A DNA stretch of 64,000 bases from Streptomyces halobius (GTDB lineage Bacteria > Actinomycetota > Actinomycetes > Streptomycetales > Streptomycetaceae): assembly GCF_023277745.1 (NCBI RefSeq), contig NZ_CP086322.1, forward strand, positions 6,076,001-6,140,000. The letters are read 5' to 3'. How positions within the stretch are numbered: position 1 is the stretch's first letter; every line of letters starts with the position of its first letter. A program made the position numbers and the translations under genes. The notes under the pieces were generated by a model. The model was not told the origin of the DNA, did not search any database, and saw only the letters and a list, made by a program, of their open reading frames with translations. Shown here piece by piece: positions 1-64,000 of the stretch.

Positions 1-1646
1 CCGTCCGTAGAGGCTTCGTGCTGGGGGGTGCCGTAGGGGGTGCCATGGTCGTGGCCGTAGTTGCGGTCGTGGCCGTGGCTCTGGTCGTGGTCCGGGAGTT
101 CGGTGTGCTGAGGGGGGCCGGTGGGGGCGTCGCCCGGAGCGGTGCCGCGCAGCGGGGTGTCCCGGCGGGCCGGTCCGCTTCCCGGTGCGCAGGCGGGGGT
201 GGGGGGCGTACCGGCGCTCCGCCCGTTTCCGGCTCCCCGCACCTCGGCGCCGTAGGGGTCGTACGGGCCATCCCAGGAGTCCGGGGCGGCCGGGTGGCCC
301 GCAGGGGACGCGCCGTCGGCTTCACCGGTCCGCGAGTGCCGTGCGCCGCTCTCGGGGTGGCCGGATCCGTACGCCCCGGGCTCGTGGCCCTCCGGGGCGG
401 GCCACTGCACCACGGCGCCGGAGGACTCACCGCCCCCGGACGGCACGGAGAACTGCGGCCCCGCCGGGCTACTCATCCCGGCGTCCGCCTCCTCGGAGCC
501 GTACGACGGCTGCGCGCCCCGAGGGGCGTACGACGCCTGTGTCCTCCGGGGGCTGTGCGACGACAGCGAGCCCTCGGGGACGTGCGGCGGCTGCTTGCTC
601 TCGGAGCCGTCGGAGAGGTATGTCGGCTGCGCGCCCTGGGGGACGTGCGATGCGTGGCCGCCCTCAGGGCCGTAAGACCACAGAGCCTCAGGGCCGTACG
701 ACGACGGGGAATCCTGTGACGACAGCGAGCCCCGCGACGCCTGCTGCCTGCCCGCCGCCCCGTGACCATCGGGCCCGTCCGTACGCCCCGCCGCGATCCG
801 CGCTGCGGCGGCCGCATCGGAGCCTCCCCGGAAGCCGCCGGCCGCCGCACCATCCGCAGCTCCCGCCCCGAAGCCACCGGCCCCACGACCCCGGGTCGTC
901 CCCGCCCCAGGCCCCCCGGCTCCAGAACCCCTCACCGCTCCCACGCCCGTCCCGCCCGTCGTGCCCGGAGCGATCCGCAGATGGCCCTCCCCATCGGGTG
1001 TGGCCTGCAGCGCAGGATCCGGGGAGCCGGGGGACGCCTGGAGCCGGAGCGCCGATTCGCCGACCCGGAGCAGGGCGCCGGGCCGCAGCGGGGTGGGCCG
1101 CTCGCCGAGGTCGGTGCCGTCGACGGAGGTGCCGTTCGTGGAGCGCAGATCGGCGACGAGTACGGAGCCGTCCGGCTCGACCGTCACGGCGCAGTGCAGC
1201 CGGGAGACATCCGGGTCGTCGAGGGGGACGTCCGCGTCGGCGGAGCGGCCGATGCGGATCTGGCCGCCGTGGAGCAGATGGACGCCGCCCGCGTCCGGGC
1301 CCGAGACGACGCGCAGCCGGGCCGGGCCGTGCGGCAGGCCGTGCGCCGGGCTGGGGCCGGGGCCGTGGAGGGAGAGCACCGCGCCGTCGATCAGCGGTGG
1401 CTCACCGATCACCGCGCGCTGCGGATCGAGCCGCTCGGTCCCCGCGTACAGGGCGACGGGGGAGCTGCCACCGCCGCCGGGGCCGCTGCTTCTGCTGCCG
1501 ATGTCCGCGCCGGGGCCGGCCACGGACGCCGCGAGCGAGCCGGCCACCGACGCCAGCGCGGTCCCGGCAGGGGCCGTCACGAGCACGTCGCAGGCCCGTG
1601 TGGTGTGGCCGCTGCGCGGCCCGAGGACGGTCAGCCGGATCTGCAT
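1..1646 (-). CDS. FHA-domain protein, N-terminal part (C-terminus beyond the window edge)
   Basis: Reading starts at an ATG at 1646 (MQIRLTVLGPRSGHT...) with an AAGGGA-like site upstream, and stays open to base 1, so at least 548 residues are present. A ubiquitin-like N-terminal stretch is followed at about residues 115-190 by a forkhead-associated fold: an IGRSADADVPLDDPDVSRLHC core, then STNGT, the signature of phosphothreonine recognition. After that comes a long Pro/Gly/Ser-rich linker with repeated PEG/SYGPE motifs. In Streptomyces this N-terminal layout is known from large FHA proteins, some continuing into FtsK/SpoIIIE ATPase domains; that part would lie outside the window. The gene is divergent from two Ser/Thr kinases, which suggests (inference) that it reads their phosphorylation output. 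None of the overlapping plus-strand frames shows a protein fold. Confidence 0.75.
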   Translation of the reverse strand, partial: MQIRLTVLGPRSGHTTRACDVLVTAPAGTALASVAGSLAASVAGPGADIGSRSSGPGGGGSSPVALYAGTERLDPQRAVIGEPPLIDGAVLSLHGPGPSPAHGLPHGPARLRVVSGPDAGGVHLLHGGQIRIGRSADADVPLDDPDVSRLHCAVTVEPDGSVLVADLRSTNGTSVDGTDLGERPTPLRPGALLRVGESALRLQASPGSPDPALQATPDGEGHLRIAPGTTGGTGVGAVRGSGAGGPGAGTTRGRGAGGFGAGAADGAAAGGFRGGSDAAAAARIAAGRTDGPDGHGAAGRQQASRGSLSSQDSPSSYGPEALWSYGPEGGHASHVPQGAQPTYLSDGSESKQPPHVPEGSLSSHSPRRTQASYAPRGAQPSYGSEEADAGMSSPAGPQFSVPSGGGESSGAVVQWPAPEGHEPGAYGSGHPESGARHSRTGEADGASPAGHPAAPDSWDGPYDPYGAEVRGAGNGRSAGTPPTPACAPGSGPARRDTPLRGTAPGDAPTGPPQHTELPDHDQSHGHDRNYGHDHGTPYGTPQHEASTD

Positions 1647-2134
1647 CGCCGTCAACGGTCCCTTCTGCCGGGGAATCCGGCCGGGGCCGCGCTTTCGCGC
1701 TTCCCCCCGCCGCACCCGAGCACGTCGGCACGTACAAGTCCCTGGTGCACGTCGCGACAAAGACCGCGCGCCCCCACCGCATGCGTGCTGGGTGCATCCT
1801 CGCACCTGCCACTGACAACACGCCCGTCGACCGTCACTCCGTGATCTTGATTGGTCTTCCAAGGGACAAAAAGTGCCTGCTTGCGCGAGCGGAACGGTCT
1901 GATTCCGAATCGTCGTGATCGACGGCGGGGGCGTACGCGGCCGGACGGCGCGGTAGCCGCGCTCCTCCGCCCGCCCCCGGGCAACCATCTGCCCGCCACA
2001 CACGTCTTTCCGACAAGCCCCGCCCGTCCGGCAAGCCGAAAGGCTTGTTCGACGGCACTACAGTGGGGCGAACGGGCCGCGAGCTGACCCAGCGGGCCAG
2101 GCAAGAGAACCACCACGACCAGGGAGCGCATGAC
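1647..2134. other. Divergent intergenic region between FHA gene and pkaA
   Basis: About 490 bases without a convincing gene; presumably holds promoters for both the FHA gene and the first kinase. It contains a small palindrome (GATTC-C-GAATC near 1900), but I see no reliable -35/-10 pair. Confidence 0.4.
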
Positions 2135-3763
2135 GTGCGGCCGGTAGGCAGCAAGTATCTGCTTGAGGAGCCGTTGGGCCGCGGCGCCACGGGCACCGTC
2201 TGGCGCGCGCGTCAGCGGGAGGCGGCCGGGTCCGAGGCCGCCGTGGCGGGGGAGCCCGGTGAGACGGTCGCGATCAAGGTCCTCAAGGAGGAGCTGGCGC
2301 ACGACGCGGATGTGGTGATGCGCTTCCTCCGGGAGCGCTCCGTTCTGCTGCGGCTCACCCACTCGAACATCGTCCGTACCCGTGACCTCGTCGTCGAGGG
2401 CGATCTGCTGGCCCTGGTCATGGATCTGGTCGACGGCCCTGACCTGCACCGTTATCTGCGTGACAACGGTCCCTTCAGCCCCGTCGCCGCCTGTCTGCTC
2501 ACCGCCCAGATCGCCGACGCCCTGGCGGCCAGCCACGCCGACGGTGTGGTGCACCGCGACCTCAAGCCCGCCAACGTCCTGCTCTCCGGGGCGGACGGCA
2601 CCGGCGAGATGCACCCGATGCTGACCGACTTCGGCATCGCCCGGCTCGCCGACTCCCCGGGCCTGACCCGTACCCACGAATTCGTCGGCACCCCCGCCTA
2701 TGTGGCGCCGGAGTCCGCCGAGGGTCGCCGGCAGACCTCCGCGGTGGACGTCTACGGTGCCGGCATTCTGCTGTACGAGCTGGTCACCGGCCGTCCGCCG
2801 TTCGCCGGGGCGACCGCCCTGGAGGTGCTGCACCGCCACCTCAGCGAGGAGCCGCAGCGCCCCAGCACGGTGCCCGAGCCGCTGTGGACGGTCATAGAGC
2901 GCTGCCTGAGCAAGCAGCCGGGGCGGCGCCCCAGTGCCGAGAACCTCGCCCGCGCGCTGCGTACCGTCGCGGCCGGCATCGGGGCGCACGCCACCCCGGA
3001 CAAGGCGGAGGCCGCGCTCGGTGTCGCCGCGCTGCTCGCGCCCGACCCGGCGCCCGCGACCGTCCCCGGGACGGGCACCGACGCCGGTCAGGGCACCGGC
3101 GACGCCGACCCCACCCAGGCCCTCCCGTCCCACGCCGGCTCCTACGACCCGACCGCGGCGACCAGCGTGCTGCCGTCGTCCGGCGCCCCGGGGCGCGGCC
3201 AGGGCGACGCCGAGCCGACCCGCGCCATGCCGCCGATGCCCCCGGGGCCGCCCTCGGGCGGACCGCAGGAGCCCGAGGGGCCCCACCCGTGGGAGTCCCA
3301 GATGCGGGCCGCCCGCGACCGCAACGAGCAGACCCAGGTCCAGCAGTTCCTGAACCCCGAGGACGACCCGCTGCGCCGCGCTCCGCAGCGTCGTCCGGCC
3401 CCGCAGCAGCAGCCGCAGTACCGCCGGCAGCAGGCCCCGGCGCCGTACACCCAGCAGCCGCCGCAGGCCCCGCAGCGCCGTCAGGAGCCGCCGCCGCAGC
3501 GCTACGAACCGCAGCGCCCGCCCGCCCCGGAGCCCCGGCCCCGCCGCGAGCCCCGTCAGCGCAGCGCCAACCCGATGAAGATCCCCGGCCTGGGCTGCCT
3601 CAAGGGCTGTCTGTTCGTCGTGATCATCCTGTTCGTGGCGAGCTGGCTGATCTGGGAGCTGACCCCGCTCCAGGAGTGGGTCGGCACGACGAAGGGCTTC
3701 TTCGCCCAGATCGCGGGGATCTACAACAACGTGTCGGACTGGGTGCAGAGGCTGAATCAGTAG
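2135..3763 (+). CDS. pkaA: Serine/threonine protein kinase with C-terminal membrane anchor (PkaA type)
   Basis: Hanks-type kinase of 542 residues. The start is GTG 2135 (VRPVGSKYLLEE), set by AGGGAG eight bases upstream; an in-frame ATG at 2045 would add 30 unrelated residues. Visible motifs are the glycine loop GRGATG, VAIK with the ATP-contacting Lys at residue 48, HRDLKPAN at 140-147 with the catalytic Asp, DFGIAR, and the APE of the activation segment. After the kinase domain (about 1-275) comes a Pro/Gln-rich linker, then a hydrophobic segment GCLFVVIILFVASWLIW near residue 490 and a short extracytoplasmic tail without PASTA repeats. It is followed by a second kinase in the same direction, the pair known as pkaA/pkaB in S. 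coelicolor. Substrates cannot be read from sequence; the adjacent FHA protein is a candidate partner. Confidence 0.88.
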   Translation: MRPVGSKYLLEEPLGRGATGTVWRARQREAAGSEAAVAGEPGETVAIKVLKEELAHDADVVMRFLRERSVLLRLTHSNIVRTRDLVVEGDLLALVMDLVDGPDLHRYLRDNGPFSPVAACLLTAQIADALAASHADGVVHRDLKPANVLLSGADGTGEMHPMLTDFGIARLADSPGLTRTHEFVGTPAYVAPESAEGRRQTSAVDVYGAGILLYELVTGRPPFAGATALEVLHRHLSEEPQRPSTVPEPLWTVIERCLSKQPGRRPSAENLARALRTVAAGIGAHATPDKAEAALGVAALLAPDPAPATVPGTGTDAGQGTGDADPTQALPSHAGSYDPTAATSVLPSSGAPGRGQGDAEPTRAMPPMPPGPPSGGPQEPEGPHPWESQMRAARDRNEQTQVQQFLNPEDDPLRRAPQRRPAPQQQPQYRRQQAPAPYTQQPPQAPQRRQEPPPQRYEPQRPPAPEPRPRREPRQRSANPMKIPGLGCLKGCLFVVIILFVASWLIWELTPLQEWVGTTKGFFAQIAGIYNNVSDWVQRLNQ

Positions 3764-4015
3764 GCGTGTGTGCCGTCGGCCCGGTCCGTGCCCCTCGGGG
3801 TGTCCTTCGGACGTGCCCCGCAGACGTGTCCCACGGGCCGCGCCGGTCGCTCTGACGTGCAGCAACGTCGATTTATCGACTTCCAACGGGCGATTTCCCC
3901 CACAGAAGTGAAGGTTGCCGCCAACCAGGGCACCGAACCCCCCGGCACCCGCGTAGCTTTGACGCCAACCTCAGCCCCCGCGGGACGCCCGGGGGCCCGA
4001 CACGTCGGAGCAGTC

Positions 4016-5293
4016 TTGGCACGGAAGATCGGCAGCCGGTACACCGCTCACCAGATCCTGGGGCGCGGCAGTGCCGGCACGGTATGGCTGGGCGAGGGTC
4101 CCGAAGGGGCCGTGGCCATCAAGCTGTTGCGTGAGGATCTCGCCTCCGACCAGGAGCTCGTCGGCCGCTTCGTGCAGGAGCGGGCGGCGCTGCTGAGCCT
4201 GGACCACCCGCACGTCGTCGGCGTCCGCGATCTCGTCGTCGACGGCAACGACCTGGCACTGGTCATGGACCTCGTACGGGGCACCGATCTGCGCACCCGG
4301 CTGGAGCGCGAGCGCCGGCTGGCCCCGGAGGCCGCCGTCGCCATCGCCGCCGACGTGGCCGACGCGCTCGCCGCCGCGCACGCCGCCAGGATCGTGCACC
4401 GGGACGTCAAGCCCGAGAACGTCCTCCTGGACATGCAGGGCCCCCTCGGCCCCGGTGGCGCGCACCCCGCGCTGCTCACCGACTTCGGCATCGCCCGCCT
4501 CGTCGACTCGCCCCGCACCACCCGCGCGACCAAGGTCATCGGCACCCCCGACTACCTCGCACCGGAGATCATCGAGGGCCTCCCGCCGCGCGCCTCCGTC
4601 GACGTCTACGCGCTGGCGACGGTCCTGTACGAGCTCCTCGCCGGCTTCACGCCCTTCGGGGGCGGCCACCCCGGGGCCGTACTGCGCCGCCATGTCACCG
4701 AGAGCGTCGCGCCGCTGCCCGGTATCCCCGACGAGCTCTGGCAGCTGCTGCTGCAGTGCCTGGCCAAGGCCCCCGCCTCCCGGCTGCGCGCGCCCGAGCT
4801 TGCCGCCCGGCTGCGTGAGCTGCTGCCCGGCCTGGCCGGCATCCCGCCGCTGGACATCGACGAGCCGGACGCCGAGCATCCCGGGAACGAGGCGGACGGC
4901 GCGGCGTCCCCCGGGGCGCGCGACGAAACGCTTTACCCCCCGGTGGCACCGGGCGAGGCCACCCCGCCGCGCGGCGCGGTGCCGCTCGTCCAGGGCGCCG
5001 TGCCGGACTCCAACCGGGAGACGCACACCAGCATGCGCGTCCCGGGCCCGGACGAGCTCGCGGGCGGCGCGCACGGCACCGCGCGGGCCCCGCGCGCCAC
5101 CGGCGAGCGCCGGGCGGGCTCGGCCCGGCACCGCTCGGCCCCGGAGGCGGCGCGCCGCCGGCGGATCAAGCTCGGTGCGGCCGCCGCCGCGGTGGCGGTG
5201 GCCGCCGGCATCGCCGTCGTCGTCGCCTCCGGCGACGACGACCTGGGTGACGCCAAGCCGGGCGTCCACCAGCCGGGACCGGAGGTTCCCTGA
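4016..5293 (+). CDS. pkaB: Serine/threonine protein kinase, membrane-anchored (PkaB type)
   Basis: Second Hanks-type kinase, 425 residues. TTG 4016 (LARKIGSRYTAHQILGRGSAG) with GGAG six bases upstream gives a kinase start just like its neighbour; an earlier in-frame start at 3770 would add 82 residues lacking any domain. Motifs: GRGSAG loop, VAIKLL lysine, HRDVKPEN at 128-135, DFGIARL, APE. The C-terminal third is a charged low-complexity linker ending in one transmembrane helix (IKLGAAAAAVAVAAGIAVVVAS) and about 25 outside residues. The 250-base gap after pkaA has no obvious terminator, so co-transcription is possible but the gene may also have its own promoter. Likely a paralogue of pkaA by tandem duplication. 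Confidence 0.87.
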   Translation: MARKIGSRYTAHQILGRGSAGTVWLGEGPEGAVAIKLLREDLASDQELVGRFVQERAALLSLDHPHVVGVRDLVVDGNDLALVMDLVRGTDLRTRLERERRLAPEAAVAIAADVADALAAAHAARIVHRDVKPENVLLDMQGPLGPGGAHPALLTDFGIARLVDSPRTTRATKVIGTPDYLAPEIIEGLPPRASVDVYALATVLYELLAGFTPFGGGHPGAVLRRHVTESVAPLPGIPDELWQLLLQCLAKAPASRLRAPELAARLRELLPGLAGIPPLDIDEPDAEHPGNEADGAASPGARDETLYPPVAPGEATPPRGAVPLVQGAVPDSNRETHTSMRVPGPDELAGGAHGTARAPRATGERRAGSARHRSAPEAARRRRIKLGAAAAAVAVAAGIAVVVASGDDDLGDAKPGVHQPGPEVP

Positions 5294-5327
5294 CCTCCGC
5301 TGCGCTGTGCCTGAGCCCCACGTTCTT

Positions 5328-5391
5328 GACTGTCCGGCCGTTGCACCTGCGGTGGGCTGTTGCCGCTGCGCGGGGCTGTTCGGCAGCGGCG
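5328..5391. repeat. Dispersed 64-bp repeat, copy 1
   Basis: Matches the reverse complement of 36665-36728 at 59 of 64 positions by eye. Both copies lie in non-coding or decayed sequence 31 kb apart, so homology by ordinary gene duplication is unlikely; this looks like a dispersed intergenic element. Confidence 0.8.
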
Positions 5392-5396
5392 CCGGA

Positions 5397-5613
5397 CCTC
5401 CGGACTCCGTCCTGCGGTCCAGCACCTCCCGAGGGGGTGGAAAGAAGACTGGTGGGGTACACGTAGCCGGTCATGTGCCCCCCGTGGTCGCGATCACAGG
5501 CACCCGACAGACGACATGTGTCCCACCGGCCCCTACCACCCACCGTCGGGAGGATGGGGTACCTCCCCTGCCCTTCAGGCTATGGGGGAGGGCCGCAGGA
5601 CGGAGTCCGGAGG
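5397..5613. repeat. 217-bp element bounded by perfect 21-bp inverted repeats
   Basis: The arms 5397-5417 and 5593-5613 are exact reverse complements (core CTCCGGACTCCGTCCTGCGG). The interior has no gene but includes a short palindromic motif at about 5559-5591 (GTACCTCCC...GGGGGAG) related to motifs at 28757-28790 and 50655-50700. No target-site duplication is evident. It could be a MITE-like element or a large cruciform-forming repeat. Confidence 0.65.
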
Positions 5614-5636
5614 CCCGTCACCGCACCCGAAAAACC

Positions 5637-5785
5637 CACGCCCGCCGCAGGCGAACCCCTCACGGCGGGAAAGCCGAAAACGGCGCACGCCCGCCGCAGG
5701 CGCAACCCCCACGGTGGGACAGCCGACGACGTGGGGCGCACGCCCGCCGCAGGCGAACCCCACGGCCGGACGGCCGACAACGGCG
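5637..5785. repeat. Three tandem ~50-bp repeats before prfB
   Basis: Units 5637-5685, 5686-5738 and 5739-5785 each begin CACGCCCGCCGCAGGCG and carry a GGACAGCCGAC-like second half. The same motif recurs inside the dispersed repeat at 36700-36740, so this array belongs to that family. Together with the elements at 5328-5613 it fills the 544-base gap between pkaB and prfB. Confidence 0.75.
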
Positions 5786-5825
5786 AGCACCAAGACGGCC
5801 CAGGCAAAGCGCAGCGGACACCCGT

Positions 5826-5838
5826 TAGGCTGGGTGCG
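5826..5838 (+). promoter_or_regulatory. Likely -10 element of a leaderless prfB transcript
   Basis: TAGGCT at 5826-5831 fits the actinobacterial -10 (TANNNT) and sits six bases before the GTG start of prfB, where no Shine-Dalgarno sequence exists. This predicts transcription starting at or next to the start codon. No clear -35 is seen. Confidence 0.4.
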
Positions 5839-6944
5839 TGGCAGTCGTCGATGTTTCCGAAGAGCTGAAGTCCCTCACCTCGACCATGGGGTCGATCGAG
5901 GCCGTCCTGGACCTCGACAAGATGAGGGCCGATATCGCCGTGCTTGAGGAGCAGGCCTCGGCGCCGTCCCTGTGGGACGAGCCGGAAGCGGCGCAGAAGA
6001 TCACCAGCAAGCTCTCCCACCTCCAGTCCGAGGTGCGCAAGGCGGACTCCCTCCGCTCCCGGATCGAGGACCTTGAGGTGCTCTTCGAGCTGGCCGACGC
6101 GGAGGCCGACCCCGATGCCCGCGCCGAGGCGGAGGCCGAGCTGGCCGCCGTGCGCAAGGCGCTGGACGAGATGGAGGTCCGTACGCTCCTGTCCGGCGAG
6201 TACGACGAGCGTGAGGCGCTGGTCACGATCCGGGCCGAGGCGGGCGGCATCGACGCCGCCGACTTCGCCGAGCAGCTGCAGCGCATGTATCTGCGCTGGG
6301 CCGAGCGGCACGACTACAAGACCGAGATCTACGAGACGTCGTACGCGGAGGAGGCCGGCATCAAGTCGACGACCTTCGTCGTCCACGCCCCGTACGCATA
6401 CGGCACGCTCTCCGTGGAGCAGGGCACCCACCGCCTGGTCCGCATCTCGCCGTTCGACAACCAGGGGCGTCGGCAGACGTCCTTCGCGGGCGTCGAGGTG
6501 CTCCCGGTCGTCGAGCAGACCGATGTGGTGGAGATCCCGGAGACCGAGATCCGGGTCGATGTCTACCGGTCGTCCGGCCCCGGCGGGCAGAGCGTCAACA
6601 CCACGGACTCCGCGGTGCGCATCACGCACGTCCCCACCGGCATCGTCGTCTCGTGCCAGAACGAGAAGTCGCAGATCCAGAACCGCGCTTCCGCGATGCG
6701 CGTCCTCCAGGCCCGGTTGCTGGAGCGTCGCCGCCAGGAGGAGCAGGCCAAGATGGACGCGCTCAAGGGCGACGGCGGCAACTCCTGGGGCAACCAGATG
6801 CGTTCGTACGTCCTGCACCCCTATCAGATGGTCAAGGACCTGCGGACCGAGTTCGAGGTCGGCAACCCGACGGCCGTGCTGGACGGTGACATCGACGGCT
6901 TCCTGGAGGCCGGTATCCGCTGGCGCAAGCAGCAGGAGAAGTAG
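5838..6944 (+). CDS. prfB: Peptide chain release factor 2
   Basis: RF2 of 368 residues, recognising UGA and UAA stop codons and hydrolysing peptidyl-tRNA on the ribosome. The stop-codon-reading SPF tripeptide is at 204-206 (RISPFDN) and the universal GGQ hydrolysis motif at 249-251 ([10 protein letters not shown]). The N-terminal helical domain and the C-terminal domain are complete, and length is normal. The open frame runs uninterrupted from GTG 5838, so the programmed +1 frameshift found in prfB of many bacteria is absent here. It has no Shine-Dalgarno and a close -10 box, consistent with a leaderless message. A strong terminator follows at 7062. Confidence 0.97.
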
Positions 6945-7360
6945 GAGAAGTAGGGGGATCAGGACCCCGGGCCCCTGCCGGGTCGCTGCCCTCCCCGGCC
7001 CTTCCGGGTGCTTCCGGTCCCTTCCGCCATTTCGGCAGGCGTAAACAGGAGACACAGGAGACAACTGCCCCTTTTGGGAGGGCGGTTGTTTTTTGTTGTG
7101 GCGGTTAGGTCACAGTCGTACGTCCATGTAACGCCCAACTCGCGTCAATTCGGACATCGAGCCTTTAATCGACCTTGACGATGTTGGGAGAACTGGGAAG
7201 GGTGGGCGCGGCATGCGTATGTCTGGGGCGCGTGCGTGAACGGGGAGATTGAGTGGCCTGCCTCCTGTGCGGCGCCGTGACTCGGGTACCCCGCGATCGG
7301 CCAGTCGCCCCGTACAACGATGCTCCATTGACGAGTTCAGCTACTGGGGGTAGCAGGCAC
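6945..7360. other. Intergenic region downstream of prfB
   Basis: 416 bases with the prfB terminator (7062-7094) and the promoter region of the Gly-rich surface protein gene. TTGACG at 7175 followed 17 bases later by AAGGGT (7198) is a plausible but unproven -35/-10 pair. No gene is visible. Confidence 0.4.
7062..7094 (+). terminator. Intrinsic terminator after prfB
   Basis: Nine-base-pair stem (CAACTGCCC / GGGCGGTTG, one G-U pair) with a nine-base loop, followed immediately by TTTTTT. A textbook rho-independent structure, rare in this form in GC-rich genomes. Confidence 0.85.
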
Positions 7361-8239
7361 ATGACGAAGAAGACGCGGCTGCGCGTAGCGCGTATAGCGG
7401 CCGGTGCGGTGATCGCGGCCGGTGCGTCGCTCACCGCTGCTGGCGCCGCCTCGGCGGCCGGTCCGGGCGACAGCGGCCCGAGCCAGGATGGCGGTTTCAT
7501 CGGCGGCATCATCGGCGGGCTCATCGGCGGCGGCGACTCCGGCGGTGACACGGGCGGTGACACCGGTGGCACGGACGGTGGCGTGACCGGTGGTGACACC
7601 GGCGGCACCGACGGTGGCGTGACCGGCGGCGACTCCGGCGGCGAGATCGGCGGCACGGACGGCGGCACCGACGGTGGCGTCATCGGCGGCACGGTCGGCG
7701 GCACCGACGGCGGTGTGACCGGTGGTGACTCCGGTGGCACCGATGGTGGCGTGACCGGTGGCGACACCGGCGGCACGGACGGTGGCGTGTCCGGCGGCGA
7801 CTCCGGTGGCGACACCGGTGGTGACACGGGCGGCGACACCGGTGGCCAGAACAGCGGTGGCCAGTCCGGCGGCAACAACGGCGGCAACGTCAACGGCGGC
7901 CAGAACAGCGGCGGCCAGTCCGGCGGCAGCACCACCGGCGGCGACGACACCGCCGGCACCACCGGTGGCAGCGACACCACCGGCGGTGACAGCACCGGCA
8001 CCGGCACCGACAACGAGAACACCCAGCCCGTCGAGCAGCCGGGCCAGGGCAAGGAGCAGATCTCCGACACGCCTGGCCCGGCCAAGCAGCAGGCGAAGGG
8101 CGGGGAGCTGGCCGAGACCGGTGCCTCCGGTACGACCTTCCTGCTTGTCGGCGCGGCGACGATGATCGCGGGCGGTGTGGGCTTCCGCGTCCTGCCCCGT
8201 CTGATCAACAAGAACGCCGGCGGCGCGGCTGCGGCCTGA
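7361..8239 (+). CDS. Gly-rich repeat surface protein with LAETG sortase signal
   Basis: Predicted secreted protein of 292 residues. It has an Arg/Lys-rich N-terminus, a signal-peptide core (IAAGAVIAAGASLTAAGAASA) and then about 150 residues of GGTDGGVTGGDTGG-type repeats rich in Gly, Asp and Thr. At residues 250-254 comes LAETG, a hydrophobic helix and a positive tail (RLINKN), the layout of a class E sortase substrate (LAXTG). The mature protein should therefore be linked to peptidoglycan at the cell surface. ATG 7361 was chosen because it is next to a proper signal peptide; an upstream in-frame GTG would place 36 odd residues before it. No partner or enzymatic domain is visible. The repeat tract is probably variable between strains. 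Confidence 0.82.
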   Translation: MTKKTRLRVARIAAGAVIAAGASLTAAGAASAAGPGDSGPSQDGGFIGGIIGGLIGGGDSGGDTGGDTGGTDGGVTGGDTGGTDGGVTGGDSGGEIGGTDGGTDGGVIGGTVGGTDGGVTGGDSGGTDGGVTGGDTGGTDGGVSGGDSGGDTGGDTGGDTGGQNSGGQSGGNNGGNVNGGQNSGGQSGGSTTGGDDTAGTTGGSDTTGGDSTGTGTDNENTQPVEQPGQGKEQISDTPGPAKQQAKGGELAETGASGTTFLLVGAATMIAGGVGFRVLPRLINKNAGGAAAA

Positions 8240-8261
8240 CGCCGATACGCGCACACACAAA

Positions 8262-8296
8262 CGAAGGGCCCGGGACGCAGTGTCCCGGGCCCTTCG
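8262..8296. terminator. Bidirectional terminator between convergent genes
   Basis: Perfect 15-bp stem (CGAAGGGCCCGGGAC and its complement) around a five-base loop, between the surface-protein gene and the convergent small zinc-ribbon gene. Confidence 0.85.
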
Positions 8297-8351
8297 GGGT
8301 TCCTGGGGGCCGACCACCGGTTTCACGGGCCTCAACGGCCGCGCACCGGTC

Positions 8352-8546
8352 TCAGACGACTTGGTGGAGCAGCACACCGACCGCGACCAGCGCGATCAGC
8401 AGTGCCACCAGCATCACGGGGTTGAGCTGGGTGAAGAACCCGCCCACCTGGTGCTGAAGCTGTGCCCTGCTGGCCCGGCACACGGGGCAGCGGCCCTCGC
8501 TCACAGGGGCCGCGCAGTTGGCGCACACCAATCGGTCGTACGTCAT
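8352..8546 (-). CDS. Small zinc-ribbon membrane protein
   Basis: 64-residue protein MTYDRLVCANCAAPVSEGRCPVC... The ATG at 8546 is fixed by an excellent AAGGAGG seven bases upstream; longer readings upstream are degenerate repeats. Two Cys pairs (CANC and CPVC, residues 8-23) form a predicted zinc ribbon, followed by one C-terminal transmembrane helix (VMLVALLIALVAVGVLL). Such short ribbon-plus-helix proteins are common in Streptomyces but their role is unknown. It is transcribed toward the surface-protein gene and divergent from ftsE. Confidence 0.8.
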   Translation of the reverse strand: MTYDRLVCANCAAPVSEGRCPVCRASRAQLQHQVGGFFTQLNPVMLVALLIALVAVGVLLHQVV

Positions 8547-8854
8547 GCCGACCTCCTTCTTCACTGCGCCAACGCACCGGAAGGCGCATTGGTTCCCTCT
8601 CCCACTGTGCCAGGTCCGCGGCGGAACGGCGCGTCCCCCGGAATCCCGCCCGGAATCCCGCCCGGATTCCACCCCGGATCCCCACGGAACCCGAACGGAA
8701 ATGTGCTCCTTTTGTCTGGTAGATGCCATGAAGAATCGCACCAACCACCGGCCATGACTGCACCGGAACGCGAGGTTCGCGTAGGGTCACGCACACCGAC
8801 GGGAGCCGCAACCCGGCAACCCGTGCCCCTACCCAGGTCGACCGTGGTGCATCA
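8547..8854. other. Divergent region upstream of ftsE, with short tandem repeats
   Basis: 308 bases. 8638-8690 carries about four imperfect 12-bp repeats (GAATCCCGCCCG). TAGGGT at 8782-8787 may be a -10 element for ftsE. No gene seen. Confidence 0.4.
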
Positions 8855-9544
8855 GTGATCCGATTCGACAACGTCTCCAAGACCTACCCGAAGCAGACTC
8901 GCCCCGCGCTCAGGGACGTCTCCCTGGAGATCGAGCGCGGCGAGTTCGTCTTCCTCGTGGGTTCCTCGGGCTCCGGTAAGTCCACCTTCCTGCGGCTGCT
9001 CCTGCGCGAGGAGCGGGCCAGCCATGGCGCCGTGCACGTACTGGGGAAGGACCTCGGCAAGCTGTCCAACTGGAAGGTGCCGCAGATGCGGCGCCAGGTC
9101 GGCACGGTCTTCCAGGACTTCCGGCTGCTCCCCAACAAGACGGTGGGGCAGAACGTCGCCTTCGCGCTCGAAGTCATCGGCAAGCCGCGGGGGCAGATCC
9201 GCAAGACGGTTCCCGAGGTCCTCGAACTCGTCGGCCTCGGCGGCAAGGAGGACCGTATGCCGGGTGAGCTCTCCGGTGGTGAACAGCAGCGCGTCGCCAT
9301 CGCGCGGGCCTTCGTCAACCGCCCGATGCTGCTCATCGCGGACGAGCCCACCGGAAACCTCGACCCGCAGACCTCCGTCGGCATCATGAAGCTGCTGGAC
9401 CGGATCAACCGGACCGGTACGACGGTGGTCATGGCCACCCACGACCAGCAGATCGTCGACCAGATGCGCAAGCGCGTCATGGAACTCGAAAAGGGCCGGC
9501 TCGTCCGCGACCAGTCGCGCGGCGTGTACGGCTACCAGCACTAA
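8855..9544 (+). CDS. ftsE: Cell-division ABC ATPase FtsE
   Basis: Cytoplasmic ATPase of the FtsEX complex, 229 residues (normal). Walker [10 protein letters not shown] at 36-44, signature [14 protein letters not shown] near 137, Walker [14 protein letters not shown], and the H-loop THD. In other bacteria FtsE with FtsX controls septal peptidoglycan hydrolases; in actinobacteria the partner is usually a RipC-type NlpC/P60 enzyme, not encoded here. GTG 8855 is the family start. ftsX follows after 32 bases with its own GAAAGGA site, so the two form an operon. Confidence 0.96.
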
Positions 9545-9576
9545 GCGTGTACGGCCCCCAGCACTGAAAGGACGCC

Positions 9577-10491
9577 ATGCGCGCCCAGTTCGTCCTGTCG
9601 GAGATCGGCGTCGGTCTCCGCCGAAACCTCACGATGACCTTCGCCGTCATCGTCTCCGTCGCCCTGTCGCTGGGCCTGTTCGGCGCGTCGCTGCTGATGC
9701 GCGACCAGGTCAGCACGATGAAGGGCTATTGGTACGACAAGGTCAACGTCTCCATTTTCTTCTGCAACAAGAACGACGCGGCCGCGGGCACCAACTGCGA
9801 CAAGGGCGCGGCCACCCAGCAGCAGAAGGACGACATCAAGGCCGAGCTGGAACGGCTGCCGATCGTGCAGAAGCCGGTGCAGTACGAGTCCAGCGACCAG
9901 GCGTACAAGCACTACAAGGAGCAGTTCGGCGATACGCCCGTCGCCGGACTGGTCACGCCCGACCAGCTTCCGGAGTCCTTCCGGGTCAAGCTCAAGGACC
10001 CGACCAAGTACGACGTGATCAAGTCGGCGTTCTCCGAACGGCCCGGTGTGCAGGAGGTGCAGGACCAACGGGACACCGTTGAGCCGCTCTTCAACCTCCT
10101 CAACGGTATGAATCTCGCCGCGCTGGTGGTGATGGCGCTGATGCTCATCGTCGCGCTGATGCTGATCGTCAACACCGTGCGGGTGTCGGCGTTCAGCCGA
10201 AGGCGGGAGACGGGAATCATGCGGCTGGTGGGGGCGTCCAGCTTCTACATCCAGATGCCGTTCATCCTGGAAGCCGCCATCGCGGGCCTGCTCGGCGCAC
10301 TGTTCGCGTGTGTGCTGCTGGTCGGCGGCAAGTACATCCTCGTCAACAACTGGCTGGCCGATAAGATCCAGGTCATCAACTTCATCGGCTGGGATTCGGT
10401 GGCCGCGGTGCTGCCCCTGGTGCTGCTGATCGGCCTGCTGATGCCCGCGCTCGCCGCCTTTTTCGCGTTGCGCAAGTACCTCAAGGTGTGA
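9577..10491 (+). CDS. ftsX: Cell-division membrane protein FtsX
   Basis: 304-residue permease-like subunit of FtsEX. It begins with MRAQFVLSEIGVGLRRN, has a first transmembrane helix (MTFAVIVSVALSLGLFG), a large extracytoplasmic loop (about 45-180) that includes one Cys pair (FFCNKNDAAAGTNC), then three more helices with the family motif NTVRVSAFSRRRETGIMRLVGAS. This loop is what contacts the hydrolase partner in other species. The gene ends at a strong hairpin terminator, so the ftsEX operon is closed here. Confidence 0.95.
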   Translation: MRAQFVLSEIGVGLRRNLTMTFAVIVSVALSLGLFGASLLMRDQVSTMKGYWYDKVNVSIFFCNKNDAAAGTNCDKGAATQQQKDDIKAELERLPIVQKPVQYESSDQAYKHYKEQFGDTPVAGLVTPDQLPESFRVKLKDPTKYDVIKSAFSERPGVQEVQDQRDTVEPLFNLLNGMNLAALVVMALMLIVALMLIVNTVRVSAFSRRRETGIMRLVGASSFYIQMPFILEAAIAGLLGALFACVLLVGGKYILVNNWLADKIQVINFIGWDSVAAVLPLVLLIGLLMPALAAFFALRKYLKV

Positions 10492-10501
10492 GCTTTGCCA
10501 A

Positions 10502-10541
10502 GGGGCGCCGTACGGTCAACTCGCCGTACGGCGCCCTTTTC
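10502..10541 (+). terminator. Terminator after ftsX
   Basis: Stem GGGCGCCGTACGG with its exact complement around an eight-base loop, then TTTT. It separates ftsX from the S41 protease gene and abuts that gene's apparent promoter. Confidence 0.85.
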
Positions 10542-10546
10542 TCGCC

Positions 10547-10560
10547 TAGACTCACCGGCA
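10547..10560 (+). promoter_or_regulatory. Likely -10 of a leaderless protease transcript
   Basis: TAGACT at 10547-10552 lies seven bases before ATG 10560, which has no Shine-Dalgarno. It begins just after the ftsX terminator, so the protease gene appears to have its own promoter. Confidence 0.4.
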
Positions 10561-11774
10561 TGTCGGGCCCGTGTTCGTACGACCGGCCTCGCCGCATCCG
10601 CCGCGGGGCGGCCCTGACGTTGGTCTTCGCGAGCGTGCTCGCCACCGGCGCGGCGACCGGCACCTGGAGCGACAGCGCCGAGGGCGCCGCCGGGGCGCGG
10701 GGCCCCGGGCCGACCGCCGCCGGACTCGCCCCCACCGACCGGACCGCGGACCGTACGGACGTCGAGCGGGCCGCCTCCCAGGCCTTCGAGGACGGCAAAT
10801 CCGGCTCGAAGGCCGCCGACGAGGTGGTCAGCCGCAGCGGCGACCGCTGGTCGGCGATCTACACACCCGGTGAGTTCGAGGACTTCCAGCGTCAGTTGGA
10901 CGGCCGGTACATCGGTGTCGGCCTCTGGCTGCGGCAGGCGGCCGGTGGCCGGATAGTGGTGTCCAGGGTCCAGCCGGACAGCCCCGCCGCTCGGGCCGGG
11001 ATCGCCGTCGGCGACCGGCTGCGCGCCGTCGACGGCCGGGCCTCCCAGGGGCGTCCGGTCACCGAGGTCGTCGGTCGGCTGCGCGGCGACGCGAAGGGCC
11101 CGCACGGCCCGTCCGCCGCGGCCGGCACCCCCGTCGAGCTGGACCTCCAGCGCGGCGACCGCCGCTGGCGCACCACCCTGTACCGCACCCGCCTCAGAAC
11201 CCAGAACGTCACCACCGCCCGCCCGGCCGGCGCCGACGGCCCGACCCGCATCAAGATCACGGCGTTTGCGAAGGGCACCGGGGAGGAGGTGCGCAGGGCG
11301 GTACGCGGCGCCTCCCCGCACGGCGGGCTGCTCCTTGATCTGCGGGGCAACACCGGCGGGCTGGTCACCGAGGCCGTCGCCTCCGCCGCCGCCTTCCTGG
11401 ACGGCGGCCTCGTCGCCACGTACGACGTCCGCGGCAGCCAGCGCGCGCTGTACGCCGAGCCTCCCGGAAATCCCCGGATCCCCCTGGTCGTGCTGGTGGA
11501 CGGCGGCACGATGAGCGCGGGTGAGCTGCTGGCCGGCGCCCTCCAGGACCGCGGCCGGGCGGTCGTCGTCGGCTCGCCGACCTTCGGCAAGGGCTCGGTG
11601 CAGATGCCCCGCGAGCTGCCGGACGGCTCGGTCGCCGAGGTGACCGTCGGCCATTACCGCACCCCGTCCGGCCGGGCCGTCGACGGCCGGGGCATCACCC
11701 CCGACCTGATCGTCGGGGACGGGGCGGAGAAACGGGCCCGCACAGTATTGAGTGGCCTCGGCACCGGTGCGTAG
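10560..11774 (+). CDS. S41 family C-terminal processing peptidase (secreted, PDZ-containing)
   Basis: 404-residue tail-specific protease. An N-terminal signal or anchor segment (ALTLVFASVLATGAATG) is followed by a PDZ domain (IGVGLWLRQAAGG...SPAARAGIAVGDRL, about 115-195). The S41 catalytic domain contains the Ser of GGTMSAGELLAGAL and the Lys of SPTFGKGSVQ, the Ser-Lys dyad. Members cleave C-termini of exported or periplasm-side proteins. ATG 10560 is preferred since the ftsX terminator lies between it and earlier starts. Its position after ftsEX is conserved in Streptomyces, but a functional link with division is unproven. Confidence 0.9.
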   Translation: MSGPCSYDRPRRIRRGAALTLVFASVLATGAATGTWSDSAEGAAGARGPGPTAAGLAPTDRTADRTDVERAASQAFEDGKSGSKAADEVVSRSGDRWSAIYTPGEFEDFQRQLDGRYIGVGLWLRQAAGGRIVVSRVQPDSPAARAGIAVGDRLRAVDGRASQGRPVTEVVGRLRGDAKGPHGPSAAAGTPVELDLQRGDRRWRTTLYRTRLRTQNVTTARPAGADGPTRIKITAFAKGTGEEVRRAVRGASPHGGLLLDLRGNTGGLVTEAVASAAAFLDGGLVATYDVRGSQRALYAEPPGNPRIPLVVLVDGGTMSAGELLAGALQDRGRAVVVGSPTFGKGSVQMPRELPDGSVAEVTVGHYRTPSGRAVDGRGITPDLIVGDGAEKRARTVLSGLGTGA

Positions 11775-11792
11775 TGCGAAAATGGCGACACG

Positions 11793-12305
11793 ATGACTAA
11801 GCAGACCAAGGACACAGGCAAGGGCAAGGACAAGACCCCCGGGCGTCGGCTGATCGCACAGCACAAGAAGGCTCGGCACGACTACCACATTCTGGACACC
11901 TATGAGTGTGGCCTGGTACTGACCGGCACCGAAGTGAAGTCGCTGCGGCAGGGGCGGGCGTCGCTGGTCGACGGATTCATCCAGATCGACCGTGGCGAGG
12001 CATGGCTGCACAACGTGCACATCCCCGAATACGCGCAGGGCACGTGGACCAACCACAGCGCCCGACGGAAGCGGAAGCTGCTGATGCACCGCGTGGAGAT
12101 CGACAAGCTGGACTCCAAGAGCCAGGAGACCGGCCACACGATCGTGCCGCTGTCGCTCTATTTCAAGGACGGACGGGCCAAGGTCGAGATCGCGCTGGCC
12201 AGGGGCAAGAAGGAGTACGACAAGCGGCAGACGCTGCGGGAGAAGCAGGACCGGCGCGAGGCGGAGCGGGCGATCTCGGCGGCGCGGCGGCGTCAGCGGG
12301 CCTGA
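11793..12305 (+). CDS. smpB: SsrA-binding protein SmpB
   Basis: 170 residues; binds tmRNA and lets it enter stalled ribosomes. The conserved core is intact: [32 protein letters not shown], then the central [30 protein letters not shown], and a basic C-terminal tail ([23 protein letters not shown]) that reads the empty mRNA channel. It has a Lys-rich N-terminal extension. It is 18 bases after the protease stop and 160 bases before ssrA, so the trans-translation pair is adjacent. Confidence 0.97.
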
Positions 12306-12387
12306 CAGGGCTTTCCGACGGGGCTTCCCGGCTACCGTCGGGGAATACGCTGGCACCGTCGTGCGTTGTTCACGTACGATGGCGGCG

Positions 12388-12419
12388 CACCCCAGGAGGG
12401 TGTGCGACACCTTGGGGTG
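12388..12419 (+). terminator. Hairpin between smpB and ssrA
   Basis: CACCCCAGG (12388-12396) pairs with CCTTGGGGTG (12410-12419) with one bulge. No T-run follows, so its role as a smpB terminator is tentative. Confidence 0.4.
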
Positions 12420-12464
12420 AACTGGGCGACCGGCTTACCTCAGGGGTGCTTGATAAAAAAACAT

Positions 12465-12831
12465 GGGGATGATCGGTTTCGACAGCGGATGTCGAAGCAG
12501 GGGAAGCGAGTCGAGGAAGCGGCAATGATCTCGTTAACCATATGTCGCAACCAATAATCGCCAACACCAAGCGCGATTCCTTCGCCCTCGCTGCCTAAGT
12601 AGCGACTTGCGAAGTGTCAGCCCGGGGCTGTTCCCGACCCGGATCCTGGCATCAGCTAGGGAACTAAACTTCTAGACCCGGTCACGGGGTGTAGAAGGAA
12701 ATCAAACAGTGACTGAGCCCGTCGGAGACTTGTCCGCGTGATCTCCGGGGCCGAGAAAAGCGCAGCGGACTGCACTCGGAGAAGCCCTGATTCCGCACCG
12801 TTGGACGCGGGTTCGATTCCCGCCATCTCCA
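12465..12831 (+). ncRNA. ssrA: Transfer-messenger RNA
   Basis: The tRNA-like ends pair: 5' GGGGATG with 3' CATCTCC (one G-U), and the T-arm GGGTTCGATTCCC is present at 12809-12821. CCA is not encoded. The resume codon GCC at 12560 opens a 12-residue tag ANTKRDSFALAA ending in TAA (12596-12598); the AALAA-like C-terminus is the degron read by ClpXP-type proteases. The 5' end was set by acceptor pairing; an A-rich stretch TGATAAAAAA at 12451-12460 is placed like a -10 region. It directly follows smpB. Confidence 0.95.
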
Positions 12832-12842
12832 CTTCGTCGACA

Positions 12843-12881
12843 GGCGACGTGTGCCCGCGAATAGCGCGGGCACACGTCGCC
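12843..12881 (+). terminator. ssrA terminator
   Basis: 17-bp perfect stem (GGCGACGTGTGCCCGCG and complement) with a five-base loop just after the tmRNA 3' end. Confidence 0.85.
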
Positions 12882-12965
12882 TTCGTCGTATCTGCACGGG
12901 CTGCGCCCGCGTGATGCGGGGTTCTGCCACCCGCATCCCCTGTACCGGGGCGGGCCGGGGGCAAC

Positions 12966-14330
12966 TCAGCGTGCACGGGACCTGAGCCCTTTCCGCCGAC
13001 TCATGGTGACGGCCAGGGCGAGGGCGGCGGCCGTCGCAGGCATGACGTACGCCGGCCCGGGGCCCGCCAGATGGTCCACCGCCCAGCCGCCCGCCGCCGA
13101 ACCGGCCGCGATACCGGCCAGCAGGGCGGTGACGGCCAGGGTCATCCCCTCGTTCAACTGGGCCGCCGGGGTGCGGGATTGGAGCAGCCCCATCCCGGTG
13201 ACCATGGTCGGCGCGGTGGCCATCCCCGCCAGGAGGAGAGCGACGGCCAGGGCCGGCAGACTCCCCGTTGAGGCGGCGGCGAGGGGCAGCGGCATCAGGG
13301 CGGACATGGCGGCCACACAGCCCAGGAAGCGGCTGCCCGCCGGGCCCGTCGGCCGCAGCAGCCCGTAGAGCAGGCCCGCCGCACAGGAACCGGCCGCCTG
13401 GAGCGCGAGCATCCCGCCGGCCGCGGGCCGTACGCCGTGGACGTCCGCGAAGGCGATCGTCACGACCTCCAGGGAGCCGAAGACCGCGCCGGTGGCGAGG
13501 AAGGTGAGGAGGAGGGGCGACAGGCCCGGAAGGCGGAGCGGAGAGCGCGGACGCCCCGTCGTCCTGGGGGCGACGGGCGGCTCGGTACCGCGCTGCGCCG
13601 CGAAGAGCAGTACTCCCGTCAACAGCAGGGCGGCCGCGACCGCCGTACCCGCCTCCGGCAAGAAGGCGGTGCAGAGCAGTGTCGCCAGCACCGGACCGAG
13701 CATGAAGCAGAGCTCGTCCGCCGCCTGCTCGAAGGAATTCGCGGTGTGCCGGGCGGCGGGGTCGCCCCGGAAGAGGTGGGCCCAGCGCGCGCGTGACATT
13801 CCGCCGGTGTTCGGGGTGGTGGCGGTGGCGATGTACGAAGCGAAGAGGGCCCAGGCGGGCGCGTCGTAATGGACGCACAGGAGGAGGGAGAGGGAGCCGA
13901 GGGCGGCGATGACGGTGGCCGGGACGGCGATCCGGGACTGGCCGTATCGGTCGATGAGGCGCGCGGTCAGCGGCCCGACCAGCGCCGTTGCCGTCAGCCC
14001 CGTCGCGACGACGGCACCGGCCAGCGCATACGAGCCGCGCGTCCCGGCGATCATCAGGACCGCGCTGACACTGAGCATGCCCATCGGCAGCCGGGCCAGC
14101 AGATTGGCGGCGGTGAACGCGCGGGTCCCGGGGACGGCGAAAATCCGGCGGTAGGGGGCGGTGAGGGTGACCCCTCGTCCATGGCGACGTACGCGGGGGG
14201 ACGGCCGTACGGGCGGGGACGGTGGTACGGGCGGGGCGGTGACGGGACGCGGGACGACGGAACGCGGGGCGACGGGGCGCAGGACGGCGGGGCGCGGGAC
14301 GACGGGACGGGCGCCGAGGAAGAGGATCAT
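12966..14330 (-). CDS. MFS transporter
   Basis: 454-residue major facilitator with about 12 predicted helices. Typical MFS loop motif GPLTARLIDRYGQSRI lies near residue 120, and there is a long central loop with RTTGRPRSPLRL. The N-terminus (1-52) is an odd Pro/Arg/Val repeat (PRPAVLRPVAPRSVVPRPV) coded by degenerate tandem repeats. All Val codons there are GTC or GTA, so no alternative start exists before the first helix and 14330 is the only candidate. Family resemblance is to DHA1 drug-efflux-like carriers; substrate unknown. It is divergent from a LysR regulator 121 bases away, which probably controls it (inference). Confidence 0.82.
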   Translation of the reverse strand: MILFLGARPVVPRPAVLRPVAPRSVVPRPVTAPPVPPSPPVRPSPRVRRHGRGVTLTAPYRRIFAVPGTRAFTAANLLARLPMGMLSVSAVLMIAGTRGSYALAGAVVATGLTATALVGPLTARLIDRYGQSRIAVPATVIAALGSLSLLLCVHYDAPAWALFASYIATATTPNTGGMSRARWAHLFRGDPAARHTANSFEQAADELCFMLGPVLATLLCTAFLPEAGTAVAAALLLTGVLLFAAQRGTEPPVAPRTTGRPRSPLRLPGLSPLLLTFLATGAVFGSLEVVTIAFADVHGVRPAAGGMLALQAAGSCAAGLLYGLLRPTGPAGSRFLGCVAAMSALMPLPLAAASTGSLPALAVALLLAGMATAPTMVTGMGLLQSRTPAAQLNEGMTLAVTALLAGIAAGSAAGGWAVDHLAGPGPAYVMPATAAALALAVTMSRRKGLRSRAR

Positions 14331-14451
14331 GCCTTCTACCGTCGCGGCAGCCCTCGTCGCCCGTCCAACACCTGATCAGCACCCATTCACGCACCCGTGT
14401 TGTCAATGGGGCCTGCCGCCTTCCGCCTGCCGCGAATGCCAGGATGGCCCG

Positions 14452-15423
14452 GTGCCGTACGACATAGCCCCCCGGCTGCTGCGCGCCTTCACCGCCGTCG
14501 CCGACGAGCTCCACTTCACCCGCGCCGCCGCCCGGCTGTACGTGGCCCAGCAGGCGTTGAGCCGCGACATCCGGCGGCTGGAGCGCGAGTTGGGCGCCGA
14601 CTTGTTCGTACGGACCACGCGCCAGGTCGCCCTCACGGCGCACGGGGCACGTCTGGTCCCTTACGCACGGCGGGTGTTGGCGGCCCACGACGAGTTGGCC
14701 GCCGCGTTCCGCGCCACGCCCGAGCGCCCGCTGCTGGTCGATGTCGGGGTGCCGATCGGTACGGCCCACCGGGTGCTGGAGGAGGCCCGGCGCCGGGTGC
14801 CCGACAGCTGCGAGCTGGTCGCCCGCTTCCACAGCGGGCTCACGGGTGCGGCGGAAGAGCTGCGGGCCGTACGGCTGGACGTCTCCTTCGGCCGCTTCGC
14901 CGCACTGCCACCCGCCGTACGGGCCGGCCTCGACCATCAGCCGGTCCGTCTGGAGCCGATGGCGGTGCTGCTCCCCGAGGAACACCGGCTGGCCGCACGG
15001 CCCACCGTCCCACTCGCGGAACTGACCGGTGAGACCCTGTACGCCGCCGCCGGGAACCCGCAGGCCGTCGAGTGGACGGACCTGGCGGCGCGCCTCTTCG
15101 AGGGGCGGGGGATCGCGATGGCCGCACCGTTCCCGGAGATCGAGGGTTCGCAGGAATTCACGCGGGTGGTGCGCAAGCAGGGGTGGGCGGTGCTGGCGAG
15201 CGTGGAGTTCATCGACGTGCCGGGGATGGTGCTGCGGCCGGTGGTCGATCCCGTACCCCTGTCGCCGGTGGGGATGGTGTGGCGGCGCGGGCTGAGGCAT
15301 CCGGGGCTGGACGCGCTGCGGGCGGCCGCGCGGGAACTCGGCGAACGGGACGCGTGGTTGGCGCCTCCCGGGGACGGCTGGTGGCTCCCGGAGGCGGACG
15401 CCACGGCGATGGGCCTGCGCTGA
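14452..15423 (+). CDS. LysR-family transcriptional regulator
   Basis: 323 residues. N-terminal winged helix-turn-helix (LLRAFTAVADELHFTRAAARLYVAQQALSRDIRRLERELGADLFVRTTRQVALTAHG) and a C-terminal effector-binding domain. GTG 14452 with AGGA seven bases upstream gives the normal LysR start; the frame is open upstream for 97 codons, but these encode the reverse side of the MFS N-terminal repeats. By the usual LysR rule it likely regulates the divergent MFS gene from the 121-base shared promoter. Confidence 0.9.
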   Translation: MPYDIAPRLLRAFTAVADELHFTRAAARLYVAQQALSRDIRRLERELGADLFVRTTRQVALTAHGARLVPYARRVLAAHDELAAAFRATPERPLLVDVGVPIGTAHRVLEEARRRVPDSCELVARFHSGLTGAAEELRAVRLDVSFGRFAALPPAVRAGLDHQPVRLEPMAVLLPEEHRLAARPTVPLAELTGETLYAAAGNPQAVEWTDLAARLFEGRGIAMAAPFPEIEGSQEFTRVVRKQGWAVLASVEFIDVPGMVLRPVVDPVPLSPVGMVWRRGLRHPGLDALRAAARELGERDAWLAPPGDGWWLPEADATAMGLR

Positions 15424-15605
15424 TCCGTACGCGATAGCTGGGGGACGACTGCGGACGACCGCGGATGTCCGGGATGAAGGCGGGCGAATACGGGCGGTTA
15501 TGGACGACTGCGGATGACTACGGACGCGGAGGCAACCCCGGGCACGCGAAATCCTTCCTTAACGGCGGGAAACTTTATGCGGAACGAACAGGGACAGGGG
15601 GAGCC

Positions 15606-16142
15606 GTGCGGCGGCGCTCACTTCTCGCGGCGACGGCGGCCGCGCTCATTTTGACCGTCTTCGGCCTGGGGCTGGTCGGCTGCGGCTCACCGCGGATGGC
15701 GGCCCTGCACGCCGACTGCACGACCAAAGACCTGAAGTGGAAGCTCGCCGTCCTGAAGAAGAAGCCGCACAGCACACATCGTGAGGCCCGGCTCACCGCC
15801 GTCAACGAGGGCCCGGGAGCGTGTGTCTTCCGCGGTTTCCCGGTCTTCGAGGTCCATGTCGGCAAGGGCCCGGAGTCGGACGGGAAGGGGCGCGGCCAGA
15901 CCATGCCGATCGACCTGCGGCGCGGCGGCACGGTGACGACCAGCCTGCGCTACAAGGACTCCGACCGGGGTACGCCGTCCGCCGCCTGCATGGTCAGCAA
16001 TGACACGGCCGTGGTCGCCGCACCGCGCGACACCACGGGCGGCCGGGCGATAGCGGCCCGGGACGAGACGGGCGGACGGGCTCGGATGACCATCTGCGAG
16101 GACACGGTCTGGATGAGCCCGCCCAAGGAAATCGCCGAGTAG
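15606..16142 (+). CDS. Secreted lipoprotein, DUF4232-like
   Basis: 178 residues. Signal peptide VRRRSLLAATAAALILTVFGLGLVGC with lipobox LVGC (lipidated Cys at about 26). The mature part shows the DUF4232-like pattern: early Cys, then AVNEGPGACVFRGFPVFEV, a Gly-rich central strand and a late Cys near the end. GTG 15606 has a GGGGGAG site. The upstream 180 bases hold only short GGACGACTGCGGA-type repeats. Function unknown; such lipoproteins are abundant in Streptomyces. Confidence 0.8.
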   Translation: MRRRSLLAATAAALILTVFGLGLVGCGSPRMAALHADCTTKDLKWKLAVLKKKPHSTHREARLTAVNEGPGACVFRGFPVFEVHVGKGPESDGKGRGQTMPIDLRRGGTVTTSLRYKDSDRGTPSAACMVSNDTAVVAAPRDTTGGRAIAARDETGGRARMTICEDTVWMSPPKEIAE

Positions 16143-16194
16143 CCCCGGTTGTTACGGGGCCGCCGTTGCCGCGAAGGCGGCGAACGACGCCGCG

Positions 16195-16824
16195 TTGATG
16201 GTCGGGGGTTTCCAGCAGCACGAACGGGCCGTCGAGCCTGGCGTGAGTCGGGCAGTTCAGAGGCAGGATCTGAATCTGGACGCCGGGGAGCTCCGCGCAT
16301 GTGCGCAGGTGGGAGTTCTGGCCGCATTACCTCGGGTCCACCGAGCCCGCCCAACAGGATGGCTCTGCGATGACGAAACTGGCGCTGACAGGTTTCGGCT
16401 TGTGCACGATCTGCTGACGGTCCTGCCGGGTTGTGACGCGCTGCTCGATCTCCTCTTCGGTGAGGTGCGGGATAACGCCGCTGCGCAAGGTGGCCCGTGC
16501 GTAGTCCGAGGTCTGGAGCAGACCGGGGATGACCACGTTCTCGTACCAGCAAAGCGCGATGGCCTCCCGCTCGAAATCCATGAACTCCTCGGCCCACACC
16601 GGGAACTTCTCCCGCTTCGGCAGCTTCTCCACACCCACCTTGAGCGCGCCGCCTGTCTTCAGAATCCGGTCGATCTCCACTGCCGGGCGCGGCAACAACG
16701 CCCGCCTCCCCTGCTCGATGAAGGCGATGGTCTGCTCGGACACGCTCACGAGATTGCCGAGTTCGCGTTGGGTGAGGCCGGCGTTCGCGCGGAACAGCGC
16801 CATGATCGCGCCGAGGACTTCCAT
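16195..16824 (-). pseudogene. Decayed XRE-family regulator (HTH + DUF5753)
   Basis: An intact helix-turn-helix (LTQRELGNLVSVSEQTIAFIEQGRR) and the start of the DUF5753 domain (EFMDFEREAIALCWYENVVIPGLLQTSDYARA) read in frame from 16824 to about 16367. The frame then breaks. The conserved AILLGGLGGPEVMR lies in a second frame, and LRTCAELPGVQIQILPLN through GPFVLLETPDHQ in a third. Translation after DHQ has no homology, so about 70 C-terminal residues are gone. Two frameshifts plus truncation indicate a pseudogene rather than one sequencing error. Intact relatives often pair with a DUF397 protein; none is seen here. It lies just beyond the end of the lasso operon, on the same strand. Confidence 0.75.
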
Positions 16825-16897
16825 GTTCGAGGACTGCCTGTTTCTTTGGCTTCATGCCGACCCGCTCCCCTGTGACGCCCTTCGTGACCGCGCGTGC

Positions 16898-16922
16898 ACC
16901 CGTACTCTCCGTGGGTACGGGT
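16898..16922 (-). terminator. Hairpin after lasso operon
   Basis: ACCCGTAC and its complement around a nine-base loop, placed between the B2 stop (16932) and the XRE pseudogene. Confidence 0.5.
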
Positions 16923-16931
16923 CGGCCTGGA

Positions 16932-17342
16932 TCAGCGCGGGATGGACAGCAGCGGCTGGTAAAGGCGGGTGTCGTCGGGTTCGCCGATCGGGTGGCCGTC
17001 GACGGCGACCCAGGCGCGGGCGCGGAACGGCTCCGTGCGCACCCCCGTGCACCACTGGGGCCAGCGGCCGCGCGTACGGCACAACAGGGCGGTGGCGAGG
17101 GAGCGTTGGAGGCAGCCCTGGCCCGTGCAGCGGGCGTTGACCGTGACGACGGCGTGCCGGGCCCGTAGCGCGTCGGGCGCGGTGGCGGGGCGGGCGCCGC
17201 GGCGTACGCGGTCCAGGACGCGGCAGATGGTGCGCGGGGAGCGGCGCGCCAGGAGCCGCGCTGCGGCGACGCAGCAGCGGGCGGTGCAGCGTTCGGTGAG
17301 GGTGAGGTGTGCGCGCGGGTCGATGGAGAGGGGGACGCTCAA
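16932..17342 (-). CDS. Lasso peptide leader peptidase, B2 type (catalytic His replaced)
   Basis: 136-residue transglutaminase-like protein of the PF13471 type that cuts the leader from lasso precursors. TTG 17342 overlaps the B1 stop by four bases (TTGA), giving translational coupling; longer readings run into B1 sequence. The nucleophile Cys is present at 77 in CTGQGCLQRSLATALLC. In the family the general-base His lies in a FxAHAWV motif; here the sequence is FRARAWVAVDG, with Arg (CGC) at residue 109. The rest of the fold, including GEPDD and the C-terminal YQPLL, is conserved. If the alignment is right, the enzyme may be inactive or compromised. A His to Arg change needs only one transition (CAC to CGC). 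Confidence 0.85.
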   Translation of the reverse strand: MSVPLSIDPRAHLTLTERCTARCCVAAARLLARRSPRTICRVLDRVRRGARPATAPDALRARHAVVTVNARCTGQGCLQRSLATALLCRTRGRWPQWCTGVRTEPFRARAWVAVDGHPIGEPDDTRLYQPLLSIPR

Positions 17343-17602
17343 GAGGTCACCAGCTTCGCGGACTTGAGGGAGGAGAGCAGGGCCTTTGTGTCCGCTTCGA
17401 CGCGGTCGGCGGCCTCGGGGTGGCGGATGCGCAGTTCGGCGACGGCTGATGTGCAACTCCCGCCGGCCAAAAGGTGTTCAAGAATCAGAGCGCCGGTTTC
17501 GTTGAGTTGCCAGTAGCGGCCCGTTCGGGTGTTGAGGAGGATCATGCCGCCGGGGGTGCGGGTGCTGGTGATGTCGGGGGCGAGGGAGACGGAGAGGGGC
17601 AT
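17339..17602 (-). CDS. Lasso peptide leader-binding protein, B1 type (PqqD-like RRE)
   Basis: 87 residues, a RiPP recognition element. The PqqD-like fold is visible in MILLNTRTGRYWQLNETGALILEHLLAGG and the following helices. It binds the precursor leader, in particular the YxxP motif, and delivers it to B2 and C. The upstream gap to the cyclase stop is 75 bases; the downstream B2 gene overlaps it. In this order (A-C-B1-B2) it matches actinobacterial lasso operons. Confidence 0.88.
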   Translation of the reverse strand: MPLSVSLAPDITSTRTPGGMILLNTRTGRYWQLNETGALILEHLLAGGSCTSAVAELRIRHPEAADRVEADTKALLSSLKSAKLVTS

Positions 17603-17677
17603 CAGGCTCCTTCGGCGGGAGATGCGGGGGCATGCGGGAGATACGGGATGCGGGAGGTAAGGGGGCAGCAGTCGCAG

Positions 17678-19648
17678 CTACGGGGCGGCCGTGGCGGTTG
17701 CGGAGGCAGGAGTGACAGCGGCCGGGGGCGGGAGTTGGCCGTACGGGAGGGAGCGCAGCCAGTATTCGGCGGCGAGTGTGGGGTCGAGGGGGAGCAGGGT
17801 GTGGGTGTGCGGATGGAGGGAGGTGAGGACGTGACGTAGGGCGTCGGGGCGGATCAGGCCCAGGCGGGCCAGGAGTGAGTCGTCGCAGAGGGCGGAGAGT
17901 GCGCGACGGTGGCGGCGTAGGCCCGCGTAGACCTCGGCGCTGTGGTCGCCTTTGGTGCCGCGGCCGAGCACGGCGTCGGGGACGAGGCCGCGCATGGCGG
18001 TGGCGAGCAGGGGCTTGTATGCGCCGGTCTCGGTGTGGCCGGCGAGACGGACGGTGAGTGCCGCCTTGATGACGGCGTCGTCGAGAAAGGGGGCTTCGTA
18101 GGCGACACCTTGGGCCGAGGCCACCGCGTCGATGCCGCGGACGATCTCTCCGGCGCGTACGGCGGCGCGTACGGTCTCGTGCTGAGCGCGCAGCGCCGCG
18201 TACGGCTCGGGCGCTTCGGCGGCCGCTTCGCGCAGCAGGCGGCGGACGGTGGTGACCGCGTCCGGGTGTGCCCAGGGCGGCATGCTGGGGGCGATCTCCC
18301 AGGCGGCGCCGGTGGTGCCGTGCTGCTCGGTGCAGGTGGCCAGCCACTGGGGGTACGAGTCGCCGTTCCAGAGGGTGTGCAGGCTGTCCCGGAGGGGGCG
18401 CAGGGGGTCGGGGAGTGTCCAGCGGCCGAGGCGCCGGGCCCTGAGGGGCTGGCGGGCGGTGCGGAGGTCGCGGCGGGCGAGTGAGTGCAGCGCCACCGGG
18501 CGAGGGTTCAGTGCCGCCGGGCGGGGGTCAAGTGCCACCGGGCGGGGGCTGAAGAGTTCGTCGCCGCCGACACCGACCAGATGCAGCCGGGAGCCGCGTT
18601 CGGCGACGAGGCGGGCGTGGTGGGAGAGCCGGGCACTCTCCCTGATCGCGGCGAGCGGGCCGGCCGGGTCGGTGTGGCCGGGGTCGGAGGGCGGGGTGTA
18701 CCAGGTGGGCACCTCGGCGTAAGGAAGGGAGAGATGTTCGCCGACGTTGCCGCCGCCGGTGTGGTCGCCGGTGCTGAGGTGGGCCGCGCTGCGGGCGCTC
18801 CAGAGGTTGTCGTCGTTGGCCGGATCGCGGCACTGCCATGCGGTGGTGATCAGGCGAGTGTGCGGGGCGCGGGCGGCCAGGAAGCACAGGCTGGTGGAGT
18901 CCATGCCTCCGGAGAGGTCGGCGCTGAGCGTCCCGTGGCGCGTACGGACCCGGACGGCCGCGCTGAGGGCGTCCCGTACGGCCTCGGCGGCGTCCGGCAG
19001 GGGCGTGTCCGGTGCGGGCGGCTGCCACCAACGCCGCACGACGTGGCGGCCGTTGGGGGCGAAGGTGAGGTAGTGGCCCGGTGGTACGGCGTGGACCGAC
19101 CGCCAGGCCTGGCGCAGGGCGAGGGGGAGCGGGGCAAAGGGGGTGAGCAGACGGGCGGCCAGGGTCTCTTCGTCGACGGTTCCGAGGTGGGGTGCGCGGT
19201 CCAGGCCGGTTTTCGCGGCCTCGCACCCCAGGGCGGCCAGATTCTGGGGGCGGTTGCCGGCGACGGCGATGCCGCCGATGTCCGTGTGATGTAGCTGACG
19301 GTACGTCGAAAGACTTCCCTGGCAGCGGACTTCGGGACCGAAGGCCGCCATGAGAAAGAAGCTGCCGGGCAGGTCGCCTAGGTGTGCGCGGAGGTGGTCG
19401 CCGAGGTCGTCGAGGCTGGTCAGGCGGCGGAGCAGGCGGGTCAGCCCGTCCCGGGTGGCGGAGGTGGTACCGAGCAGTGCGATGCGGCGCGGGCCGATCC
19501 GTGCCGTGATGGTCTCGTCGCGGCTCCAGTGCCCGACGATCCAGGGGCGGCCGGAGGCGTACGGCACGATGCGGAGGGTTGGCCTCCGGTGCAGGCAGGC
19601 GATGAGCCGGTCGGCGGCGGGATGGTCGGGCAGGACGAGGAAATCCAC
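17678..19648 (-). CDS. Lasso peptide macrolactam synthetase (C protein, asparagine-synthase-like)
   Basis: 656 residues. The C-terminal asparagine synthase domain carries the ATP pyrophosphatase motif SGGMDS at 246-251 (LSADLSGGMDSTSLCFLAA). The N-terminal glutaminase-like domain begins VDFLVLPDHP and lacks the N-terminal catalytic Cys, as expected for lasso cyclases that activate an Asp/Glu side chain with ATP rather than use glutamine. It should join Gly1 of the core to the acidic residue. Start GTG 19648 with AAGGAG 12 bases upstream. It is 123 bases after the precursor stop, with an attenuator-like hairpin between. Confidence 0.92.
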   Translation of the reverse strand: MDFLVLPDHPAADRLIACLHRRPTLRIVPYASGRPWIVGHWSRDETITARIGPRRIALLGTTSATRDGLTRLLRRLTSLDDLGDHLRAHLGDLPGSFFLMAAFGPEVRCQGSLSTYRQLHHTDIGGIAVAGNRPQNLAALGCEAAKTGLDRAPHLGTVDEETLAARLLTPFAPLPLALRQAWRSVHAVPPGHYLTFAPNGRHVVRRWWQPPAPDTPLPDAAEAVRDALSAAVRVRTRHGTLSADLSGGMDSTSLCFLAARAPHTRLITTAWQCRDPANDDNLWSARSAAHLSTGDHTGGGNVGEHLSLPYAEVPTWYTPPSDPGHTDPAGPLAAIRESARLSHHARLVAERGSRLHLVGVGGDELFSPRPVALDPRPAALNPRPVALHSLARRDLRTARQPLRARRLGRWTLPDPLRPLRDSLHTLWNGDSYPQWLATCTEQHGTTGAAWEIAPSMPPWAHPDAVTTVRRLLREAAAEAPEPYAALRAQHETVRAAVRAGEIVRGIDAVASAQGVAYEAPFLDDAVIKAALTVRLAGHTETGAYKPLLATAMRGLVPDAVLGRGTKGDHSAEVYAGLRRHRRALSALCDDSLLARLGLIRPDALRHVLTSLHPHTHTLLPLDPTLAAEYWLRSLPYGQLPPPAAVTPASATATAAP

Positions 19649-19706
19649 GGCGCGGTACCGCTCCTTGGGCGCATTCCTTGGGTGCTGGGGGTGTGGGCCC
19701 GGAGGT

Positions 19707-19738
19707 CCTGCCGGGGCGGGGAGGCGCCTCCCGGCAGG
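19707..19738 (-). terminator. Attenuator-like hairpin between lasso precursor and cyclase
   Basis: CCTGCCGGG pairs with CCCGGCAGG, with an inner GGAGGCGCCTCC palindrome giving an alternative fold. Such structures in RiPP operons limit read-through so that precursor mRNA exceeds enzyme mRNA. Confidence 0.55.
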
Positions 19739-19771
19739 ACCGGTTCAGGACCGGTTACGGACGGCCGGTCG

Positions 19772-20053
19772 CTACTCCTGCCAGAAGTGCCCGCCGAAGG
19801 CATCGTGATGCCAGCCGACGAGTCCCGGTGTCAGCTCGGCGAAGTCGCCCACATCGGCCAGTTCCGGCACCTCGTACTCGACCTGCTCTACGTCCCCGCC
19901 GCACTCGGCATGCTCGACGTCCCCGCCGCACTCGGCCTGCTCGACCTGCTCGGTGTAACCGGCGTGCTCGCCGTACCCGACGTGCCCGCCGTACCCGGCG
20001 TGCTCCCGCGGCTGCTGAAGCTCCTGCAGCAGTTCCTGCATGAGATCCTGCAT
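19772..20053 (-). CDS. Lasso peptide precursor
   Basis: 93-residue precursor. ATG 20053 (MQDLMQELLQELQQ) has a GGAAGGAAG site nine bases upstream. The leader ends with the family pattern YxxPxLxxxGxFxxxT (YEVPELADVGDFAELT) and Thr at -2. The predicted 17-residue core is GLVGWHHDAFGGHFWQE: Gly1 and Asp8 would close an eight-residue ring, leaving a nine-residue tail with bulky His, Phe and Trp. It resembles anantin (Gly1, Gly4, Trp5, Asp8, Phe10, Gly11 shared). My calculated monoisotopic mass of the lactam is about 1960.9 Da. The 76-residue leader is unusually long, with Gly/Tyr/His and AECGGDVE repeats. No dedicated ABC exporter gene follows the cluster. Confidence 0.88.
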   Translation of the reverse strand: MQDLMQELLQELQQPREHAGYGGHVGYGEHAGYTEQVEQAECGGDVEHAECGGDVEQVEYEVPELADVGDFAELTPGLVGWHHDAFGGHFWQE

Positions 20054-20344
20054 GAGTCGCACTTCCTTCCCTGGGGTGCTGCACAACCGCGCCGAGGACA
20101 GCGGAAAGTGTCGGCGTGACTACGTTCTGCTTCCGACGCAAAGGCTGGCAGCAGCCGCAGCCCGTTCCATTACCCCGAACGGGTGAACGCGGGGGCGCGC
20201 GAGGCGTGGCGGCGCGGAGCCTGCTCACCGCACGCCGTCGGGCCCCGTGAGAGCAAGGTTTCGCGGCGGTCACTTCCCGCCACGGGCCGGAAACGCGCCG
20301 TCCCTAGCTTCGAGGGAGATGGCTGGATCCCCCTGGGAGGCGCG

Positions 20345-21754
20345 ATGACAACCGAGGCAGCACGTACCGGCGGCAGTAGTGGCAGGCGAGGAGGGCACTG
20401 GATCGAGCACTGGGATCCGGAGAACGAGACATTCTGGGCGGAGTCGGGCGAGCGGATCGCACGGCGGAATCTGTGGTTCTCCGTGATGTCCGAGCACATC
20501 GGGTTCTCCGTGTGGAGCCTGTGGTCGGTGATGGTGCTGTTCATGGGGCCGGAGTACGGGCTGGCCCCGGCCGACAAATTCTTCCTGGTCGCGGTGACGA
20601 CACTGGTGGGCGCCGTGCTGCGGGTGCCGTACACCTTCGCCGTGGCGAAGTTCGGCGGGCGCAACTGGACCATCATCAGCGCGCTGATGCTGCTCGTGCC
20701 CACCACCGCCGCGTGGTTCGTGATGGAACCCGGCACCTCATACGGGACCTTCCTGCTGATCGCGTCGCTCACCGGTATCGGAGGCGCCAACTTCGCCTCG
20801 TCGATGACCAACATCAACTCCTTCTATCCGCTGCGGAAGAAGGGCTGGGCGCTGGGCATGAACGCCGGCGGCGGCAACATCGGCGTACCGGTCATCCAGC
20901 TGGTCGGCCTGCTGGTCATCGGTACCGCGGGCGCCGCGCATCCGCACATCGTGCTGGGTATCTACATTCCGCTGGTCGTCGTCTCGGCGGTGTGCGCCGC
21001 GCTGTTCATGGACAATCTCGCCCCGGTGAAGAACGACACCGGCGCGGCCAAGGACGCCGCCCGTGAACCGCACACGTGGATCATGTCGCTGCTGTACGTC
21101 GGCACCTTCGGGTCCTTCATCGGCTACAGCTTCGCCTTCGGCCTGGTCCTGACGACCCAGTTCGACCGCACGCCGCTGCAGGCCGCTTCCCTGACCTTCA
21201 TCGGCCCGCTGCTGGGCTCCCTGGTCCGGCCGGTCGGCGGGCAGCTGGCCGACCGCTTCGGCGGGGCGCGCATCACCCTGTGGAACTTCGCCGCGATGGG
21301 CGCCGCGACCCTCGTCGTGATCTTCGCCGCTGTGCAGGAGTCGCTGCCGCTCTTCCTGGTCGGCTTTATCGCCCTCTTCGTGCTGACCGGTGTGGGCAAC
21401 GGCTCGACGTACAAGATGATCCCGGGCATCTTCCAGAACAAGGCGCTGGAGCGCGGACTCACCGGCGAGGCCGCCGCGGCCTACGGCCGTCGGCTCTCCG
21501 GCGCCTCGATGGGCCTCATCGGCGCGGCCGGTGCGGTCGGCGGCCTGGGCATCAACCTCGCCTTCCGGCAGGCGTTCATGACGACGGGTTCCGGGACCCC
21601 GGCCTTCGTCTCCTTCCTGGCCTTCTACGCCCTGTGCCTGGTCGTGACCTGGGCCGTATACCTGCGGCGGCCGGCGGGCGCACGGTCCGCGGCGGAGCCG
21701 GGAACCGGCGAGGCGGACGAGGAGGCCCCGCGGCCCGTGTACGCCGAGGTCTGA
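20345..21754 (+). CDS. narK: Nitrate/nitrite transporter (MFS, NarK type)
   Basis: 469-residue NNP-family carrier with about 12 helices. Nitrate signature regions are present: GIGGANFASSMTNINSFYPLRKKGWALGMNAGGGNIGVPVIQ and, in the second half, GVGNGSTYKMIPGIF. ATG 20345 has GGGAGG five bases upstream and begins the family N-terminus (WIEHWDPENETFW). It imports nitrate or exports nitrite across the membrane. The next gene, a NnaR-type regulator, is linked to nitrate assimilation in Streptomyces. Confidence 0.93.
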   Translation: MTTEAARTGGSSGRRGGHWIEHWDPENETFWAESGERIARRNLWFSVMSEHIGFSVWSLWSVMVLFMGPEYGLAPADKFFLVAVTTLVGAVLRVPYTFAVAKFGGRNWTIISALMLLVPTTAAWFVMEPGTSYGTFLLIASLTGIGGANFASSMTNINSFYPLRKKGWALGMNAGGGNIGVPVIQLVGLLVIGTAGAAHPHIVLGIYIPLVVVSAVCAALFMDNLAPVKNDTGAAKDAAREPHTWIMSLLYVGTFGSFIGYSFAFGLVLTTQFDRTPLQAASLTFIGPLLGSLVRPVGGQLADRFGGARITLWNFAAMGAATLVVIFAAVQESLPLFLVGFIALFVLTGVGNGSTYKMIPGIFQNKALERGLTGEAAAAYGRRLSGASMGLIGAAGAVGGLGINLAFRQAFMTTGSGTPAFVSFLAFYALCLVVTWAVYLRRPAGARSAAEPGTGEADEEAPRPVYAEV

Positions 21755-21765
21755 GGCGCGCTTCC

Positions 21766-21802
21766 GTAACACGGGAGCGGGTTTCCGTAACAGTGGGGAA
21801 AT
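21766..21802 (+). promoter_or_regulatory. Candidate GlnR box upstream of nnaR
   Basis: GTAAC at 21787, six bases, then GAAAT at 21798 match the GlnR a-b half-site pattern gTnAC-n6-GaAAc. A further GTAAC lies 21 bases earlier at 21766. GlnR is the global nitrogen regulator of actinomycetes, and nnaR is a reported GlnR target in S. coelicolor. Confidence 0.55.
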
Positions 21803-22012
21803 GTCGAGGGACCGTGTCTGTCACGTGCTGTTGGCAGGCTCGGCTCCTTCATCAGGCCTTGTCCGGGGGCTTGGCAGTCGTGCCGGACGGGCGCGGCGGG
21901 CTCCGACCCGACGTGCTCCATGGGGCCGGACAGGGCCGCCCGTACCAGCCGGAGCCGCGGCGTTACGGGAGCACGAAATGCACCACACCACTCTGGGCGG
22001 AGCGGGACGACC

Positions 22013-23212
22013 ATGCACCAACACCAGCAGGTTCAAAAGGAGCGGGATCACAGGGAGCAGCAGCCGGCGACGCCGGCGCCGGGCGTACGGCCGCTCGACG
22101 GGTTCACTGTCGGGGTGACCGCGGCCCGGCGGGCGGAGGAGCTGGGCACACTGCTGGAGCGGCGGGGCGCGCAGGTGCTGCACGCGCCGGCACTGCGCAT
22201 CGTGCCGCTGCCGGACGATGACGGGCTGCTCGCGGTGACCAGATCGCTGATCGAGGACGCGCCGGACATCGTCGTGGCGACCACCGCCATCGGGTTCCGC
22301 GGGTGGATCGAGGCCGCCGAGGGGTGGGGGCTGGGCGAGGACCTGCTCGACCGGCTGGCCGGGGTGGAGCTGCTGGCGCGCGGCCCGAAGGTGCGGGGGG
22401 CGATCAGGGCCGCCGGGCTGACCGAGAAGTGGTCGCCGGCCTCGGAATCGATGGCGGAGGTGCTGGACCGGCTGCTGGCGGAGGGCGTCTCCGGGCGCCG
22501 GGTCGCCGTTCAGCTGCACGGGGAGCCGCTGCCCGGTTTCGTCGAGGCGCTGCGGGCGGACGGCGCGGAGGTCGTCGGCGTCCCCGTCTACCGCTGGATG
22601 CCGCCGGAGGACATCGGGCCGGTGGACCGGCTGCTGGACGCGGTGCTCGGCCGCGGGGTGGACGCGGTGACGTTCACCAGCGCCCCGGCCGCAGCGTCGC
22701 TGCTGCGGCGCGCGGAGGAGCGCGGCATACGGGACGAGGTGCTGGCGGCGCTGCGGCGGGAGGTGCTGCCGGTGTGCGTGGGGCCGGTGACCGCGCTGCC
22801 GCTGCAGGCGCACGACATCCCCACCCTCCAGCCGGAGCGCTTCCGGCTGGGGCCGCTGGTACAGCTGCTGTGCCGTGAACTCCCGGGCCGTGTACGACCG
22901 TTGCCGGTCGCCGGGCGGTGGCTGGAGGTCCGCGGGCACGCGGTCGTGGTGGGCGGAGAGCTGCGGCCGGTACCGCCGGCCGGCATGGCGCTGCTGCGCG
23001 CGCTGGCCCGCCGCCCCGGCTGGGTGGTCTCCCGCGCGGATCTGCTGCGGGCGCTGCCGGGGGCGGGGCGGGACGAGCATGCGGTGGAGACGGCGATGGC
23101 CCGGCTGCGGGTGGCGCTGGGCGCGCCGAAGCTGATCCAGACGGTCGTCAAGCGGGGGTACCGGCTGTCGCTGGACCCGCATGCGGACACCGACAAGTAC
23201 GGGGGAGCGTGA
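22013..23212 (+). CDS. nnaR: Uroporphyrinogen-III synthase/winged-helix regulator fusion (NnaR type)
   Basis: 399 residues. About 30-275 is a HemD-like domain (GFTVGVTAARRAEELGTLLERRGAQVLHAPALRIVPL... AVTFTSAPAAASLL). About 300-395 is an OmpR/PhoB-type DNA-binding domain (LEVRGHAVVVGGELRPVPPAGMALLRALARRPGWVVSRADLLRAL... HAVETAMARLRVALGAPKLIQTVVKRGYRL). Siroheme, made from uroporphyrinogen III, is the cofactor of nitrite reductase, which explains the link to narK. Start ATG 22013 has only a weak GGGAC site; the earlier in-frame region includes the GlnR-like box and is unlikely to be translated. The gene probably responds to nitrogen status through GlnR. Confidence 0.9.
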   Translation: MHQHQQVQKERDHREQQPATPAPGVRPLDGFTVGVTAARRAEELGTLLERRGAQVLHAPALRIVPLPDDDGLLAVTRSLIEDAPDIVVATTAIGFRGWIEAAEGWGLGEDLLDRLAGVELLARGPKVRGAIRAAGLTEKWSPASESMAEVLDRLLAEGVSGRRVAVQLHGEPLPGFVEALRADGAEVVGVPVYRWMPPEDIGPVDRLLDAVLGRGVDAVTFTSAPAAASLLRRAEERGIRDEVLAALRREVLPVCVGPVTALPLQAHDIPTLQPERFRLGPLVQLLCRELPGRVRPLPVAGRWLEVRGHAVVVGGELRPVPPAGMALLRALARRPGWVVSRADLLRALPGAGRDEHAVETAMARLRVALGAPKLIQTVVKRGYRLSLDPHADTDKYGGA

Positions 23213-23304
23213 GTTGTAGGGGCCCGGCCGGAGGTCCGCCGCTCTTCCGGTCGCTTCCGGGGCGCCTCGCCCCGGGGGCTGCCTCCTCTCACGCCACGTC
23301 CCCT

Positions 23305-23403
23305 CCTCGCCCCGGCTTGTTCCCTCCCTCACTCCGGATTGTCGACTCGGACCTCGCCCCGGCTTGGATTCGACTCGGGCCTCACTCCGGATTGTTGACG
23401 CGG
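23305..23403. repeat. Tandem duplication of a methyltransferase gene 3' end
   Basis: Two imperfect ~48-bp units, each with CCTCGCCCCGGCTTG and CCTCACTCCGGATTGT. The copy nearer the gene encodes the last codons (RVNNPE, stop) of the methyltransferase; the other encodes RVDNPE in a shadow frame. Confidence 0.65.
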
Positions 23404-24158
23404 ATCTTGGACTGGCCGTGCGGGCGCTTCTCCCAGTCGTCCATGAAGCGGGCCTCCAGGCCGTGTTTGCGGGCCAGGTTCAGCAGCGTCTCGGTGCGGT
23501 AGTAGAAGTCCTCGCGCAGCACCTGGTGTTCGGTGCCCTCGGTGCGGTCGAAGGTGAAGTCGAAGAAGCCGCCGGGAGCCAGGACGCGGCCGACGTGTGC
23601 GAGACATTCGTCGATGACGGGGAGCGGTGAGTGCGAGAAGACGCTGTGCGCGTGGACGACGTCGAAGTGGGCGGCCGGGAGGAAGTCCAGCTTCAGATCC
23701 CTCGTGATGGTCAAGTGCGGGAGTTTGTGCTGGAGTTCGTAGGTCGTCAGGGTCTTCTTGGCGGATATCAGGATGTCCGGTGAGATGTCGACGCCGTAGT
23801 AGTTGCCCGTGTCCAGGTGGGCGATGAAGCGCCAGCCGGCCCGCAGATTGCCGCAGCCGATGTCGAGCATCCGGTGGCCGGGCTTCAGGCCGTGCTCCGC
23901 GAGATAGGCGAACTGCATCTCGCCCAGGGCCAGCCAGCGTTCATGGCTGCGGCTGCCGACCGCGGCCTCCGGGTTGCGGTCGGTGTCGGAGGCCATCACC
24001 GCGCGGTAGTAGTCGACGTGGTCGGGGTGTTTGAGGCGCAGCCAGGTGTCCCGTGCGGTGCGTTTCACGTACGGGGTGATGCGGGCCGGGTTGCGGACCG
24101 CGTAGCCGATCTTGTGGGTCAGGCTGGCGCGGTTTTTGAGCAGCGATTTGGGCGACAT
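23382..24158 (-). CDS. Class I SAM-dependent methyltransferase
   Basis: 258 residues. Motif I is MLDIGCGNLRAG near 96-107, followed by YYGVDIS (acidic residue binding the SAM ribose), FDVVHAHSVFSHSPLP as post II, and LAPGGFFDFTFDR as motif III. The basic N-terminus suggests nucleic-acid, lipid or membrane proximity but nothing specific. Start ATG 24158 with a GAAGGT site. Substrate unknown; it is monocistronic, and its 3' end has been tandemly duplicated. Confidence 0.88.
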   Translation of the reverse strand: MSPKSLLKNRASLTHKIGYAVRNPARITPYVKRTARDTWLRLKHPDHVDYYRAVMASDTDRNPEAAVGSRSHERWLALGEMQFAYLAEHGLKPGHRMLDIGCGNLRAGWRFIAHLDTGNYYGVDISPDILISAKKTLTTYELQHKLPHLTITRDLKLDFLPAAHFDVVHAHSVFSHSPLPVIDECLAHVGRVLAPGGFFDFTFDRTEGTEHQVLREDFYYRTETLLNLARKHGLEARFMDDWEKRPHGQSKIRVNNPE

Positions 24159-24490
24159 GGTGACCTTCGTCCTGGAGGGGGCGGAAGGGGTGGGGCGGAA
24201 GGGGCAAGGGGTGGTGGCCGCCGGGGGCGGTCCCCACGTCGGGACTATACGTTAAATGTATACGCGAGTTGTGTACTTGGGGTGTCTACCTGCGTGCCGG
24301 GATCGCGCCCGGGATTTTGACCTCCGTGTCCGGGGCTTCTGCCTCCGGTGTCCGGGGTGTCTGCCTTCCGTGCCCGGAGGCGTCCGCCTCCGGTGTCCAC
24401 GCCGGGCGCGTGCCACGGAGGGTTCCGGCCGGCTTGCGCGCCGGGCACTCTGGGGGCACACGCGTTTGTTCGCTAAGGAGTGACAGGCAC
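24159..24490. other. Divergent region with AT-rich palindrome and GTGTCCGG repeats
   Basis: 332 bases between the methyltransferase and CGNR genes. It holds the TATAC...GTATA palindrome at 24246-24262 and several imperfect GCCTCCGGTGTCCGGGGT repeats at 24325-24400. No gene found. Confidence 0.45.
24246..24262. promoter_or_regulatory. Operator-like 17-bp palindrome
   Basis: TATACGTTAAATGTATA is a near-perfect palindrome and very AT-rich for this genome. It is placed between two divergent genes, 84 bases upstream of the methyltransferase and 229 bases upstream of the CGNR gene. Confidence 0.5.
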
Positions 24491-25273
24491 ATGGCGGCGC
24501 CTCACGACCTGCGGTTCGACTGCGGGCGGATCTGCCTGGATCTGCTGGCCACCGGCGGCACCCCTGCCGAACGGCTCGCCGACCCGCAGCACTTGACGGC
24601 CTGGCTGGTCGGCGCGGGGGTGGTGCCGTACGGCGCCCCGCTGGACGGTGTCGACGGCGGTTGGGTCACCCGCTTCCGGGCGCTGCGCGACCTGCTGCGC
24701 CGTGTGGTGCACGACGAGCTACGGGGCCGGGCGGCCGACGCCGACCTGACGCAGCTCAACGCTACCGCCGAGGCCGGCCGGCCGCCCGCCGTGCGGGCCG
24801 TTCGGGCGGCCGACGGCACTCTGACCTGTGCTTTCGCCGGGACGCCGGACTGCGCCGGACTGCTGGCCGCGGTGGCGCGGGACGCCGTGGGACTGCTCAC
24901 CGACCCGGAGGCGCGCGGCCAGCTGCGGCAGTGCGAGGGCGAGAGCTGCTCCCGGGTCTACCTGGACACCTCCCGCGGCCGGCGCCGCCGCTGGTGCTCC
25001 AGCGAAGTGTGCGGCAACCGGGAGCGGGTGGCGCGGCACCGGCGGCGGACGATGGGGCGGGACGCGGCGGAAGCGCCCCCGGCCGGCCCGGCCGCCCCGA
25101 ACATCCCGGCCGCCCCGACGGTCTCCCGCGCACCCGTTTCCCCATCCACCGCCCCGCCCGCTTCCCCACCCACCTCACCTACTTCTGCCACCTCCCCACA
25201 CACTTCCCAGTCCAATTCACCCACTTCCTCCCCCACCTCCCAGCGCGCCGCGAAAATTTCCGGCGGACCGTGA
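24491..25273 (+). CDS. CGNR zinc-finger protein (ABATE domain)
   Basis: 260 residues. The N-terminal ABATE-type domain (about 1-130: FDCGRICLDLLATGGTPAERL...) is followed by the CGNR zinc finger, CEGESCSRVYLDTSRGRRRRWCSSEVCGNRERVARHRRR, with four Cys. This family is assumed to be transcriptional regulators reacting to stress or small molecules. After residue 195 there is a Pro/Ser/Thr-rich tail (SPTSATSPHTSQSNSPTSS) with no fold. Start ATG 24491 with AAGGAG ten bases upstream. Confidence 0.85.
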   Translation: MAAPHDLRFDCGRICLDLLATGGTPAERLADPQHLTAWLVGAGVVPYGAPLDGVDGGWVTRFRALRDLLRRVVHDELRGRAADADLTQLNATAEAGRPPAVRAVRAADGTLTCAFAGTPDCAGLLAAVARDAVGLLTDPEARGQLRQCEGESCSRVYLDTSRGRRRRWCSSEVCGNRERVARHRRRTMGRDAAEAPPAGPAAPNIPAAPTVSRAPVSPSTAPPASPPTSPTSATSPHTSQSNSPTSSPTSQRAAKISGGP

Positions 25274-25366
25274 ACGCACCGCCCGTCCCGTCCGTACTCC
25301 TCATCGCACGGACCCGCGGCGGTGCCCCCGGCTGCCGCCCCGACAGTCGCCGCCGCGGATCCGTAC

Positions 25367-25442
25367 AAGTCCGATTCATAACAACAAGCCCGATCCGTGG
25401 CAAAGAGCACGATTCATGGCAACGAGTCCGATCCGTGGCATG
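25367..25442 (+). repeat. Four tandem 19-bp iterons upstream of sigma-factor gene
   Basis: Units at 25367-25385, 25386-25404, 25405-25423 and 25424-25442, each built on (A/G)AGNCCGATYCRTGGCAA. The spacing is exactly 19 bases. They end 65 bases before the sigma gene's start and are not coding. Probably a multi-site operator for that gene. Confidence 0.8.
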
Positions 25443-25507
25443 ATCCCGGCGCTGTTCCGGTGATCCGCGCTATCGACCCGGGAGTTGGAGTGCGCAAGGA
25501 TGCCGGC

Positions 25508-26029
25508 GTGGCAGACAGGACGACACCTGACGAGGAGCTCATGCGAGCCCTCTACGACGACCACGCGGGCCCGCTCCTCGCCTTCGTCCTGCGGCTGGTG
25601 GCGGGCGACCGGCACCGTGCGGAGGACGTGGTGCAGGAAACGCTGGTGCGTGCCTGGCGCAACGCCGACCAGCTGAACCGCGCGACCGGCTCGATCCGGC
25701 CATGGCTGGTGACCGTCGCCCGACGGATCGTCATCGACGGCCACCGCAGCCGCCGGGCCCGGCCCCAAGAGGTCGACGCGACGCCCCTGGAGACGATGCC
25801 CGCCGCCGATGTGATCGACCGGGCGCTGCGCCTGATGACGCTTTCCGAGGCGCTGGGCGACCTGAGCCAGGCCCACCGGGAGGCCCTCGTCGAGACGTAC
25901 TTCAAGGAGCGTACGGTCAGCGAGGCAGCGGCGGTGCTGCGCGTACCGGCCGGGACCGTGCGGTCCCGCGTCTTCTACGCGCTGCGCTCCCTGAGGCTCT
26001 CCCTTGAGGAACGAGGAGTGACGGAGTGA
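25508..26029 (+). CDS. RNA polymerase sigma factor, ECF type
   Basis: 173 residues. Region 2 is LMRALYDDHAGPLLAFVLRLVAGDRHRAEDVVQETLVRAWRNADQL and region 4 is ALGDLSQAHREALVETYFKERTVSEAAAVLRVPAGTVRSRVFYALRSLRLSL, joined by a short linker: the ECF layout. GTG 25508 (VADRTTPDEEL) has AAGGA seven bases upstream. In-frame starts further up run through the 19-bp iterons and were discarded. It overlaps the anti-sigma gene by four bases (GTGA), so the pair is translationally coupled, as usual for sigma and its antagonist. Confidence 0.9.
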   Translation: MADRTTPDEELMRALYDDHAGPLLAFVLRLVAGDRHRAEDVVQETLVRAWRNADQLNRATGSIRPWLVTVARRIVIDGHRSRRARPQEVDATPLETMPAADVIDRALRLMTLSEALGDLSQAHREALVETYFKERTVSEAAAVLRVPAGTVRSRVFYALRSLRLSLEERGVTE

Positions 26030-26769
26030 TCCCGCCCACGCAGCCGGACCGGCACAGCGACGTCGGCGCCTATGCGCTGGGCGTCCTGGACGCCGCCGAC
26101 ACCGAACGGTTCGAGGCGCATCTCGCCGGGTGCGACCGGTGCGCCGCCGCACTCGAAGAGCTGATGGGCCTGCCGCCGCTGCTCGCCGAGTTCAAGGAGT
26201 CCGCGCCGACGCCGGAGACCGTGACCGCCGCCCCCGGGCGCGGTCTCCTGGACGGGCTGCTCGGCGAGGTCGCCGCCGCCCGCCGCGCCCGCGGCCGCCG
26301 TCGGCTGTCTCTGGTGGCCGCTGCCGCCGTACTGATCGTCGGCGGGCCGCTCGCCGCGGTCGCCCTGACGGCGGACCGGTCCGGGGACGACCGCCCGCCG
26401 CCGCTCGCGAACGCCGTCCGCGCCCAGTTCGACCAGGGGGAGAAGGCGGCGGCCGTCGACCCCGTCACCAAGGTCTCGGCGGGCGTCTCCATGGCGCCCA
26501 AGACCTGGGGCACCCAGGTCGTGCTCCAGCTCGCCAACGTCAAGGGTCCGCTCACCTGCGATCTGGTCGCCGTCGGCAAGGACGGCCGGCGGGAGACGGT
26601 CACCACCTGGGCGGTCCCCGAGGGCGGCTACGGCATCAAGGACAGCGACGTGAAGTGGAACCGGGAGCCGCTGTACGCCACGGGCGGGGCGGCCCTCAAC
26701 CGCGGCGATATCGACCGCTTCGAGATCCGCACGCTGGAGGGCAAGCGGCTGGCCACCGTGGAGGTGTGA
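26026..26769 (+). CDS. Anti-sigma factor with zinc-binding domain and one membrane helix
   Basis: 247 residues. The N-terminal ZAS-like motif is HSDVGAYALGVLDAADTERFEAHLAGCDRCAAAL (HxxxC-like with CDRC), which binds the sigma factor in the cytoplasm. A single transmembrane helix (LSLVAAAAVLIVGGPLAAVAL) near 85-105 is followed by an extracytoplasmic RskA-like domain of about 135 residues. GTG 26026 overlaps the sigma stop. The topology implies sensing outside the membrane and release of sigma by proteolysis (family knowledge). A hairpin terminator follows. Confidence 0.87.
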   Translation: MIPPTQPDRHSDVGAYALGVLDAADTERFEAHLAGCDRCAAALEELMGLPPLLAEFKESAPTPETVTAAPGRGLLDGLLGEVAAARRARGRRRLSLVAAAAVLIVGGPLAAVALTADRSGDDRPPPLANAVRAQFDQGEKAAAVDPVTKVSAGVSMAPKTWGTQVVLQLANVKGPLTCDLVAVGKDGRRETVTTWAVPEGGYGIKDSDVKWNREPLYATGGAALNRGDIDRFEIRTLEGKRLATVEV

Positions 26770-26801
26770 GGCGGGGGCGCCGGAGGCCGGGAGCGCCGGG
26801 C

Positions 26802-26825
26802 GGGTGATGTCCCCCTACGTCACCC
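26802..26825 (+). terminator. Terminator after sigma/anti-sigma operon
   Basis: Nine-base-pair stem GGGTGATGT / ACGTCACCC (one G-U) with a six-base C-rich loop, 33 bases after the anti-sigma stop. Confidence 0.6.
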
Positions 26826-26929
26826 TCGTACCGCCCCCATACCGCCCCTGATGCCACCCGTTGTCATGACCTTGGTCAGTTGTGACAGATGACCGGTCAA
26901 GGACGGAGTCACGTCCCCGTCAACATCCG

Positions 26930-26949
26930 ACCGGACACGTCCGGTTTTG
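26930..26949 (+). terminator. Hairpin with T-run in the HelD leader
   Basis: ACCGGACACGTCCGGT then TTTTGTG, 80 bases before the helicase start. It may terminate upstream transcripts or attenuate the helicase mRNA. Confidence 0.5.
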
Positions 26950-27027
26950 TGTATTTGGCCAGGTGCGCGCGGTGGCTGGTTCGCGTACGGTTGACGGCTG
27001 CCCTACGCACAGCAGAAGGGGGCCTGG

Positions 27028-29685
27028 GTGGCCGCGCAGAACGCCACGCACGCACCGGATCACGCTTCGGATTCCGTTCGCGACCGCGAGATCGAGGCCG
27101 AGCAGACGCACCTGGACCGCGTCTACCGGCGCCTTGAGGAGAAGATCCACGAGGCGGAGTTCCTGATGGACGACGCCGCCAAGCGCGGCCAGGTCGGCAC
27201 ACCCGGCGCGCTCGCCGAGCGCGACGCGCAGGTCTTCCAGGCCGGCGTCCATCTCCACCGCCTGAACTCCGAGTACGAGGACTTCCTCTTCGGCCGGATC
27301 GACCTGCTCCTCGGCAAGGACGGCAAGAAGGGCCCGGACGGCGCCTACACCTCCGTCGAGCCCGCCGACGGCGCGATCGAGGACAACCGCGCCGAGATCG
27401 CCGAGACGCTGCACATCGGCCGCCTCGGAGTCCTCGACGCGGACTACGCGCCGCTGGTCATCGACTGGCGCGCGCCGGCCGCCGCGCCCTTCTACCGCGC
27501 CACCCCGGTCGCCCCCGGCCGGGTCGTCCGCCGTCGCGTCATCCGCTCCAAGGGCCGCAAGGTCCTCGGCGTCGAGGACGATCTGATGCGCCCGGAGGTC
27601 ACCGCCACGCTGGACGGCGCGGAGCTGCCGGCGATCGGCGACGGCGCGCTGATGGCCGCGCTGGGCCGGGCCCGCAGCCACACCATGCGCGACATCGTGG
27701 CCTCCATCCAGGCCGAGCAGGACATGGTGATCCGGGCCCCCGCCGCCTCCGTGACCGAGGTCGAGGGCGGCCCCGGCACCGGCAAGACCGCCGTCGCGCT
27801 GCACCGCGCCGCCTACCTCCTCTACCAGGACCGCCGTCGCTACGCGGGCGGCATCCTCGTGGTCTCCCCGACGCCGCTGCTGGTCGCGTACACCGAGGGC
27901 GTGCTGCCGTCGCTCGGCGAGGAGGGGCAGGTCGCCATCCGTGCCCTGGGCTCGCTGGTGGACGGCGCCGAGGCGACCGCTTACGACCCGCCCGAGGTGG
28001 CCCGGATCAAGGGCTCCAGCCGGATGCAGAAGCTGCTGCGCAAGGCGGCTCGCGGGGCGCTGGAACTGGCGGCCCCGGACGCGGCCGGGCCGGCGCGGGA
28101 AGCCGGGCCGGGCACCGGCCAGGACGCCCAGCTCTCCCTGGAGGACCTCATCACGGCGGCCGGGGACGGCACCGGCGACTGCACCGGGGGCGACGCGGCC
28201 GACAACGGTGCCAAGAACGGCGTCACGAACGGTGCCAAGAACGGCGTCACGAACAGCGCCAAGAACGGTGGCCAGGGCCGCCGGGCCCGCTCCGGGACCC
28301 CACGTCCCACGATGCCCACCCCACCCACCCCACCCACCCCACCCGCCGCGGGCCCGCCGACCCGCCTCCGCGTCGTCGCGTTCGGCGGCCGTATCGAGCT
28401 GGACGCCGACGAGCTGCACCGCGTCCGGCAGGCCGCGCTCGGCGGGACCGCGCCGGTCAACCTGCTGCGCCCGCGCGCCCGCCGGCTGCTCCTCGACGCC
28501 CTGTGGAACAAGTCGGGCGCCGGCCGCCGCTACACCGACCCCGAGCTGGCCGCCGAGGCCCGCCAGGGCTTCGACGAGGACATCACCACCGAGCCGGAGT
28601 TCCTGGAGTTCCTGGACGCCTGGTGGCCGGAGCTCACCCCGCGCGGAGTGCTGGCCGCGATGGCCGACGAGCGCCTGCTGGGCCGCTGGGCCCGGCGCAT
28701 CCTCAACCCCCGCGAGGTGCGCCAACTGGCCCGCTCGCTGCGGCGGTTGGACGAGGGGGGCACCTCCCATGCCGTTAAGGCGATGGGGGACGGGCACGGC
28801 CCGCTGTCGGTGCACGATGTCGCGCTGCTGGACGAACTGCAGCTGATCCTCGGTGCCCCGATGCGGCCGGCGAAGCCGCGCGAGGTCGATCCGCTGGACC
28901 AACTCACCGGTCTGGAGGAGCTGTCGACCTTCGCGGACCGCACCTCCGCCGGCCGCGGCCGGCGCGAGCGGCTGGCCGAGGAACGCACCGACTACGCCCA
29001 TGTCATCGTCGACGAGGCACAGGATCTGACGCCGATGCAGTGGCGGATGGTCGGCCGCCGCGGCCGGCACGCCACCTGGACCGTCGTCGGCGACCCGGCG
29101 CAGTCCTCGTGGTCCGACCCGGACGAGGCCGCGCTGGCCCGGGACGAGGCGCTCGGCGCCCGTCCGCGCCGCCGCTTCACGCTCACCGTGAACTACCGCA
29201 ACCCCGCGGAGATCGCCGAGCTGGCGGCCAAGGTGCTGGCGCTGGCGATGCCCGGTATGGCCTCGCCGCAGGCGGTCCGCTCCACGGGCGTCGAGCCGCG
29301 GTTCACCGTCGCCGCATTGGACGGGGAGCGCGCTGCCGCCGCCGACGAGGCGCTGGCGCGGGCCACCGTCGACGAGGCCGGGCGGCTGCTGGACGAGGTC
29401 GACGGCACGGTCGGCGTCGTCGTGGCCATGAAGCGCCGCGAACAGGCCCGCCGTTGGCTGGCCGGGCTCGGGGACCGGGTGGTGGCCCTGGGCTCCCTGG
29501 AGGCCAAGGGTCTGGAGTACGACGCGACGCTGGTGGTCTCGCCGGCCGAGATCGCCGACGAGTCCCCGGCCGGGCTGCGGGTGCTCTATGTGGCACTGAC
29601 CCGCGCCACCCAGCAGCTGACGGTGCTCTCCACCGGGAGCGACGAACCGGACCCGGACGGGGTGCCGGACCTGCTGCGCGACTAG
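27028..29685 (+). CDS. HelD-like superfamily 1 helicase/ATPase
   Basis: 885 residues. An N-terminal coiled segment (REIEAEQTHLDRVYRRLEEKIHEAEFLMDDAAKRG) inserts into RNA polymerase in HelD proteins. Walker A GGPGTGKTAVAL is near 248; Walker B is VIVDEAQDLTPMQWRMVGRR, with QSSW and NYRNPAEI motifs, and late motif VALTRATQQLTVL. HelD proteins remove or recycle RNA polymerase; an actinobacterial relative, HelR, protects against rifamycins. An unusual low-complexity insert occupies about 347-448, including 24-bp DNA repeats (NGAKNGVT) and PTPPTPPTPP. GTG 27028, as in the family. A hairpin with T-run precedes the gene. Confidence 0.88.
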   Translation: MAAQNATHAPDHASDSVRDREIEAEQTHLDRVYRRLEEKIHEAEFLMDDAAKRGQVGTPGALAERDAQVFQAGVHLHRLNSEYEDFLFGRIDLLLGKDGKKGPDGAYTSVEPADGAIEDNRAEIAETLHIGRLGVLDADYAPLVIDWRAPAAAPFYRATPVAPGRVVRRRVIRSKGRKVLGVEDDLMRPEVTATLDGAELPAIGDGALMAALGRARSHTMRDIVASIQAEQDMVIRAPAASVTEVEGGPGTGKTAVALHRAAYLLYQDRRRYAGGILVVSPTPLLVAYTEGVLPSLGEEGQVAIRALGSLVDGAEATAYDPPEVARIKGSSRMQKLLRKAARGALELAAPDAAGPAREAGPGTGQDAQLSLEDLITAAGDGTGDCTGGDAADNGAKNGVTNGAKNGVTNSAKNGGQGRRARSGTPRPTMPTPPTPPTPPAAGPPTRLRVVAFGGRIELDADELHRVRQAALGGTAPVNLLRPRARRLLLDALWNKSGAGRRYTDPELAAEARQGFDEDITTEPEFLEFLDAWWPELTPRGVLAAMADERLLGRWARRILNPREVRQLARSLRRLDEGGTSHAVKAMGDGHGPLSVHDVALLDELQLILGAPMRPAKPREVDPLDQLTGLEELSTFADRTSAGRGRRERLAEERTDYAHVIVDEAQDLTPMQWRMVGRRGRHATWTVVGDPAQSSWSDPDEAALARDEALGARPRRRFTLTVNYRNPAEIAELAAKVLALAMPGMASPQAVRSTGVEPRFTVAALDGERAAAADEALARATVDEAGRLLDEVDGTVGVVVAMKRREQARRWLAGLGDRVVALGSLEAKGLEYDATLVVSPAEIADESPAGLRVLYVALTRATQQLTVLSTGSDEPDPDGVPDLLRD

Positions 29686-29794
29686 GACCGGGCACGTATG
29701 GCCGCCGCATGCCGCCATTTGCCCTCGTACGCCGCCGTACGAGGGGTCTTGAAAAGCGGCCTCGAAGACGGGATTCCCTTCCGGGGATGGTTTG

Positions 29795-29952
29795 TTAGCC
29801 TTGGTGACGGCACCGGCTCGATCCAAGCCCCCGGGCCCAACCATCGTCGCTACGAGCGACCACTTGCCGCGAGGCGAGCATGGCGGGTCGGTGCCGCCAA
29901 ACGTCAGCTGTGGGCGTCTCTCCTTCGGGAGAGACGCCCACAGCTGTTTTTT
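29795..29952 (+). ncRNA. Candidate small RNA or leader ending in intrinsic terminator
   Basis: CGGCACCG near 29809 can pair with CGGTGCCG near 29890, enclosing a hairpin GTCGCT-ACG-AGCGAC and a C-rich strand. The stem-loop terminator 29905-29946 follows within a few bases. This is an sRNA-like or riboswitch-like arrangement. I could not match it to a known class; a 6C-type RNA, cobalamin, SAM or ydaO leader was not supported. Orientation (+) comes from the T-run. Confidence 0.45.
29905..29952 (+). terminator. Very strong UUCG-loop terminator
   Basis: 19-bp perfect stem with a TTCG tetraloop (29924-29927), followed by TTTTTT. One of the strongest terminators in the window; located 220 bases after helD and 205 before the malic enzyme start. 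Confidence 0.9.
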
Positions 29953-30156
29953 CGTGTGGCGGTGCTCACGCCGCACCCCCGGAAGAGGGGGTTCTACTTA
30001 CCCGGCAATATCTCGTATGGTGGAATTTACCTTCCGAATGAGCTCCGCCGCATGACAAGAAAACGTTCGCAATACGGGGCGGCTACCACGTACTCCGCGG
30101 TAGGTGCGACGATCGGCAGGCAATCCAGCGACAGGTGAAAGCAGAGGAAGTCGGCC

Positions 30157-31590
30157 ATGGCAACGGCGCCCAGCGTCTCGTACTCGATGACGGTTCGGCT
30201 GGAGGTCCCGGCCAGCGGGACCGCGGTCAGCCAGCTCACCACGGCCGTGGAGTCCTCCGGCGGGTCGGTCACCGGCCTCGACGTGACCGCGTCCGGCCAC
30301 GAAAAACTCCGGATCGACGTCACCATCGCCGCCACCTCCACCGCGCACGCCGAGCAGATCGTCGAGCAGCTGCGCAACATCGAGGGCGTCTCGCTCGGCA
30401 AGGTCTCGGACCGTACCTTCCTGATGCACCTCGGCGGCAAGATCGAGATGGCGTCGAAGCACCCCATCCGCAACCGTGACGACCTGTCGATGCTCTACAC
30501 CCCGGGTGTCGCCCGGGTCTGCCAGGCCATCGCCGACAACCCCGACGACGCCCGCAGCCTGACGATCAAGCGCAACAGCGTCGCGGTCGTCACGGACGGC
30601 TCCGCGGTGCTGGGACTGGGCAACATCGGCCCCAAGGCCGCCCTGCCCGTCATGGAGGGCAAGGCGGCCCTCTTCAAGCGCTTCGCCGGCATCGACGCCT
30701 GGCCGCTGTGCCTGGACACCCAGGACACCGACGCGATCGTGGAGATCGTCAAGGCCATCGCCCCCGGCTTCGCGGGCATCAACCTGGAGGACATCTCCGC
30801 GCCCCGCTGCTTCGAGATCGAGGCGCGGCTGCGGGAAGCCGTGGACATCCCGGTCTTCCACGACGACCAGCACGGCACCGCCATCGTGGTGCTCGCCGCC
30901 CTCACCAACGCGCTGCGCGTCGTCGGCAAGAAGACCGAGGACATCCGGGTCGTGATGTCCGGCGCCGGCGCGGCGGGCACCGCCATCCTCAAGCTGCTGA
31001 TCGCGGCCGGCGTCCGGCACGCCGTCGTCGTCGACATCCTCGGTGTGGTGCACGCCGGCCGCACCGACCTGGTCGACGCCGACCCGGACTCGCCGCTGTG
31101 CTGGATCGCCGGCAACACCAACCCGGAGGGCGTCACCGGCACCCTCAAGGACGCCGTGGTCGGCGCGGACGTCTTCATCGGCGTCTCCGCGCCCAACGTC
31201 CTGGACGGCGACGACGTCGCGACGATGGCCGAAGGCGCGATCGTGTTCGCGCTCGCCAACCCCGATCCGGAGGTCGACCCGGCGATCGCCCGGCAGACCG
31301 CCGCCGTCGTGGCCACCGGCCGCTCCGACTTCCCGAACCAGATCAACAACGTCCTGGTGTTCCCCGGCGTCTTCCGCGGCCTCCTCGACGCGCAGTCCCG
31401 TACGGTGAACACCGAGATGATGCTGGCCGCGGCCGGTGCCCTCGCGGACGTCGTGCACGAGGACGAGCTCAACCCGAACTACATCATCCCCAGCGTCTTC
31501 AACGACAAGGTCGCGGGCGCGGTGGCCGGTGCGGTGCGGGACGCGGCGAAGGCGGCGGGCCCGGATGTGACGGCTGCCACGACGCTCTGA
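30157..31590 (+). CDS. Malic enzyme (oxaloacetate-decarboxylating) with N-terminal ACT domain
   Basis: 477 residues; converts malate to pyruvate and CO2 with NAD(P). Residues 1-85 form an ACT-like domain (YSMTVRLEVPASGTAVSQLTTAVESSGGSV), suggesting allosteric control. The catalytic domain begins with the malic-enzyme Tyr (MLYTPGVARVC) and has VTDGSAVLGLGNIGP, the metal-site INLEDISAPRCFEIE, and FHDDQHGTAIVVLAAL. The dinucleotide fold is VVMSGAGAAGTAI. Start ATG 30157 with GAGGAAG nine bases upstream. I cannot decide NAD versus NADP preference from sequence. Confidence 0.93.
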   Translation: MATAPSVSYSMTVRLEVPASGTAVSQLTTAVESSGGSVTGLDVTASGHEKLRIDVTIAATSTAHAEQIVEQLRNIEGVSLGKVSDRTFLMHLGGKIEMASKHPIRNRDDLSMLYTPGVARVCQAIADNPDDARSLTIKRNSVAVVTDGSAVLGLGNIGPKAALPVMEGKAALFKRFAGIDAWPLCLDTQDTDAIVEIVKAIAPGFAGINLEDISAPRCFEIEARLREAVDIPVFHDDQHGTAIVVLAALTNALRVVGKKTEDIRVVMSGAGAAGTAILKLLIAAGVRHAVVVDILGVVHAGRTDLVDADPDSPLCWIAGNTNPEGVTGTLKDAVVGADVFIGVSAPNVLDGDDVATMAEGAIVFALANPDPEVDPAIARQTAAVVATGRSDFPNQINNVLVFPGVFRGLLDAQSRTVNTEMMLAAAGALADVVHEDELNPNYIIPSVFNDKVAGAVAGAVRDAAKAAGPDVTAATTL

Positions 31591-31893
31591 TACGGCGCGT
31601 CGCGGGACACGCCGTCCTCAGGGCCCCCATAGGCTGGCGGGCAGCAATGGCCGCCGCCCTGTGGGTCCGGCCCGGAGCGGCATGGTGTGGAACGTCACCA
31701 CCACGTGGCAGTGGCGCTTTTCGTGTGACCCTCCTGGGCGCCGGATTGGCTTTACCGCCGCAGGTAGGGGCAGGATGCGTATTCGGGCGCGAGGGTCTGA
31801 CAGCAGACCCGGGTCCGGGGACTGTCCGAGGGCCCTGGCAGCATCGGCTTCGATCTCACGCCTCATTGGCAAGAAGAACACGGGAGTACAAAC
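31591..31893. other. Intergenic region upstream of HU gene
   Basis: 303 bases between the malic enzyme and HU genes, presumably with the hup promoter. No clear promoter pair, hairpin with T-run or small gene was found. Confidence 0.4.
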
Positions 31894-32175
31894 ATGAACC
31901 GCAGTGAGCTGGTGGCCGCTCTGGCCGATCGCGCCGAGGTGACCCGCAAGGACGCCGACGCCGTTCTGGCCGCCTTCGCCGAGACCGTCGGCGAGATCGT
32001 CGCCAAGGGCGACGAGAAGGTGACCATCCCGGGCTTCCTGACCTTCGAGCGCACCCACCGTGCCGCTCGCACCGCGCGCAACCCGCAGACCGGCGACCCG
32101 ATCCAGATCCCGGCCGGCTACAGCGTGAAGGTCTCCGCGGGCTCCAAGCTCAAGGAAGCCGCCAAGGGCAAGTAA
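31894..32175 (+). CDS. hupA: DNA-binding protein HU
   Basis: 93-residue nucleoid protein of the short HU type, without the Lys/Ala-rich tail of HupS. Family features are complete: MNRSELVAALADRAEVTRKDADAVLAAF, GFLTFERTHRAARTARNPQTGDPIQIPA (the DNA-minor-groove arm with Pro) and GSKLKEAAKGK. Good GGGAGT site six bases upstream. Bends and compacts DNA as a dimer. Monocistronic, with its own terminator. Confidence 0.96.
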   Translation: MNRSELVAALADRAEVTRKDADAVLAAFAETVGEIVAKGDEKVTIPGFLTFERTHRAARTARNPQTGDPIQIPAGYSVKVSAGSKLKEAAKGK

Positions 32176-32220
32176 GGCCCTCGGCGTGAGGGCCGGTGAG
32201 GCCCTCGGTAAGGCGTGATG

Positions 32221-32254
32221 GGGCGGCCATCCCTTTGGGGGGTGGCCGCCCTTT
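32221..32254 (+). terminator. hup terminator
   Basis: GGGCGGCCA pairs with TGGCCGCCC (32243-32251), followed by TTTC, 46 bases after the HU stop. Confidence 0.75.
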
Positions 32255-32512
32255 CGGCTGCTGGGGGATGGGGAATGGGGGATGGGGCGGATGTGGTGGC
32301 TGAGTGTGGCGGTCAATCCGCCAGGTCTACGTCCTCCAGGGAGGGCACGACGGCCGTACGGATACGGGGCACCCGAAGGGCGGGCCCCTCCCCAGTGCGA
32401 GACCCCAGGACGCCGTCCGAGGTCTCGCGTCGTCAGTGGGCTTTGAGGGATCAGACGGTTTCGGTCGCCGGCCTGCGCAGAGGGTGCTCGGTGCGCACGC
32501 GGGGCGCGGCGT

Positions 32513-32890
32513 GTGCCGGCATGGCCGGGCGCGGTCGAGGCCGAATGCGAGACGCGGTGCGGGCACACCCGTACCGCACTGCACCTCATCGGCCACGCCG
32601 AGGACATCCTCGCCGCGGGGTCCGAGCACCCCATCCCGTCATGGATGGACTGCTTCAGCCCGGCGCGGCTCGCCGTGTTCAAGGGCAACACCCAGTTGTG
32701 GGCCGGCCACTTGCCACAAGCGTGTACCACGCTCCTCGGCGTCCTGGAGGAGATGCCCGCCACCGAGGACGAACAACGCACCGTCGTCCACGGCGACTTG
32801 GCCGCTGTCGAAGCCGCGGTCGGCCGGCCCGAAGAAACCTGTCGGTACGCCTGCCCCGCCCCCACTCAAGCGGCTGTGGTGCGCCTTTGA
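32513..32890 (+). pseudogene. C-terminal remnant of an XRE regulator with TPR-like repeats
   Basis: The translation ALHLIGHAEDILAAGSEHPIPSWMDCFSPARLAVFKGNTQLWAGHLPQACTTLLGVLEEMPATEDEQRTVVHGDLAAVEAAVGRPEETCRYA resembles the C-terminal TPR-like region of Streptomyces helix-turn-helix regulators of about 400-450 residues. The DNA-binding half is missing upstream and the last repeat drifts out of frame (ACPAPTQAAVV). Hence a fragment, not a functional gene. Confidence 0.55.
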
Positions 32891-33271
32891 AGGACACACG
32901 TCTTCTTCAAGGGCACACGCCGTCCTGGGGAGGCACGACATGGACCCGTCCATGTCGCAGCGTCCTGGACGCAGGGCCGTTCTCCGTCGCACTCACGGTG
33001 CCTGGCCGGCCGGATGGAAGCAGCGCAGAGCGGTCAGGTCCAGCGTGGTGGGGCTTTGGAATCGGCCGGGGCAGTCAGAGGATCACCTGACGTACTGCAC
33101 GACGCTACGGGGTATGAGCGTTCAAGCGGTTGATCCAGGGCACGGCGCACGCGATGCGGCCGACCGACGCCGCTGCCGCCGTTTCTCCGCAAGCGGGGCC
33201 GCGCATGCGGGCGTTCCTTGCCGACGGCAGACACACACGCCGCCGCGAGCGGAATCGTCCGGCAGCAAGAG

Positions 33272-33300
33272 GCGGTGCGCACCCCAGAGGCGCGCACCGC
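33272..33300 (-). terminator. Hairpin after murA
   Basis: GCGGTGCGC / GCGCACCGC, nine base pairs, 35 bases beyond the murA stop. No T-run, as often in Streptomyces. Confidence 0.6.
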
Positions 33301-33334
33301 TTCAGTCAAGCCAGATGCCGCTTGGCGCGGGCTC

Positions 33335-34681
33335 TCAGGAGCCCGCCGCCCCATTGGGCAGTTCCACTTGGGCGCCCAGGCTGACCAGCTTCTCCATGAA
33401 GTTCTCGTAGCCGCGGTTGATCAGTTCGATACCGTGGACGCGGGACGTGCCCTGGGCCGCCAGCGCCGCGATCAGGTACGAGAAGCCGCCGCGCAGGTCG
33501 GGGATGACCAGGTCGGAGCCCTGCAGCTTGGTGGGGCCGGAGACGACCGCGGAGTGCAGGAAGTTGCGCTGGCCGAAGCGGCAGGCGGAGCCGCCCAGGC
33601 ACTCGCGGTAGAGCTGGATGTGGGCGCCCATCTGGTTGAGCGCGGAGGTGAAGCCGAGGCGGGACTCGTAGACCGTCTCGTGGACGATGGACAGGCCCGA
33701 TGCCTGGGTCAGGGCGACCACCAGGGGCTGCTGCCAGTCGGTCTGGAAACCGGGGTGGACGTCGGTCTCCAGGGCGATGGCGTCGAGCGAGCCGCCCGGG
33801 TGCCAGAAGCGGATGCCCTCGTCGTCGATCTCGAAGGCGCCGCCGACCTTACGGAAGGTGTTGAGGAAGGTCATCATGGAGCGCTGCTGGGCGCCGCGCA
33901 CGTAGATGTTGCCTTCGGTGGCCAGCGCCGCGGAGGCCCAGGAGGCGGCCTCCAGGCGGTCCGGGAGGGCGCGGTGGTTGTAGCCGTCGAGCTTGTCGAC
34001 GCCGGTGATCCGGATCGTCCGGTCGGTGTCCATGGAGATGATCGCGCCCATTTTCTGCAGGACGCAGATGAGGTCCTCGATCTCCGGCTCCACGGCGGCG
34101 TTCGTCAACTCGGTGACGCCGTCCGCCAGGACGGCGGTCAGCAGCACCTGCTCGGTCGAGCCGACCGACGGGTACGGCAGTCGGATCTTGGTGCCGCGCA
34201 GCCGCTGCGGGGCCTCCAGGTACTGCCCGTCGGCGCGCTTCTCGATCGTCGCGCCGAACTGGCGCAGCACGTCGAAGTGGAAGTCCACCGGCCGGCCGCC
34301 GATGTCGCAGCCGCCCAGGCCCGGGATGAAGGCATGGCCGATGCGGTGCAGCAGCGGGCCGCAGAACAGGATGGGAATGCGGGAGGAGCCGGCGTGCGCG
34401 TCGATGTCGGCGACGTTGGCGCTCTCGACGTGCGACGGGTCGAGGATCAGCTCGCCGGGCTCGTCACCAGGACGCACCGTGACGCCGTGCAGCTGCAGCA
34501 GTCCGCGCACCACGCGCACATCGCGGATGTCGGGAACGTTGCGCAGCCGGCTCGGACCGCTGCCCAGGAGGGCGGCGACCATGGCCTTCGGCACTAGGTT
34601 CTTCGCACCGCGAACCCGGATCTCGCCGTCGAGCGGGGTGCCGCCGTGGACAAGCAGTACGTCGTCAGTAGAGACGGTCAT
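33335..34681 (-). CDS. murA: UDP-N-acetylglucosamine 1-carboxyvinyltransferase
   Basis: 448 residues; first committed step of peptidoglycan synthesis, transferring enolpyruvate from PEP to UDP-GlcNAc. The EPSP-synthase fold is full length. The catalytic Cys is kept at 125 (LGGCDIGGRPVDFH), so the fosfomycin-targeted residue is present rather than the resistant Asp variant. GGTPLDGEIRVRGAKN marks the substrate-binding N-terminus. ATG 34681 (MTVSTDDVLLVHGG) matches the family; a longer frame to 34795 was rejected. The 315 bases upstream are AT-rich. Confidence 0.95.
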   Translation of the reverse strand: MTVSTDDVLLVHGGTPLDGEIRVRGAKNLVPKAMVAALLGSGPSRLRNVPDIRDVRVVRGLLQLHGVTVRPGDEPGELILDPSHVESANVADIDAHAGSSRIPILFCGPLLHRIGHAFIPGLGGCDIGGRPVDFHFDVLRQFGATIEKRADGQYLEAPQRLRGTKIRLPYPSVGSTEQVLLTAVLADGVTELTNAAVEPEIEDLICVLQKMGAIISMDTDRTIRITGVDKLDGYNHRALPDRLEAASWASAALATEGNIYVRGAQQRSMMTFLNTFRKVGGAFEIDDEGIRFWHPGGSLDAIALETDVHPGFQTDWQQPLVVALTQASGLSIVHETVYESRLGFTSALNQMGAHIQLYRECLGGSACRFGQRNFLHSAVVSGPTKLQGSDLVIPDLRGGFSYLIAALAAQGTSRVHGIELINRGYENFMEKLVSLGAQVELPNGAAGS

Positions 34682-34996
34682 GGATCTCGCGTTCCTGGAG
34701 ACGGGCAGGGCCAAGGGGAAATGGTAAGGGCGTCGGAGGGGGTGTCCGTATGCCTGTGCAGGCTTCTTGCATGTAATGGCTTTGTCACAACACACTCGGC
34801 TACGATCCGCCTTTGATCTGTAATCGTTGTTTGGTCAAAAATTCACCAAAATGTCTTTAATGTGCGGTGAGGTCGGGGCTGATGCGGGCGTTCGGCCGTC
34901 CCGTGCGCCGGGGCTGCCGCCGTACGCCCTGAGCGCTCTCGCACCGGTCCGGCCGTTGACCCCCCGCATCGGGCCGAAGTGCGGGATCATGTGGCC
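34682..34996. other. AT-rich divergent promoter region of murA and the AlgH gene
   Basis: 34780-34865 is markedly AT-rich for this genome (for example TTGGTCAAAAATTCACCAAAATG). It likely contains the murA promoter, but I cannot assign hexamers with confidence. No gene. Confidence 0.4.
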
Positions 34997-35668
34997 ATGA
35001 CCGAGGTGTCCTCGCTCACAGGCCGGCTGCTCGTCGCGACGCCCGCGCTCGCCGATCCGAATTTCGACCGCGCGGTGGTGCTGCTGCTCGATCACGACGA
35101 CGAGGGCTCCCTCGGCGTGGTCCTGAACCGTCCGACGCCGGTCGGGGTGGGCGACATCCTCGCGCCGTGGGCCGCGCTGGCCGGTGAGCCGGGGGTGGTC
35201 TTCCAGGGCGGGCCGGTGTCGCTGGACTCGGCACTCGGGGTGGCGGTGGTCCCCGGCAGCGCCTCCGGGGACGGTATGCCGTCCGTCGGGGGCGGGGCGC
35301 GGCCCGGTGGTGCCGACGCGGAGGTGGCGGGCGAACCGGCCGCGGACCGCGCCGGGGGCGCGCCGCCCGGGGATGAGCCGCTGGGCTGGCGCCGGGTGCA
35401 CGGCGCGATCGGCCTGGTGGATCTGGAGGCCCCGCCGGAACTCCTCGCGACGGCGCTCGGCAGCCTGCGGATCTTCGCCGGTTACGCGGGCTGGGGGCCC
35501 GGCCAGCTGGAGGACGAGCTGGTCGAGGGCGCCTGGTACGTCGTGGAGTCCGAGCCGGGTGATGTCTCCTCGCCCGACCCGGAGCACCTGTGGCGGGCGG
35601 TGCTGCGGCGGCAGCGGAACGAGCTGGCGATGGTCGCGACGTATCCGGATGACCCGTCGCTGAACTGA
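34997..35668 (+). CDS. YqgE/AlgH family protein (DUF179)
   Basis: 223 residues. Family hallmarks: LTGRLLVATPALADPNFDRAVVLLLDHDDEGSLGVVLNRPT, FQGGPVSLDSALGV, and C-terminal FAGYAGWGPGQLEDELVEGAWYVV. Biochemical role unknown in bacteria. A Gly/Asp/Ala-rich insertion (about 93-130) lengthens it. ATG 34997 (MTEVSSLTG) is the conserved start; the site upstream is weak. Confidence 0.9.
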   Translation: MTEVSSLTGRLLVATPALADPNFDRAVVLLLDHDDEGSLGVVLNRPTPVGVGDILAPWAALAGEPGVVFQGGPVSLDSALGVAVVPGSASGDGMPSVGGGARPGGADAEVAGEPAADRAGGAPPGDEPLGWRRVHGAIGLVDLEAPPELLATALGSLRIFAGYAGWGPGQLEDELVEGAWYVVESEPGDVSSPDPEHLWRAVLRRQRNELAMVATYPDDPSLN

Positions 35669-35708
35669 ACGCGTCGACTGAGCGTCTCGACTGAGCCTCG
35701 TTCGGCGG

Positions 35709-35786
35709 CGTCTCGACTGGGAGTTGTGCGGTGGTGGCTCGGCTGGGGCCTGTGCGGTGGTACCTCGACTGGCGCTTGTGCGGGGC
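35709..35786. repeat. Three 26-bp imperfect tandem repeats
   Basis: Units 35709-35734, 35735-35760, 35761-35786 share a CTCGACTGG...TTGTGCGGTGG pattern. They lie in the gap between the AlgH gene and a small hypothetical gene. Confidence 0.6.
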
Positions 35787-35960
35787 GGTTGGACTGCTGC
35801 TCCTCCGGCTGTGTCCCCGGCCGGAATGTTGTTGATGGTTGGATTATTGTGACGGCTTCGTCATGGGGAATTGTTCAGTGGCTGTCGCTATGGTGCGAGG
35901 TGTTGGGGACGGCGCGCGGACGCGATGGCGGGTCCGCGCTGGACGAACGGGGAGAGCGCC

Positions 35961-36311
35961 ATGCAGAGGCCCAGTGTGCCCGAGGACCTGGATCATCCGC
36001 AGCGGCTGTGGGCGCGTGCCGTGACGCTGGCGGTGGTGGCGGCAGCCGTGGACGACTGGGACGAATTCACCTGGGGTGAGCGGGGATTGGAGTGCTGGAA
36101 CGGCGGCGGCTCCTACTGGTGGCGGCTGAAGCTGTTCGAGGACGGCCGCGCGCTGCTGTGCGGCCATGCGGACGGCAGCTATACGCACGACGGTGGCCGG
36201 CGGATCGACTTCCTGGCCGGCGGGCCCGAGTGGCTGCCCCGGGAGCGGCTGCGGGACGACGCCCGGGGGAACCTCCTCGGCTTCCTCTACTGGTGGCAGC
36301 AGGGCGCCTGA
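35961..36311 (+). CDS. Small hypothetical protein
   Basis: 116 residues, MQRPSVPEDLDHPQRLWARAVTLAVVAAAVDDWDEF..., acidic and Trp-rich (WNGGGSYWWRLKLFEDGRALLCGHADGSYTH). ATG 35961 has GGGGAGAG. Codon use fits a real gene. No known domain recognised; the frequent Trp and Asp suggest a soluble beta-rich fold. Next gene 24 bases downstream in the same direction. Confidence 0.65.
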   Translation: MQRPSVPEDLDHPQRLWARAVTLAVVAAAVDDWDEFTWGERGLECWNGGGSYWWRLKLFEDGRALLCGHADGSYTHDGGRRIDFLAGGPEWLPRERLRDDARGNLLGFLYWWQQGA

Positions 36312-36335
36312 GCCCGCGCCCCGTATCCCGGGAAA

Positions 36336-36641
36336 ATGCCGGACGACGGTCTGGAGATGGCGATGAGCTGGGCCGCGTCCGGTGACGCCGCGATCGGGAG
36401 GATCGTCGACGATCTCGTGGCCCGGGCGGAGAGCGAGGTGGATCTTGCGGCGGCGGTCCGCGCCTTCATCGCCGCCGCCGAGGCCCGTACGGTCGGTGCG
36501 GACGACATGGCCGCGCTGCTGGGCGCGGTCTGCGGTCAGGACGCCTGGTACGAGATCCGGCCGGCGGCCGCGCTGGCATTCGCCGGCCGGCTGGTGCTGA
36601 CGAGCGGCGACCGTGGCGGGGTGCCGGTGACGTCTGCCTGA
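36336..36641 (+). CDS. Small hypothetical protein
   Basis: 101 residues, mostly helical (IGRIVDDLVARAESEVDLAAAVRAFIAAAEARTVGADDMAALLGAVCGQDAWYEIRPAAALAFAGRLVL). It follows the previous small gene by 24 bases, which suggests a pair of interacting or co-expressed proteins. Start 36336 has a weak site; ATG 36357 is an alternative. No family assigned. Confidence 0.55.
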   Translation: MPDDGLEMAMSWAASGDAAIGRIVDDLVARAESEVDLAAAVRAFIAAAEARTVGADDMAALLGAVCGQDAWYEIRPAAALAFAGRLVLTSGDRGGVPVTSA

Positions 36642-36664
36642 ACGGCGTGGGAGGCGCCCCCACG

Positions 36665-36728
36665 CGCCGCTGCCGAACAGCCCCGCGCAGCGGACACAGC
36701 CCACCGCAGGCGCAACGGCGGGACAGCC
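36665..36728. repeat. Dispersed 64-bp repeat, copy 2 (inverted)
   Basis: Reverse complement of 5328-5391 with five mismatches. It sits directly upstream of a truncated transporter fragment and appears to mark the breakpoint. Confidence 0.8.
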
Positions 36729-36747
36729 AGAGACGTCGGCGCAGCAC

Positions 36748-36984
36748 CGGCTGCTGGGGCCGTGCGCGGACCGGGGCACGGTGGCCCTCGCCCTGCACAA
36801 TGCGGCCCTCTACCTGGGCAGCGCGGTCGGCTCGGCGCTCGGCGGGCCGGCGCTGGCGGCCGGACTGGCCCCGTACGCACTGCTCTGGGCGGCGGCCGTG
36901 GGACTCGCCGCGCACCTGGTGGCGGGCCGTCGCTCCCCGGTTGCGCTGCTCGTGAGTACCCTTGGCTCCTATGAGCACTCTTGA
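36748..36984 (+). pseudogene. C-terminal fragment of an MFS transporter
   Basis: VALALHNAALYLGSAVGSALGGPALAAGLAPYALLWAAAVGLAAHLVAG resembles the last two helices of DHA1-type efflux carriers (LHNAALYLGSALG motif). All preceding helices are missing and replaced by a dispersed repeat. Its stop at 36984 overlaps the next gene's start (36971). Confidence 0.6.
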
Positions 36985-37264
36985 GCCCGAGCGCGGGGCA
37001 GGTACGGGGACCCTCGTAGAGCCGACGCCGCAGGTGTCGCACGGCGACGGCGACCACGAGCGCTTCGCCCACTACGTCCAGAAAGACAAGATCATGGCCA
37101 GCGCGCTGGACGGCACTCCCGTCGTCGCGCTGTGCGGCAAGGTGTGGGTCCCGGGTCGTGACCCGAAGAAGTACCCCGTCTGCCCCATGTGCAAGGAGAT
37201 CTTCGAGTCCATGGGCGCCGGCGGCGACAAGGACAAGGGCGGCAAGGACGGCGGCAAGAAGTAG
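36971..37264 (+). CDS. DUF3039 protein
   Basis: 97 residues. Conserved core: HERFAHYVQKDKIMASALDGTPVVALCGKVWVPGRDPKKYPVCPMCKEIFE, with Cys residues in a CG...CPMC pattern suggesting a zinc site, then a Lys/Gly-rich tail (GGDKDKGGKDGGKK). Actinobacteria-specific family of unknown function. ATG 36971 (MSTLEPERG). Followed by three stacked hairpins. Confidence 0.88.
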   Translation: MSTLEPERGAGTGTLVEPTPQVSHGDGDHERFAHYVQKDKIMASALDGTPVVALCGKVWVPGRDPKKYPVCPMCKEIFESMGAGGDKDKGGKDGGKK

Positions 37265-37290
37265 CCACCGGGCGTAGCCGGCGGTTTTCC

Positions 37291-37322
37291 GCGGTGAGCG
37301 GCGGGTCGTAGCCGCTCACCGC
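37291..37322 (+). terminator. Terminator after DUF3039 gene
   Basis: 12-bp perfect stem GCGGTGAGCGGC / GCCGCTCACCGC. A second hairpin ATGGCGG-TGCTT-CCGCCAT follows at 37323-37341. Confidence 0.7.
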
Positions 37323-37386
37323 ATGGCGGTGCTTCCGCCATGGGTGCGGGTCCGGGTCCCTCGGGGGCCTGGACCCGTCGTCGTTC

Positions 37387-37518
37387 TGGAAGCCGGACGC
37401 GAACGACCGGGGCGGGATCATGGCAGCATCGATCGTGATGACCATCCCCGTGCTGGTCTTCTTCGTACTCGTACAGCGCCGGCTGGTATCGGGCCTGGGC
37501 GGCGCGGTGAAGGGCTGA
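37387..37518 (+). pseudogene. C-terminal fragment of a sugar ABC-transporter permease
   Basis: In-frame translation GGIMAASIVMTIPVLVFFVLVQRRLVSGLGGAVKG then TGA at 37516 is the characteristic last helix and EAA-following tail of carbohydrate ABC permeases of the MalG/DasC kind. Everything N-terminal is missing. It ends four bases before the hexosaminidase start, which suggests the ancestral order was sugar importer then hexosaminidase. Confidence 0.65.
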
Positions 37519-37522
37519 CGGC

Positions 37523-39325
37523 ATGCCACACACAGACCCCGGAACCGGCTCCGGAGCGGACACCGGCACGGCCGCCGGAATCGGCTCCGGAACGGACAGC
37601 GGTACGAACACCGGAGCGGAGAACGGGTCCGGCACCGGAAGTGACCTGATTCCGGCGCCGCTCCGCATCGACGGGCCGTACCGCAGCGCCGTACGGCTCG
37701 GCGAGTCCACCGCGCTCGCGGCCGCCCCGGGCACCGAGGACACCGCGTGCTGGTTGCGCGACACCCTCGGCGCGGCCTTCGGCCTGCCCCTGCCACCCGG
37801 CCCCGACGACGCCGCGGACACCCTCTCCCTCACCCTCGACGGGGACCTCCCGGCCGAGGGCTACCGGCTGGACGCCGACGCCGCCTGGGGCGTACGGATC
37901 GCCGGCGGCAGCCCGGCCGGAGTCTTCTGGGGCGCGCAGACGCTCCGTCAGCTCCTCGGCCCCCGCGCCTTCCGCCGGGCACCGATCGCACCGGACCGGC
38001 CCCTCGCCCTGCCGCAGCAGAGCATCGAAGACGCCCCCCGCTTCCCCTGGCGCGGCATGCTGCTCGACGTCGCACGGCACTTCCTGCCCAAGGACGACGT
38101 GCTGCGCTGTCTGGACCTGCTCGCGGCCCACAAGCTCAACGTCCTCCACCTCCATCTCACCGACGACCAGGGCTGGCGCATCCAGATCACGCGTTACCCG
38201 AAGCTGACCGGGACCGGCGCCTGGCGGGCGCGCACCAAGCTCGGGCACCGCGCCTCCCCCCTCTGGGACGAGCGCCCGCACGGCGGCTACTACACCCAGG
38301 ACGACATCCGCGAGATCGTCGCCTACGCCGCCGCGCGGCATATCACCGTCGTCCCCGAGATCGATATTCCCGGGCACTCACAGGCCGCCATCGCCGCGTA
38401 CCCGGAACTCGGCAACACCGACGTCATCGACACCACCTCCCTGCGGGTCTGGGACACCTGGGGCGTCAATCCGAACGTACTCGCACCCACTGACAACGTC
38501 CTGCGGTTCTACGAGCACGTGCTGACGGAGGTCCTGGAACTCTTCCCCTCGCCGTTCGTGCACATCGGCGGCGATGAGTGCCCCAAGGATCAGTGGCAGG
38601 CGTCGCCGACCGCCCAGGCCCGGATCGCCGAGCTGGGCCTGGCCGACGAGGACGCCCTGCAGAGCTGGTTCATCCGGCACTTCGACCGCTGGCTCGCCGA
38701 CCGCGGACGGCGGCTGGTCGGCTGGGACGAGATCCTGGAGGGCGGGAGCCGGGCGCCGGAAGGTGAGACGACGGAAGGCGAGACGACGGAAGGCGAGACG
38801 ACGGAGCTGGGGCTGGCGGAGGCCGCCGTCGTCTCGTCCTGGCGCGGCTACGCGGGCGGGATCGCCGCCGCCCGCACCGGTCACGACGTCGTCATGTGCC
38901 CCGAACAGCAGGTGTATCTGGACCACCGTCAGCACGCCTCCCCGGACGAGCCGGTACCGATCGGCTATGTCCGCACGCTGGAGGACGTCCACCGCTTTGA
39001 GCCGGTGCCACCGGAGCTGACGGAGGAACAGGCCGCGCACGTCCTCGGCACCCAGGCCAACGTCTGGACCGAGGTCATGGACAGCCGGCAGCGCGTCGAC
39101 TACCAGGTCTTCCCCCGGCTCGCGGCGTTCGCCGAGGTCGCCTGGTCACGGCTGCCGCCGCCGGCCGACCGCGACCACCAGGACTTCACCCGCCGGATGA
39201 CCGCCCACTACGCCCGGCTCGACGCCCTCGGCGTCGACTACCGCCCGCCCGGCGGCCCACACCCCTGGCAGCGACGTCCCGGCGTGCTCGGACGACCCAT
39301 CGACGGGGTGCCCCCGAACGTGTGA
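37523..39325 (+). CDS. GH20 beta-N-acetylhexosaminidase
   Basis: 600 residues. N-terminal GH20b-like domain (about 45-160), then the GH20 barrel: FPWRGMLLDVARHFLPKDDVLRCLDLLAAHKLNVLHLHLTDDQGWRI and the catalytic Asp-Glu pair D351-E352 in HIGGDECPK, which act in substrate-assisted hydrolysis of terminal GlcNAc. No signal peptide; the start has a low-complexity GTGSGADTG-type extension, so it may act in the cytoplasm on imported chitobiose or on muropeptides. Residues about 413-427 are three EGETT units from 15-bp tandem repeats. A sugar-permease remnant just upstream supports a chito-oligosaccharide role. Confidence 0.92.
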   Translation: MPHTDPGTGSGADTGTAAGIGSGTDSGTNTGAENGSGTGSDLIPAPLRIDGPYRSAVRLGESTALAAAPGTEDTACWLRDTLGAAFGLPLPPGPDDAADTLSLTLDGDLPAEGYRLDADAAWGVRIAGGSPAGVFWGAQTLRQLLGPRAFRRAPIAPDRPLALPQQSIEDAPRFPWRGMLLDVARHFLPKDDVLRCLDLLAAHKLNVLHLHLTDDQGWRIQITRYPKLTGTGAWRARTKLGHRASPLWDERPHGGYYTQDDIREIVAYAAARHITVVPEIDIPGHSQAAIAAYPELGNTDVIDTTSLRVWDTWGVNPNVLAPTDNVLRFYEHVLTEVLELFPSPFVHIGGDECPKDQWQASPTAQARIAELGLADEDALQSWFIRHFDRWLADRGRRLVGWDEILEGGSRAPEGETTEGETTEGETTELGLAEAAVVSSWRGYAGGIAAARTGHDVVMCPEQQVYLDHRQHASPDEPVPIGYVRTLEDVHRFEPVPPELTEEQAAHVLGTQANVWTEVMDSRQRVDYQVFPRLAAFAEVAWSRLPPPADRDHQDFTRRMTAHYARLDALGVDYRPPGGPHPWQRRPGVLGRPIDGVPPNV

Positions 39326-39531
39326 GCGGCGCGCCGGACCGGCGCAGGTCCCCACGCCTCGGGCGCCGGGGACGAAACCGGACCAGCATCCCGTTCCCGG
39401 ACGGAACATCGCTTCGCGGACCCTCTCGCCCCGGTACCGGGAAGATGTGCCAGAGTTGCCACGTCCGGGCCGTGAACACGTACCGTACGGCGGAGCGGAA
39501 CAGCCGGGACGCCAGGGAAGGGGCAGCTGGC

Positions 39532-40428
39532 TTGACCACCCACGCACCGCACGCGTCACACAAGGTGACGTTGCCGGCCTCGCTCGACGAGGCGGTGGCG
39601 GCGCTCACCGCCATGCCCGCCGCCGTGCCCGTCGCGGGCGGCACCGACCTCATGGCGGCCGTCAACGCCGGACTCCTCAGACCCGCCGCCCTGGTGGGCC
39701 TCGGCCGGATCAGCGAGATCCGCGGCTGGCAGTACCAGGACGGTCACGCGCTGCTCGGTGCCGGCCTCACCCTCGCCCGTATGGGGCGCCCCGACTTCGC
39801 GGCCCTGATCCCCGGCCTGGCCGCCGCCGCGCGCGCGGCCGGACCCCCGCAGGTCCGCAACGCCGGGACCCTCGGCGGCAATATCGTCAGCTCCGCCCCC
39901 ACCGGCGACACCCTTCCCGTGCTCGCCGCCCTCGAAGCGACGCTGATCATCGCCGGTCCCGGGGGCGCCCGCCGTGAGATCCCGGTGAGTCATCTGCTGG
40001 CCGGCCGGGAGATGCTGCGGCCCGGCGAAGTCGTCGGCTTCGTACGGGTGCCGCTGCTGCACGCCTCGCAGACGTTCCTCAAGGCCACCGGCCGCACCGG
40101 CCCCGGACGCGCCACCGCCTCGGTGTCGCTGGTCCTGGACCCGGCCCGGCGGGGTGTGCGCTGCGCCGTCGGCGCGGTCGCCGCGATGCCGCTGCGCCCG
40201 CTGGAAGCCGAGCAGTGGGTCGCCTCGCTCATCGACTGGGACGGCCAACGCGGCCTGGTACCCGAGGCGCTGACCGCCTTCGGGGATTATGTCGCCGCCG
40301 CCTGCATCCCCGATCCGGCGCCGCCCGAGGACGGTTCGGAACCGGCGACCCTGCCGCCCGCCGCGCTGCACCTGCGCCGTACGGTGGCAGCACTGGCCCG
40401 CCGCGCACTTGGGAGGGCGCTCTCGTGA
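39532..40428 (+). CDS. Xanthine dehydrogenase-family FAD-binding subunit
   Basis: 298 residues, the medium subunit of a molybdenum hydroxylase. FAD motifs PVAGGTDLMAAV and RNAGTLGGNIVSSAPTGDTLP are clear. TTG 39532 (TTHAPHASHKVTLPASLDEAV) is preferred, with an AAGGGG site; a longer frame begins inside the hexosaminidase region. It overlaps the 2Fe-2S subunit gene by four bases (GTGA), and the Mo subunit gene follows: complete FAD, FeS, Mo operon. Substrate unknown. Confidence 0.9.
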   Translation: MTTHAPHASHKVTLPASLDEAVAALTAMPAAVPVAGGTDLMAAVNAGLLRPAALVGLGRISEIRGWQYQDGHALLGAGLTLARMGRPDFAALIPGLAAAARAAGPPQVRNAGTLGGNIVSSAPTGDTLPVLAALEATLIIAGPGGARREIPVSHLLAGREMLRPGEVVGFVRVPLLHASQTFLKATGRTGPGRATASVSLVLDPARRGVRCAVGAVAAMPLRPLEAEQWVASLIDWDGQRGLVPEALTAFGDYVAAACIPDPAPPEDGSEPATLPPAALHLRRTVAALARRALGRALS

Positions 40429-42773
40429 GTGAAGACAACCGTCATCCGCAGCAGCCGCACCCCGAGCAGGGCTGGCAGCCGCTGCCGCAGGGCGGTGAGT
40501 ACGAGTCGGAGGCCACCGCCTTCGTCCAGCTCCCGGAGGGCTTCACCACCGGGGCCTACGGAGCCGGGCTGCCCAACGGATACGGCACCTCCGATCCGCT
40601 CGCCGCGCCCGGCCACGGCTACACCCCGCCGTCGTCGTTCGGCCCTCCGGTGTCCTCGCCGCCGGTCCCCGGTGGCGAGGACACCGGCGACCCGTCGGCG
40701 ACCGGCCAGTGGACGATGCCGTTCGCGGACCCGTCGGCCGGATACGCCGACCCGTCCGCCGCGTACCCCGCCCAGGCCGCCCCGGCGGGCTCTTCGGGAC
40801 ACCAGCACCCGTCCGCGGGCTACCAGGGCGGCAGCGCACCCGAGGCGGCGCAGCCGTGGGGCAGCGGCGACCGGGTGGACTGGCCGGTCGCGGGCAGCGC
40901 GCAGGCGGCCGGCGGCTCCGGCGCGTGGTCGGTCCCGGCGGCGGCCGACGAGGGGTTGGAGGAGTCGGGCGAGTACCTGGTCGGTGACAACGGTCTGACG
41001 GGCTATCCGGGCCAGACGGGTCAGTCGGGTCGGCCGGGGCAGTCGGGGCCTGGTGGCCACGAGGGTGGTCGTCCAGGACATCCGGAGCAGCCGGGACATC
41101 CGCAGCGCCCGGGACGTCCGGGGCATCCGGAACACCCGAGGCATCCGGGGCGCCCGGGCCATGAAGCTCACGAAGGGCACGAACGTCACCAAGGTCATGA
41201 GGGGCTTACCGGGGCGGGTGACACCGCCGGTTACCAGGGTCAGGGCGGTGACTACTCCGGCACGTACGGGGGAGCCGGGGGTGCCGCGGACCCCGAAGAG
41301 CCCGGCAGGACCGGCCAATGGAGCTTCGCCACCGGACTGAGCGCCACCACGGGCCCGAGCGGCGGCTCCACCGCTACGGACGGTGCCGCCGGCGGCGGCA
41401 CGGGCGGTGTCGACGCAGCGCACGGCACCGGGGCGCGGGACGGTGCGCACGGCCGCCGCCCGGACGACGCGTACGGTCGGGACGGCGGTCTGGCGGGTCG
41501 CGGCACGGGGCAGGGCGGCGAGCTGCCCGGTGGCGGCTCGTACGGGACCGGCGCGGACGGCGCGGACGCGGCGGCGGGCGGTGCGGACGCCGGTGCCACC
41601 GGCCATTGGTCGCTGCCGGCCGACGCGCTGGCCCAGTGGCCGCCGGCCGGGGAAACGACGCCTCGGCACGAGGAGGCGGAGACGGCCGGCACCGCGGCGG
41701 ATGCCCGTGCGGATTCCGGTGCGGACGCCGGTGCCGCTACGCGTGCCGGCATGGACGCGGCTTCCGGTCCCCGTGCGGGCCAGGTGGAGCAGCCGACCCG
41801 GGCGGATCGGCCCGCCGAGCCGGACCGGGTGGCGGAGGCCGAGCGGTGGACGGTCCCGGCGGCCGACGGTGAACAGCCCGAGGAGTCCGGGGGGTTCGCG
41901 GCCGGTGCCGACGCAGGTGTGGGCGTGGCTGCCGAGGCCGACGCCGTCGCCGATGCCGGAGGCGTGGCTGACGCCGCCCCGGCCACCGGGTCCGCCGAGA
42001 CGAGCGGGACGGGCGAGACAGGCGGGACGGGCGAGCACGCAGACCTCCCCACCGGCCACGCCGACCCCGCGGACGCCACCAGTACCCACGCCCCCGAGGC
42101 CGACCCCGCGGCCCCCGGCTTCGACGCCTGCGACGAACACCCCACCGCCTCCTACGTCCTGCGCGTGAACGGCACCGACCGGCCGGTCACCGACGCCTGG
42201 ATCGGTGAGTCGCTGCTCTATGTGCTGCGCGAGCGCCTCGGCCTCGCCGGGGCCAAGGACGGCTGCTCGCAGGGTGAGTGCGGGGCCTGCTCGGTCCAGG
42301 TGGACGGGCGGCTCGTCGCGTCCTGCCTGGTGCCCGCGGCCACCACGGCGGGCAGTGACGTCCGTACCGTCGAGGGGCTTGCGCAGGACGGCACGCCCTC
42401 CGATGTGCAGCGCGCCCTCGCCGCCTCCGGGGCGGTGCAGTGCGGCTTCTGCGTACCGGGCATGGCGATGACGGTCCACGACCTCCTGAAGGGCAACCAC
42501 GCCCCCAGCCGGCTGGAGACCCGTAAGGCGCTGTGCGGCAATCTGTGCCGCTGCTCGGGCTACCGGGGGGTGCTGGACGCCGTGGAGAAGGTCGTCAAGG
42601 ACCGTGCGGAAGCGGCGGAAGCCGAGGCGGAGCCGGTGGCGGACACCCCGCGCATCCCTCAGCAGGCGGGCCCCGCCGACCCCACGGCGGGCCCGGTCCC
42701 CCACGACCCGCTCTCGCACGGGCCGCACCACGAGGGGCCGGGCGCCGATCCCCGGGCGGGAGGCGCCGTATGA
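40425..42773 (+). CDS. 2Fe-2S subunit with ~565-residue disordered N-terminal extension
   Basis: 782 residues, where the family norm is about 160-200. The conserved subunit is only the end. The plant-type 2Fe-2S cluster is C614, C619, C622, C634 (CSQGECGACSVQVDGRLVASC). The second cluster is C673, C676, C708, C710 (CGFC...CRC). Residues 1-565 are Gly/Ala/Pro/Glu-rich, with HPGRPGHEAHEGHERH-type repeats and no fold. GTG 40425 overlaps the previous stop, so the extension is translated unless a hidden internal start is used. The extension's codon bias is as in genes. Confidence 0.88.
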   Translation: MSEDNRHPQQPHPEQGWQPLPQGGEYESEATAFVQLPEGFTTGAYGAGLPNGYGTSDPLAAPGHGYTPPSSFGPPVSSPPVPGGEDTGDPSATGQWTMPFADPSAGYADPSAAYPAQAAPAGSSGHQHPSAGYQGGSAPEAAQPWGSGDRVDWPVAGSAQAAGGSGAWSVPAAADEGLEESGEYLVGDNGLTGYPGQTGQSGRPGQSGPGGHEGGRPGHPEQPGHPQRPGRPGHPEHPRHPGRPGHEAHEGHERHQGHEGLTGAGDTAGYQGQGGDYSGTYGGAGGAADPEEPGRTGQWSFATGLSATTGPSGGSTATDGAAGGGTGGVDAAHGTGARDGAHGRRPDDAYGRDGGLAGRGTGQGGELPGGGSYGTGADGADAAAGGADAGATGHWSLPADALAQWPPAGETTPRHEEAETAGTAADARADSGADAGAATRAGMDAASGPRAGQVEQPTRADRPAEPDRVAEAERWTVPAADGEQPEESGGFAAGADAGVGVAAEADAVADAGGVADAAPATGSAETSGTGETGGTGEHADLPTGHADPADATSTHAPEADPAAPGFDACDEHPTASYVLRVNGTDRPVTDAWIGESLLYVLRERLGLAGAKDGCSQGECGACSVQVDGRLVASCLVPAATTAGSDVRTVEGLAQDGTPSDVQRALAASGAVQCGFCVPGMAMTVHDLLKGNHAPSRLETRKALCGNLCRCSGYRGVLDAVEKVVKDRAEAAEAEAEPVADTPRIPQQAGPADPTAGPVPHDPLSHGPHHEGPGADPRAGGAV

Positions 42774-42857
42774 GCAGGCGTAGCGAGCACATCACTGACG
42801 AGGTCCTGACATGAGCGAGCGCAGCATGGGGGTCCCCCCGGTCGGAGACTGGCGGAG

Positions 42858-43000
42858 AGTCATTGAGAGGTGCGCGCCTCGCGAATGCGAGGCCGAGCGG
42901 AGCGAGGCTTCGGCATGAGCGAGCGCAGCGAGCGAGTCATTGAGAGGTGCGCGCCTCGCGAATGCGAGGCCGAGCGAAGCGAGGCTTCGGCATGAGCGGC
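42858..43000 (+). repeat. 77-bp operon-internal repeat, two tandem copies
   Basis: Unit 1 starts at 42858 and unit 2 at 42935; each reads AGTCATTGAGAGGTGCGCGC ... GGCATGAGCG. The second supplies the ATGAGC start of the Mo-subunit gene. A third copy in inverse orientation is at 51620-51703, at the start of an ABC permease gene. Confidence 0.8.
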
Positions 43001-45325
43001 ACGACCGACGGCGCCGGTGCCGTCACCGCGACCCCCGCAGCGGGTGTCCCGATCCCGCCCGTCGAGCCGCCGCAGCTCGGGCTGGGCGTCTCCCTGGCGC
43101 CCGCCGATGCGGCCGCCAAGACCGAGGGCACCTTCCCGTACGCCGCCGACCTGTGGGCCGAGGGGCTGCTGTGGGCCGCGGTGCTGCGCTCACCGCATCC
43201 GCGCGCGCGGATCCTGTCCGTCGACACCAAGCACGCGACGGAGATGCCGGGCGTGCGCGTCGTCGTCACGCACGAGGACGTCCCCGGCGACGCCGGACAC
43301 GGCCGGGGCACCGCCGACCGTCCGCTCTTCGCCAAGGACGAGGTCCGCCACCACGGCGAGCCGATCGCCGCGGTGGCCGCCGACCACCCGGACACGGCAC
43401 GGCTGGCCGCCGCCGCCATCGCCGTCGAGTACGAGGTCCTGGACGCCGTCACCGACCCGCAGCTCGCCTTCGAGGCCGAGCCGTTGCACCCCGACGGCAA
43501 CCTCATCCGGCACATCCCGCTCCGTTTCGGCGACGCCGACGCGGTCGGCGAGGTGATGGTCGAGGGGCTCTACCGGATCGGCCGCCAGGACCCGGCTCCC
43601 GTCGGGGCCGAGGCCGGACTCGCGGTGCCGCGTCCCGACGGCGGCGTGGAGATCTACACCGCCTCCACGGATCCGCACACCGACCGCGATCTGGCCGCCG
43701 CCTCCTTCGGGCTGGACCCGGAACGCGTCAAGGTCGTCGTCACCGGCGTCCCCGGGGCCACCGCGGACCGCGAGGACCCCGGCATCCAGCTCTCCCTCGG
43801 CCTGCTGGCGCTGCGTACCGGTTGCCCCGTGAAGCTCGCGGCCACCCGTGAGGAGTCCTTCCTCGCGCATGCGCACCGTCACCCCACGCTGCTGCGCTAC
43901 CGCCACCACGCGGACGCCGACGGCAAGCTGGTCAAGGTGGAGGCGCAGATCCTGATGGACGCCGGTGCCTACGCGGACACCTCCGCCGACGCGCTGGCTG
44001 CCGCCGTCTCGTTCGCCTGCGGCCCGTACGTCGTCCCGCACGCCGTCATCGACGCCTGGGCGGTGCGCACCAACAACCCGCCGTCCGGCCATATGCGGGG
44101 CGAGGGGGCGCTGCAGGTCTGCGCCGCCCACGAGGGGCAGATGGACAAGCTCGCCGCCCGGCTGGGACTGGAGCCGGACGAGATCCGGATGCGCAATGTG
44201 ATGGCCACCGGTGATCTGCTGCCCACGGGGCAGACGGTCACCTGCCCGGCCCCGGTGGCGGAGCTGCTGGACGCCGTCCGGGAGGCGCCGCTTCCTGAGC
44301 TGCCCAAGGACACCCCCGAAGCGGAGTGGTTGCTTCCGGGCGGCCCGGAGGGCGCGGGCGAACCGGGCGCGGTGCGCCGCGGTGTCGGCTACGCGCTGGG
44401 CATGGTGCACATGCTGGGCGCGGAGGGCTCGGACGAGGTGTCCACCGCGACGGTCAAGGTCAGCGGCTCGGTCGCCACCGTCATCTGCGCCGCCGTGGAG
44501 ACCGGTTCGGGGTTCTCCACGCTGGCGCGGCAGATCGTGCAGGAGACGCTCGGCATCGAGGAGGTGCATGTCGCGGGCGTCGACACCGACCAGCCACCGG
44601 CCGGCCCGGCCTGCCACGGCCGCCACACCTGGGTCTCCGGCGGCGCCGTCGAACGGGCCGCCAAGATGGTGCGTACCCAGCTCCTGCAGCCCCTGGCGCA
44701 CAAGTTCGGTATGTCCACCGAGCTGCTCCAGATCACCGACGGCAAGATCACGTCCTATGACGGGGTGCTCAGCACGACGGTCGCGGAGGCGCTGGACGGC
44801 AAGGAACTGTGGGCCACGGCCCAGTGCCGGCCGCACCCGACCGAGCCGCTGGACGAGACCGGGCAGGGGGACGCGTTCGTCGGCCTGGCCTTCTGCGCCA
44901 TCCGCTGCGTCGCCGATGTCGACATCGAACTGGGCACCGTCCGGGTCGTGGAGATGTCCGTCGCGCAGGACGTGGGGCGAGTGCTCAACCCGCGCCAGCT
45001 GCGGGCCCGTATCGAGGCCGGCGTCACCCAGGGCGTCGGCGCGGCCCTGATGGAGAACCTGCGCACCACGCGCGGCCAGGTCCGCCATCCCGACTTCACC
45101 GGTTACGTGCTGCCGACGGCACTGGACGCCCCGGACATCCGGATCGTCAGACTCGTCGAGGAGCGGGACGTGGTGGCGCCGTTCGGCGCCAAGGCGGCCA
45201 GTGCCGTCCCGGTGGTCACGTCACCGGCCGCCGTCGCATCGGCGGTCCGCGCGGCGACGGGGCGGCCGATCGGGCGGCTGCCCATCCGCCCCCAAGCGGC
45301 CGTGGCGCAGGCGGTGCAGCCCTAG
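42992..45325 (+). CDS. Molybdopterin-binding subunit of xanthine dehydrogenase-like hydroxylase
   Basis: 777 residues, large subunit with the Mo-pterin site. Family features: YAADLWAEGLLWAAVLRSPHPRARI (N-terminal domain), GHMRGEGALQ (MRGxGxxQ pterin motif), DETGQGDAFVGLAFCAI, VAQDVGRVLNPRQL. At the C-terminus the usual GAKGVGE, with the catalytic Glu, reads GAKAASAVP at 732-740, so the Glu appears absent. That would exclude or change normal hydroxylase chemistry. ATG 42992 with GAGG eight bases upstream, embedded in a repeat. A very strong terminator follows. Confidence 0.9.
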   Translation: MSGTTDGAGAVTATPAAGVPIPPVEPPQLGLGVSLAPADAAAKTEGTFPYAADLWAEGLLWAAVLRSPHPRARILSVDTKHATEMPGVRVVVTHEDVPGDAGHGRGTADRPLFAKDEVRHHGEPIAAVAADHPDTARLAAAAIAVEYEVLDAVTDPQLAFEAEPLHPDGNLIRHIPLRFGDADAVGEVMVEGLYRIGRQDPAPVGAEAGLAVPRPDGGVEIYTASTDPHTDRDLAAASFGLDPERVKVVVTGVPGATADREDPGIQLSLGLLALRTGCPVKLAATREESFLAHAHRHPTLLRYRHHADADGKLVKVEAQILMDAGAYADTSADALAAAVSFACGPYVVPHAVIDAWAVRTNNPPSGHMRGEGALQVCAAHEGQMDKLAARLGLEPDEIRMRNVMATGDLLPTGQTVTCPAPVAELLDAVREAPLPELPKDTPEAEWLLPGGPEGAGEPGAVRRGVGYALGMVHMLGAEGSDEVSTATVKVSGSVATVICAAVETGSGFSTLARQIVQETLGIEEVHVAGVDTDQPPAGPACHGRHTWVSGGAVERAAKMVRTQLLQPLAHKFGMSTELLQITDGKITSYDGVLSTTVAEALDGKELWATAQCRPHPTEPLDETGQGDAFVGLAFCAIRCVADVDIELGTVRVVEMSVAQDVGRVLNPRQLRARIEAGVTQGVGAALMENLRTTRGQVRHPDFTGYVLPTALDAPDIRIVRLVEERDVVAPFGAKAASAVPVVTSPAAVASAVRAATGRPIGRLPIRPQAAVAQAVQP

Positions 45326-45395
45326 CGGGCGGGCCGGGCGCTGGTGGAGCCGGTCCGCCCGACGGAGACGAGTGGAGACCCGGGACACCCGGTGA

Positions 45396-45444
45396 ACGCG
45401 TAGGAAGGCGGCCCCCACAGTGTGGGGGCCGCCTTCCTACGCGT
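45396..45444. terminator. 49-bp perfect palindrome, bidirectional terminator
   Basis: 24-bp arms flanking a single G at 45420, between the molybdo-hydroxylase operon and the convergent tRNA-Cys. Confidence 0.85.
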
Positions 45445-45461
45445 ACGCGCGGTGCGTATCG

Positions 45462-45533
45462 AGGCCGTGGCGGGAATCGAACCCGCGTAACTCGCTTTGC
45501 AGGCGAGCCCCTCAGCCACTCGGGCACACGGCC
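45462..45533 (-). tRNA. tRNA-Cys (GCA)
   Basis: Acceptor GGCCGTG pairs with CACGGCC. The anticodon loop CTGCAAA has GCA at 34-36, read as Cys, and the T-arm GGGTTCGATTCCC is present. D-arm GAGTGGCTGAGG. 72 bases with U as discriminator and no encoded CCA. No integrase or att-like duplication found next to it. Confidence 0.93.
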
Positions 45534-45787
45534 GGATGAGGTGATGTCCCGACTCTAGGCCGCCGGGCGGGGGCGTGGGCAAGGGTGCCGTACGGGCTGC
45601 CATGAGACTGCAATACGGGGTTCACGAACCGGCGTCGCTCGTCGGCCGGCCGCGCTGCATGACGCGGTGTGAGGCGATGTGACCTCGGTCCCACCCCCGG
45701 GTGACCCGGGGCGGTAACCCCCGAGTGCGAACGGGGGCACCGGTAGGCTGACGCGGTTGCCGATCGCCGACCCGCCCGACGGAGACC

Positions 45788-47581
45788 GTGACTACCACCA
45801 GCGCCACCAGTAACCACCACCTGTCCCCGGCCTTCCCGGGCCGGGCCCCCTGGGGTACCGCGAACAAGCTGCGTGCCTGGCAGCAGGCGGCCATGGACCG
45901 GTACATCCAGACCCAGCCCAGGGACTTCCTCGCCGTCGCGACGCCCGGCGCCGGTAAGACCACCTTCGCGCTCACGCTCGCCTCGTGGCTGCTGCATCAC
46001 CACGTCGTGCAGCAGGTGACGGTCGTCGCACCGACCGAGCATCTGAAGAAGCAGTGGGCGGAGGCCGCGGCCCGGATCGGAATCAAGCTCGATCCGGAGT
46101 ACAGCGCGGGCCCGTTGGGCCGCGAGTACCAGGGCGTGGCGGTGACGTACGCAGGCGTCGGCGTGCGCCCGATGCTGCACCGCAACCGGATCGAGCAGCG
46201 CAAGACGCTGGTCATCCTGGACGAGATCCACCACGCCGGTGACTCCAAGTCCTGGGGCGAGGCCTGCCTGGAGGCGTTCGAGCCGGCCACCCGGCGGCTG
46301 GCGCTCACCGGCACGCCGTTCCGGTCGGATACCAACCCGATCCCTTTCGTGCAGTACGAGGAGGGGAACGACGGGATCCGGCGGTCGTCCGCCGACTACA
46401 CGTACGGATACGGGAACGCGCTCGCCGACGGCGTCGTCCGGCCGGTGATCTTCCTCTCCTACAGCGGCAATATGCGCTGGCGCACCAAGGCGGGCGACGA
46501 GATCGCGGCCCGGCTGGGCGAGCCGATGACCAAGGACGCGGTGTCGCAGGCGTGGCGCACCGCGCTGGATCCGCGCGGCGAGTGGATGCCGAATGTGCTG
46601 CGCGCCGCCGATCAGCGGCTGACGGAGGTCAGGAAGGCGATACCGGACGCGGGGGCGCTCGTCATCGCGTCGGACCAGGAGCAGGCCCGCGCGTACGCGA
46701 AGCTGATCCGGGAGATCACCGGGGAGGGCGCCACCCTCGTGCTCTCCGACGACAGCGGCGCCTCGCAGCGCATCGATGACTTCTCGCGGTCGCACGACCG
46801 CTGGATGGTCGCGGTGCGGATGGTGTCCGAGGGCGTGGACGTGCCGCGGCTCGCGGTCGGCGTCTACGCCACGACGATCTCGACGCCGCTGTTCTTCGCG
46901 CAGGCGGTGGGGCGGTTCGTACGGTCCCGGAAGCGCGGCGAGACGGCCTCGGTCTTCCTGCCGACCGTCCCCATGCTGCTCGGCTTCGCCAATGAAATGG
47001 AGGTCGAGCGCGATCACGTGCTCGACAAGCCGAAGAAGGAGGGGGACGAAGACCCCTACGCCGAGTCCGAGAAGGAGATGGACGAGGCCAGCAAGGCGCA
47101 GGACGAGGACACCGGGGAGCAGGAGCAGTTCTCGTTCGAGGCGCTGGAGTCGGAGGCGGTCTTCGACCGGGTGCTCTACGACGGTGCCGAATTCGGCATG
47201 CAGGCGCACGCGGGCAGCGAGGAGGAGCAGGACTACCTCGGCATTCCCGGGCTGCTGGAGCCCGACCAGGTGCAGATGCTGCTGCAGAAGCGGCAGGCCC
47301 GGCAGATCGCGCACAGCAGGAAGAAGCCGGACGCGGAGGCGGATCTGCTGGAGATTCCGGCCGAGCGGCGGCCGGTGGTCACGCACAAGGAGCTGCTGGA
47401 GTTGAGGAAGCAGCTCAATACGCTGGTGGGCGCCTACGTCCACCAGAGCGGTAAGCCGCACGGGGTGATCCATACCGAGCTGCGCCGGGTGTGCGGCGGG
47501 CCGCCGAGCGCGGAGGCCACCGCCGGGCAGCTGAACGAGCGGATCAAAAAGGTACGGGAGTGGGCCACCCGGATGCGGTGA
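45788..47581 (+). CDS. Superfamily 2 DEAD/DEAH-like helicase
   Basis: 597 residues. Walker A ATPGAGKTTFAL (about 51-62), motif II as DEIHH (LVILDEIHHAGDS), motif III LTGTPFRSDTNP, motif V/VI region VRMVSEGVDVPRLAVGVYATTISTPLFFAQAVGRFVRSRKRGE. Closest in shape to the actinobacterial SSL2-like or phage-type SF2 helicases. The C-terminal third has an acidic linker (PYAESEKEMDEASKAQDEDTGEQEQ) and a helical tail. GTG 45788 has GGAG upstream; TAGGCT at 45744 may be the -10. Confidence 0.9.
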   Translation: MTTTSATSNHHLSPAFPGRAPWGTANKLRAWQQAAMDRYIQTQPRDFLAVATPGAGKTTFALTLASWLLHHHVVQQVTVVAPTEHLKKQWAEAAARIGIKLDPEYSAGPLGREYQGVAVTYAGVGVRPMLHRNRIEQRKTLVILDEIHHAGDSKSWGEACLEAFEPATRRLALTGTPFRSDTNPIPFVQYEEGNDGIRRSSADYTYGYGNALADGVVRPVIFLSYSGNMRWRTKAGDEIAARLGEPMTKDAVSQAWRTALDPRGEWMPNVLRAADQRLTEVRKAIPDAGALVIASDQEQARAYAKLIREITGEGATLVLSDDSGASQRIDDFSRSHDRWMVAVRMVSEGVDVPRLAVGVYATTISTPLFFAQAVGRFVRSRKRGETASVFLPTVPMLLGFANEMEVERDHVLDKPKKEGDEDPYAESEKEMDEASKAQDEDTGEQEQFSFEALESEAVFDRVLYDGAEFGMQAHAGSEEEQDYLGIPGLLEPDQVQMLLQKRQARQIAHSRKKPDAEADLLEIPAERRPVVTHKELLELRKQLNTLVGAYVHQSGKPHGVIHTELRRVCGGPPSAEATAGQLNERIKKVREWATRMR

Positions 47582-47901
47582 GGGGCTGCCCCGGCCCTTT
47601 CTTGTCCGCTCCGGCGGCCCGCCTCCCCGTAACGCCCGGACAACGGTTCAGCCCTCGCTGAAGGACAAACGGCTCACCACCTAGGGATCAGTCGGGACAT
47701 TCCGGGCGGGAAAGACCGGATTCTGGACGGACTCTTCCGCTGACCGGACCGGATCGCTACTGTCCCGGTCACGCATACGCCCCGTGGCAGCGCCGCCGCG
47801 GAGCGCAGCCGGTGCCAAGCGGCCGGCGGCCTCTTGCGCGCGCTGCTACGGGACTCGCAGCGCGCCATGCGAAGCCGCCACTCACCTGAGAAGGGGGCGT
47901 C
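47582..47901. other. Intergenic region before IclR gene
   Basis: 320 bases with a short TTCAGCCCTCGCTGAA hairpin and imperfect ATTCCGGGCGGGAAAGACCGGATTCTGG repeats. No gene or clear promoter pair. Confidence 0.35.
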
Positions 47902-48543
47902 GTGACCGCGGAGACCTCTCAGACGCTCGACCGAGGACTGCGTGTCCTCAAACTGCTCGCCGATACGGACCACGGACTGACCGTGACCGAGCTGTCCAAC
48001 AAGCTCGGCGTCAACCGCACCGTGGTCTACCGCCTGCTCGCGACGCTGGAGCAGCACGCTCTGGTACGCCGTGACATCGGCGGCCGGGCCCGGGTCGGCC
48101 TCGGAGTGCTGCGCCTGGGCCGCCAGGTGCATCCGCTCGTCAGAGAGGCCGCGCTGCCCGCGCTGCGCTCGCTCGCCGAGGACATAGGCGCCACCGCGCA
48201 TCTCACCCTGGTCGACGGCACCGAGGCGCTGGCCGTCGCCGTCGTGGAGCCGACCTGGACCGACTACCACGTCGCCTACCGTGCCGGGTTCCGTCATCCG
48301 CTGGACCGGGGGGCCGCCGGCCGGGCGATCCTCAAGGGGCGGCAGGGCCGGCCCCAGGACGGCGGACTCGCCCTGACCCACGGGGAGTTGGAGGCGGGTG
48401 CGAGCGGGGCGGCGGCGCCGCTGCTCGGGGTGAGCGGTATCGAGGGGAGTGTGGGTGTGGTGATGCTCGCGGACACCGTCTCCGAGCGGGTCGGGCCGCG
48501 GGTGATCGAGGCGGCCCGCGAGGTGTCCGAGGCGCTGCGCTGA
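47902..48543 (+). CDS. IclR-family transcriptional regulator
   Basis: 213 residues. Winged helix (QTLDRGLRVLKLLADTDHGLTVTELSNKLGVNRTVVYRLLATLEQHALVRR) and a shortened effector domain (AHLTLVDGTEALAVAVVEPTWTDYHVAYRAGFRHPLDRGAAGRAIL). GTG 47902 with AAGGGGG. IclR regulators respond to small acids or aromatic intermediates; its target is unknown, and the next gene is a protease not obviously related. Confidence 0.9.
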   Translation: MTAETSQTLDRGLRVLKLLADTDHGLTVTELSNKLGVNRTVVYRLLATLEQHALVRRDIGGRARVGLGVLRLGRQVHPLVREAALPALRSLAEDIGATAHLTLVDGTEALAVAVVEPTWTDYHVAYRAGFRHPLDRGAAGRAILKGRQGRPQDGGLALTHGELEAGASGAAAPLLGVSGIEGSVGVVMLADTVSERVGPRVIEAAREVSEALR

Positions 48544-48684
48544 GCCGGGGCGCCGTGCTGAGCCGGGGACGTGCCGCCGGGAGGCCGGCAGGGCGTATGC
48601 GTTCGGCACGTGGGTCGTGTGGTGAGCCTGTTGCGCTGTGGTGAGGCCGCAGCGCTGCCGGAGGCCGGTGGTGCGACGGTCGCT

Positions 48685-48697
48685 TATGGTGGCCGGG
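48685..48697 (+). promoter_or_regulatory. Likely -10 of leaderless Lon-like protease gene
   Basis: TATGGT at 48685-48690, six bases before GTG 48697, with no ribosome-binding site in between. Confidence 0.35.
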
Positions 48698-49488
48698 TGT
48701 CTGCACGCACCCGCACCCTGGCGCTCTGCACCGCCCTCGTCGTCGCCCTGCTCGCCACCGCCGCCTTCGCGCCGCTGCCGTTCTCGGTCGCCTATCCGGG
48801 CATGACGGCGAATGTCCTCGGCGACGCCAAGGGCAAGCCGGTCATCACCATCACCGGCGCCGACACCCGCCGGACCACTGGCCAGCTGCGGATGACCTCG
48901 ATCGTCGCCACCGGTCCGGACGCCTCCGTCCATCTGCTGGACGTCATCAAGGGCTGGTCCCGTACGGACCAGGCGGTGATGCCGCGCGACGCCGTCTATC
49001 CCGTGGGCGACACCACCGAGGAGATCGCGAAGCACAACGCGGCGCAGATGAAGAAGTCCCAGGAGACCGCCACCGCCGCGGCGCTGGGCCGGCTGCACCG
49101 GTCCGGCAAGGACGTCGACAAGGACGTCGAGGTCAAGCTGAGCCTGCAGGACGTGGGCGGGCCCAGCGCCGGCCTGATGTTCGCCCTCGGCATCGTCAAC
49201 AAGCTGGACGGCGACGGCACGGGGCACGATCTGACCGGCGGCAAGACCATCGCGGGGACCGGCACCATCACCGCGGGCGGCAAGGTCGGCGCGGTCGGCG
49301 GTGTGCCGCTCAAGACGCAGGCCGCGCACCGCGACGGCGCCACGGTCTTCCTGGTCCCCGAGAAGGAGTGCGCGGACGCCCGCGCGGAGCTTCCCCAGGG
49401 CATGCGGCTGATCCCCGTGCGCACCCTGGACGGCGCGGTGGACGCCCTCAGGGCCCTGCGGACCGGGGCCAAGGTCCCGGCCTGCTGA
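48697..49488 (+). CDS. Membrane-anchored Lon-like (S16) protease, YlbL-related
   Basis: 263 residues. One N-terminal transmembrane helix (LALCTALVVALLATAAFAPL), then an extracytoplasmic domain and the S16 catalytic fold with nucleophile Ser in GGPSAGLMFALG and Lys in GGVPLKTQAA. It lacks an evident ATPase domain, as do other YlbL-like proteins; the PDZ domain is reduced. It probably cleaves membrane or secreted substrates. GTG 48697 gives a normal anchor; an in-frame GTG 126 bases earlier is less likely. Confidence 0.82.
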   Translation: MSARTRTLALCTALVVALLATAAFAPLPFSVAYPGMTANVLGDAKGKPVITITGADTRRTTGQLRMTSIVATGPDASVHLLDVIKGWSRTDQAVMPRDAVYPVGDTTEEIAKHNAAQMKKSQETATAAALGRLHRSGKDVDKDVEVKLSLQDVGGPSAGLMFALGIVNKLDGDGTGHDLTGGKTIAGTGTITAGGKVGAVGGVPLKTQAAHRDGATVFLVPEKECADARAELPQGMRLIPVRTLDGAVDALRALRTGAKVPAC

Positions 49489-49505
49489 GCCGGCCCCGCA
49501 CTCCG

Positions 49506-49597
49506 ACGGCTGGGCCGGTCCTCAACCCCACGGCTGGGCCGGCCACCAACTCCCACGGCTGAGCGGGCCCCCAACCGCCCCGGCTGGGCCGGCCTGG
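49506..49597. repeat. Minisatellite of ~25-bp ACGGCTGGGCCGG units
   Basis: Four imperfect units between the convergent Lon-like and osmoprotectant-binding genes. Confidence 0.65.
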
Positions 49598-49638
49598 TCA
49601 GCCCTTCTTCCGGCCCGGTCAGCCCTTCTTGACGAACA

Positions 49639-50727
49639 TCAGCCTTCCCTGATGAACCCCTTCTCGATCAGCCACTCCTTGGCGACCTCGTGCGGATCCT
49701 CGCCGTCCACATCGACCTTGCGGTTGAGCTGCTGCGCGACGGTGTTGTCGAGGGCCTTGGTGACGGGCGCGAGCAGTCCGGCGATCTGCGGGTACTTCTT
49801 CATCGTCGCGGCGTTCATCTCGGGCGCCGCGTTGTAGTTCGGGAAGAAGTGCTTGTCGTCGGCCAGGACGGTCAGGCCCATCGCCTTGATGCGCCCGTCG
49901 GTGGTGTAGACCTCGCCGAAGGTGCAGGCCGTGCCCTTGACGGTCTGGGTGTAGATGACGCCGGCGGACATCTTTCTGATGTTGCCCGGCGGGATGCTCA
50001 TCCCGTACGCCTTCGCCATGCCGGGCAGGCCGTCGTTGCGGGTGGCGAACTCGTTCTCCACACACAGGGTGACCGCGTCGGGGTCCTTCTTCAGCAGCGC
50101 GGCGAGGTCCGAGAGGGTCTTGACGCCGTACTTCTTCGCGTTGGCGGGGTTGAGCGCCAGCGCGTAGGTGTTGTTGAGGGTGGACTGCGGAAGCCAGACG
50201 AGGCCGTTCGCCCGGTCGGCGTCGCGGACCGCCTCCCACTGCTTCTGTTCGTCGGGGATCGGCTTCTCGTGGCCGAGGTGGGTGATCCAGCCGGTGCCGG
50301 TGTACTCGTACATCCCGTCCGCGGCGCCGGTCCGGACCGCCTCACGGGCGCCGATCGTGCCCTGGATGTTGGTCTTGTCGATGACCGTCGCGCCGGCCGC
50401 CTTGAAGATCAGGCCCATGATCTGCCCGAGGATGATGTTCTCGGTGAACTCCTTCGAGGTGACGGTGAGTTGGGCGCCCTTGAGGGGCTCGCCCCGGCCG
50501 ACGGTGCCGGGCTTGACGTCGTCGGTCATCGGGCTGCCGCTGACCAGGCCGCAGCCGCTCAGGCCGACGGCGGCGAGCAGCGCGCCGGCCAGCGCGAGCA
50601 CGACGGAGCGGCGTCGGACAGGGGCAGTCCCCCAGGTCCCTCCCTCAGCCACCGCTGGGAGGTTTCCCCAGGGGGCGCCCCCACCCATGCCCTTCGGGTC
50701 GTGGCGGAGGGCTCCGTAGGGCGCCAT
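49639..50727 (-). CDS. Osmoprotectant ABC transporter, substrate-binding lipoprotein
   Basis: 362 residues from ATG 50727, whose A is shared with the permease stop (TGATG). OpuAC/ProX-type binding protein for betaine, choline or similar quaternary amines: LTVTSKEFTENIILGQIMGLIFKAAGATV, GTIGAREAVRTGAADGMYEYTGTGWIT. The lipobox VGLSGC is at about 57-62, preceded by 38 residues derived from a GC-rich repeat (GGGAPWGNLPAVAEGG), which lengthens the signal peptide abnormally. Last gene of the four-gene operon 53589-49639. Confidence 0.85.
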   Translation of the reverse strand: MAPYGALRHDPKGMGGGAPWGNLPAVAEGGTWGTAPVRRRSVVLALAGALLAAVGLSGCGLVSGSPMTDDVKPGTVGRGEPLKGAQLTVTSKEFTENIILGQIMGLIFKAAGATVIDKTNIQGTIGAREAVRTGAADGMYEYTGTGWITHLGHEKPIPDEQKQWEAVRDADRANGLVWLPQSTLNNTYALALNPANAKKYGVKTLSDLAALLKKDPDAVTLCVENEFATRNDGLPGMAKAYGMSIPPGNIRKMSAGVIYTQTVKGTACTFGEVYTTDGRIKAMGLTVLADDKHFFPNYNAAPEMNAATMKKYPQIAGLLAPVTKALDNTVAQQLNRKVDVDGEDPHEVAKEWLIEKGFIREG

Positions 50728-51623
50728 CAGGAACTCCCCTCCAGGCCGCGCGGCCGCAGCAGCAGTTCGGCGAGCGAGGCCAGCCATTCGACCAGCAGCG
50801 CCAGCGCCACCGTCAGCACCGAACCGAGGACGAGTACGGGCATCCGCTGGGTGATGATGCCCGCCGAGATCAGGTCACCGAGGCCGCCGCCACCGCCGAA
50901 GGTGGCCAGCGTCGCGGTGCCGACGTTCAGGACCAGCGCGGTGCGCACACCGGCCAGGATCAGCGGTACGGCCAGGGGGAGTTCGACCCTGGTCAGGACG
51001 CCCGTGGGGGACATGCCGATACCGCGGGCGGCCTCGGTCAGCGTCGGGTCGATTCCGCGCAGCCCGGCGATGGTGTTGGCCAGGACGGGCAGCGTGGCGT
51101 AGATGACCATGCCGATGATGGCGGACCGGGCGCCGATGCCGAGCCAGATGACCAGCAGGATCAGCAGACCCAGGGCCGGGACGGCCTGCCCGAGGTTGGC
51201 GACCGCCAGCGCGAACGGGCCGGCCGCGCGCAGCCGGCGGCGGGTGAGCGCGATGCCCAGCGGGATCGCGATGATCAGCACGAAGAAGGTGGAGTACGCG
51301 GTGAGCTGGATCTGCTGGCGTAGCGCGAGCCACACCTTGCCGTCGTCGACCGCCTGGCGGGCGATGGAGTCCAGGGTGGTGTGGGTGAACCACAGCCAGG
51401 TGACCAGCAGCGCGACGGTCAGGAAGGCCGGCATGAAGGTCCACTTCTGCCAGCTGATCCGGCGCGGGCCGCGGGAGGGCGGGGCGGGTGCCTCCCCGGC
51501 CGCGATCTCCCGTTCCTCGATCTCGGTGGTGTCCAGGAAGGCCATGTCCACCGTGCGCTCGCCCGCCGACTGCCCCTCCCCGCGCGGGCCGCTCGCGTCG
51601 TCCCCGACGTCGTCCGGGCTCAT
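50727..51623 (-). CDS. Osmoprotectant ABC transporter permease
   Basis: 298 residues with six predicted helices and the permease EAA loop GLRGIDPTLTEAARGIGMSPTGVLTRVELPLAVPLILAGVR. N-terminal ~55 residues are a cytoplasmic acidic extension. ATG 51623 is the ATGAGC of an operon-internal repeat. Partner of the ATPase and second permease upstream. Confidence 0.9.
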   Translation of the reverse strand: MSPDDVGDDASGPRGEGQSAGERTVDMAFLDTTEIEEREIAAGEAPAPPSRGPRRISWQKWTFMPAFLTVALLVTWLWFTHTTLDSIARQAVDDGKVWLALRQQIQLTAYSTFFVLIIAIPLGIALTRRRLRAAGPFALAVANLGQAVPALGLLILLVIWLGIGARSAIIGMVIYATLPVLANTIAGLRGIDPTLTEAARGIGMSPTGVLTRVELPLAVPLILAGVRTALVLNVGTATLATFGGGGGLGDLISAGIITQRMPVLVLGSVLTVALALLVEWLASLAELLLRPRGLEGSS

Positions 51624-51703
51624 GCCGACACCTCGCTACGCTCGGCCTCGCATTCGCGAGGCGCGCACCTTCCGATGATTCGCTCGCTACGCTCGCTCAT
51701 GCC
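51620..51703 (-). repeat. Operon-internal repeat, third copy
   Basis: Reverse complement of the 42858-43000 family (GGCATGAGCGAGCG ... TCGGCATGAGC). It encodes the last residues (HERA, stop) of the ATPase gene and the start of the permease gene. Confidence 0.75.
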
Positions 51704-52949
51704 TGGCCCCCCGGGAGCCGTCCTGCTCATCGGGCGCGTCCCGCTGTGCGGCGGCGTCCAGGCGGTCCGCCTCCAGCAGTTGGTGGACGTTGTTCATCAG
51801 CGTCTCCATGTCGACCACGCCGATGTACTCACCGCGCCGTCCGGTCACCGCGACCCGGCCGGCGCTGTCGGTGAGCACCGCCTCCAGGGCGTCGCGCAGC
51901 GTCGCGTCCCGGGTCACCGTGTCGTGCACGAGGGTGCCGGCCCGCGCCAGTGTCCCCTTGGCGCGCGCCAGATCGCCGCGGCGCAGCCATTTGTACGGGC
52001 GGCGGTTCGGGTCGAGCAGCAGCACCTCGTTGGTGGTGCCGGAGCGCAGCAGCGCGACGAGGGACTCCAGGGGGGCGTCCATCCGGGCGGTCGGGAAGTC
52101 GACGAAGCCGACGTCCCGTACGCGGGTGAGGTTGAGCCGCTTGAGGGCGGCGCCGGCGCCCACGAAGCCGGAGACGAAGTCGTCCGTGGGGTTGGTGAGG
52201 ATGGCTTCGGGGGTGTCGAACTGGGCGATGTGGGAGCGCTCGCGGAGCACCGCGATCCGGTCGCCGAGCTTGATCGCCTCGTCGAAGTCGTGGGTGACGA
52301 AGCAGATGGTCTTGTGGAGTTCGTGCTGGAGCCGGATCAGCTCGTCCTGCAGGTGGTCGCGGGTGATCGGGTCGACGGCGCCGAACGGCTCGTCCATCAG
52401 CAGCACGGGCGGGTCGGCGGCGAGCGCGCGGGCGACGCCGACGCGCTGCTGCTGGCCGCCGGAGAGCTGGCGGGGGTAGCGGCCGTGGAACTCGCCCGGG
52501 TCCAGGCCGACGAGGTCGAGCATCTCCTCGACCCGGCTGGTGATCCTCGCCTTGGACCAGCCGGTCATCTTCGGGACCAGGGCGATGTTCTGGGCGACGG
52601 TCATATGGGGGAAGAGGCCGGACTGCTGGATGGCGTAGCCGACCTTGCGGCGCAGCTTTACCGGGTCGATGCCGGTGACGTCCTCGTCGCCGATCCGGAT
52701 CCGTCCGGACGTCGGCTCGATCAGCCGGTTGATCATCTTGAGGGTGGTGGACTTGCCGCAGCCCGACGGCCCCACGAAGATCACCAGCTCACCGGCCCGG
52801 ATCTCCATGGTGACGTTGTCCACCGCCGGGACCGGGCTGCCGGGATAGATCTTCGTCAGATTCTCCAGCCGGATGCCGGCGCCGGAGACGGGCGGCGTGC
52901 TGGACTGCGTGGCAGGCGTCCCGTTTCCGGTCCCGGATGTCTCAGGCAC
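51687..52949 (-). CDS. Osmoprotectant ABC transporter ATPase with CBS domains
   Basis: 420 residues. Walker A GPSGCGKSTTLKM, signature LSGGQQQRVGVARAL, Walker B LLMDEPFGAVDP, THD H-loop. The C-terminus has a tandem CBS region (VALLRSGTTNEVLLLDPNRRPYKWLRRGDL... DAVLTDSAGRVAVTGRRGEYIGVVDMETLMNNVHQLLE) that senses ionic strength in OpuA-type systems. GTG 52949 overlaps the first permease gene by eight bases. The last residues derive from the repeat at 51620-51703. Confidence 0.93.
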   Translation of the reverse strand: MPETSGTGNGTPATQSSTPPVSGAGIRLENLTKIYPGSPVPAVDNVTMEIRAGELVIFVGPSGCGKSTTLKMINRLIEPTSGRIRIGDEDVTGIDPVKLRRKVGYAIQQSGLFPHMTVAQNIALVPKMTGWSKARITSRVEEMLDLVGLDPGEFHGRYPRQLSGGQQQRVGVARALAADPPVLLMDEPFGAVDPITRDHLQDELIRLQHELHKTICFVTHDFDEAIKLGDRIAVLRERSHIAQFDTPEAILTNPTDDFVSGFVGAGAALKRLNLTRVRDVGFVDFPTARMDAPLESLVALLRSGTTNEVLLLDPNRRPYKWLRRGDLARAKGTLARAGTLVHDTVTRDATLRDALEAVLTDSAGRVAVTGRRGEYIGVVDMETLMNNVHQLLEADRLDAAAQRDAPDEQDGSRGARHERA

Positions 52950-53589
52950 GGATCCCCCTGGGAATGGTCAGACGTCCGATGAGGACGTACGCGGCGTCGA
53001 AGAGAAGGGCGAGGACGACGATTCCGACGGTGCCGGAGAGCACCTGATTGAGCGCGTTCGCGCTGCCCAGCGAGGCGATCCCGCGGAAGATCTCATTGCC
53101 GAGGCCGGGGCCCGAGGCATACGCGGCGATGGCGGCGATACCCATCAGCATCTGGGTGGCGACGCGGATGCCGGTGAGGATCGGTGGCCAGGCCAGCGGC
53201 AGTTCGACCCGGAAGAGCCGGGCGGCGCGCGACATGCCGATGCCCTTGGCGGCGTCGACCAGGGCCGGGTCCACCCCGCGCAGTCCGACGATGGCGTTCC
53301 GGACGATCGGCAGCAGCCCGTAGAGGGTGAGCGCGATGACGGTGGGGGCCACACCGAGGCCGACGAGCGGGATCAGCAGCCCGATCAGGGCCAGTGAGGG
53401 GATGGTCAGGATGGTGGCGGTCGTGGTGGTGGCCAGGCCGCCCGCCCAGTCGCTGCGGTAGGTGAGCACACCGAGGGCGACCCCCAGGACGGTGGCGATC
53501 ACCATGCACTGGAACACTGCGCTTGCATGCTGAAGCGTATCCGTCAGCAGCTGGGTGTGCCGGTTGCCGACGTACTCCCAGAAGCTCAC
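52942..53589 (-). CDS. Osmoprotectant ABC transporter permease
   Basis: 215 residues, five or six helices, EAA loop GLRGVDPALVDAAKGIGMSRAARLFRVELPLAWPPILTGIR. First gene of the operon; GAGGAGAG site upstream of GTG 53589. Two permeases, one ATPase and one binding protein make the complete importer. Confidence 0.93.
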   Translation of the reverse strand: MSFWEYVGNRHTQLLTDTLQHASAVFQCMVIATVLGVALGVLTYRSDWAGGLATTTTATILTIPSLALIGLLIPLVGLGVAPTVIALTLYGLLPIVRNAIVGLRGVDPALVDAAKGIGMSRAARLFRVELPLAWPPILTGIRVATQMLMGIAAIAAYASGPGLGNEIFRGIASLGSANALNQVLSGTVGIVVLALLFDAAYVLIGRLTIPRGIRA

Positions 53590-53606
53590 TCGGCGCTCTC
53601 CTCGGG

Positions 53607-54074
53607 TCAGTCTCCCGCCGCCTGCTTCACCAGCGGGATGATGCGCAACGGAACCGCGTTTTCCATGACGATCGCCGTCGAGGCCCGCACGATGCCATCA
53701 AAACCCACAACGCGGTCGATCACACGTTGCAGATCGGCGTTGGACCTGGCGACCAGTCTGCAGAGCATGTCCCCATGTCCGGTCGTTGTATGCAGCTCCA
53801 GCACCTCCGGAACGGTCGCCAAGTGGGCGCGTACGTCGCTGCCCTGGCCCTGTTTGATCTCAAGTGTCGCGAACGCGGTCACCGGATAGCCCAGCGCGGC
53901 CGGGTCCACATCCGGCCCGAAACCCCGGATCACTCCGTTCGACTGAAGCCGGTCGAGCCGTGCCTGCACCGTCCCGCGCGCCACCCCGAGCCGCCGGGAC
54001 GCCTCCAGGACACCGATCCGCGGCTCCCGGGCGAGCAGCTCCAGCAGGGCCCCGTCCAAATGATCGATCGCCAT
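53607..54074 (-). CDS. Lrp/AsnC-family transcriptional regulator
   Basis: 155 residues. HTH (LDGALLELLAREPRIGVLEASRRLGVARGTVQARLDRLQSNGVIRGF) and a RAM effector domain ([46 protein letters not shown]). Divergent from hppD with a 129-base shared region containing an inverted repeat; tyrosine-linked control of hppD by a regulator at this position is reported for S. coelicolor. The osmoprotectant operon lies just beyond in the same direction. Confidence 0.92.
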   Translation of the reverse strand: MAIDHLDGALLELLAREPRIGVLEASRRLGVARGTVQARLDRLQSNGVIRGFGPDVDPAALGYPVTAFATLEIKQGQGSDVRAHLATVPEVLELHTTTGHGDMLCRLVARSNADLQRVIDRVVGFDGIVRASTAIVMENAVPLRIIPLVKQAAGD

Positions 54075-54146
54075 CGCCCGTGCCTCCGTTTTTGATGGTC
54101 ATCCTGCACAGATAGCCCGGCAGAACCGCCGTACTGCTATGCATAA

Positions 54147-55361
<1,215 letters not shown>

Positions 55362-55380
55362 CGCGGAGGACCCGTCCCAC

Positions 55381-55410
55381 GGGCCGTACACGATCTTCCG
55401 TGTACGGCCC
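55381..55410 (+). terminator. hppD terminator
   Basis: GGGCCGTACAC / GTGTACGGCCC, 11 base pairs, eight-base loop. Confidence 0.75.
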
Positions 55411-55431
55411 ACGGATGTCACGCTGGGCGGC

Positions 55432-56796
55432 ATGGACCTCATCACACGTCTGCGCGCCGGACTCCCGGGTGACGCCATACTCACCGACCCCGACATCACC
55501 GGCTCCTACGCCCACGACATGGCGAGTTTCTGCGCGGCCGGCACGCCCGCCGTCGTGGTGCTGCCGCGCACCGTCGAGCAGGTCCAGCACGTGATGCGTA
55601 CCGCCACCGCACTGCGCGTCCCGGTCGTCCCACAGGGCGCGCGGACGGGGCTGTCGGGCGCCGCGAACGCCTCCGACGGCTGCCTCGTGCTCTCGCTGGT
55701 CAAGATGGACCGGATCATCGAGATCAACCCGGTCGACCGGATCGCGGTCGTCGAGCCCGGGGTCGTCAACGCCGCCCTCTCCCGGGCGGTCGGCGCACAC
55801 GGCCTCTACTACCCGCCGGATCCCTCCAGCTGGGAGGAGTGCTCGATCGGCGGCAACATCGGCACCGCGTCCGGCGGCCTGTGCTGCGTCAAGTACGGCG
55901 TCACCGCCGAATACGTCCTCGGCCTGGACGTGGTCCTCGCCGACGGACGCCTGCTGACGACCGGCCGCCGCACCGCAAAAGGCGTCGCCGGCTATGACCT
56001 CACCCGCCTGTTCGTCGGCTCCGAGGGCAGCCTCGGCATCGTGGTCCGTGCCGTCCTCGCTCTCAAACCGGAGCCGCCCCAACAGCTCGCCCTGGCCGCC
56101 GAGTTCCCCTCCGTCGCGGCCGCCTGCGCAGCCGTCTGCGAGATCATGGCCCGTGGCCACGCCCCCTCGCTGCTGGAACTCATGGACCGTACGAGCATCC
56201 GCGCCGTCAACGCCATGGCGCGGATGGGCCTCCCGGACAGCACCGAGGCGCTGCTGCTCGCCGCCTTCGACCACCCGGAACCGGCCGGCGAACTCGCCGC
56301 CGTCGGCGCACTGTGCACCGCGGCCGGCGCCACCCAGGTCGTCCCGGCCGAGACCGCCGCCGAGTCGGACCTGCTGCTGCAGGCCCGGCGGCTGACGCTG
56401 ACCGCCCTGGAGCAGATCAAGGGCACCACGATGATCGACGACGTCTGTGTACCGCGCTCCCGGCTGGCCGCCATGCTGGAGGGCACCGCCGCCATCGCCG
56501 AGAAGTACGGCCTCACCATCGGCGTCTGCGCGCACGCGGGCGACGGCAACACCCATCCGACCGTGTGCTTCGACGCCACCGACGCCGACGAGTCCCGCCG
56601 GGCCCGCGAGTCGTTCGACGCCATCATGGCGCTCGGCCTCGAACTGGGCGGCACGATCACCGGCGAACACGGCGTCGGCGTCCTGAAGAAGGAGTGGCTG
56701 GCACGCGAACTGGGCCCGGTGGGCATGGAGTTGCAGCGCGGCATCAAGCAGGTCTTCGATCCGCTGGGGCTGCTCAATCCGGGGAAGCTGTTCTGA
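55432..56796 (+). CDS. FAD-linked oxidase, GlcD/D-lactate dehydrogenase type
   Basis: 454 residues of the VAO family. FAD-binding PCMH region: PVVPQGARTGLSGAANA and GGNIGTASGGLCCVKYGVT. C-terminal domain with AHAGDGNTHP and GEHGVGVLKKEWL. Oxidises a 2-hydroxyacid such as glycolate or D-lactate; substrate not decidable. ATG 55432 lies 71 bases after hppD, past the terminator, without a clear ribosome-binding site, so possibly leaderless. The 3' end (KLF, stop) is tandemly repeated downstream. Confidence 0.92.
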   Translation: MDLITRLRAGLPGDAILTDPDITGSYAHDMASFCAAGTPAVVVLPRTVEQVQHVMRTATALRVPVVPQGARTGLSGAANASDGCLVLSLVKMDRIIEINPVDRIAVVEPGVVNAALSRAVGAHGLYYPPDPSSWEECSIGGNIGTASGGLCCVKYGVTAEYVLGLDVVLADGRLLTTGRRTAKGVAGYDLTRLFVGSEGSLGIVVRAVLALKPEPPQQLALAAEFPSVAAACAAVCEIMARGHAPSLLELMDRTSIRAVNAMARMGLPDSTEALLLAAFDHPEPAGELAAVGALCTAAGATQVVPAETAAESDLLLQARRLTLTALEQIKGTTMIDDVCVPRSRLAAMLEGTAAIAEKYGLTIGVCAHAGDGNTHPTVCFDATDADESRRARESFDAIMALGLELGGTITGEHGVGVLKKEWLARELGPVGMELQRGIKQVFDPLGLLNPGKLF

Positions 56797-56875
56797 ACCG
56801 GTCCGGGGAGGTTGTTCTGGACCGGGGGAGCGACCGGGGGAACGTCTTCTGACTCGGCATCGTTGGGGCAAACAC

Positions 56876-56919
56876 AGGGGGTGCAGGCCCCTGTCGTAGG
56901 GGGTGCAGGCCCCTGTCGT
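56876..56919. repeat. 22-bp exact tandem repeat
   Basis: Two identical units (AGGGGGTGCAGGCCCCTGTC and two more bases), each able to form a GGGG/CCCC hairpin. Confidence 0.75.
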
Positions 56920-56952
56920 GCCCATGCCCCACCTCACCGTAGAGTTCCGGCC

Positions 56953-57241
56953 ATGGATTTCCTGCTCCCCGCGCTGTTCCTCACCGTGATCGCCGTAGCC
57001 ACGACCACCGACCACCGACCGCCGCGCCAAGCAGCTGGACCGCAGGATCCAGCTCCTGGAGCGCAAGGTCGATCTGCTGCTGGCGCACCTCGGCGCCGAG
57101 GAGCCCGAGGACCCGGGGATGGCCGAGATCGATGAGCTGCTGCGCCAGGGCAAGAGGATCCAGGCGATCAAGCTGCACCGTGAACTCACCGGCTCCGGCC
57201 TTTCGGAGGCCAAGGAAGCGGTGGAACGCCGGATGCGGTGA
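56953..57241 (+). pseudogene. L7/L12 C-terminal-domain-like small protein, frameshifted by a 7-bp duplication
   Basis: The start MDFLLPALFLTVIAVATTTD (membrane helix) reads in frame from 56953 until about 57017. The rest, RRAKQLDRRIQLLERKVDLLLAHLGAEE...EIDELLRQGKRIQAIKLHRELTGSGLSEAKEAVERRMR, is in another frame ending with TGA at 57241. It resembles the ribosomal L7/L12 C-terminal domain found in small actinobacterial proteins. GACCACC is tandemly duplicated at 57003-57016; removing one copy restores a single frame of about 93 residues. Without that the product stops early at an unrelated tail. Confidence 0.75.
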
Positions 57242-57339
57242 AGGCCGTGACGTCGCCGGCGTGGCGAGGCCGTGGCCACGTCACGCCGGCATGCACGGCT
57301 AACGCCCTTTCTCCGGATGCGGCCCAAGCGGCCACGCCG

Positions 57340-57816
57340 TTACGCCCCGGCTTCCGGGGTCTCGTCCGACGGCCAGGGGTCGGTGCGGTCGAGACCGTCG
57401 CGCGGTGTCATGGCGAGCAGTTCGCTCAGCCCTTCGTCGAGGCCCGGATGCCCCTGTTCGGACCCCGGCGGCACGATCCGCAGGGTGCGCTCCAGCCACG
57501 CCGAGACCGCCCCGGCCGGGGCCTGCAGCAGGGCGTCGCCGTCCGGCGAGCTCAGTGCCATGCAGACCAGGCTGCGGCCGTCCAGCTTCGTCGGCCAGAC
57601 CCGGACGTCGCCCTGGCCGCACGGCCGGAACACGCCCTCGACGAGCAGTTCGCGGGCGAAAGTCCAGTTGACGGGGGAGTCCGAACCGATGTGAAAGGTG
57701 ACATGGACGGCATACGGGTCATCCGTCCGGTAGGTCAGCCGGGCCGGCACCGGAATGCTGTGCTCCGGAGACAGCACCAGGCCCAGTTCGAGTTCTCGTT
57801 CCACCACGGTGTGCAT
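57340..57816 (-). CDS. ssgG: SsgA-like sporulation protein (SsgG type)
   Basis: 158 residues. SALP family core: VERELELGLVLSPEHSIPVPARLTYRTDDPYAVHVTFHIGSDSPVNWTFARELLVEGVFRPCGQGDVRVWP. SALPs guide septum and peptidoglycan placement in sporulating aerial hyphae; SsgG affects septum positioning in S. coelicolor. Assigned from neighbourhood (between an FAD oxidase and an RDD protein) and length, so the paralogue identity is moderately certain. ATG 57816 with GAGAGGCGG. A GTGCGGGC/GCCCGCAC hairpin precedes it in the leader. Confidence 0.82.
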   Translation of the reverse strand: MHTVVERELELGLVLSPEHSIPVPARLTYRTDDPYAVHVTFHIGSDSPVNWTFARELLVEGVFRPCGQGDVRVWPTKLDGRSLVCMALSSPDGDALLQAPAGAVSAWLERTLRIVPPGSEQGHPGLDEGLSELLAMTPRDGLDRTDPWPSDETPEAGA

Positions 57817-58055
57817 TGCGTCCGCCTCTCTGAATCTCCCTGTGCGGGCGCCCGGAACGGGCCCGCACACGGAGAGAGGTGTCATCCGCCGGTCTCTTAC
57901 ACGACTTCGCACAACTTTTTTCGCGGACCTCTTCCAGGTGGTCGTCGCCGGGGGAGAACGCCGGGGCCACCGGGGGTCTGATAGATGTGGACGCCGCGTT
58001 GCGGCAGACTGCACCCCACACCCACCAGGCCGAGCACAGATACGGGACTTCGGAC

Positions 58056-59591
58056 ATGAGCGCCCCTACCTCAGGATCCGCCGGCGACAGCCCTACGCCA
58101 GGCTTCTACCCGGACCCGTCCATCCCCGGCTACATCCGGTACTGGAACGGCGCCGCGTGGGTGCCGGGCACCAGCCGGCCGGCGCCGGCCGAGGGCGAGG
58201 CGATGCCCGCCCCGCCGCCCGGCGTGGCCACCGCGGCGCCGTCGCCCGCCCCGGCCCCGTCCCCCGTCGAGGAGACCGGGCCGGTCTTCCTGGACGAGGA
58301 GGCGGGCGACGGCACCGGAGTGCCCGCCGGAGGCGAGAGCGGTGAGGACGGACCGGCCGACGACCGCGCCGCGGGGAGCTGGGACGACCCGGCCCGGCGG
58401 CCCGGCACCGGTCCGGAACCGGCCTCCTCCTGGCAGGCCGACGCCTCCCGGCAGAGCGGCTTCGGCGGTGAGGCGGACCGCCGGGTGTCCTGGGGCTCGG
58501 CCGAGCAGCCACAGTCCCAGGCGCAGTCCGGCGCGGCCTCGTGGGGCGCGGTGCCGGCGCAGCGCGACGAGCGGTCGGGCGGTCGGGCGGCCGGGCCCGG
58601 GTCCGGCGAGGCGCCCGCCACGTCGTCCACCACGACGCCCGGACCCCGTAAGCCCGAGGGTCCCGCCGACGGGACGGTCACCATCCGTGCCGTCAAGCCG
58701 GGCGGCCGCGGTGACGGCGACGCCGTGGACCAGGGCACCACGGCGATCCGGGCGGTACGGCCGAACCCCGGAGGGACGGCCGGAGCGTCGGGAGCCGACG
58801 GTGCGGCCGGCGCGGCGAAGGGCAACGAGACCATGGCGATCCGGGTCGCGCAGGGCGGCGCCACCGGGCAGTCCGCCCCGCCCGGCACCACCGACCCGCA
58901 GCCGCTGCCGTCCGTCGGCACACCGCAGGGCCGTCCCCAGCAGAACCCGGGGCAGCAGCAGGGCGGGCAGGCGCCCGCCGTGTCGTCGGCGTCGTCGGGT
59001 TTTCCGCCGCAAGGCGGTGCCGCGGCCGGGGCGCCGGGCGACGACGGCGTCATCCCCTGGAAGCCGCCGTCCGCCGATGTCTTCTTCGCGGCGGCGCAGG
59101 CCGCACAGGGCCACCCGGCGGGCCTCGGCCGCCGGTTCGCGGCCCGGCTGATCGACACGCTGGTGGTCGGCGCGGCCGCCGCCGCGGTCGCCGTACCCCT
59201 GTGGGGCACCGTCACGGACCACATCGACGCCAAGGTAGAGGCGGCCAAGCAGTCCGGCCGCGAGGTGACGGTCTATCTGCTCGACGGCACCACCCTCCCG
59301 ATCCTGGGCGCCGTCCTGGCCGTCCTGCTCATCGGTGGTGGGCTCTACGAGGCGCTGCCGACCGTCAAGTGGGGCCGCACCCTGGGCAAGAAGCTGTGCA
59401 AGGTGCGGGTGCTGGACATCGAGAGCCATGACACCCCGGGATTCGGTGCGGCTATCAAGCGCTGGCTGGTGTACGGCGTGCTCGGTGTCCTGGCCGTCGG
59501 TGTGGTGAACGTCGTGTGGTGTCTGTTCGACCGCCCGTGGCGGCAGTGCTGGCACGACAAGGCCGCGCGGACGTTCGTCGCCGCCGACTGA
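58056..59591 (+). CDS. RDD-family membrane protein with DUF2510 domain
   Basis: 511 residues. N-terminal DUF2510-like motif PGFYPDPSIPGYIRYWNGAAWVPGT, a very long Pro/Gly/Glu linker of about 300 residues with GTVTIRAV / TTAIRAV / TMAIRVA short repeats, then an RDD domain (LGRRFAARLIDTLVVGAAAAAVAVPL...GRTLGKKLCKVRVLDIES) with three helices. Function unknown. Followed by another RDD gene. Confidence 0.88.
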   Translation: MSAPTSGSAGDSPTPGFYPDPSIPGYIRYWNGAAWVPGTSRPAPAEGEAMPAPPPGVATAAPSPAPAPSPVEETGPVFLDEEAGDGTGVPAGGESGEDGPADDRAAGSWDDPARRPGTGPEPASSWQADASRQSGFGGEADRRVSWGSAEQPQSQAQSGAASWGAVPAQRDERSGGRAAGPGSGEAPATSSTTTPGPRKPEGPADGTVTIRAVKPGGRGDGDAVDQGTTAIRAVRPNPGGTAGASGADGAAGAAKGNETMAIRVAQGGATGQSAPPGTTDPQPLPSVGTPQGRPQQNPGQQQGGQAPAVSSASSGFPPQGGAAAGAPGDDGVIPWKPPSADVFFAAAQAAQGHPAGLGRRFAARLIDTLVVGAAAAAVAVPLWGTVTDHIDAKVEAAKQSGREVTVYLLDGTTLPILGAVLAVLLIGGGLYEALPTVKWGRTLGKKLCKVRVLDIESHDTPGFGAAIKRWLVYGVLGVLAVGVVNVVWCLFDRPWRQCWHDKAARTFVAAD

Positions 59592-59623
59592 TCGCCGGGC
59601 CCCGCACAGGGGATGTCCGAGCC

Positions 59624-59745
59624 TGACCCATCGGACGGACCCCCGAGCCCCATCGGACGGACCCCCGCGCCTGGCCCGTCGGATAGCCCCCGGGCCGGTC
59701 CGACCCCGATCCACCGGACGGACCCCATGGCCCGGGTCCCCCGAA
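59624..59745. repeat. Minisatellite CATCGGACGGACCCCCG
   Basis: About five imperfect units of 20-25 bases between the two RDD genes. Confidence 0.6.
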
Positions 59746-59793
59746 CGGACTTCGCCGGATGCGGCGGGCCGTGACAAGCGGTCGACTCGGGCC

Positions 59794-60546
59794 ATGAGTA
59801 CCGACCAGCCGAGTCCCGGCTCCGGTGAACCGCCGGAGCACGACCCGTTCCTGAAGAAGCCGCAGGGGCCGCCCGAGGAGGGCGCGCCGTCCAGCAGTTC
59901 CCCTTCCGGGGGCGGCACGGGCGGCGGAGGCGGCGGCGCTCCTGGTGGAACGCCTGGAGGAGCTCAGCCTCCTGGCGGCGAGCCCCCTCCCGGTGGTGCA
60001 CCTCCCCCGCGCTACGAGGGCGGCCCCTACGGCGGCAGCCCGTATGCCGACAATCCCTACGGCGGGGAGTACGGCGCGGCCGATCCGCTCGCCGGGATGC
60101 CGCCGCTCGCCAACCGCGGCCGTCGGCTCGTCGCGCGCATCATCGACATCATCATCATCGGTGTCCCGGTCACGCTGATCATGAACGTCATCGTGGGCGG
60201 GGCGGACTACACGAGCGGCAGCCCTACGGAGACCGGCAAACAGGCGACGGTGTCCGGCGTCACGATGCTGGTGTATCTGGTGTACGAGGGGCTGATGCTG
60301 ACCAACCGCGGCCAGACCGTCGGCAAGATGGCGATGAAGATCCGGGTGGGGATGCTGGCGAACGGCGCGGTGCCGGCCGGCCAGGCGGGTTGGATCCGGG
60401 CCGCGGTCTACACACTGCCGGAGATCGTGCCGTGCTGCGGCCCCATCTTCTGGCTGGTCAACGTCCTGTGGTGCACCTGGGACAAGCCGTACCAGCAGTG
60501 CGTCCACGACAAGGCGGCCAAGACCGTGGTGGTTTCCACGGCCTGA
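59794..60546 (+). CDS. RDD-family membrane protein
   Basis: 250 residues. N-terminal Gly/Pro-rich region (PGGTPGGAQPPGGEPPPGG) then RDD domain LANRGRRLVARIIDIIIIGVPVTLIMNVIV with the arginine and aspartates typical of the name, and GQTVGKMAMKIRVGML. Paralogue of the preceding gene, separated by a minisatellite. Convergent with the next small membrane gene. Confidence 0.88.
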   Translation: MSTDQPSPGSGEPPEHDPFLKKPQGPPEEGAPSSSSPSGGGTGGGGGGAPGGTPGGAQPPGGEPPPGGAPPPRYEGGPYGGSPYADNPYGGEYGAADPLAGMPPLANRGRRLVARIIDIIIIGVPVTLIMNVIVGGADYTSGSPTETGKQATVSGVTMLVYLVYEGLMLTNRGQTVGKMAMKIRVGMLANGAVPAGQAGWIRAAVYTLPEIVPCCGPIFWLVNVLWCTWDKPYQQCVHDKAAKTVVVSTA

Positions 60547-60561
60547 CGCGCCCGCGTCGGA

Positions 60562-60900
60562 TCAGCGGGAGTGCTCACCGACCCGGGCCTCGACGGCGCC
60601 GGTCGGCCGGGAGATCCTGGGGCGCGGCAGCCGCCCGCCCGGCGCCGGCACGGCCGTCAACGCGGCAGGCGCGGCGGGCGACTTGGCCCGTACGGTGTGC
60701 CGGCGGACCACCCGTGAGCTCCGCGACGTCCGCCGCGCGGGGAACGTCAGGGCGGCCAGCAGGCCGAGCCCGAGCCCCGCGAGGGCGATGACCGCGACCC
60801 CGATGACGGTCTGTGTCCGCGAGAGCAGCAGCATCGCGAGGGTGGAGAGGAAGACGGTGGCCGAACCGTAGACGAGCTGGGTGGCGGTCGGACGAGGCAT
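60562..60900 (-). CDS. Small membrane protein
   Basis: 112 residues: two N-terminal helices (LVYGSATVFLSTLAMLLLS and GVAVIALAGLGLGLLAAL) and an Arg/Pro-rich cytoplasmic tail. No family recognised. ATG 60900 with a GGATCC-adjacent weak site. Convergent to the RDD gene, 15 bases apart. Confidence 0.65.
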   Translation of the reverse strand: MPRPTATQLVYGSATVFLSTLAMLLLSRTQTVIGVAVIALAGLGLGLLAALTFPARRTSRSSRVVRRHTVRAKSPAAPAALTAVPAPGGRLPRPRISRPTGAVEARVGEHSR

Positions 60901-61361
60901 GGCGGGATCCGTCCTCGGGTGGTCGGCAGGGTGTGTCGGTCAACGGGTGCCGTCGAAGGCGCGCCATCGAACGACCCTACGGTCCTTACTGCCCGGGCGG
61001 AGCGACGGGTAAGCGTGACCTAACCCACGGTTCCGGGGTACAGGGGGCGCGCGGCTCCGCCCGTGTGCGAACGGGCATTGGCGGAACGCCTGTTGGGGGC
61101 AGGGGTGCATGCCTGAGGGGCATATCCGACCCGCCTGTGCGGCGGGCCTGGTCCCCCGTCGGGACGGTGCGTCCCCCTCCCGTCGGGGCGGTGCGTCCGT
61201 CTCGCCGTCGGGCCGGTGTGTCCGGCGTCCGACAGCCGTAACTCGTGAACCGGGCAACATACTTCGCTGACGTGCCCAAGTCAAGATCTGTCTTTTCTTC
61301 GACGCTTCCGGTCGAATGCCCCTCGAACAGTGACCGTGTTCGAAGGGGAGGACCGCGCCAA
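60901..61361. other. Upstream region of M6 protease gene with tandem repeats
   Basis: 461 bases. 61155-61227 has three ~24-bp repeats (CCGTCGGGACGGTGCGTCC). 61318-61348 holds a hairpin before the protease ribosome-binding site. No gene. Confidence 0.5.
61318..61348 (+). promoter_or_regulatory. Hairpin covering the M6 protease ribosome-binding site
   Basis: CCCCTCGAACA (61318-61328) pairs with TGTTCGAAGGGG (61337-61348) with one bulge. The right arm overlaps the AAGGGGAGG Shine-Dalgarno site (61343-61351), so folding would block translation unless opened. It could alternatively be a protein operator. Confidence 0.5.
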
Positions 61362-63752
61362 GTGAGAAATCAGAGAAGACTTTTCAGACCGGCCGCCCTG
61401 GCCACGGCGATCGCCGCGATCGGGGCGGCCGCTTTGTCTTCGGGAGTGGCCACGGCCGACGGGCAACCCCCGTCGCCCGTCGCGCAGCGCCAGGATCCGG
61501 CCCCCGAGCGGACCGTGGACCACGACCTCAAGGGTCCGTTCAGCGACCGGCAGGCCAGTCAGCGCAAGGAAGCGCTCCAGCAGGTCATATCGGGCGACGC
61601 CACGGCGACCGAGCGCGCGGGCTCCCAGGTCGTCAAGCTGGGCAAGGGCAAGTACGTCGAGCTGGCGCGGCAGAAGACCGACCGGATCTTCACGATCCTG
61701 GCGGACTTCGGTGACAAGGTCGACGACACCACGATGTTCGACCCGGACGGCGACGGCCCCGAGCCGCCGGTGAAGAAGTACGGCGGCAAGCCCGGCCCGG
61801 CGCACAACCAGATAGCCGAGCCGGACCGTACGACGGACAACAGCACCGCCTGGCAGAAGGACTACAACCGGCAGCACTTCCAGGACCTCTACTTCTCGCA
61901 CGACAAGAAGAAGCAGTCGCTGGCCAAGTACTACGAGAAGCAGTCCTCGGGCCGCTACTCCGTCGAGGGCGAGGTCTCCGACTGGGTCAGGGTCGAGTGG
62001 AACGAGGCCCGTTACGGCTCCAACTACTGCGGTCAGACCAACTGTGCCAACGCCTGGGACCTGGTCCGCGACGGGGTCGACCAGTGGGCGGAGGACCAGA
62101 AGGCCAAGGGCCGTACCGACGAGCAGATCACGGCCGATCTCGCCAGGTACGACCAGTGGGACCGCTACGACCACGACGAGGACGGCGACTTCAACGAGCC
62201 GGACGGCTATATCGACCACTTCCAGATCGTGCACGCCGGTGAGGACGAGTCCGCGGGCGGCGGCGCCCAGAAGACCAACGCCCTCTGGGCGCACCGCTGG
62301 TACGCGTACGGCACCGACGCCGGCAAGACCGGCCCCGCCGACAACAAGGCGGGCGGCACGCAGATCGGCGACACCGGCATCTGGGTCGGCGACTACACCA
62401 TGCAGCCGGAGAACGGCGGACTCGGCGTCTTCGCCCACGAATACGGCCATGACCTGGGGCTTCCGGACGAGTACGACACCAGCGGCACCGGTGAGTCGTC
62501 GGTGGACTACTGGTCGCTGATGTCGGCCGGCTCCTGGCTAGGCCGCGGCAAGGACTCCATCGGCGATCTGCCCGGCGATATGAGCGCCTGGGACAAGCTG
62601 CAGCTGGGATGGCTCAACTACGGCAAGGCGAAGGCCGCCACCAGGTCGACGCACAAGCTGGGCGTCGCTGAGTACAACACCAAGCACAAGCAGGCGGTGG
62701 TCGTCGAACTGCCCTCGAAGGAGGTGACGACGGAGATCGTCCAGCCCGCGGAAGGCTCCCGGCAGTGGTGGAGCGACATGGGCAACGACCTGAAGAACAC
62801 CCTCTCCCGGCCGGTGGACCTCACCGGTAAGTCCAAGGCGTCGCTGACCCTCCAGGGCTGGTGGGACATCGAGAAGGACTACGACTACCTCTACGCCGAA
62901 ATCTCCACCGACGGCGGCGAGAACTGGACGCCCGTCGACGGCACCGCGAACGGCGAGCCCATCCCGCGCGACGGCGGCGACAAGCCCGCGCTGACCGGGA
63001 CGGTGGACGCCTACCAGGACCTCGTCTACCCGCTGGACGCCTACGCGGGCAAGAAGATCGACCTCCGCTTCCGCTACCACACCGACGGCGGCGCCGTCCA
63101 GAAGGGCTTCACGGCCGACGCCCTCGGCGTGGTCGCCGACGGCGAGCCGCTGTTCAGCGATGACGCGGAGGGCGGCGACAACGGCTGGACCAGCAAGGGC
63201 TTCACGCGGATCGGGGCGTCCTTCACCAAGGACTACCCGCAGTACTACCTGGCCGAGAACCGCCAGTACGTGTCATACGACAGGACCCTCAAGACCGGCC
63301 CGTACAACTTCGGTTGGGCCACCGACAAGCCCCACTGGGTCGAGCACTTCCCGTATCAGAACGGTGTGCTGATCTGGCTGTGGGACACCTCGCAGCCGGA
63401 CAACAACGTCGGCCAGCACCCCGGCCGCGGGCAGATCCTGCCCGTCGACGCGCACCCGAAGGCCGAGCGGTGGGCCGACGGGAAGCTGATGCGCAACCGC
63501 TTCCAGTCCTACGACTCGACCTTCACGCGCCACCGCACCGACGCGCTGAAGCTCCACAAGGACGGCAAGCCCGTCACGATCAAGGCCAAGAAGGGCGTCA
63601 CGCTCTTCGACGACCGGCACGGCGTCTACTACGACAAGGCGAACCCGACCGGCGGCGTGATCGTTCCTGACACCAACACCAGGATCAAGATTGTCAAGGA
63701 GGCCGCGAACGGCTCCACCGTGACCCTCAAGATCGGACCGGCTGGCAGGTAA
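61362..63752 (+). CDS. Secreted M6-family metalloprotease (immune inhibitor A type)
   Basis: 796 residues. Signal peptide RRLFRPAALATAIAAIGAAALSSGVATA, propeptide region to about 115, then the M6 catalytic domain with zinc motif HEYGH at 359-363 (FAHEYGHDLGLPDEYDT). C-terminal Ig-like/carbohydrate-type region follows (GWWDIEKDYDYLYAEISTDGGENWTPV). Secreted, likely degrades host or environmental proteins. GTG 61362 has GGGGAGG 11 bases upstream inside a hairpin; a longer start at 61245 lacks a signal-peptide context. Terminator at 63779. Confidence 0.9.
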   Translation: MRNQRRLFRPAALATAIAAIGAAALSSGVATADGQPPSPVAQRQDPAPERTVDHDLKGPFSDRQASQRKEALQQVISGDATATERAGSQVVKLGKGKYVELARQKTDRIFTILADFGDKVDDTTMFDPDGDGPEPPVKKYGGKPGPAHNQIAEPDRTTDNSTAWQKDYNRQHFQDLYFSHDKKKQSLAKYYEKQSSGRYSVEGEVSDWVRVEWNEARYGSNYCGQTNCANAWDLVRDGVDQWAEDQKAKGRTDEQITADLARYDQWDRYDHDEDGDFNEPDGYIDHFQIVHAGEDESAGGGAQKTNALWAHRWYAYGTDAGKTGPADNKAGGTQIGDTGIWVGDYTMQPENGGLGVFAHEYGHDLGLPDEYDTSGTGESSVDYWSLMSAGSWLGRGKDSIGDLPGDMSAWDKLQLGWLNYGKAKAATRSTHKLGVAEYNTKHKQAVVVELPSKEVTTEIVQPAEGSRQWWSDMGNDLKNTLSRPVDLTGKSKASLTLQGWWDIEKDYDYLYAEISTDGGENWTPVDGTANGEPIPRDGGDKPALTGTVDAYQDLVYPLDAYAGKKIDLRFRYHTDGGAVQKGFTADALGVVADGEPLFSDDAEGGDNGWTSKGFTRIGASFTKDYPQYYLAENRQYVSYDRTLKTGPYNFGWATDKPHWVEHFPYQNGVLIWLWDTSQPDNNVGQHPGRGQILPVDAHPKAERWADGKLMRNRFQSYDSTFTRHRTDALKLHKDGKPVTIKAKKGVTLFDDRHGVYYDKANPTGGVIVPDTNTRIKIVKEAANGSTVTLKIGPAGR

Positions 63753-63778
63753 CTGTCAAAACCGCAGGTCAGAATCTT

Positions 63779-63811
63779 ATCGGCCGTCGCCTCTAGCGGG
63801 CGGCGGCCGAT
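63779..63811 (+). terminator. M6 protease terminator
   Basis: 13-bp stem ATCGGCCGTCGCC / GGCGGCGGCCGAT with one G-U and a seven-base loop, 26 bases after the stop. Confidence 0.8.
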
Positions 63812-63873
63812 TAGCGTTTAGATGCGCTCGACAGTTCCTTGTTGACGCTAAGTCTCACGGGGGAAGAATGACC

Positions 63874-64000
63874 ATGACCAGTGGCGGCTTCATCAGACTT
63901 CCGGGCGGAAGCGTGGTGGTCGCCCTTTCGCTGCCCAGACCGAGCCACAGCCCGCTGACCGGACCGTACGACGGCGACCACCGCGTACGGGTCCTGGTCC
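63874..64000 (+). CDS. Start of an unidentified gene (truncated by window end)
   Basis: MTSGGFIRLPGGSVVVALSLPRPSHSPLTGPYDGDHRVRVLV, open to the window end. ATG 63874 is preferred to ATG 63868 because GGGGGAAGA lies seven bases upstream of it. Too short to assign. Confidence 0.55.
   Translation, partial: MTSGGFIRLPGGSVVVALSLPRPSHSPLTGPYDGDHRVRVLV

What the first reader, a model, noticed from the sequence alone, without database searches (positions are those of the whole stretch)
16932..20053. Compact lasso-peptide gene cluster with an anantin-like predicted core
Precursor, ATP-dependent cyclase, RRE and leader peptidase lie in the A-C-B1-B2 order on one strand, without a dedicated ABC exporter. 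The core GLVGWHHDAFGGHFWQE would form a Gly1-Asp8 eight-residue ring and shares Gly1, Gly4, Trp5, Asp8, Phe10, Gly11 with anantin. The His-rich ring and the FGGHFWQE tail are distinct, so the compound may be new. This is my best candidate for an undescribed small-molecule product. Calculated lactam mass is about 1960.9 Da (monoisotopic, my arithmetic).
Basis: partly seen in the sequence, partly recalled or inferred. Interest (0 to 1): 0.82.

Follow-up and report, generated by a model that had tools for sequence, protein, structure and literature searches.

The report
Lasso-peptide cluster with altered leader peptidase
A real gene cluster for a small knotted peptide whose sequence was in no paper searched, but the enzyme that should cut the peptide free lacks its key histidine, and several related bacteria appear to have lost most of the same cluster and kept only its ring-closing enzyme.

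Summary
In detail: window 16932-20053 (minus strand) encodes a lasso-peptide cluster A-C-B1-B2 with domain hits for every part and no dedicated exporter. The predicted core GLVGWHHDAFGGHFWQE (lactam 1960.876 Da) was in no paper of the library.

The interpretation needs three corrections. (1) B2 residue 109, His in 117 of 120 database rows, is Arg here; the leader peptidase is probably impaired and the product may not be made. (2) 'Anantin-like' rests on 6 of 17 positions; uncharacterised Streptomyces cores share up to 8. (3) The leader has a 43-residue repeat expansion and Pro at -1.

At the same locus 16 strains carry a related cyclase: 4 complete and intact-looking, 2 complete with damaged B2 (this window; NRRL S-337), 1 C+B2, 9 C alone. 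The window's cyclase is sister to the main solo clade (91/95). Those solo cyclases stay in frame under purifying selection, while 6 of 7 have altered active-site motifs.

The cluster is a new member of a known kind; the solo cyclases are the less expected result.

The parts
19772..20053 (-). A: precursor peptide, 93 aa (P0001)
   Evidence: NF033521 lasso leader, 23.9 bits, cut-off 19; start ATG behind GGAAGGAAG, matching the start region of relatives' precursors
19775..19825 (-). predicted core GLVGWHHDAFGGHFWQE, residues 77-93; Gly1-Asp8 ring
   Evidence: translation; boundary inferred from Thr at -2 and Gly at +1 as in relatives
19826..19876 (-). conserved leader motif YEVPELADVGDFAELTP, residues 60-76; Pro at -1 is unusual
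   Evidence: NF033521 match 60-75; 0 of 10 distinct precursors of this type have Pro at -1
19877..20005 (-). repeat-expanded leader segment, residues 17-59 (43 aa)
   Evidence: tandem repeats 19876-19945 (27 nt) and 19897-20005 (18 nt); absent from the relatives' precursors
17678..19648 (-). C: lasso cyclase, 656 aa; motifs SGGMDS, GGDELF, YKP and TKG intact
   Evidence: PF00733 108.6 bits; motif alignment
18474..18548 (-). in-frame tandem repeat (3 x 7 aa, PRPVALD-like) after GGDELF in C, two units more than in relatives
   Evidence: TRF; alignment against relatives
17339..17602 (-). B1: RRE / PqqD-like leader-binding protein, 87 aa
   Evidence: PF05402 51.1 bits, NF033530 92.3 bits
16932..17342 (-). 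B2: transglutaminase-like leader peptidase, 136 aa, TTG start overlapping the B1 stop
   Evidence: PF13471, NF033537 (scanned as the longer 174-aa frame); AlphaFold2 model pLDDT 89.2
17016..17018 (-). B2 codon 109 CGC (Arg) where relatives have His (AHAW motif)
   Evidence: of 120 rows 117 His, 2 Arg (window and P0111), 1 gap
17112..17114 (-). B2 Cys77, position of the catalytic Cys, intact
   Evidence: 120 of 120 rows Cys; N-cap of helix 78-90 in the model
16327..16824 (-). disrupted HTH/DUF5753 regulator gene directly downstream of B2 (context, not part of the biosynthetic set)
   Evidence: PF19054, PF13560; the reading frame is broken
20345..21754 (+). divergent MFS transporter, locus backbone, not a cluster exporter
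   Evidence: PF07690; next to the LysR gene without any cyclase in 5 of 8 other regions fetched
14161..15423 (+). LysR regulator, other flank of the conserved locus
   Evidence: PF00126, PF03466

Best explanation
This is a lasso-peptide cluster of Streptomyces, sitting between a LysR/DUF4232 pair and an MFS/uroporphyrinogen-synthase pair. By the established pathway, B1 binds the YxxP.L...G.F leader motif, B2 cuts behind the Thr-x dipeptide and C adenylates Asp8 and joins it to Gly1. In this strain the leader-cutting step is probably impaired, because the catalytic His of B2 is Arg, and the cluster is most likely at an early stage of loss. The product, if made, needs another peptidase. In sister lineages the same locus has shrunk to the cyclase gene alone; in the larger of these lineages it is kept as a constrained protein, mostly with an altered active site, and so probably has another role. 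Shown: gene set, motifs, substitution, synteny, selection. Inferred: loss of peptidase activity, direction of change, new role of the solo cyclases.
For: Domains and order. B2 residue 109 is Arg; of 120 rows 117 have His, 2 Arg, 1 a gap, while Cys77 and Glu121 are kept in 120 of 120. In the first alignment 9 of 9 relatives have His. In the model Cys77 caps helix 78-90 and residue 109 is on strand 106-114, which I read as the papain/transglutaminase arrangement (recalled). A Cys-His-Asp triad is described for McjB-type peptidases (passages of PMC11420955 and PMC7533575). Pro at -1, leader and cyclase repeats and a broken regulator gene beside B2 would fit relaxed upkeep. At the locus, of 16 strains 4 are complete, 2 complete with damaged B2, 1 C+B2, 9 C only. 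The window is sister of the 7-member solo clade (91/95, not starred); L020+L071 is sister of the S-337 cyclase (100/100). Solo cyclases: omega 0.060 for four members against 0.091 for four complete-cluster cyclases, omega = 1 worse by 222 log units; no frame-breaking indel in C in 6 of 6 pairs, against 4-9 per pair in the upstream stretch.
Against: The cyclase of the window shows no sign of relaxation: its motifs are intact and its branch is comparable with its neighbours', so any loss is recent. P0111 (10 member sequences) also has Arg, so Arg may be tolerated. Only one sequence of this precursor and B2 was found, so an error at one base cannot be excluded. Two other B2 loci in the genome, one with AHAW intact, might act in trans. 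The structure comparison of the B2 model was inconclusive.
Confidence: 0.66

Rival explanations
1. The cluster is fully functional. Arg109 is tolerated, or is a sequencing error, and the strain makes the predicted lasso peptide of 1960.88 Da.
For: All other parts are intact; P0111 carries the same Arg; C shows no relaxation.
Against: His is otherwise near-invariant (117 of 120) and sits where a catalytic His would (triad); Pro at -1 and the broken neighbour gene point the same way.
Confidence: 0.22
2. The peptide is made with help: another B2 of the genome, or an unrelated protease, removes the leader, and C closes the ring.
For: Two further B2 loci in the genome; the B2 at 2.33 Mb has AHAW. 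The title of Zyubko et al. 2019, seen only in a reference list (the paper itself is not held), reports lasso synthesis without leader peptidase.
Against: The other B2s are distant (46% and 34% identity) and stand beside other precursor types.
Confidence: 0.25
3. The solo cyclases in sister species are only slowly decaying leftovers whose long open frames persist because high-GC DNA has few stop codons.
For: Active-site motifs are altered; in S. lydicus and NBRC 110611 all motifs are worn, insertions are present and omega is higher (0.179 for L020, L071, L070 together).
Against: omega 0.060-0.108 in the main solo clade; NG86 0.23-0.33 among L017, L018, L021 and L024, 0.34-0.55 for the other pairs of that clade; no frame-breaking indels in 6 of 6 pairs; a shared [GS]RR replacement in 7 of 8 database groups.
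Confidence: 0.3

Closest known systems
Split-B lasso-peptide clusters of Actinobacteria (A-C-B1-B2)
   Same: Gene set, order, leader motif with Thr at -2, Gly1 and Asp8 in the core
   Different: B2 lacks the catalytic His; leader carries a repeat expansion; no exporter gene
Anantin / ulleungdin (class II lasso peptides; sequences from Table 1 of PMC12427821)
   Same: Gly1, Gly4, Trp5, Asp8, Phe10, Gly11 (6 of 17 and 6 of 15)
   Different: His6-His7 in the ring, GHFWQE tail; some uncharacterised Streptomyces cores share more positions (up to 8 of 17), others fewer (5)
Complete clusters at the same locus: S. monomycini (L013), Streptomyces sp. CB02923 (L014), G048, G036
   Same: Same locus, same gene order, cyclase 63-64% and B2 73-76% identical
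   Different: B2 has AHAW; short leaders; cores GFTGEHSDNWGGMHSTFW, GFHGHHWDTFGGRGHGWW, GYTGELSDSWGGMHSTFW, GFHGELSDSWGGLHSTFW
Solo cyclases of the S. noursei group, annotated 'asparagine synthase-related protein' or similar (database groups P0122-P0129)
   Same: The members seen in loci lie at the same locus and form the sister clade of the window's cyclase
   Different: No A, B1 or B2 beside those members; TKG replaced by [GS]RR in 7 of 8 database groups (context of the database-only members not checked)

Membership tests
Lasso-peptide biosynthetic cluster | Precursor with YxxPxL...GxF leader, Thr at -2, small residue at +1 and Asp/Glu at 7-9 | tested here: met
Lasso-peptide biosynthetic cluster | RRE (B1) | tested here: met
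   NF033530 92.3 bits, cut-off 70
Lasso-peptide biosynthetic cluster | Transglutaminase-like B2 domain | tested here: met
   PF13471 86.4 bits, NF033537 105.1 bits
Lasso-peptide biosynthetic cluster | Complete catalytic triad in B2 | tested here: not met
   position 109 is Arg, His in 117 of 120 rows; bears on activity, not on homology to B2
Lasso-peptide biosynthetic cluster | Asparagine-synthase-like cyclase with ATP motif | tested here: met
   PF00733 108.6 bits; SGGMDS, YKP, TKG intact; below the two curated cyclase cut-offs
Lasso-peptide biosynthetic cluster | Threaded, ring-closed product | not testable with these tools
   needs mass spectrometry and NMR
Anantin group | Core sequence close to GFIGWGNDIFGHYSGDF | tested here: not met
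   6 of 17 identical
Anantin group | Cyclase grouping with the anantin cyclase | not tested
   motif GFIGWGN in 0 of 392 genomes, so no anantin cyclase was in hand

The most novel reading that the evidence does not exclude
In the S. noursei group a lasso cyclase has outlived its own pathway. Precursor, RRE and peptidase are gone from the locus, the ring-closing site has in most members changed in a shared way (TKG to [GS]RR, Tyr to Gly), and the protein is kept by purifying selection for a new, non-lasso role. The window shows the preceding stage, with the peptidase inactivated first; the S-337 / NBRC 110611 / S. lydicus lineage went the same way independently.
Probability: 0.45. Interest if true: 0.62.

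Novelty: new member of a known kind. Interest (0 to 1): 0.42.

Why it matters
As biology, the locus gives a graded series from complete cluster to solo cyclase in related strains, in two lineages on the tree, which makes the question of what happens to a natural-product enzyme after its pathway is lost directly testable.

Tried and rejected
Rejected: the long reverse-strand frame at 15950-16855 as a gene (no Pfam hit; the real HTH/DUF5753 gene is in another frame and is broken). Rejected: the MFS gene as exporter (backbone gene). Rejected: the solo cyclases as trans-acting enzymes for precursors of this leader type elsewhere in the genome. With the 47-aa L014 precursor as query, of the 10 genomes with a reduced locus (G297-G304, G320, G136) 1 has a match at E 0.05 or better, S. 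rhizoryzae (G301), about 2 kb from a partial B2 match with a stop inside; Streptomyces sp. CT34 (G297) has no B2 match in its genome.

Led nowhere: solved-structure sequence searches for C and B2 gave no match. Foldseek with the B2 model had 0 of 52 matches at E of 0.001 or better, and VIA-align gave only middling Z, best 6.9, with many papain/transglutaminase-like thiol enzymes but also unrelated proteins in the list: inconclusive. The plasmid search with the precursor gave no match. The protein search with the precursor found only itself among 13 candidates. The anantin motif was in 0 of 392 genomes. Paper searches for solo or degenerate lasso cyclases gave nothing relevant, but their terms were broad, so this is weak evidence of absence. 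Papers: only passages were seen of PMC10885120, PMC7549694, PMC5974421, PMC7533575, PMC9266682, PMC13352647, PMC12427821, PMC11420955 and PMC5067487; all others are known from listings only.

Limits: loci were found through the cyclase or precursor, so strains that lost the whole cluster are not counted among the 16. L024 is a partial contig (its A side is off the contig). L070 shows synteny on one side only, because its contig ends. Genome draws were samples of the genus (295 genomes, 392). In one search only 3 candidates per genome were scored. IQ-TREE omega used one ratio over each set. The tree has 20 rows and left out L024, L026-L029 and all database-only cyclases. A2 holds 54 of the 120 B2 rows and was used for the fold. 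One search scored 7992 candidates and listed 120 of 282 matches.
Full report
What is there. The minus strand of 20053-16932 reads A (93 aa), C (656 aa), B1 (87 aa) and B2 (136 aa). Domain scans support each: A NF033521, B1 PF05402/NF033530, B2 PF13471/NF033537, C PF00733. C falls below the curated cut-offs of the two lasso/macrolactam cyclase models (NF033561 214 of 300 bits, NF033535 45 of 525), so its role rests on PF00733, the intact active-site motifs and its neighbours. The start of B2 is most likely the TTG at 17342, which overlaps the stop of B1; the domain scans used the longer open frame (174 aa).

The core. GLVGWHHDAFGGHFWQE and five short strings (a nine-residue piece of this core and pieces of four kin cores) were found in 0 papers of the library. 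Against anantin (GFIGWGNDIFGHYSGDF, Table 1 of PMC12427821, passages seen) 6 of 17 positions agree. The five precursors of other clusters at the same locus agree at 5 to 7 positions, and the four distinct ectopic precursors of relatives at 5 to 8. The kinship visible by synteny and leader is therefore with this Streptomyces set; a link to anantin beyond the spacing pattern is not shown. The motif GFIGWGN was in 0 of 392 genomes, so the anantin cyclase could not be placed.

The leader. The conserved part (residues 60-76) matches five relatives' leaders at 10 to 13 of 17 positions. Before it the window has 43 residues with 27-nt and 18-nt tandem repeats that the relatives' precursors lack; a protein search with the whole precursor found only itself. 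Position -1 is Pro; in the 10 distinct precursors of this type (L003, L004, L005, L006, L009-L014; L008 is identical to L003) it is Leu, Arg or Glu. C carries a 7-aa x 3 repeat after GGDELF.

The peptidase. B2 has Arg at residue 109 in FRARAWV where relatives have FRAHAWV. In the first alignment 9 of 9 relatives have His. In the 120 listed database rows (129 passed the threshold), which include the window's own, 117 have His, 2 Arg (the window and P0111, Streptomyces sp. NPDC058475) and 1 a gap (P0044, the truncated B2 of NRRL S-337); Cys77 and Glu121 are present in 120 of 120. Passages of two papers describe a Cys-His-Asp triad in McjB-type peptidases (PMC11420955; PMC7533575). That residue 109 is this His is my inference from its conservation, from the motif, and from an AlphaFold2 model (pLDDT 89.2, 54 rows) in which Cys77 caps helix 78-90 and residue 109 lies on strand 106-114. 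Structure comparison did not settle the fold by itself. The codon differs from that of L013 and L014 by one transition (CGC against CAC). The genome holds two further B2 loci; that at 2.33 Mb, beside a citrulassin-like core, has AHAW (the citrulassin name is recalled).

The locus. LysR - DUF4232 - [B2 B1 C A] - MFS - uroporphyrinogen synthase is shared by relatives. In 5 of 8 other regions of the same genus that I fetched, the LysR gene stands next to the MFS gene with no cyclase between; of the other 3, two have about 4.5 and 6 kb between them, and one has no LysR match in the 9 kb upstream of an MFS gene cut by its contig end. Counting distinct strains with a cyclase at this locus gives 16. 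Complete and intact-looking: L013, L014, L064, L065. Complete with damaged B2: the window and L070 (NRRL S-337, B2 frame broken between the Cys and His regions; a draft-genome error is possible). C and B2 only: L071 (S. lydicus). C only: L015, L016, L017, L018, L019, L020, L021, L068 and the partial L024. DUF4232 was not detected in L020 and L071.

The tree. In a 20-row cyclase tree the window is sister to the seven solo cyclases L015-L019, L021, L068 (support 91/95, below the starred threshold); L020 and L071 are sister to L070 (100/100). Reduction to a solo or near-solo cyclase thus happened at least twice, if loss is the direction. In both cases the nearest complete cluster found has a damaged B2. 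Two cases are too few to call this a rule.

Selection on the solo cyclases. GY+F3X4 single-ratio omega is 0.060 (L017, L018, L021, L068), 0.085 with L019 added, 0.108 for all seven, 0.091 for the four complete-cluster cyclases and 0.179 for L020/L071/L070; omega fixed at 1 is worse by 222, 267, 325, 188 and 152 log units in that order. NG86, which ignores the strong GC3 bias, gives 0.23-0.33 among L017, L018, L021 and L024, 0.34-0.55 for the other pairs of that clade and 0.26 for the complete pair L013/L014. Between L017, L018, L021 and L068 the cyclase frame has no frame-breaking indel in 6 of 6 pairs, while the 460-550 bases upstream have 4 to 9 per pair. Of the seven solo cyclases in the tree 6 have a changed YKP or TKG motif; L016 (S. 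albospinus) has all motifs intact. In the 8 database groups closest to S. noursei (P0122-P0129; genomic context checked only where they match a locus above) 7 have Arg for the Lys of TKG and Gly for the Tyr of YKP; among the other 112 rows Lys is kept in 105. If the reduction happened once at the base of the clade, the motif change came later. In the second lineage (L020, L071) the motifs are worn down further and omega is higher, which looks more like decay.

How it most likely works. Standard lasso logic applies: B1 holds the leader, B2 would cut between Pro and Gly1, C joins Gly1 to Asp8. Two features of this strain fall on the cutting step, Arg109 and Pro at -1, and I judge that step impaired (about 0.66 for the whole explanation). 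Against this: C shows no relaxation (its branch is ordinary), P0111 has the same Arg, one sequence may be wrong at one base, and other peptidases could act.

What is new. The cluster is a new member of a known kind. The set of solo, constrained, mostly active-site-altered lasso cyclases is the more unusual observation; two searches found no paper on it, with broad terms, in a library that lacks most subscription journals.

Noticed in passing
L085:7370-7498, L086:7371-7499 and 13049-13177, L087:8704-8844 (G036); L088:8716-8576 (G048): Ectopic lasso precursors with this clade's leader but no C, B1 or B2 match (tblastn E 1e-4) in the 18-19 kb fetched around them; two are identical and lie in a 12.7-kb duplication (98.6%). 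One enzyme set may serve several scattered precursors.
   Followed up: partly
L015:5834, L016:5835, L017:5818, L019:5822, L021:5732, L068:6237: A 15-codon frame (for example MHRPPQRITGGRPGS) lies between the MFS and cyclase genes, about where the precursor start lies in complete clusters, in 6 of 7 solo loci examined; in L018 a 13-nt insertion shifts the frame and a 21-codon frame ends alike.
   Followed up: partly
window 16327-16824 (-): HTH/DUF5753 regulator with a broken frame between B2 and DUF4232; in L013 and L014 the gap there is too short to hold it.
   Followed up: partly
L072:6399-9101 (G000 about 2.324-2.327 Mb): Second lasso cluster in the same genome with a citrulassin-like core LLQRNGNDRLIFSKN (the citrulassin name is recalled).
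   Followed up: no
L073 (G000 about 1.298-1.301 Mb): Third lasso-type locus with B2, B1 and a distant cyclase (29% over part); a possible precursor ends GKYAEDSADKGRYFE.
   Followed up: no
L071:5436-8035: S. lydicus keeps an intact-looking B2 beside a motif-worn cyclase, with no A or B1 detected.
   Followed up: partly
L007 (G149), L074 (G095), L075 (G055): Precursor-like frames whose cores contain CCGRWxDN (two adjacent ones in L007, one printed in each of L074 and L075), a different core type beside a related cyclase.
   Followed up: no
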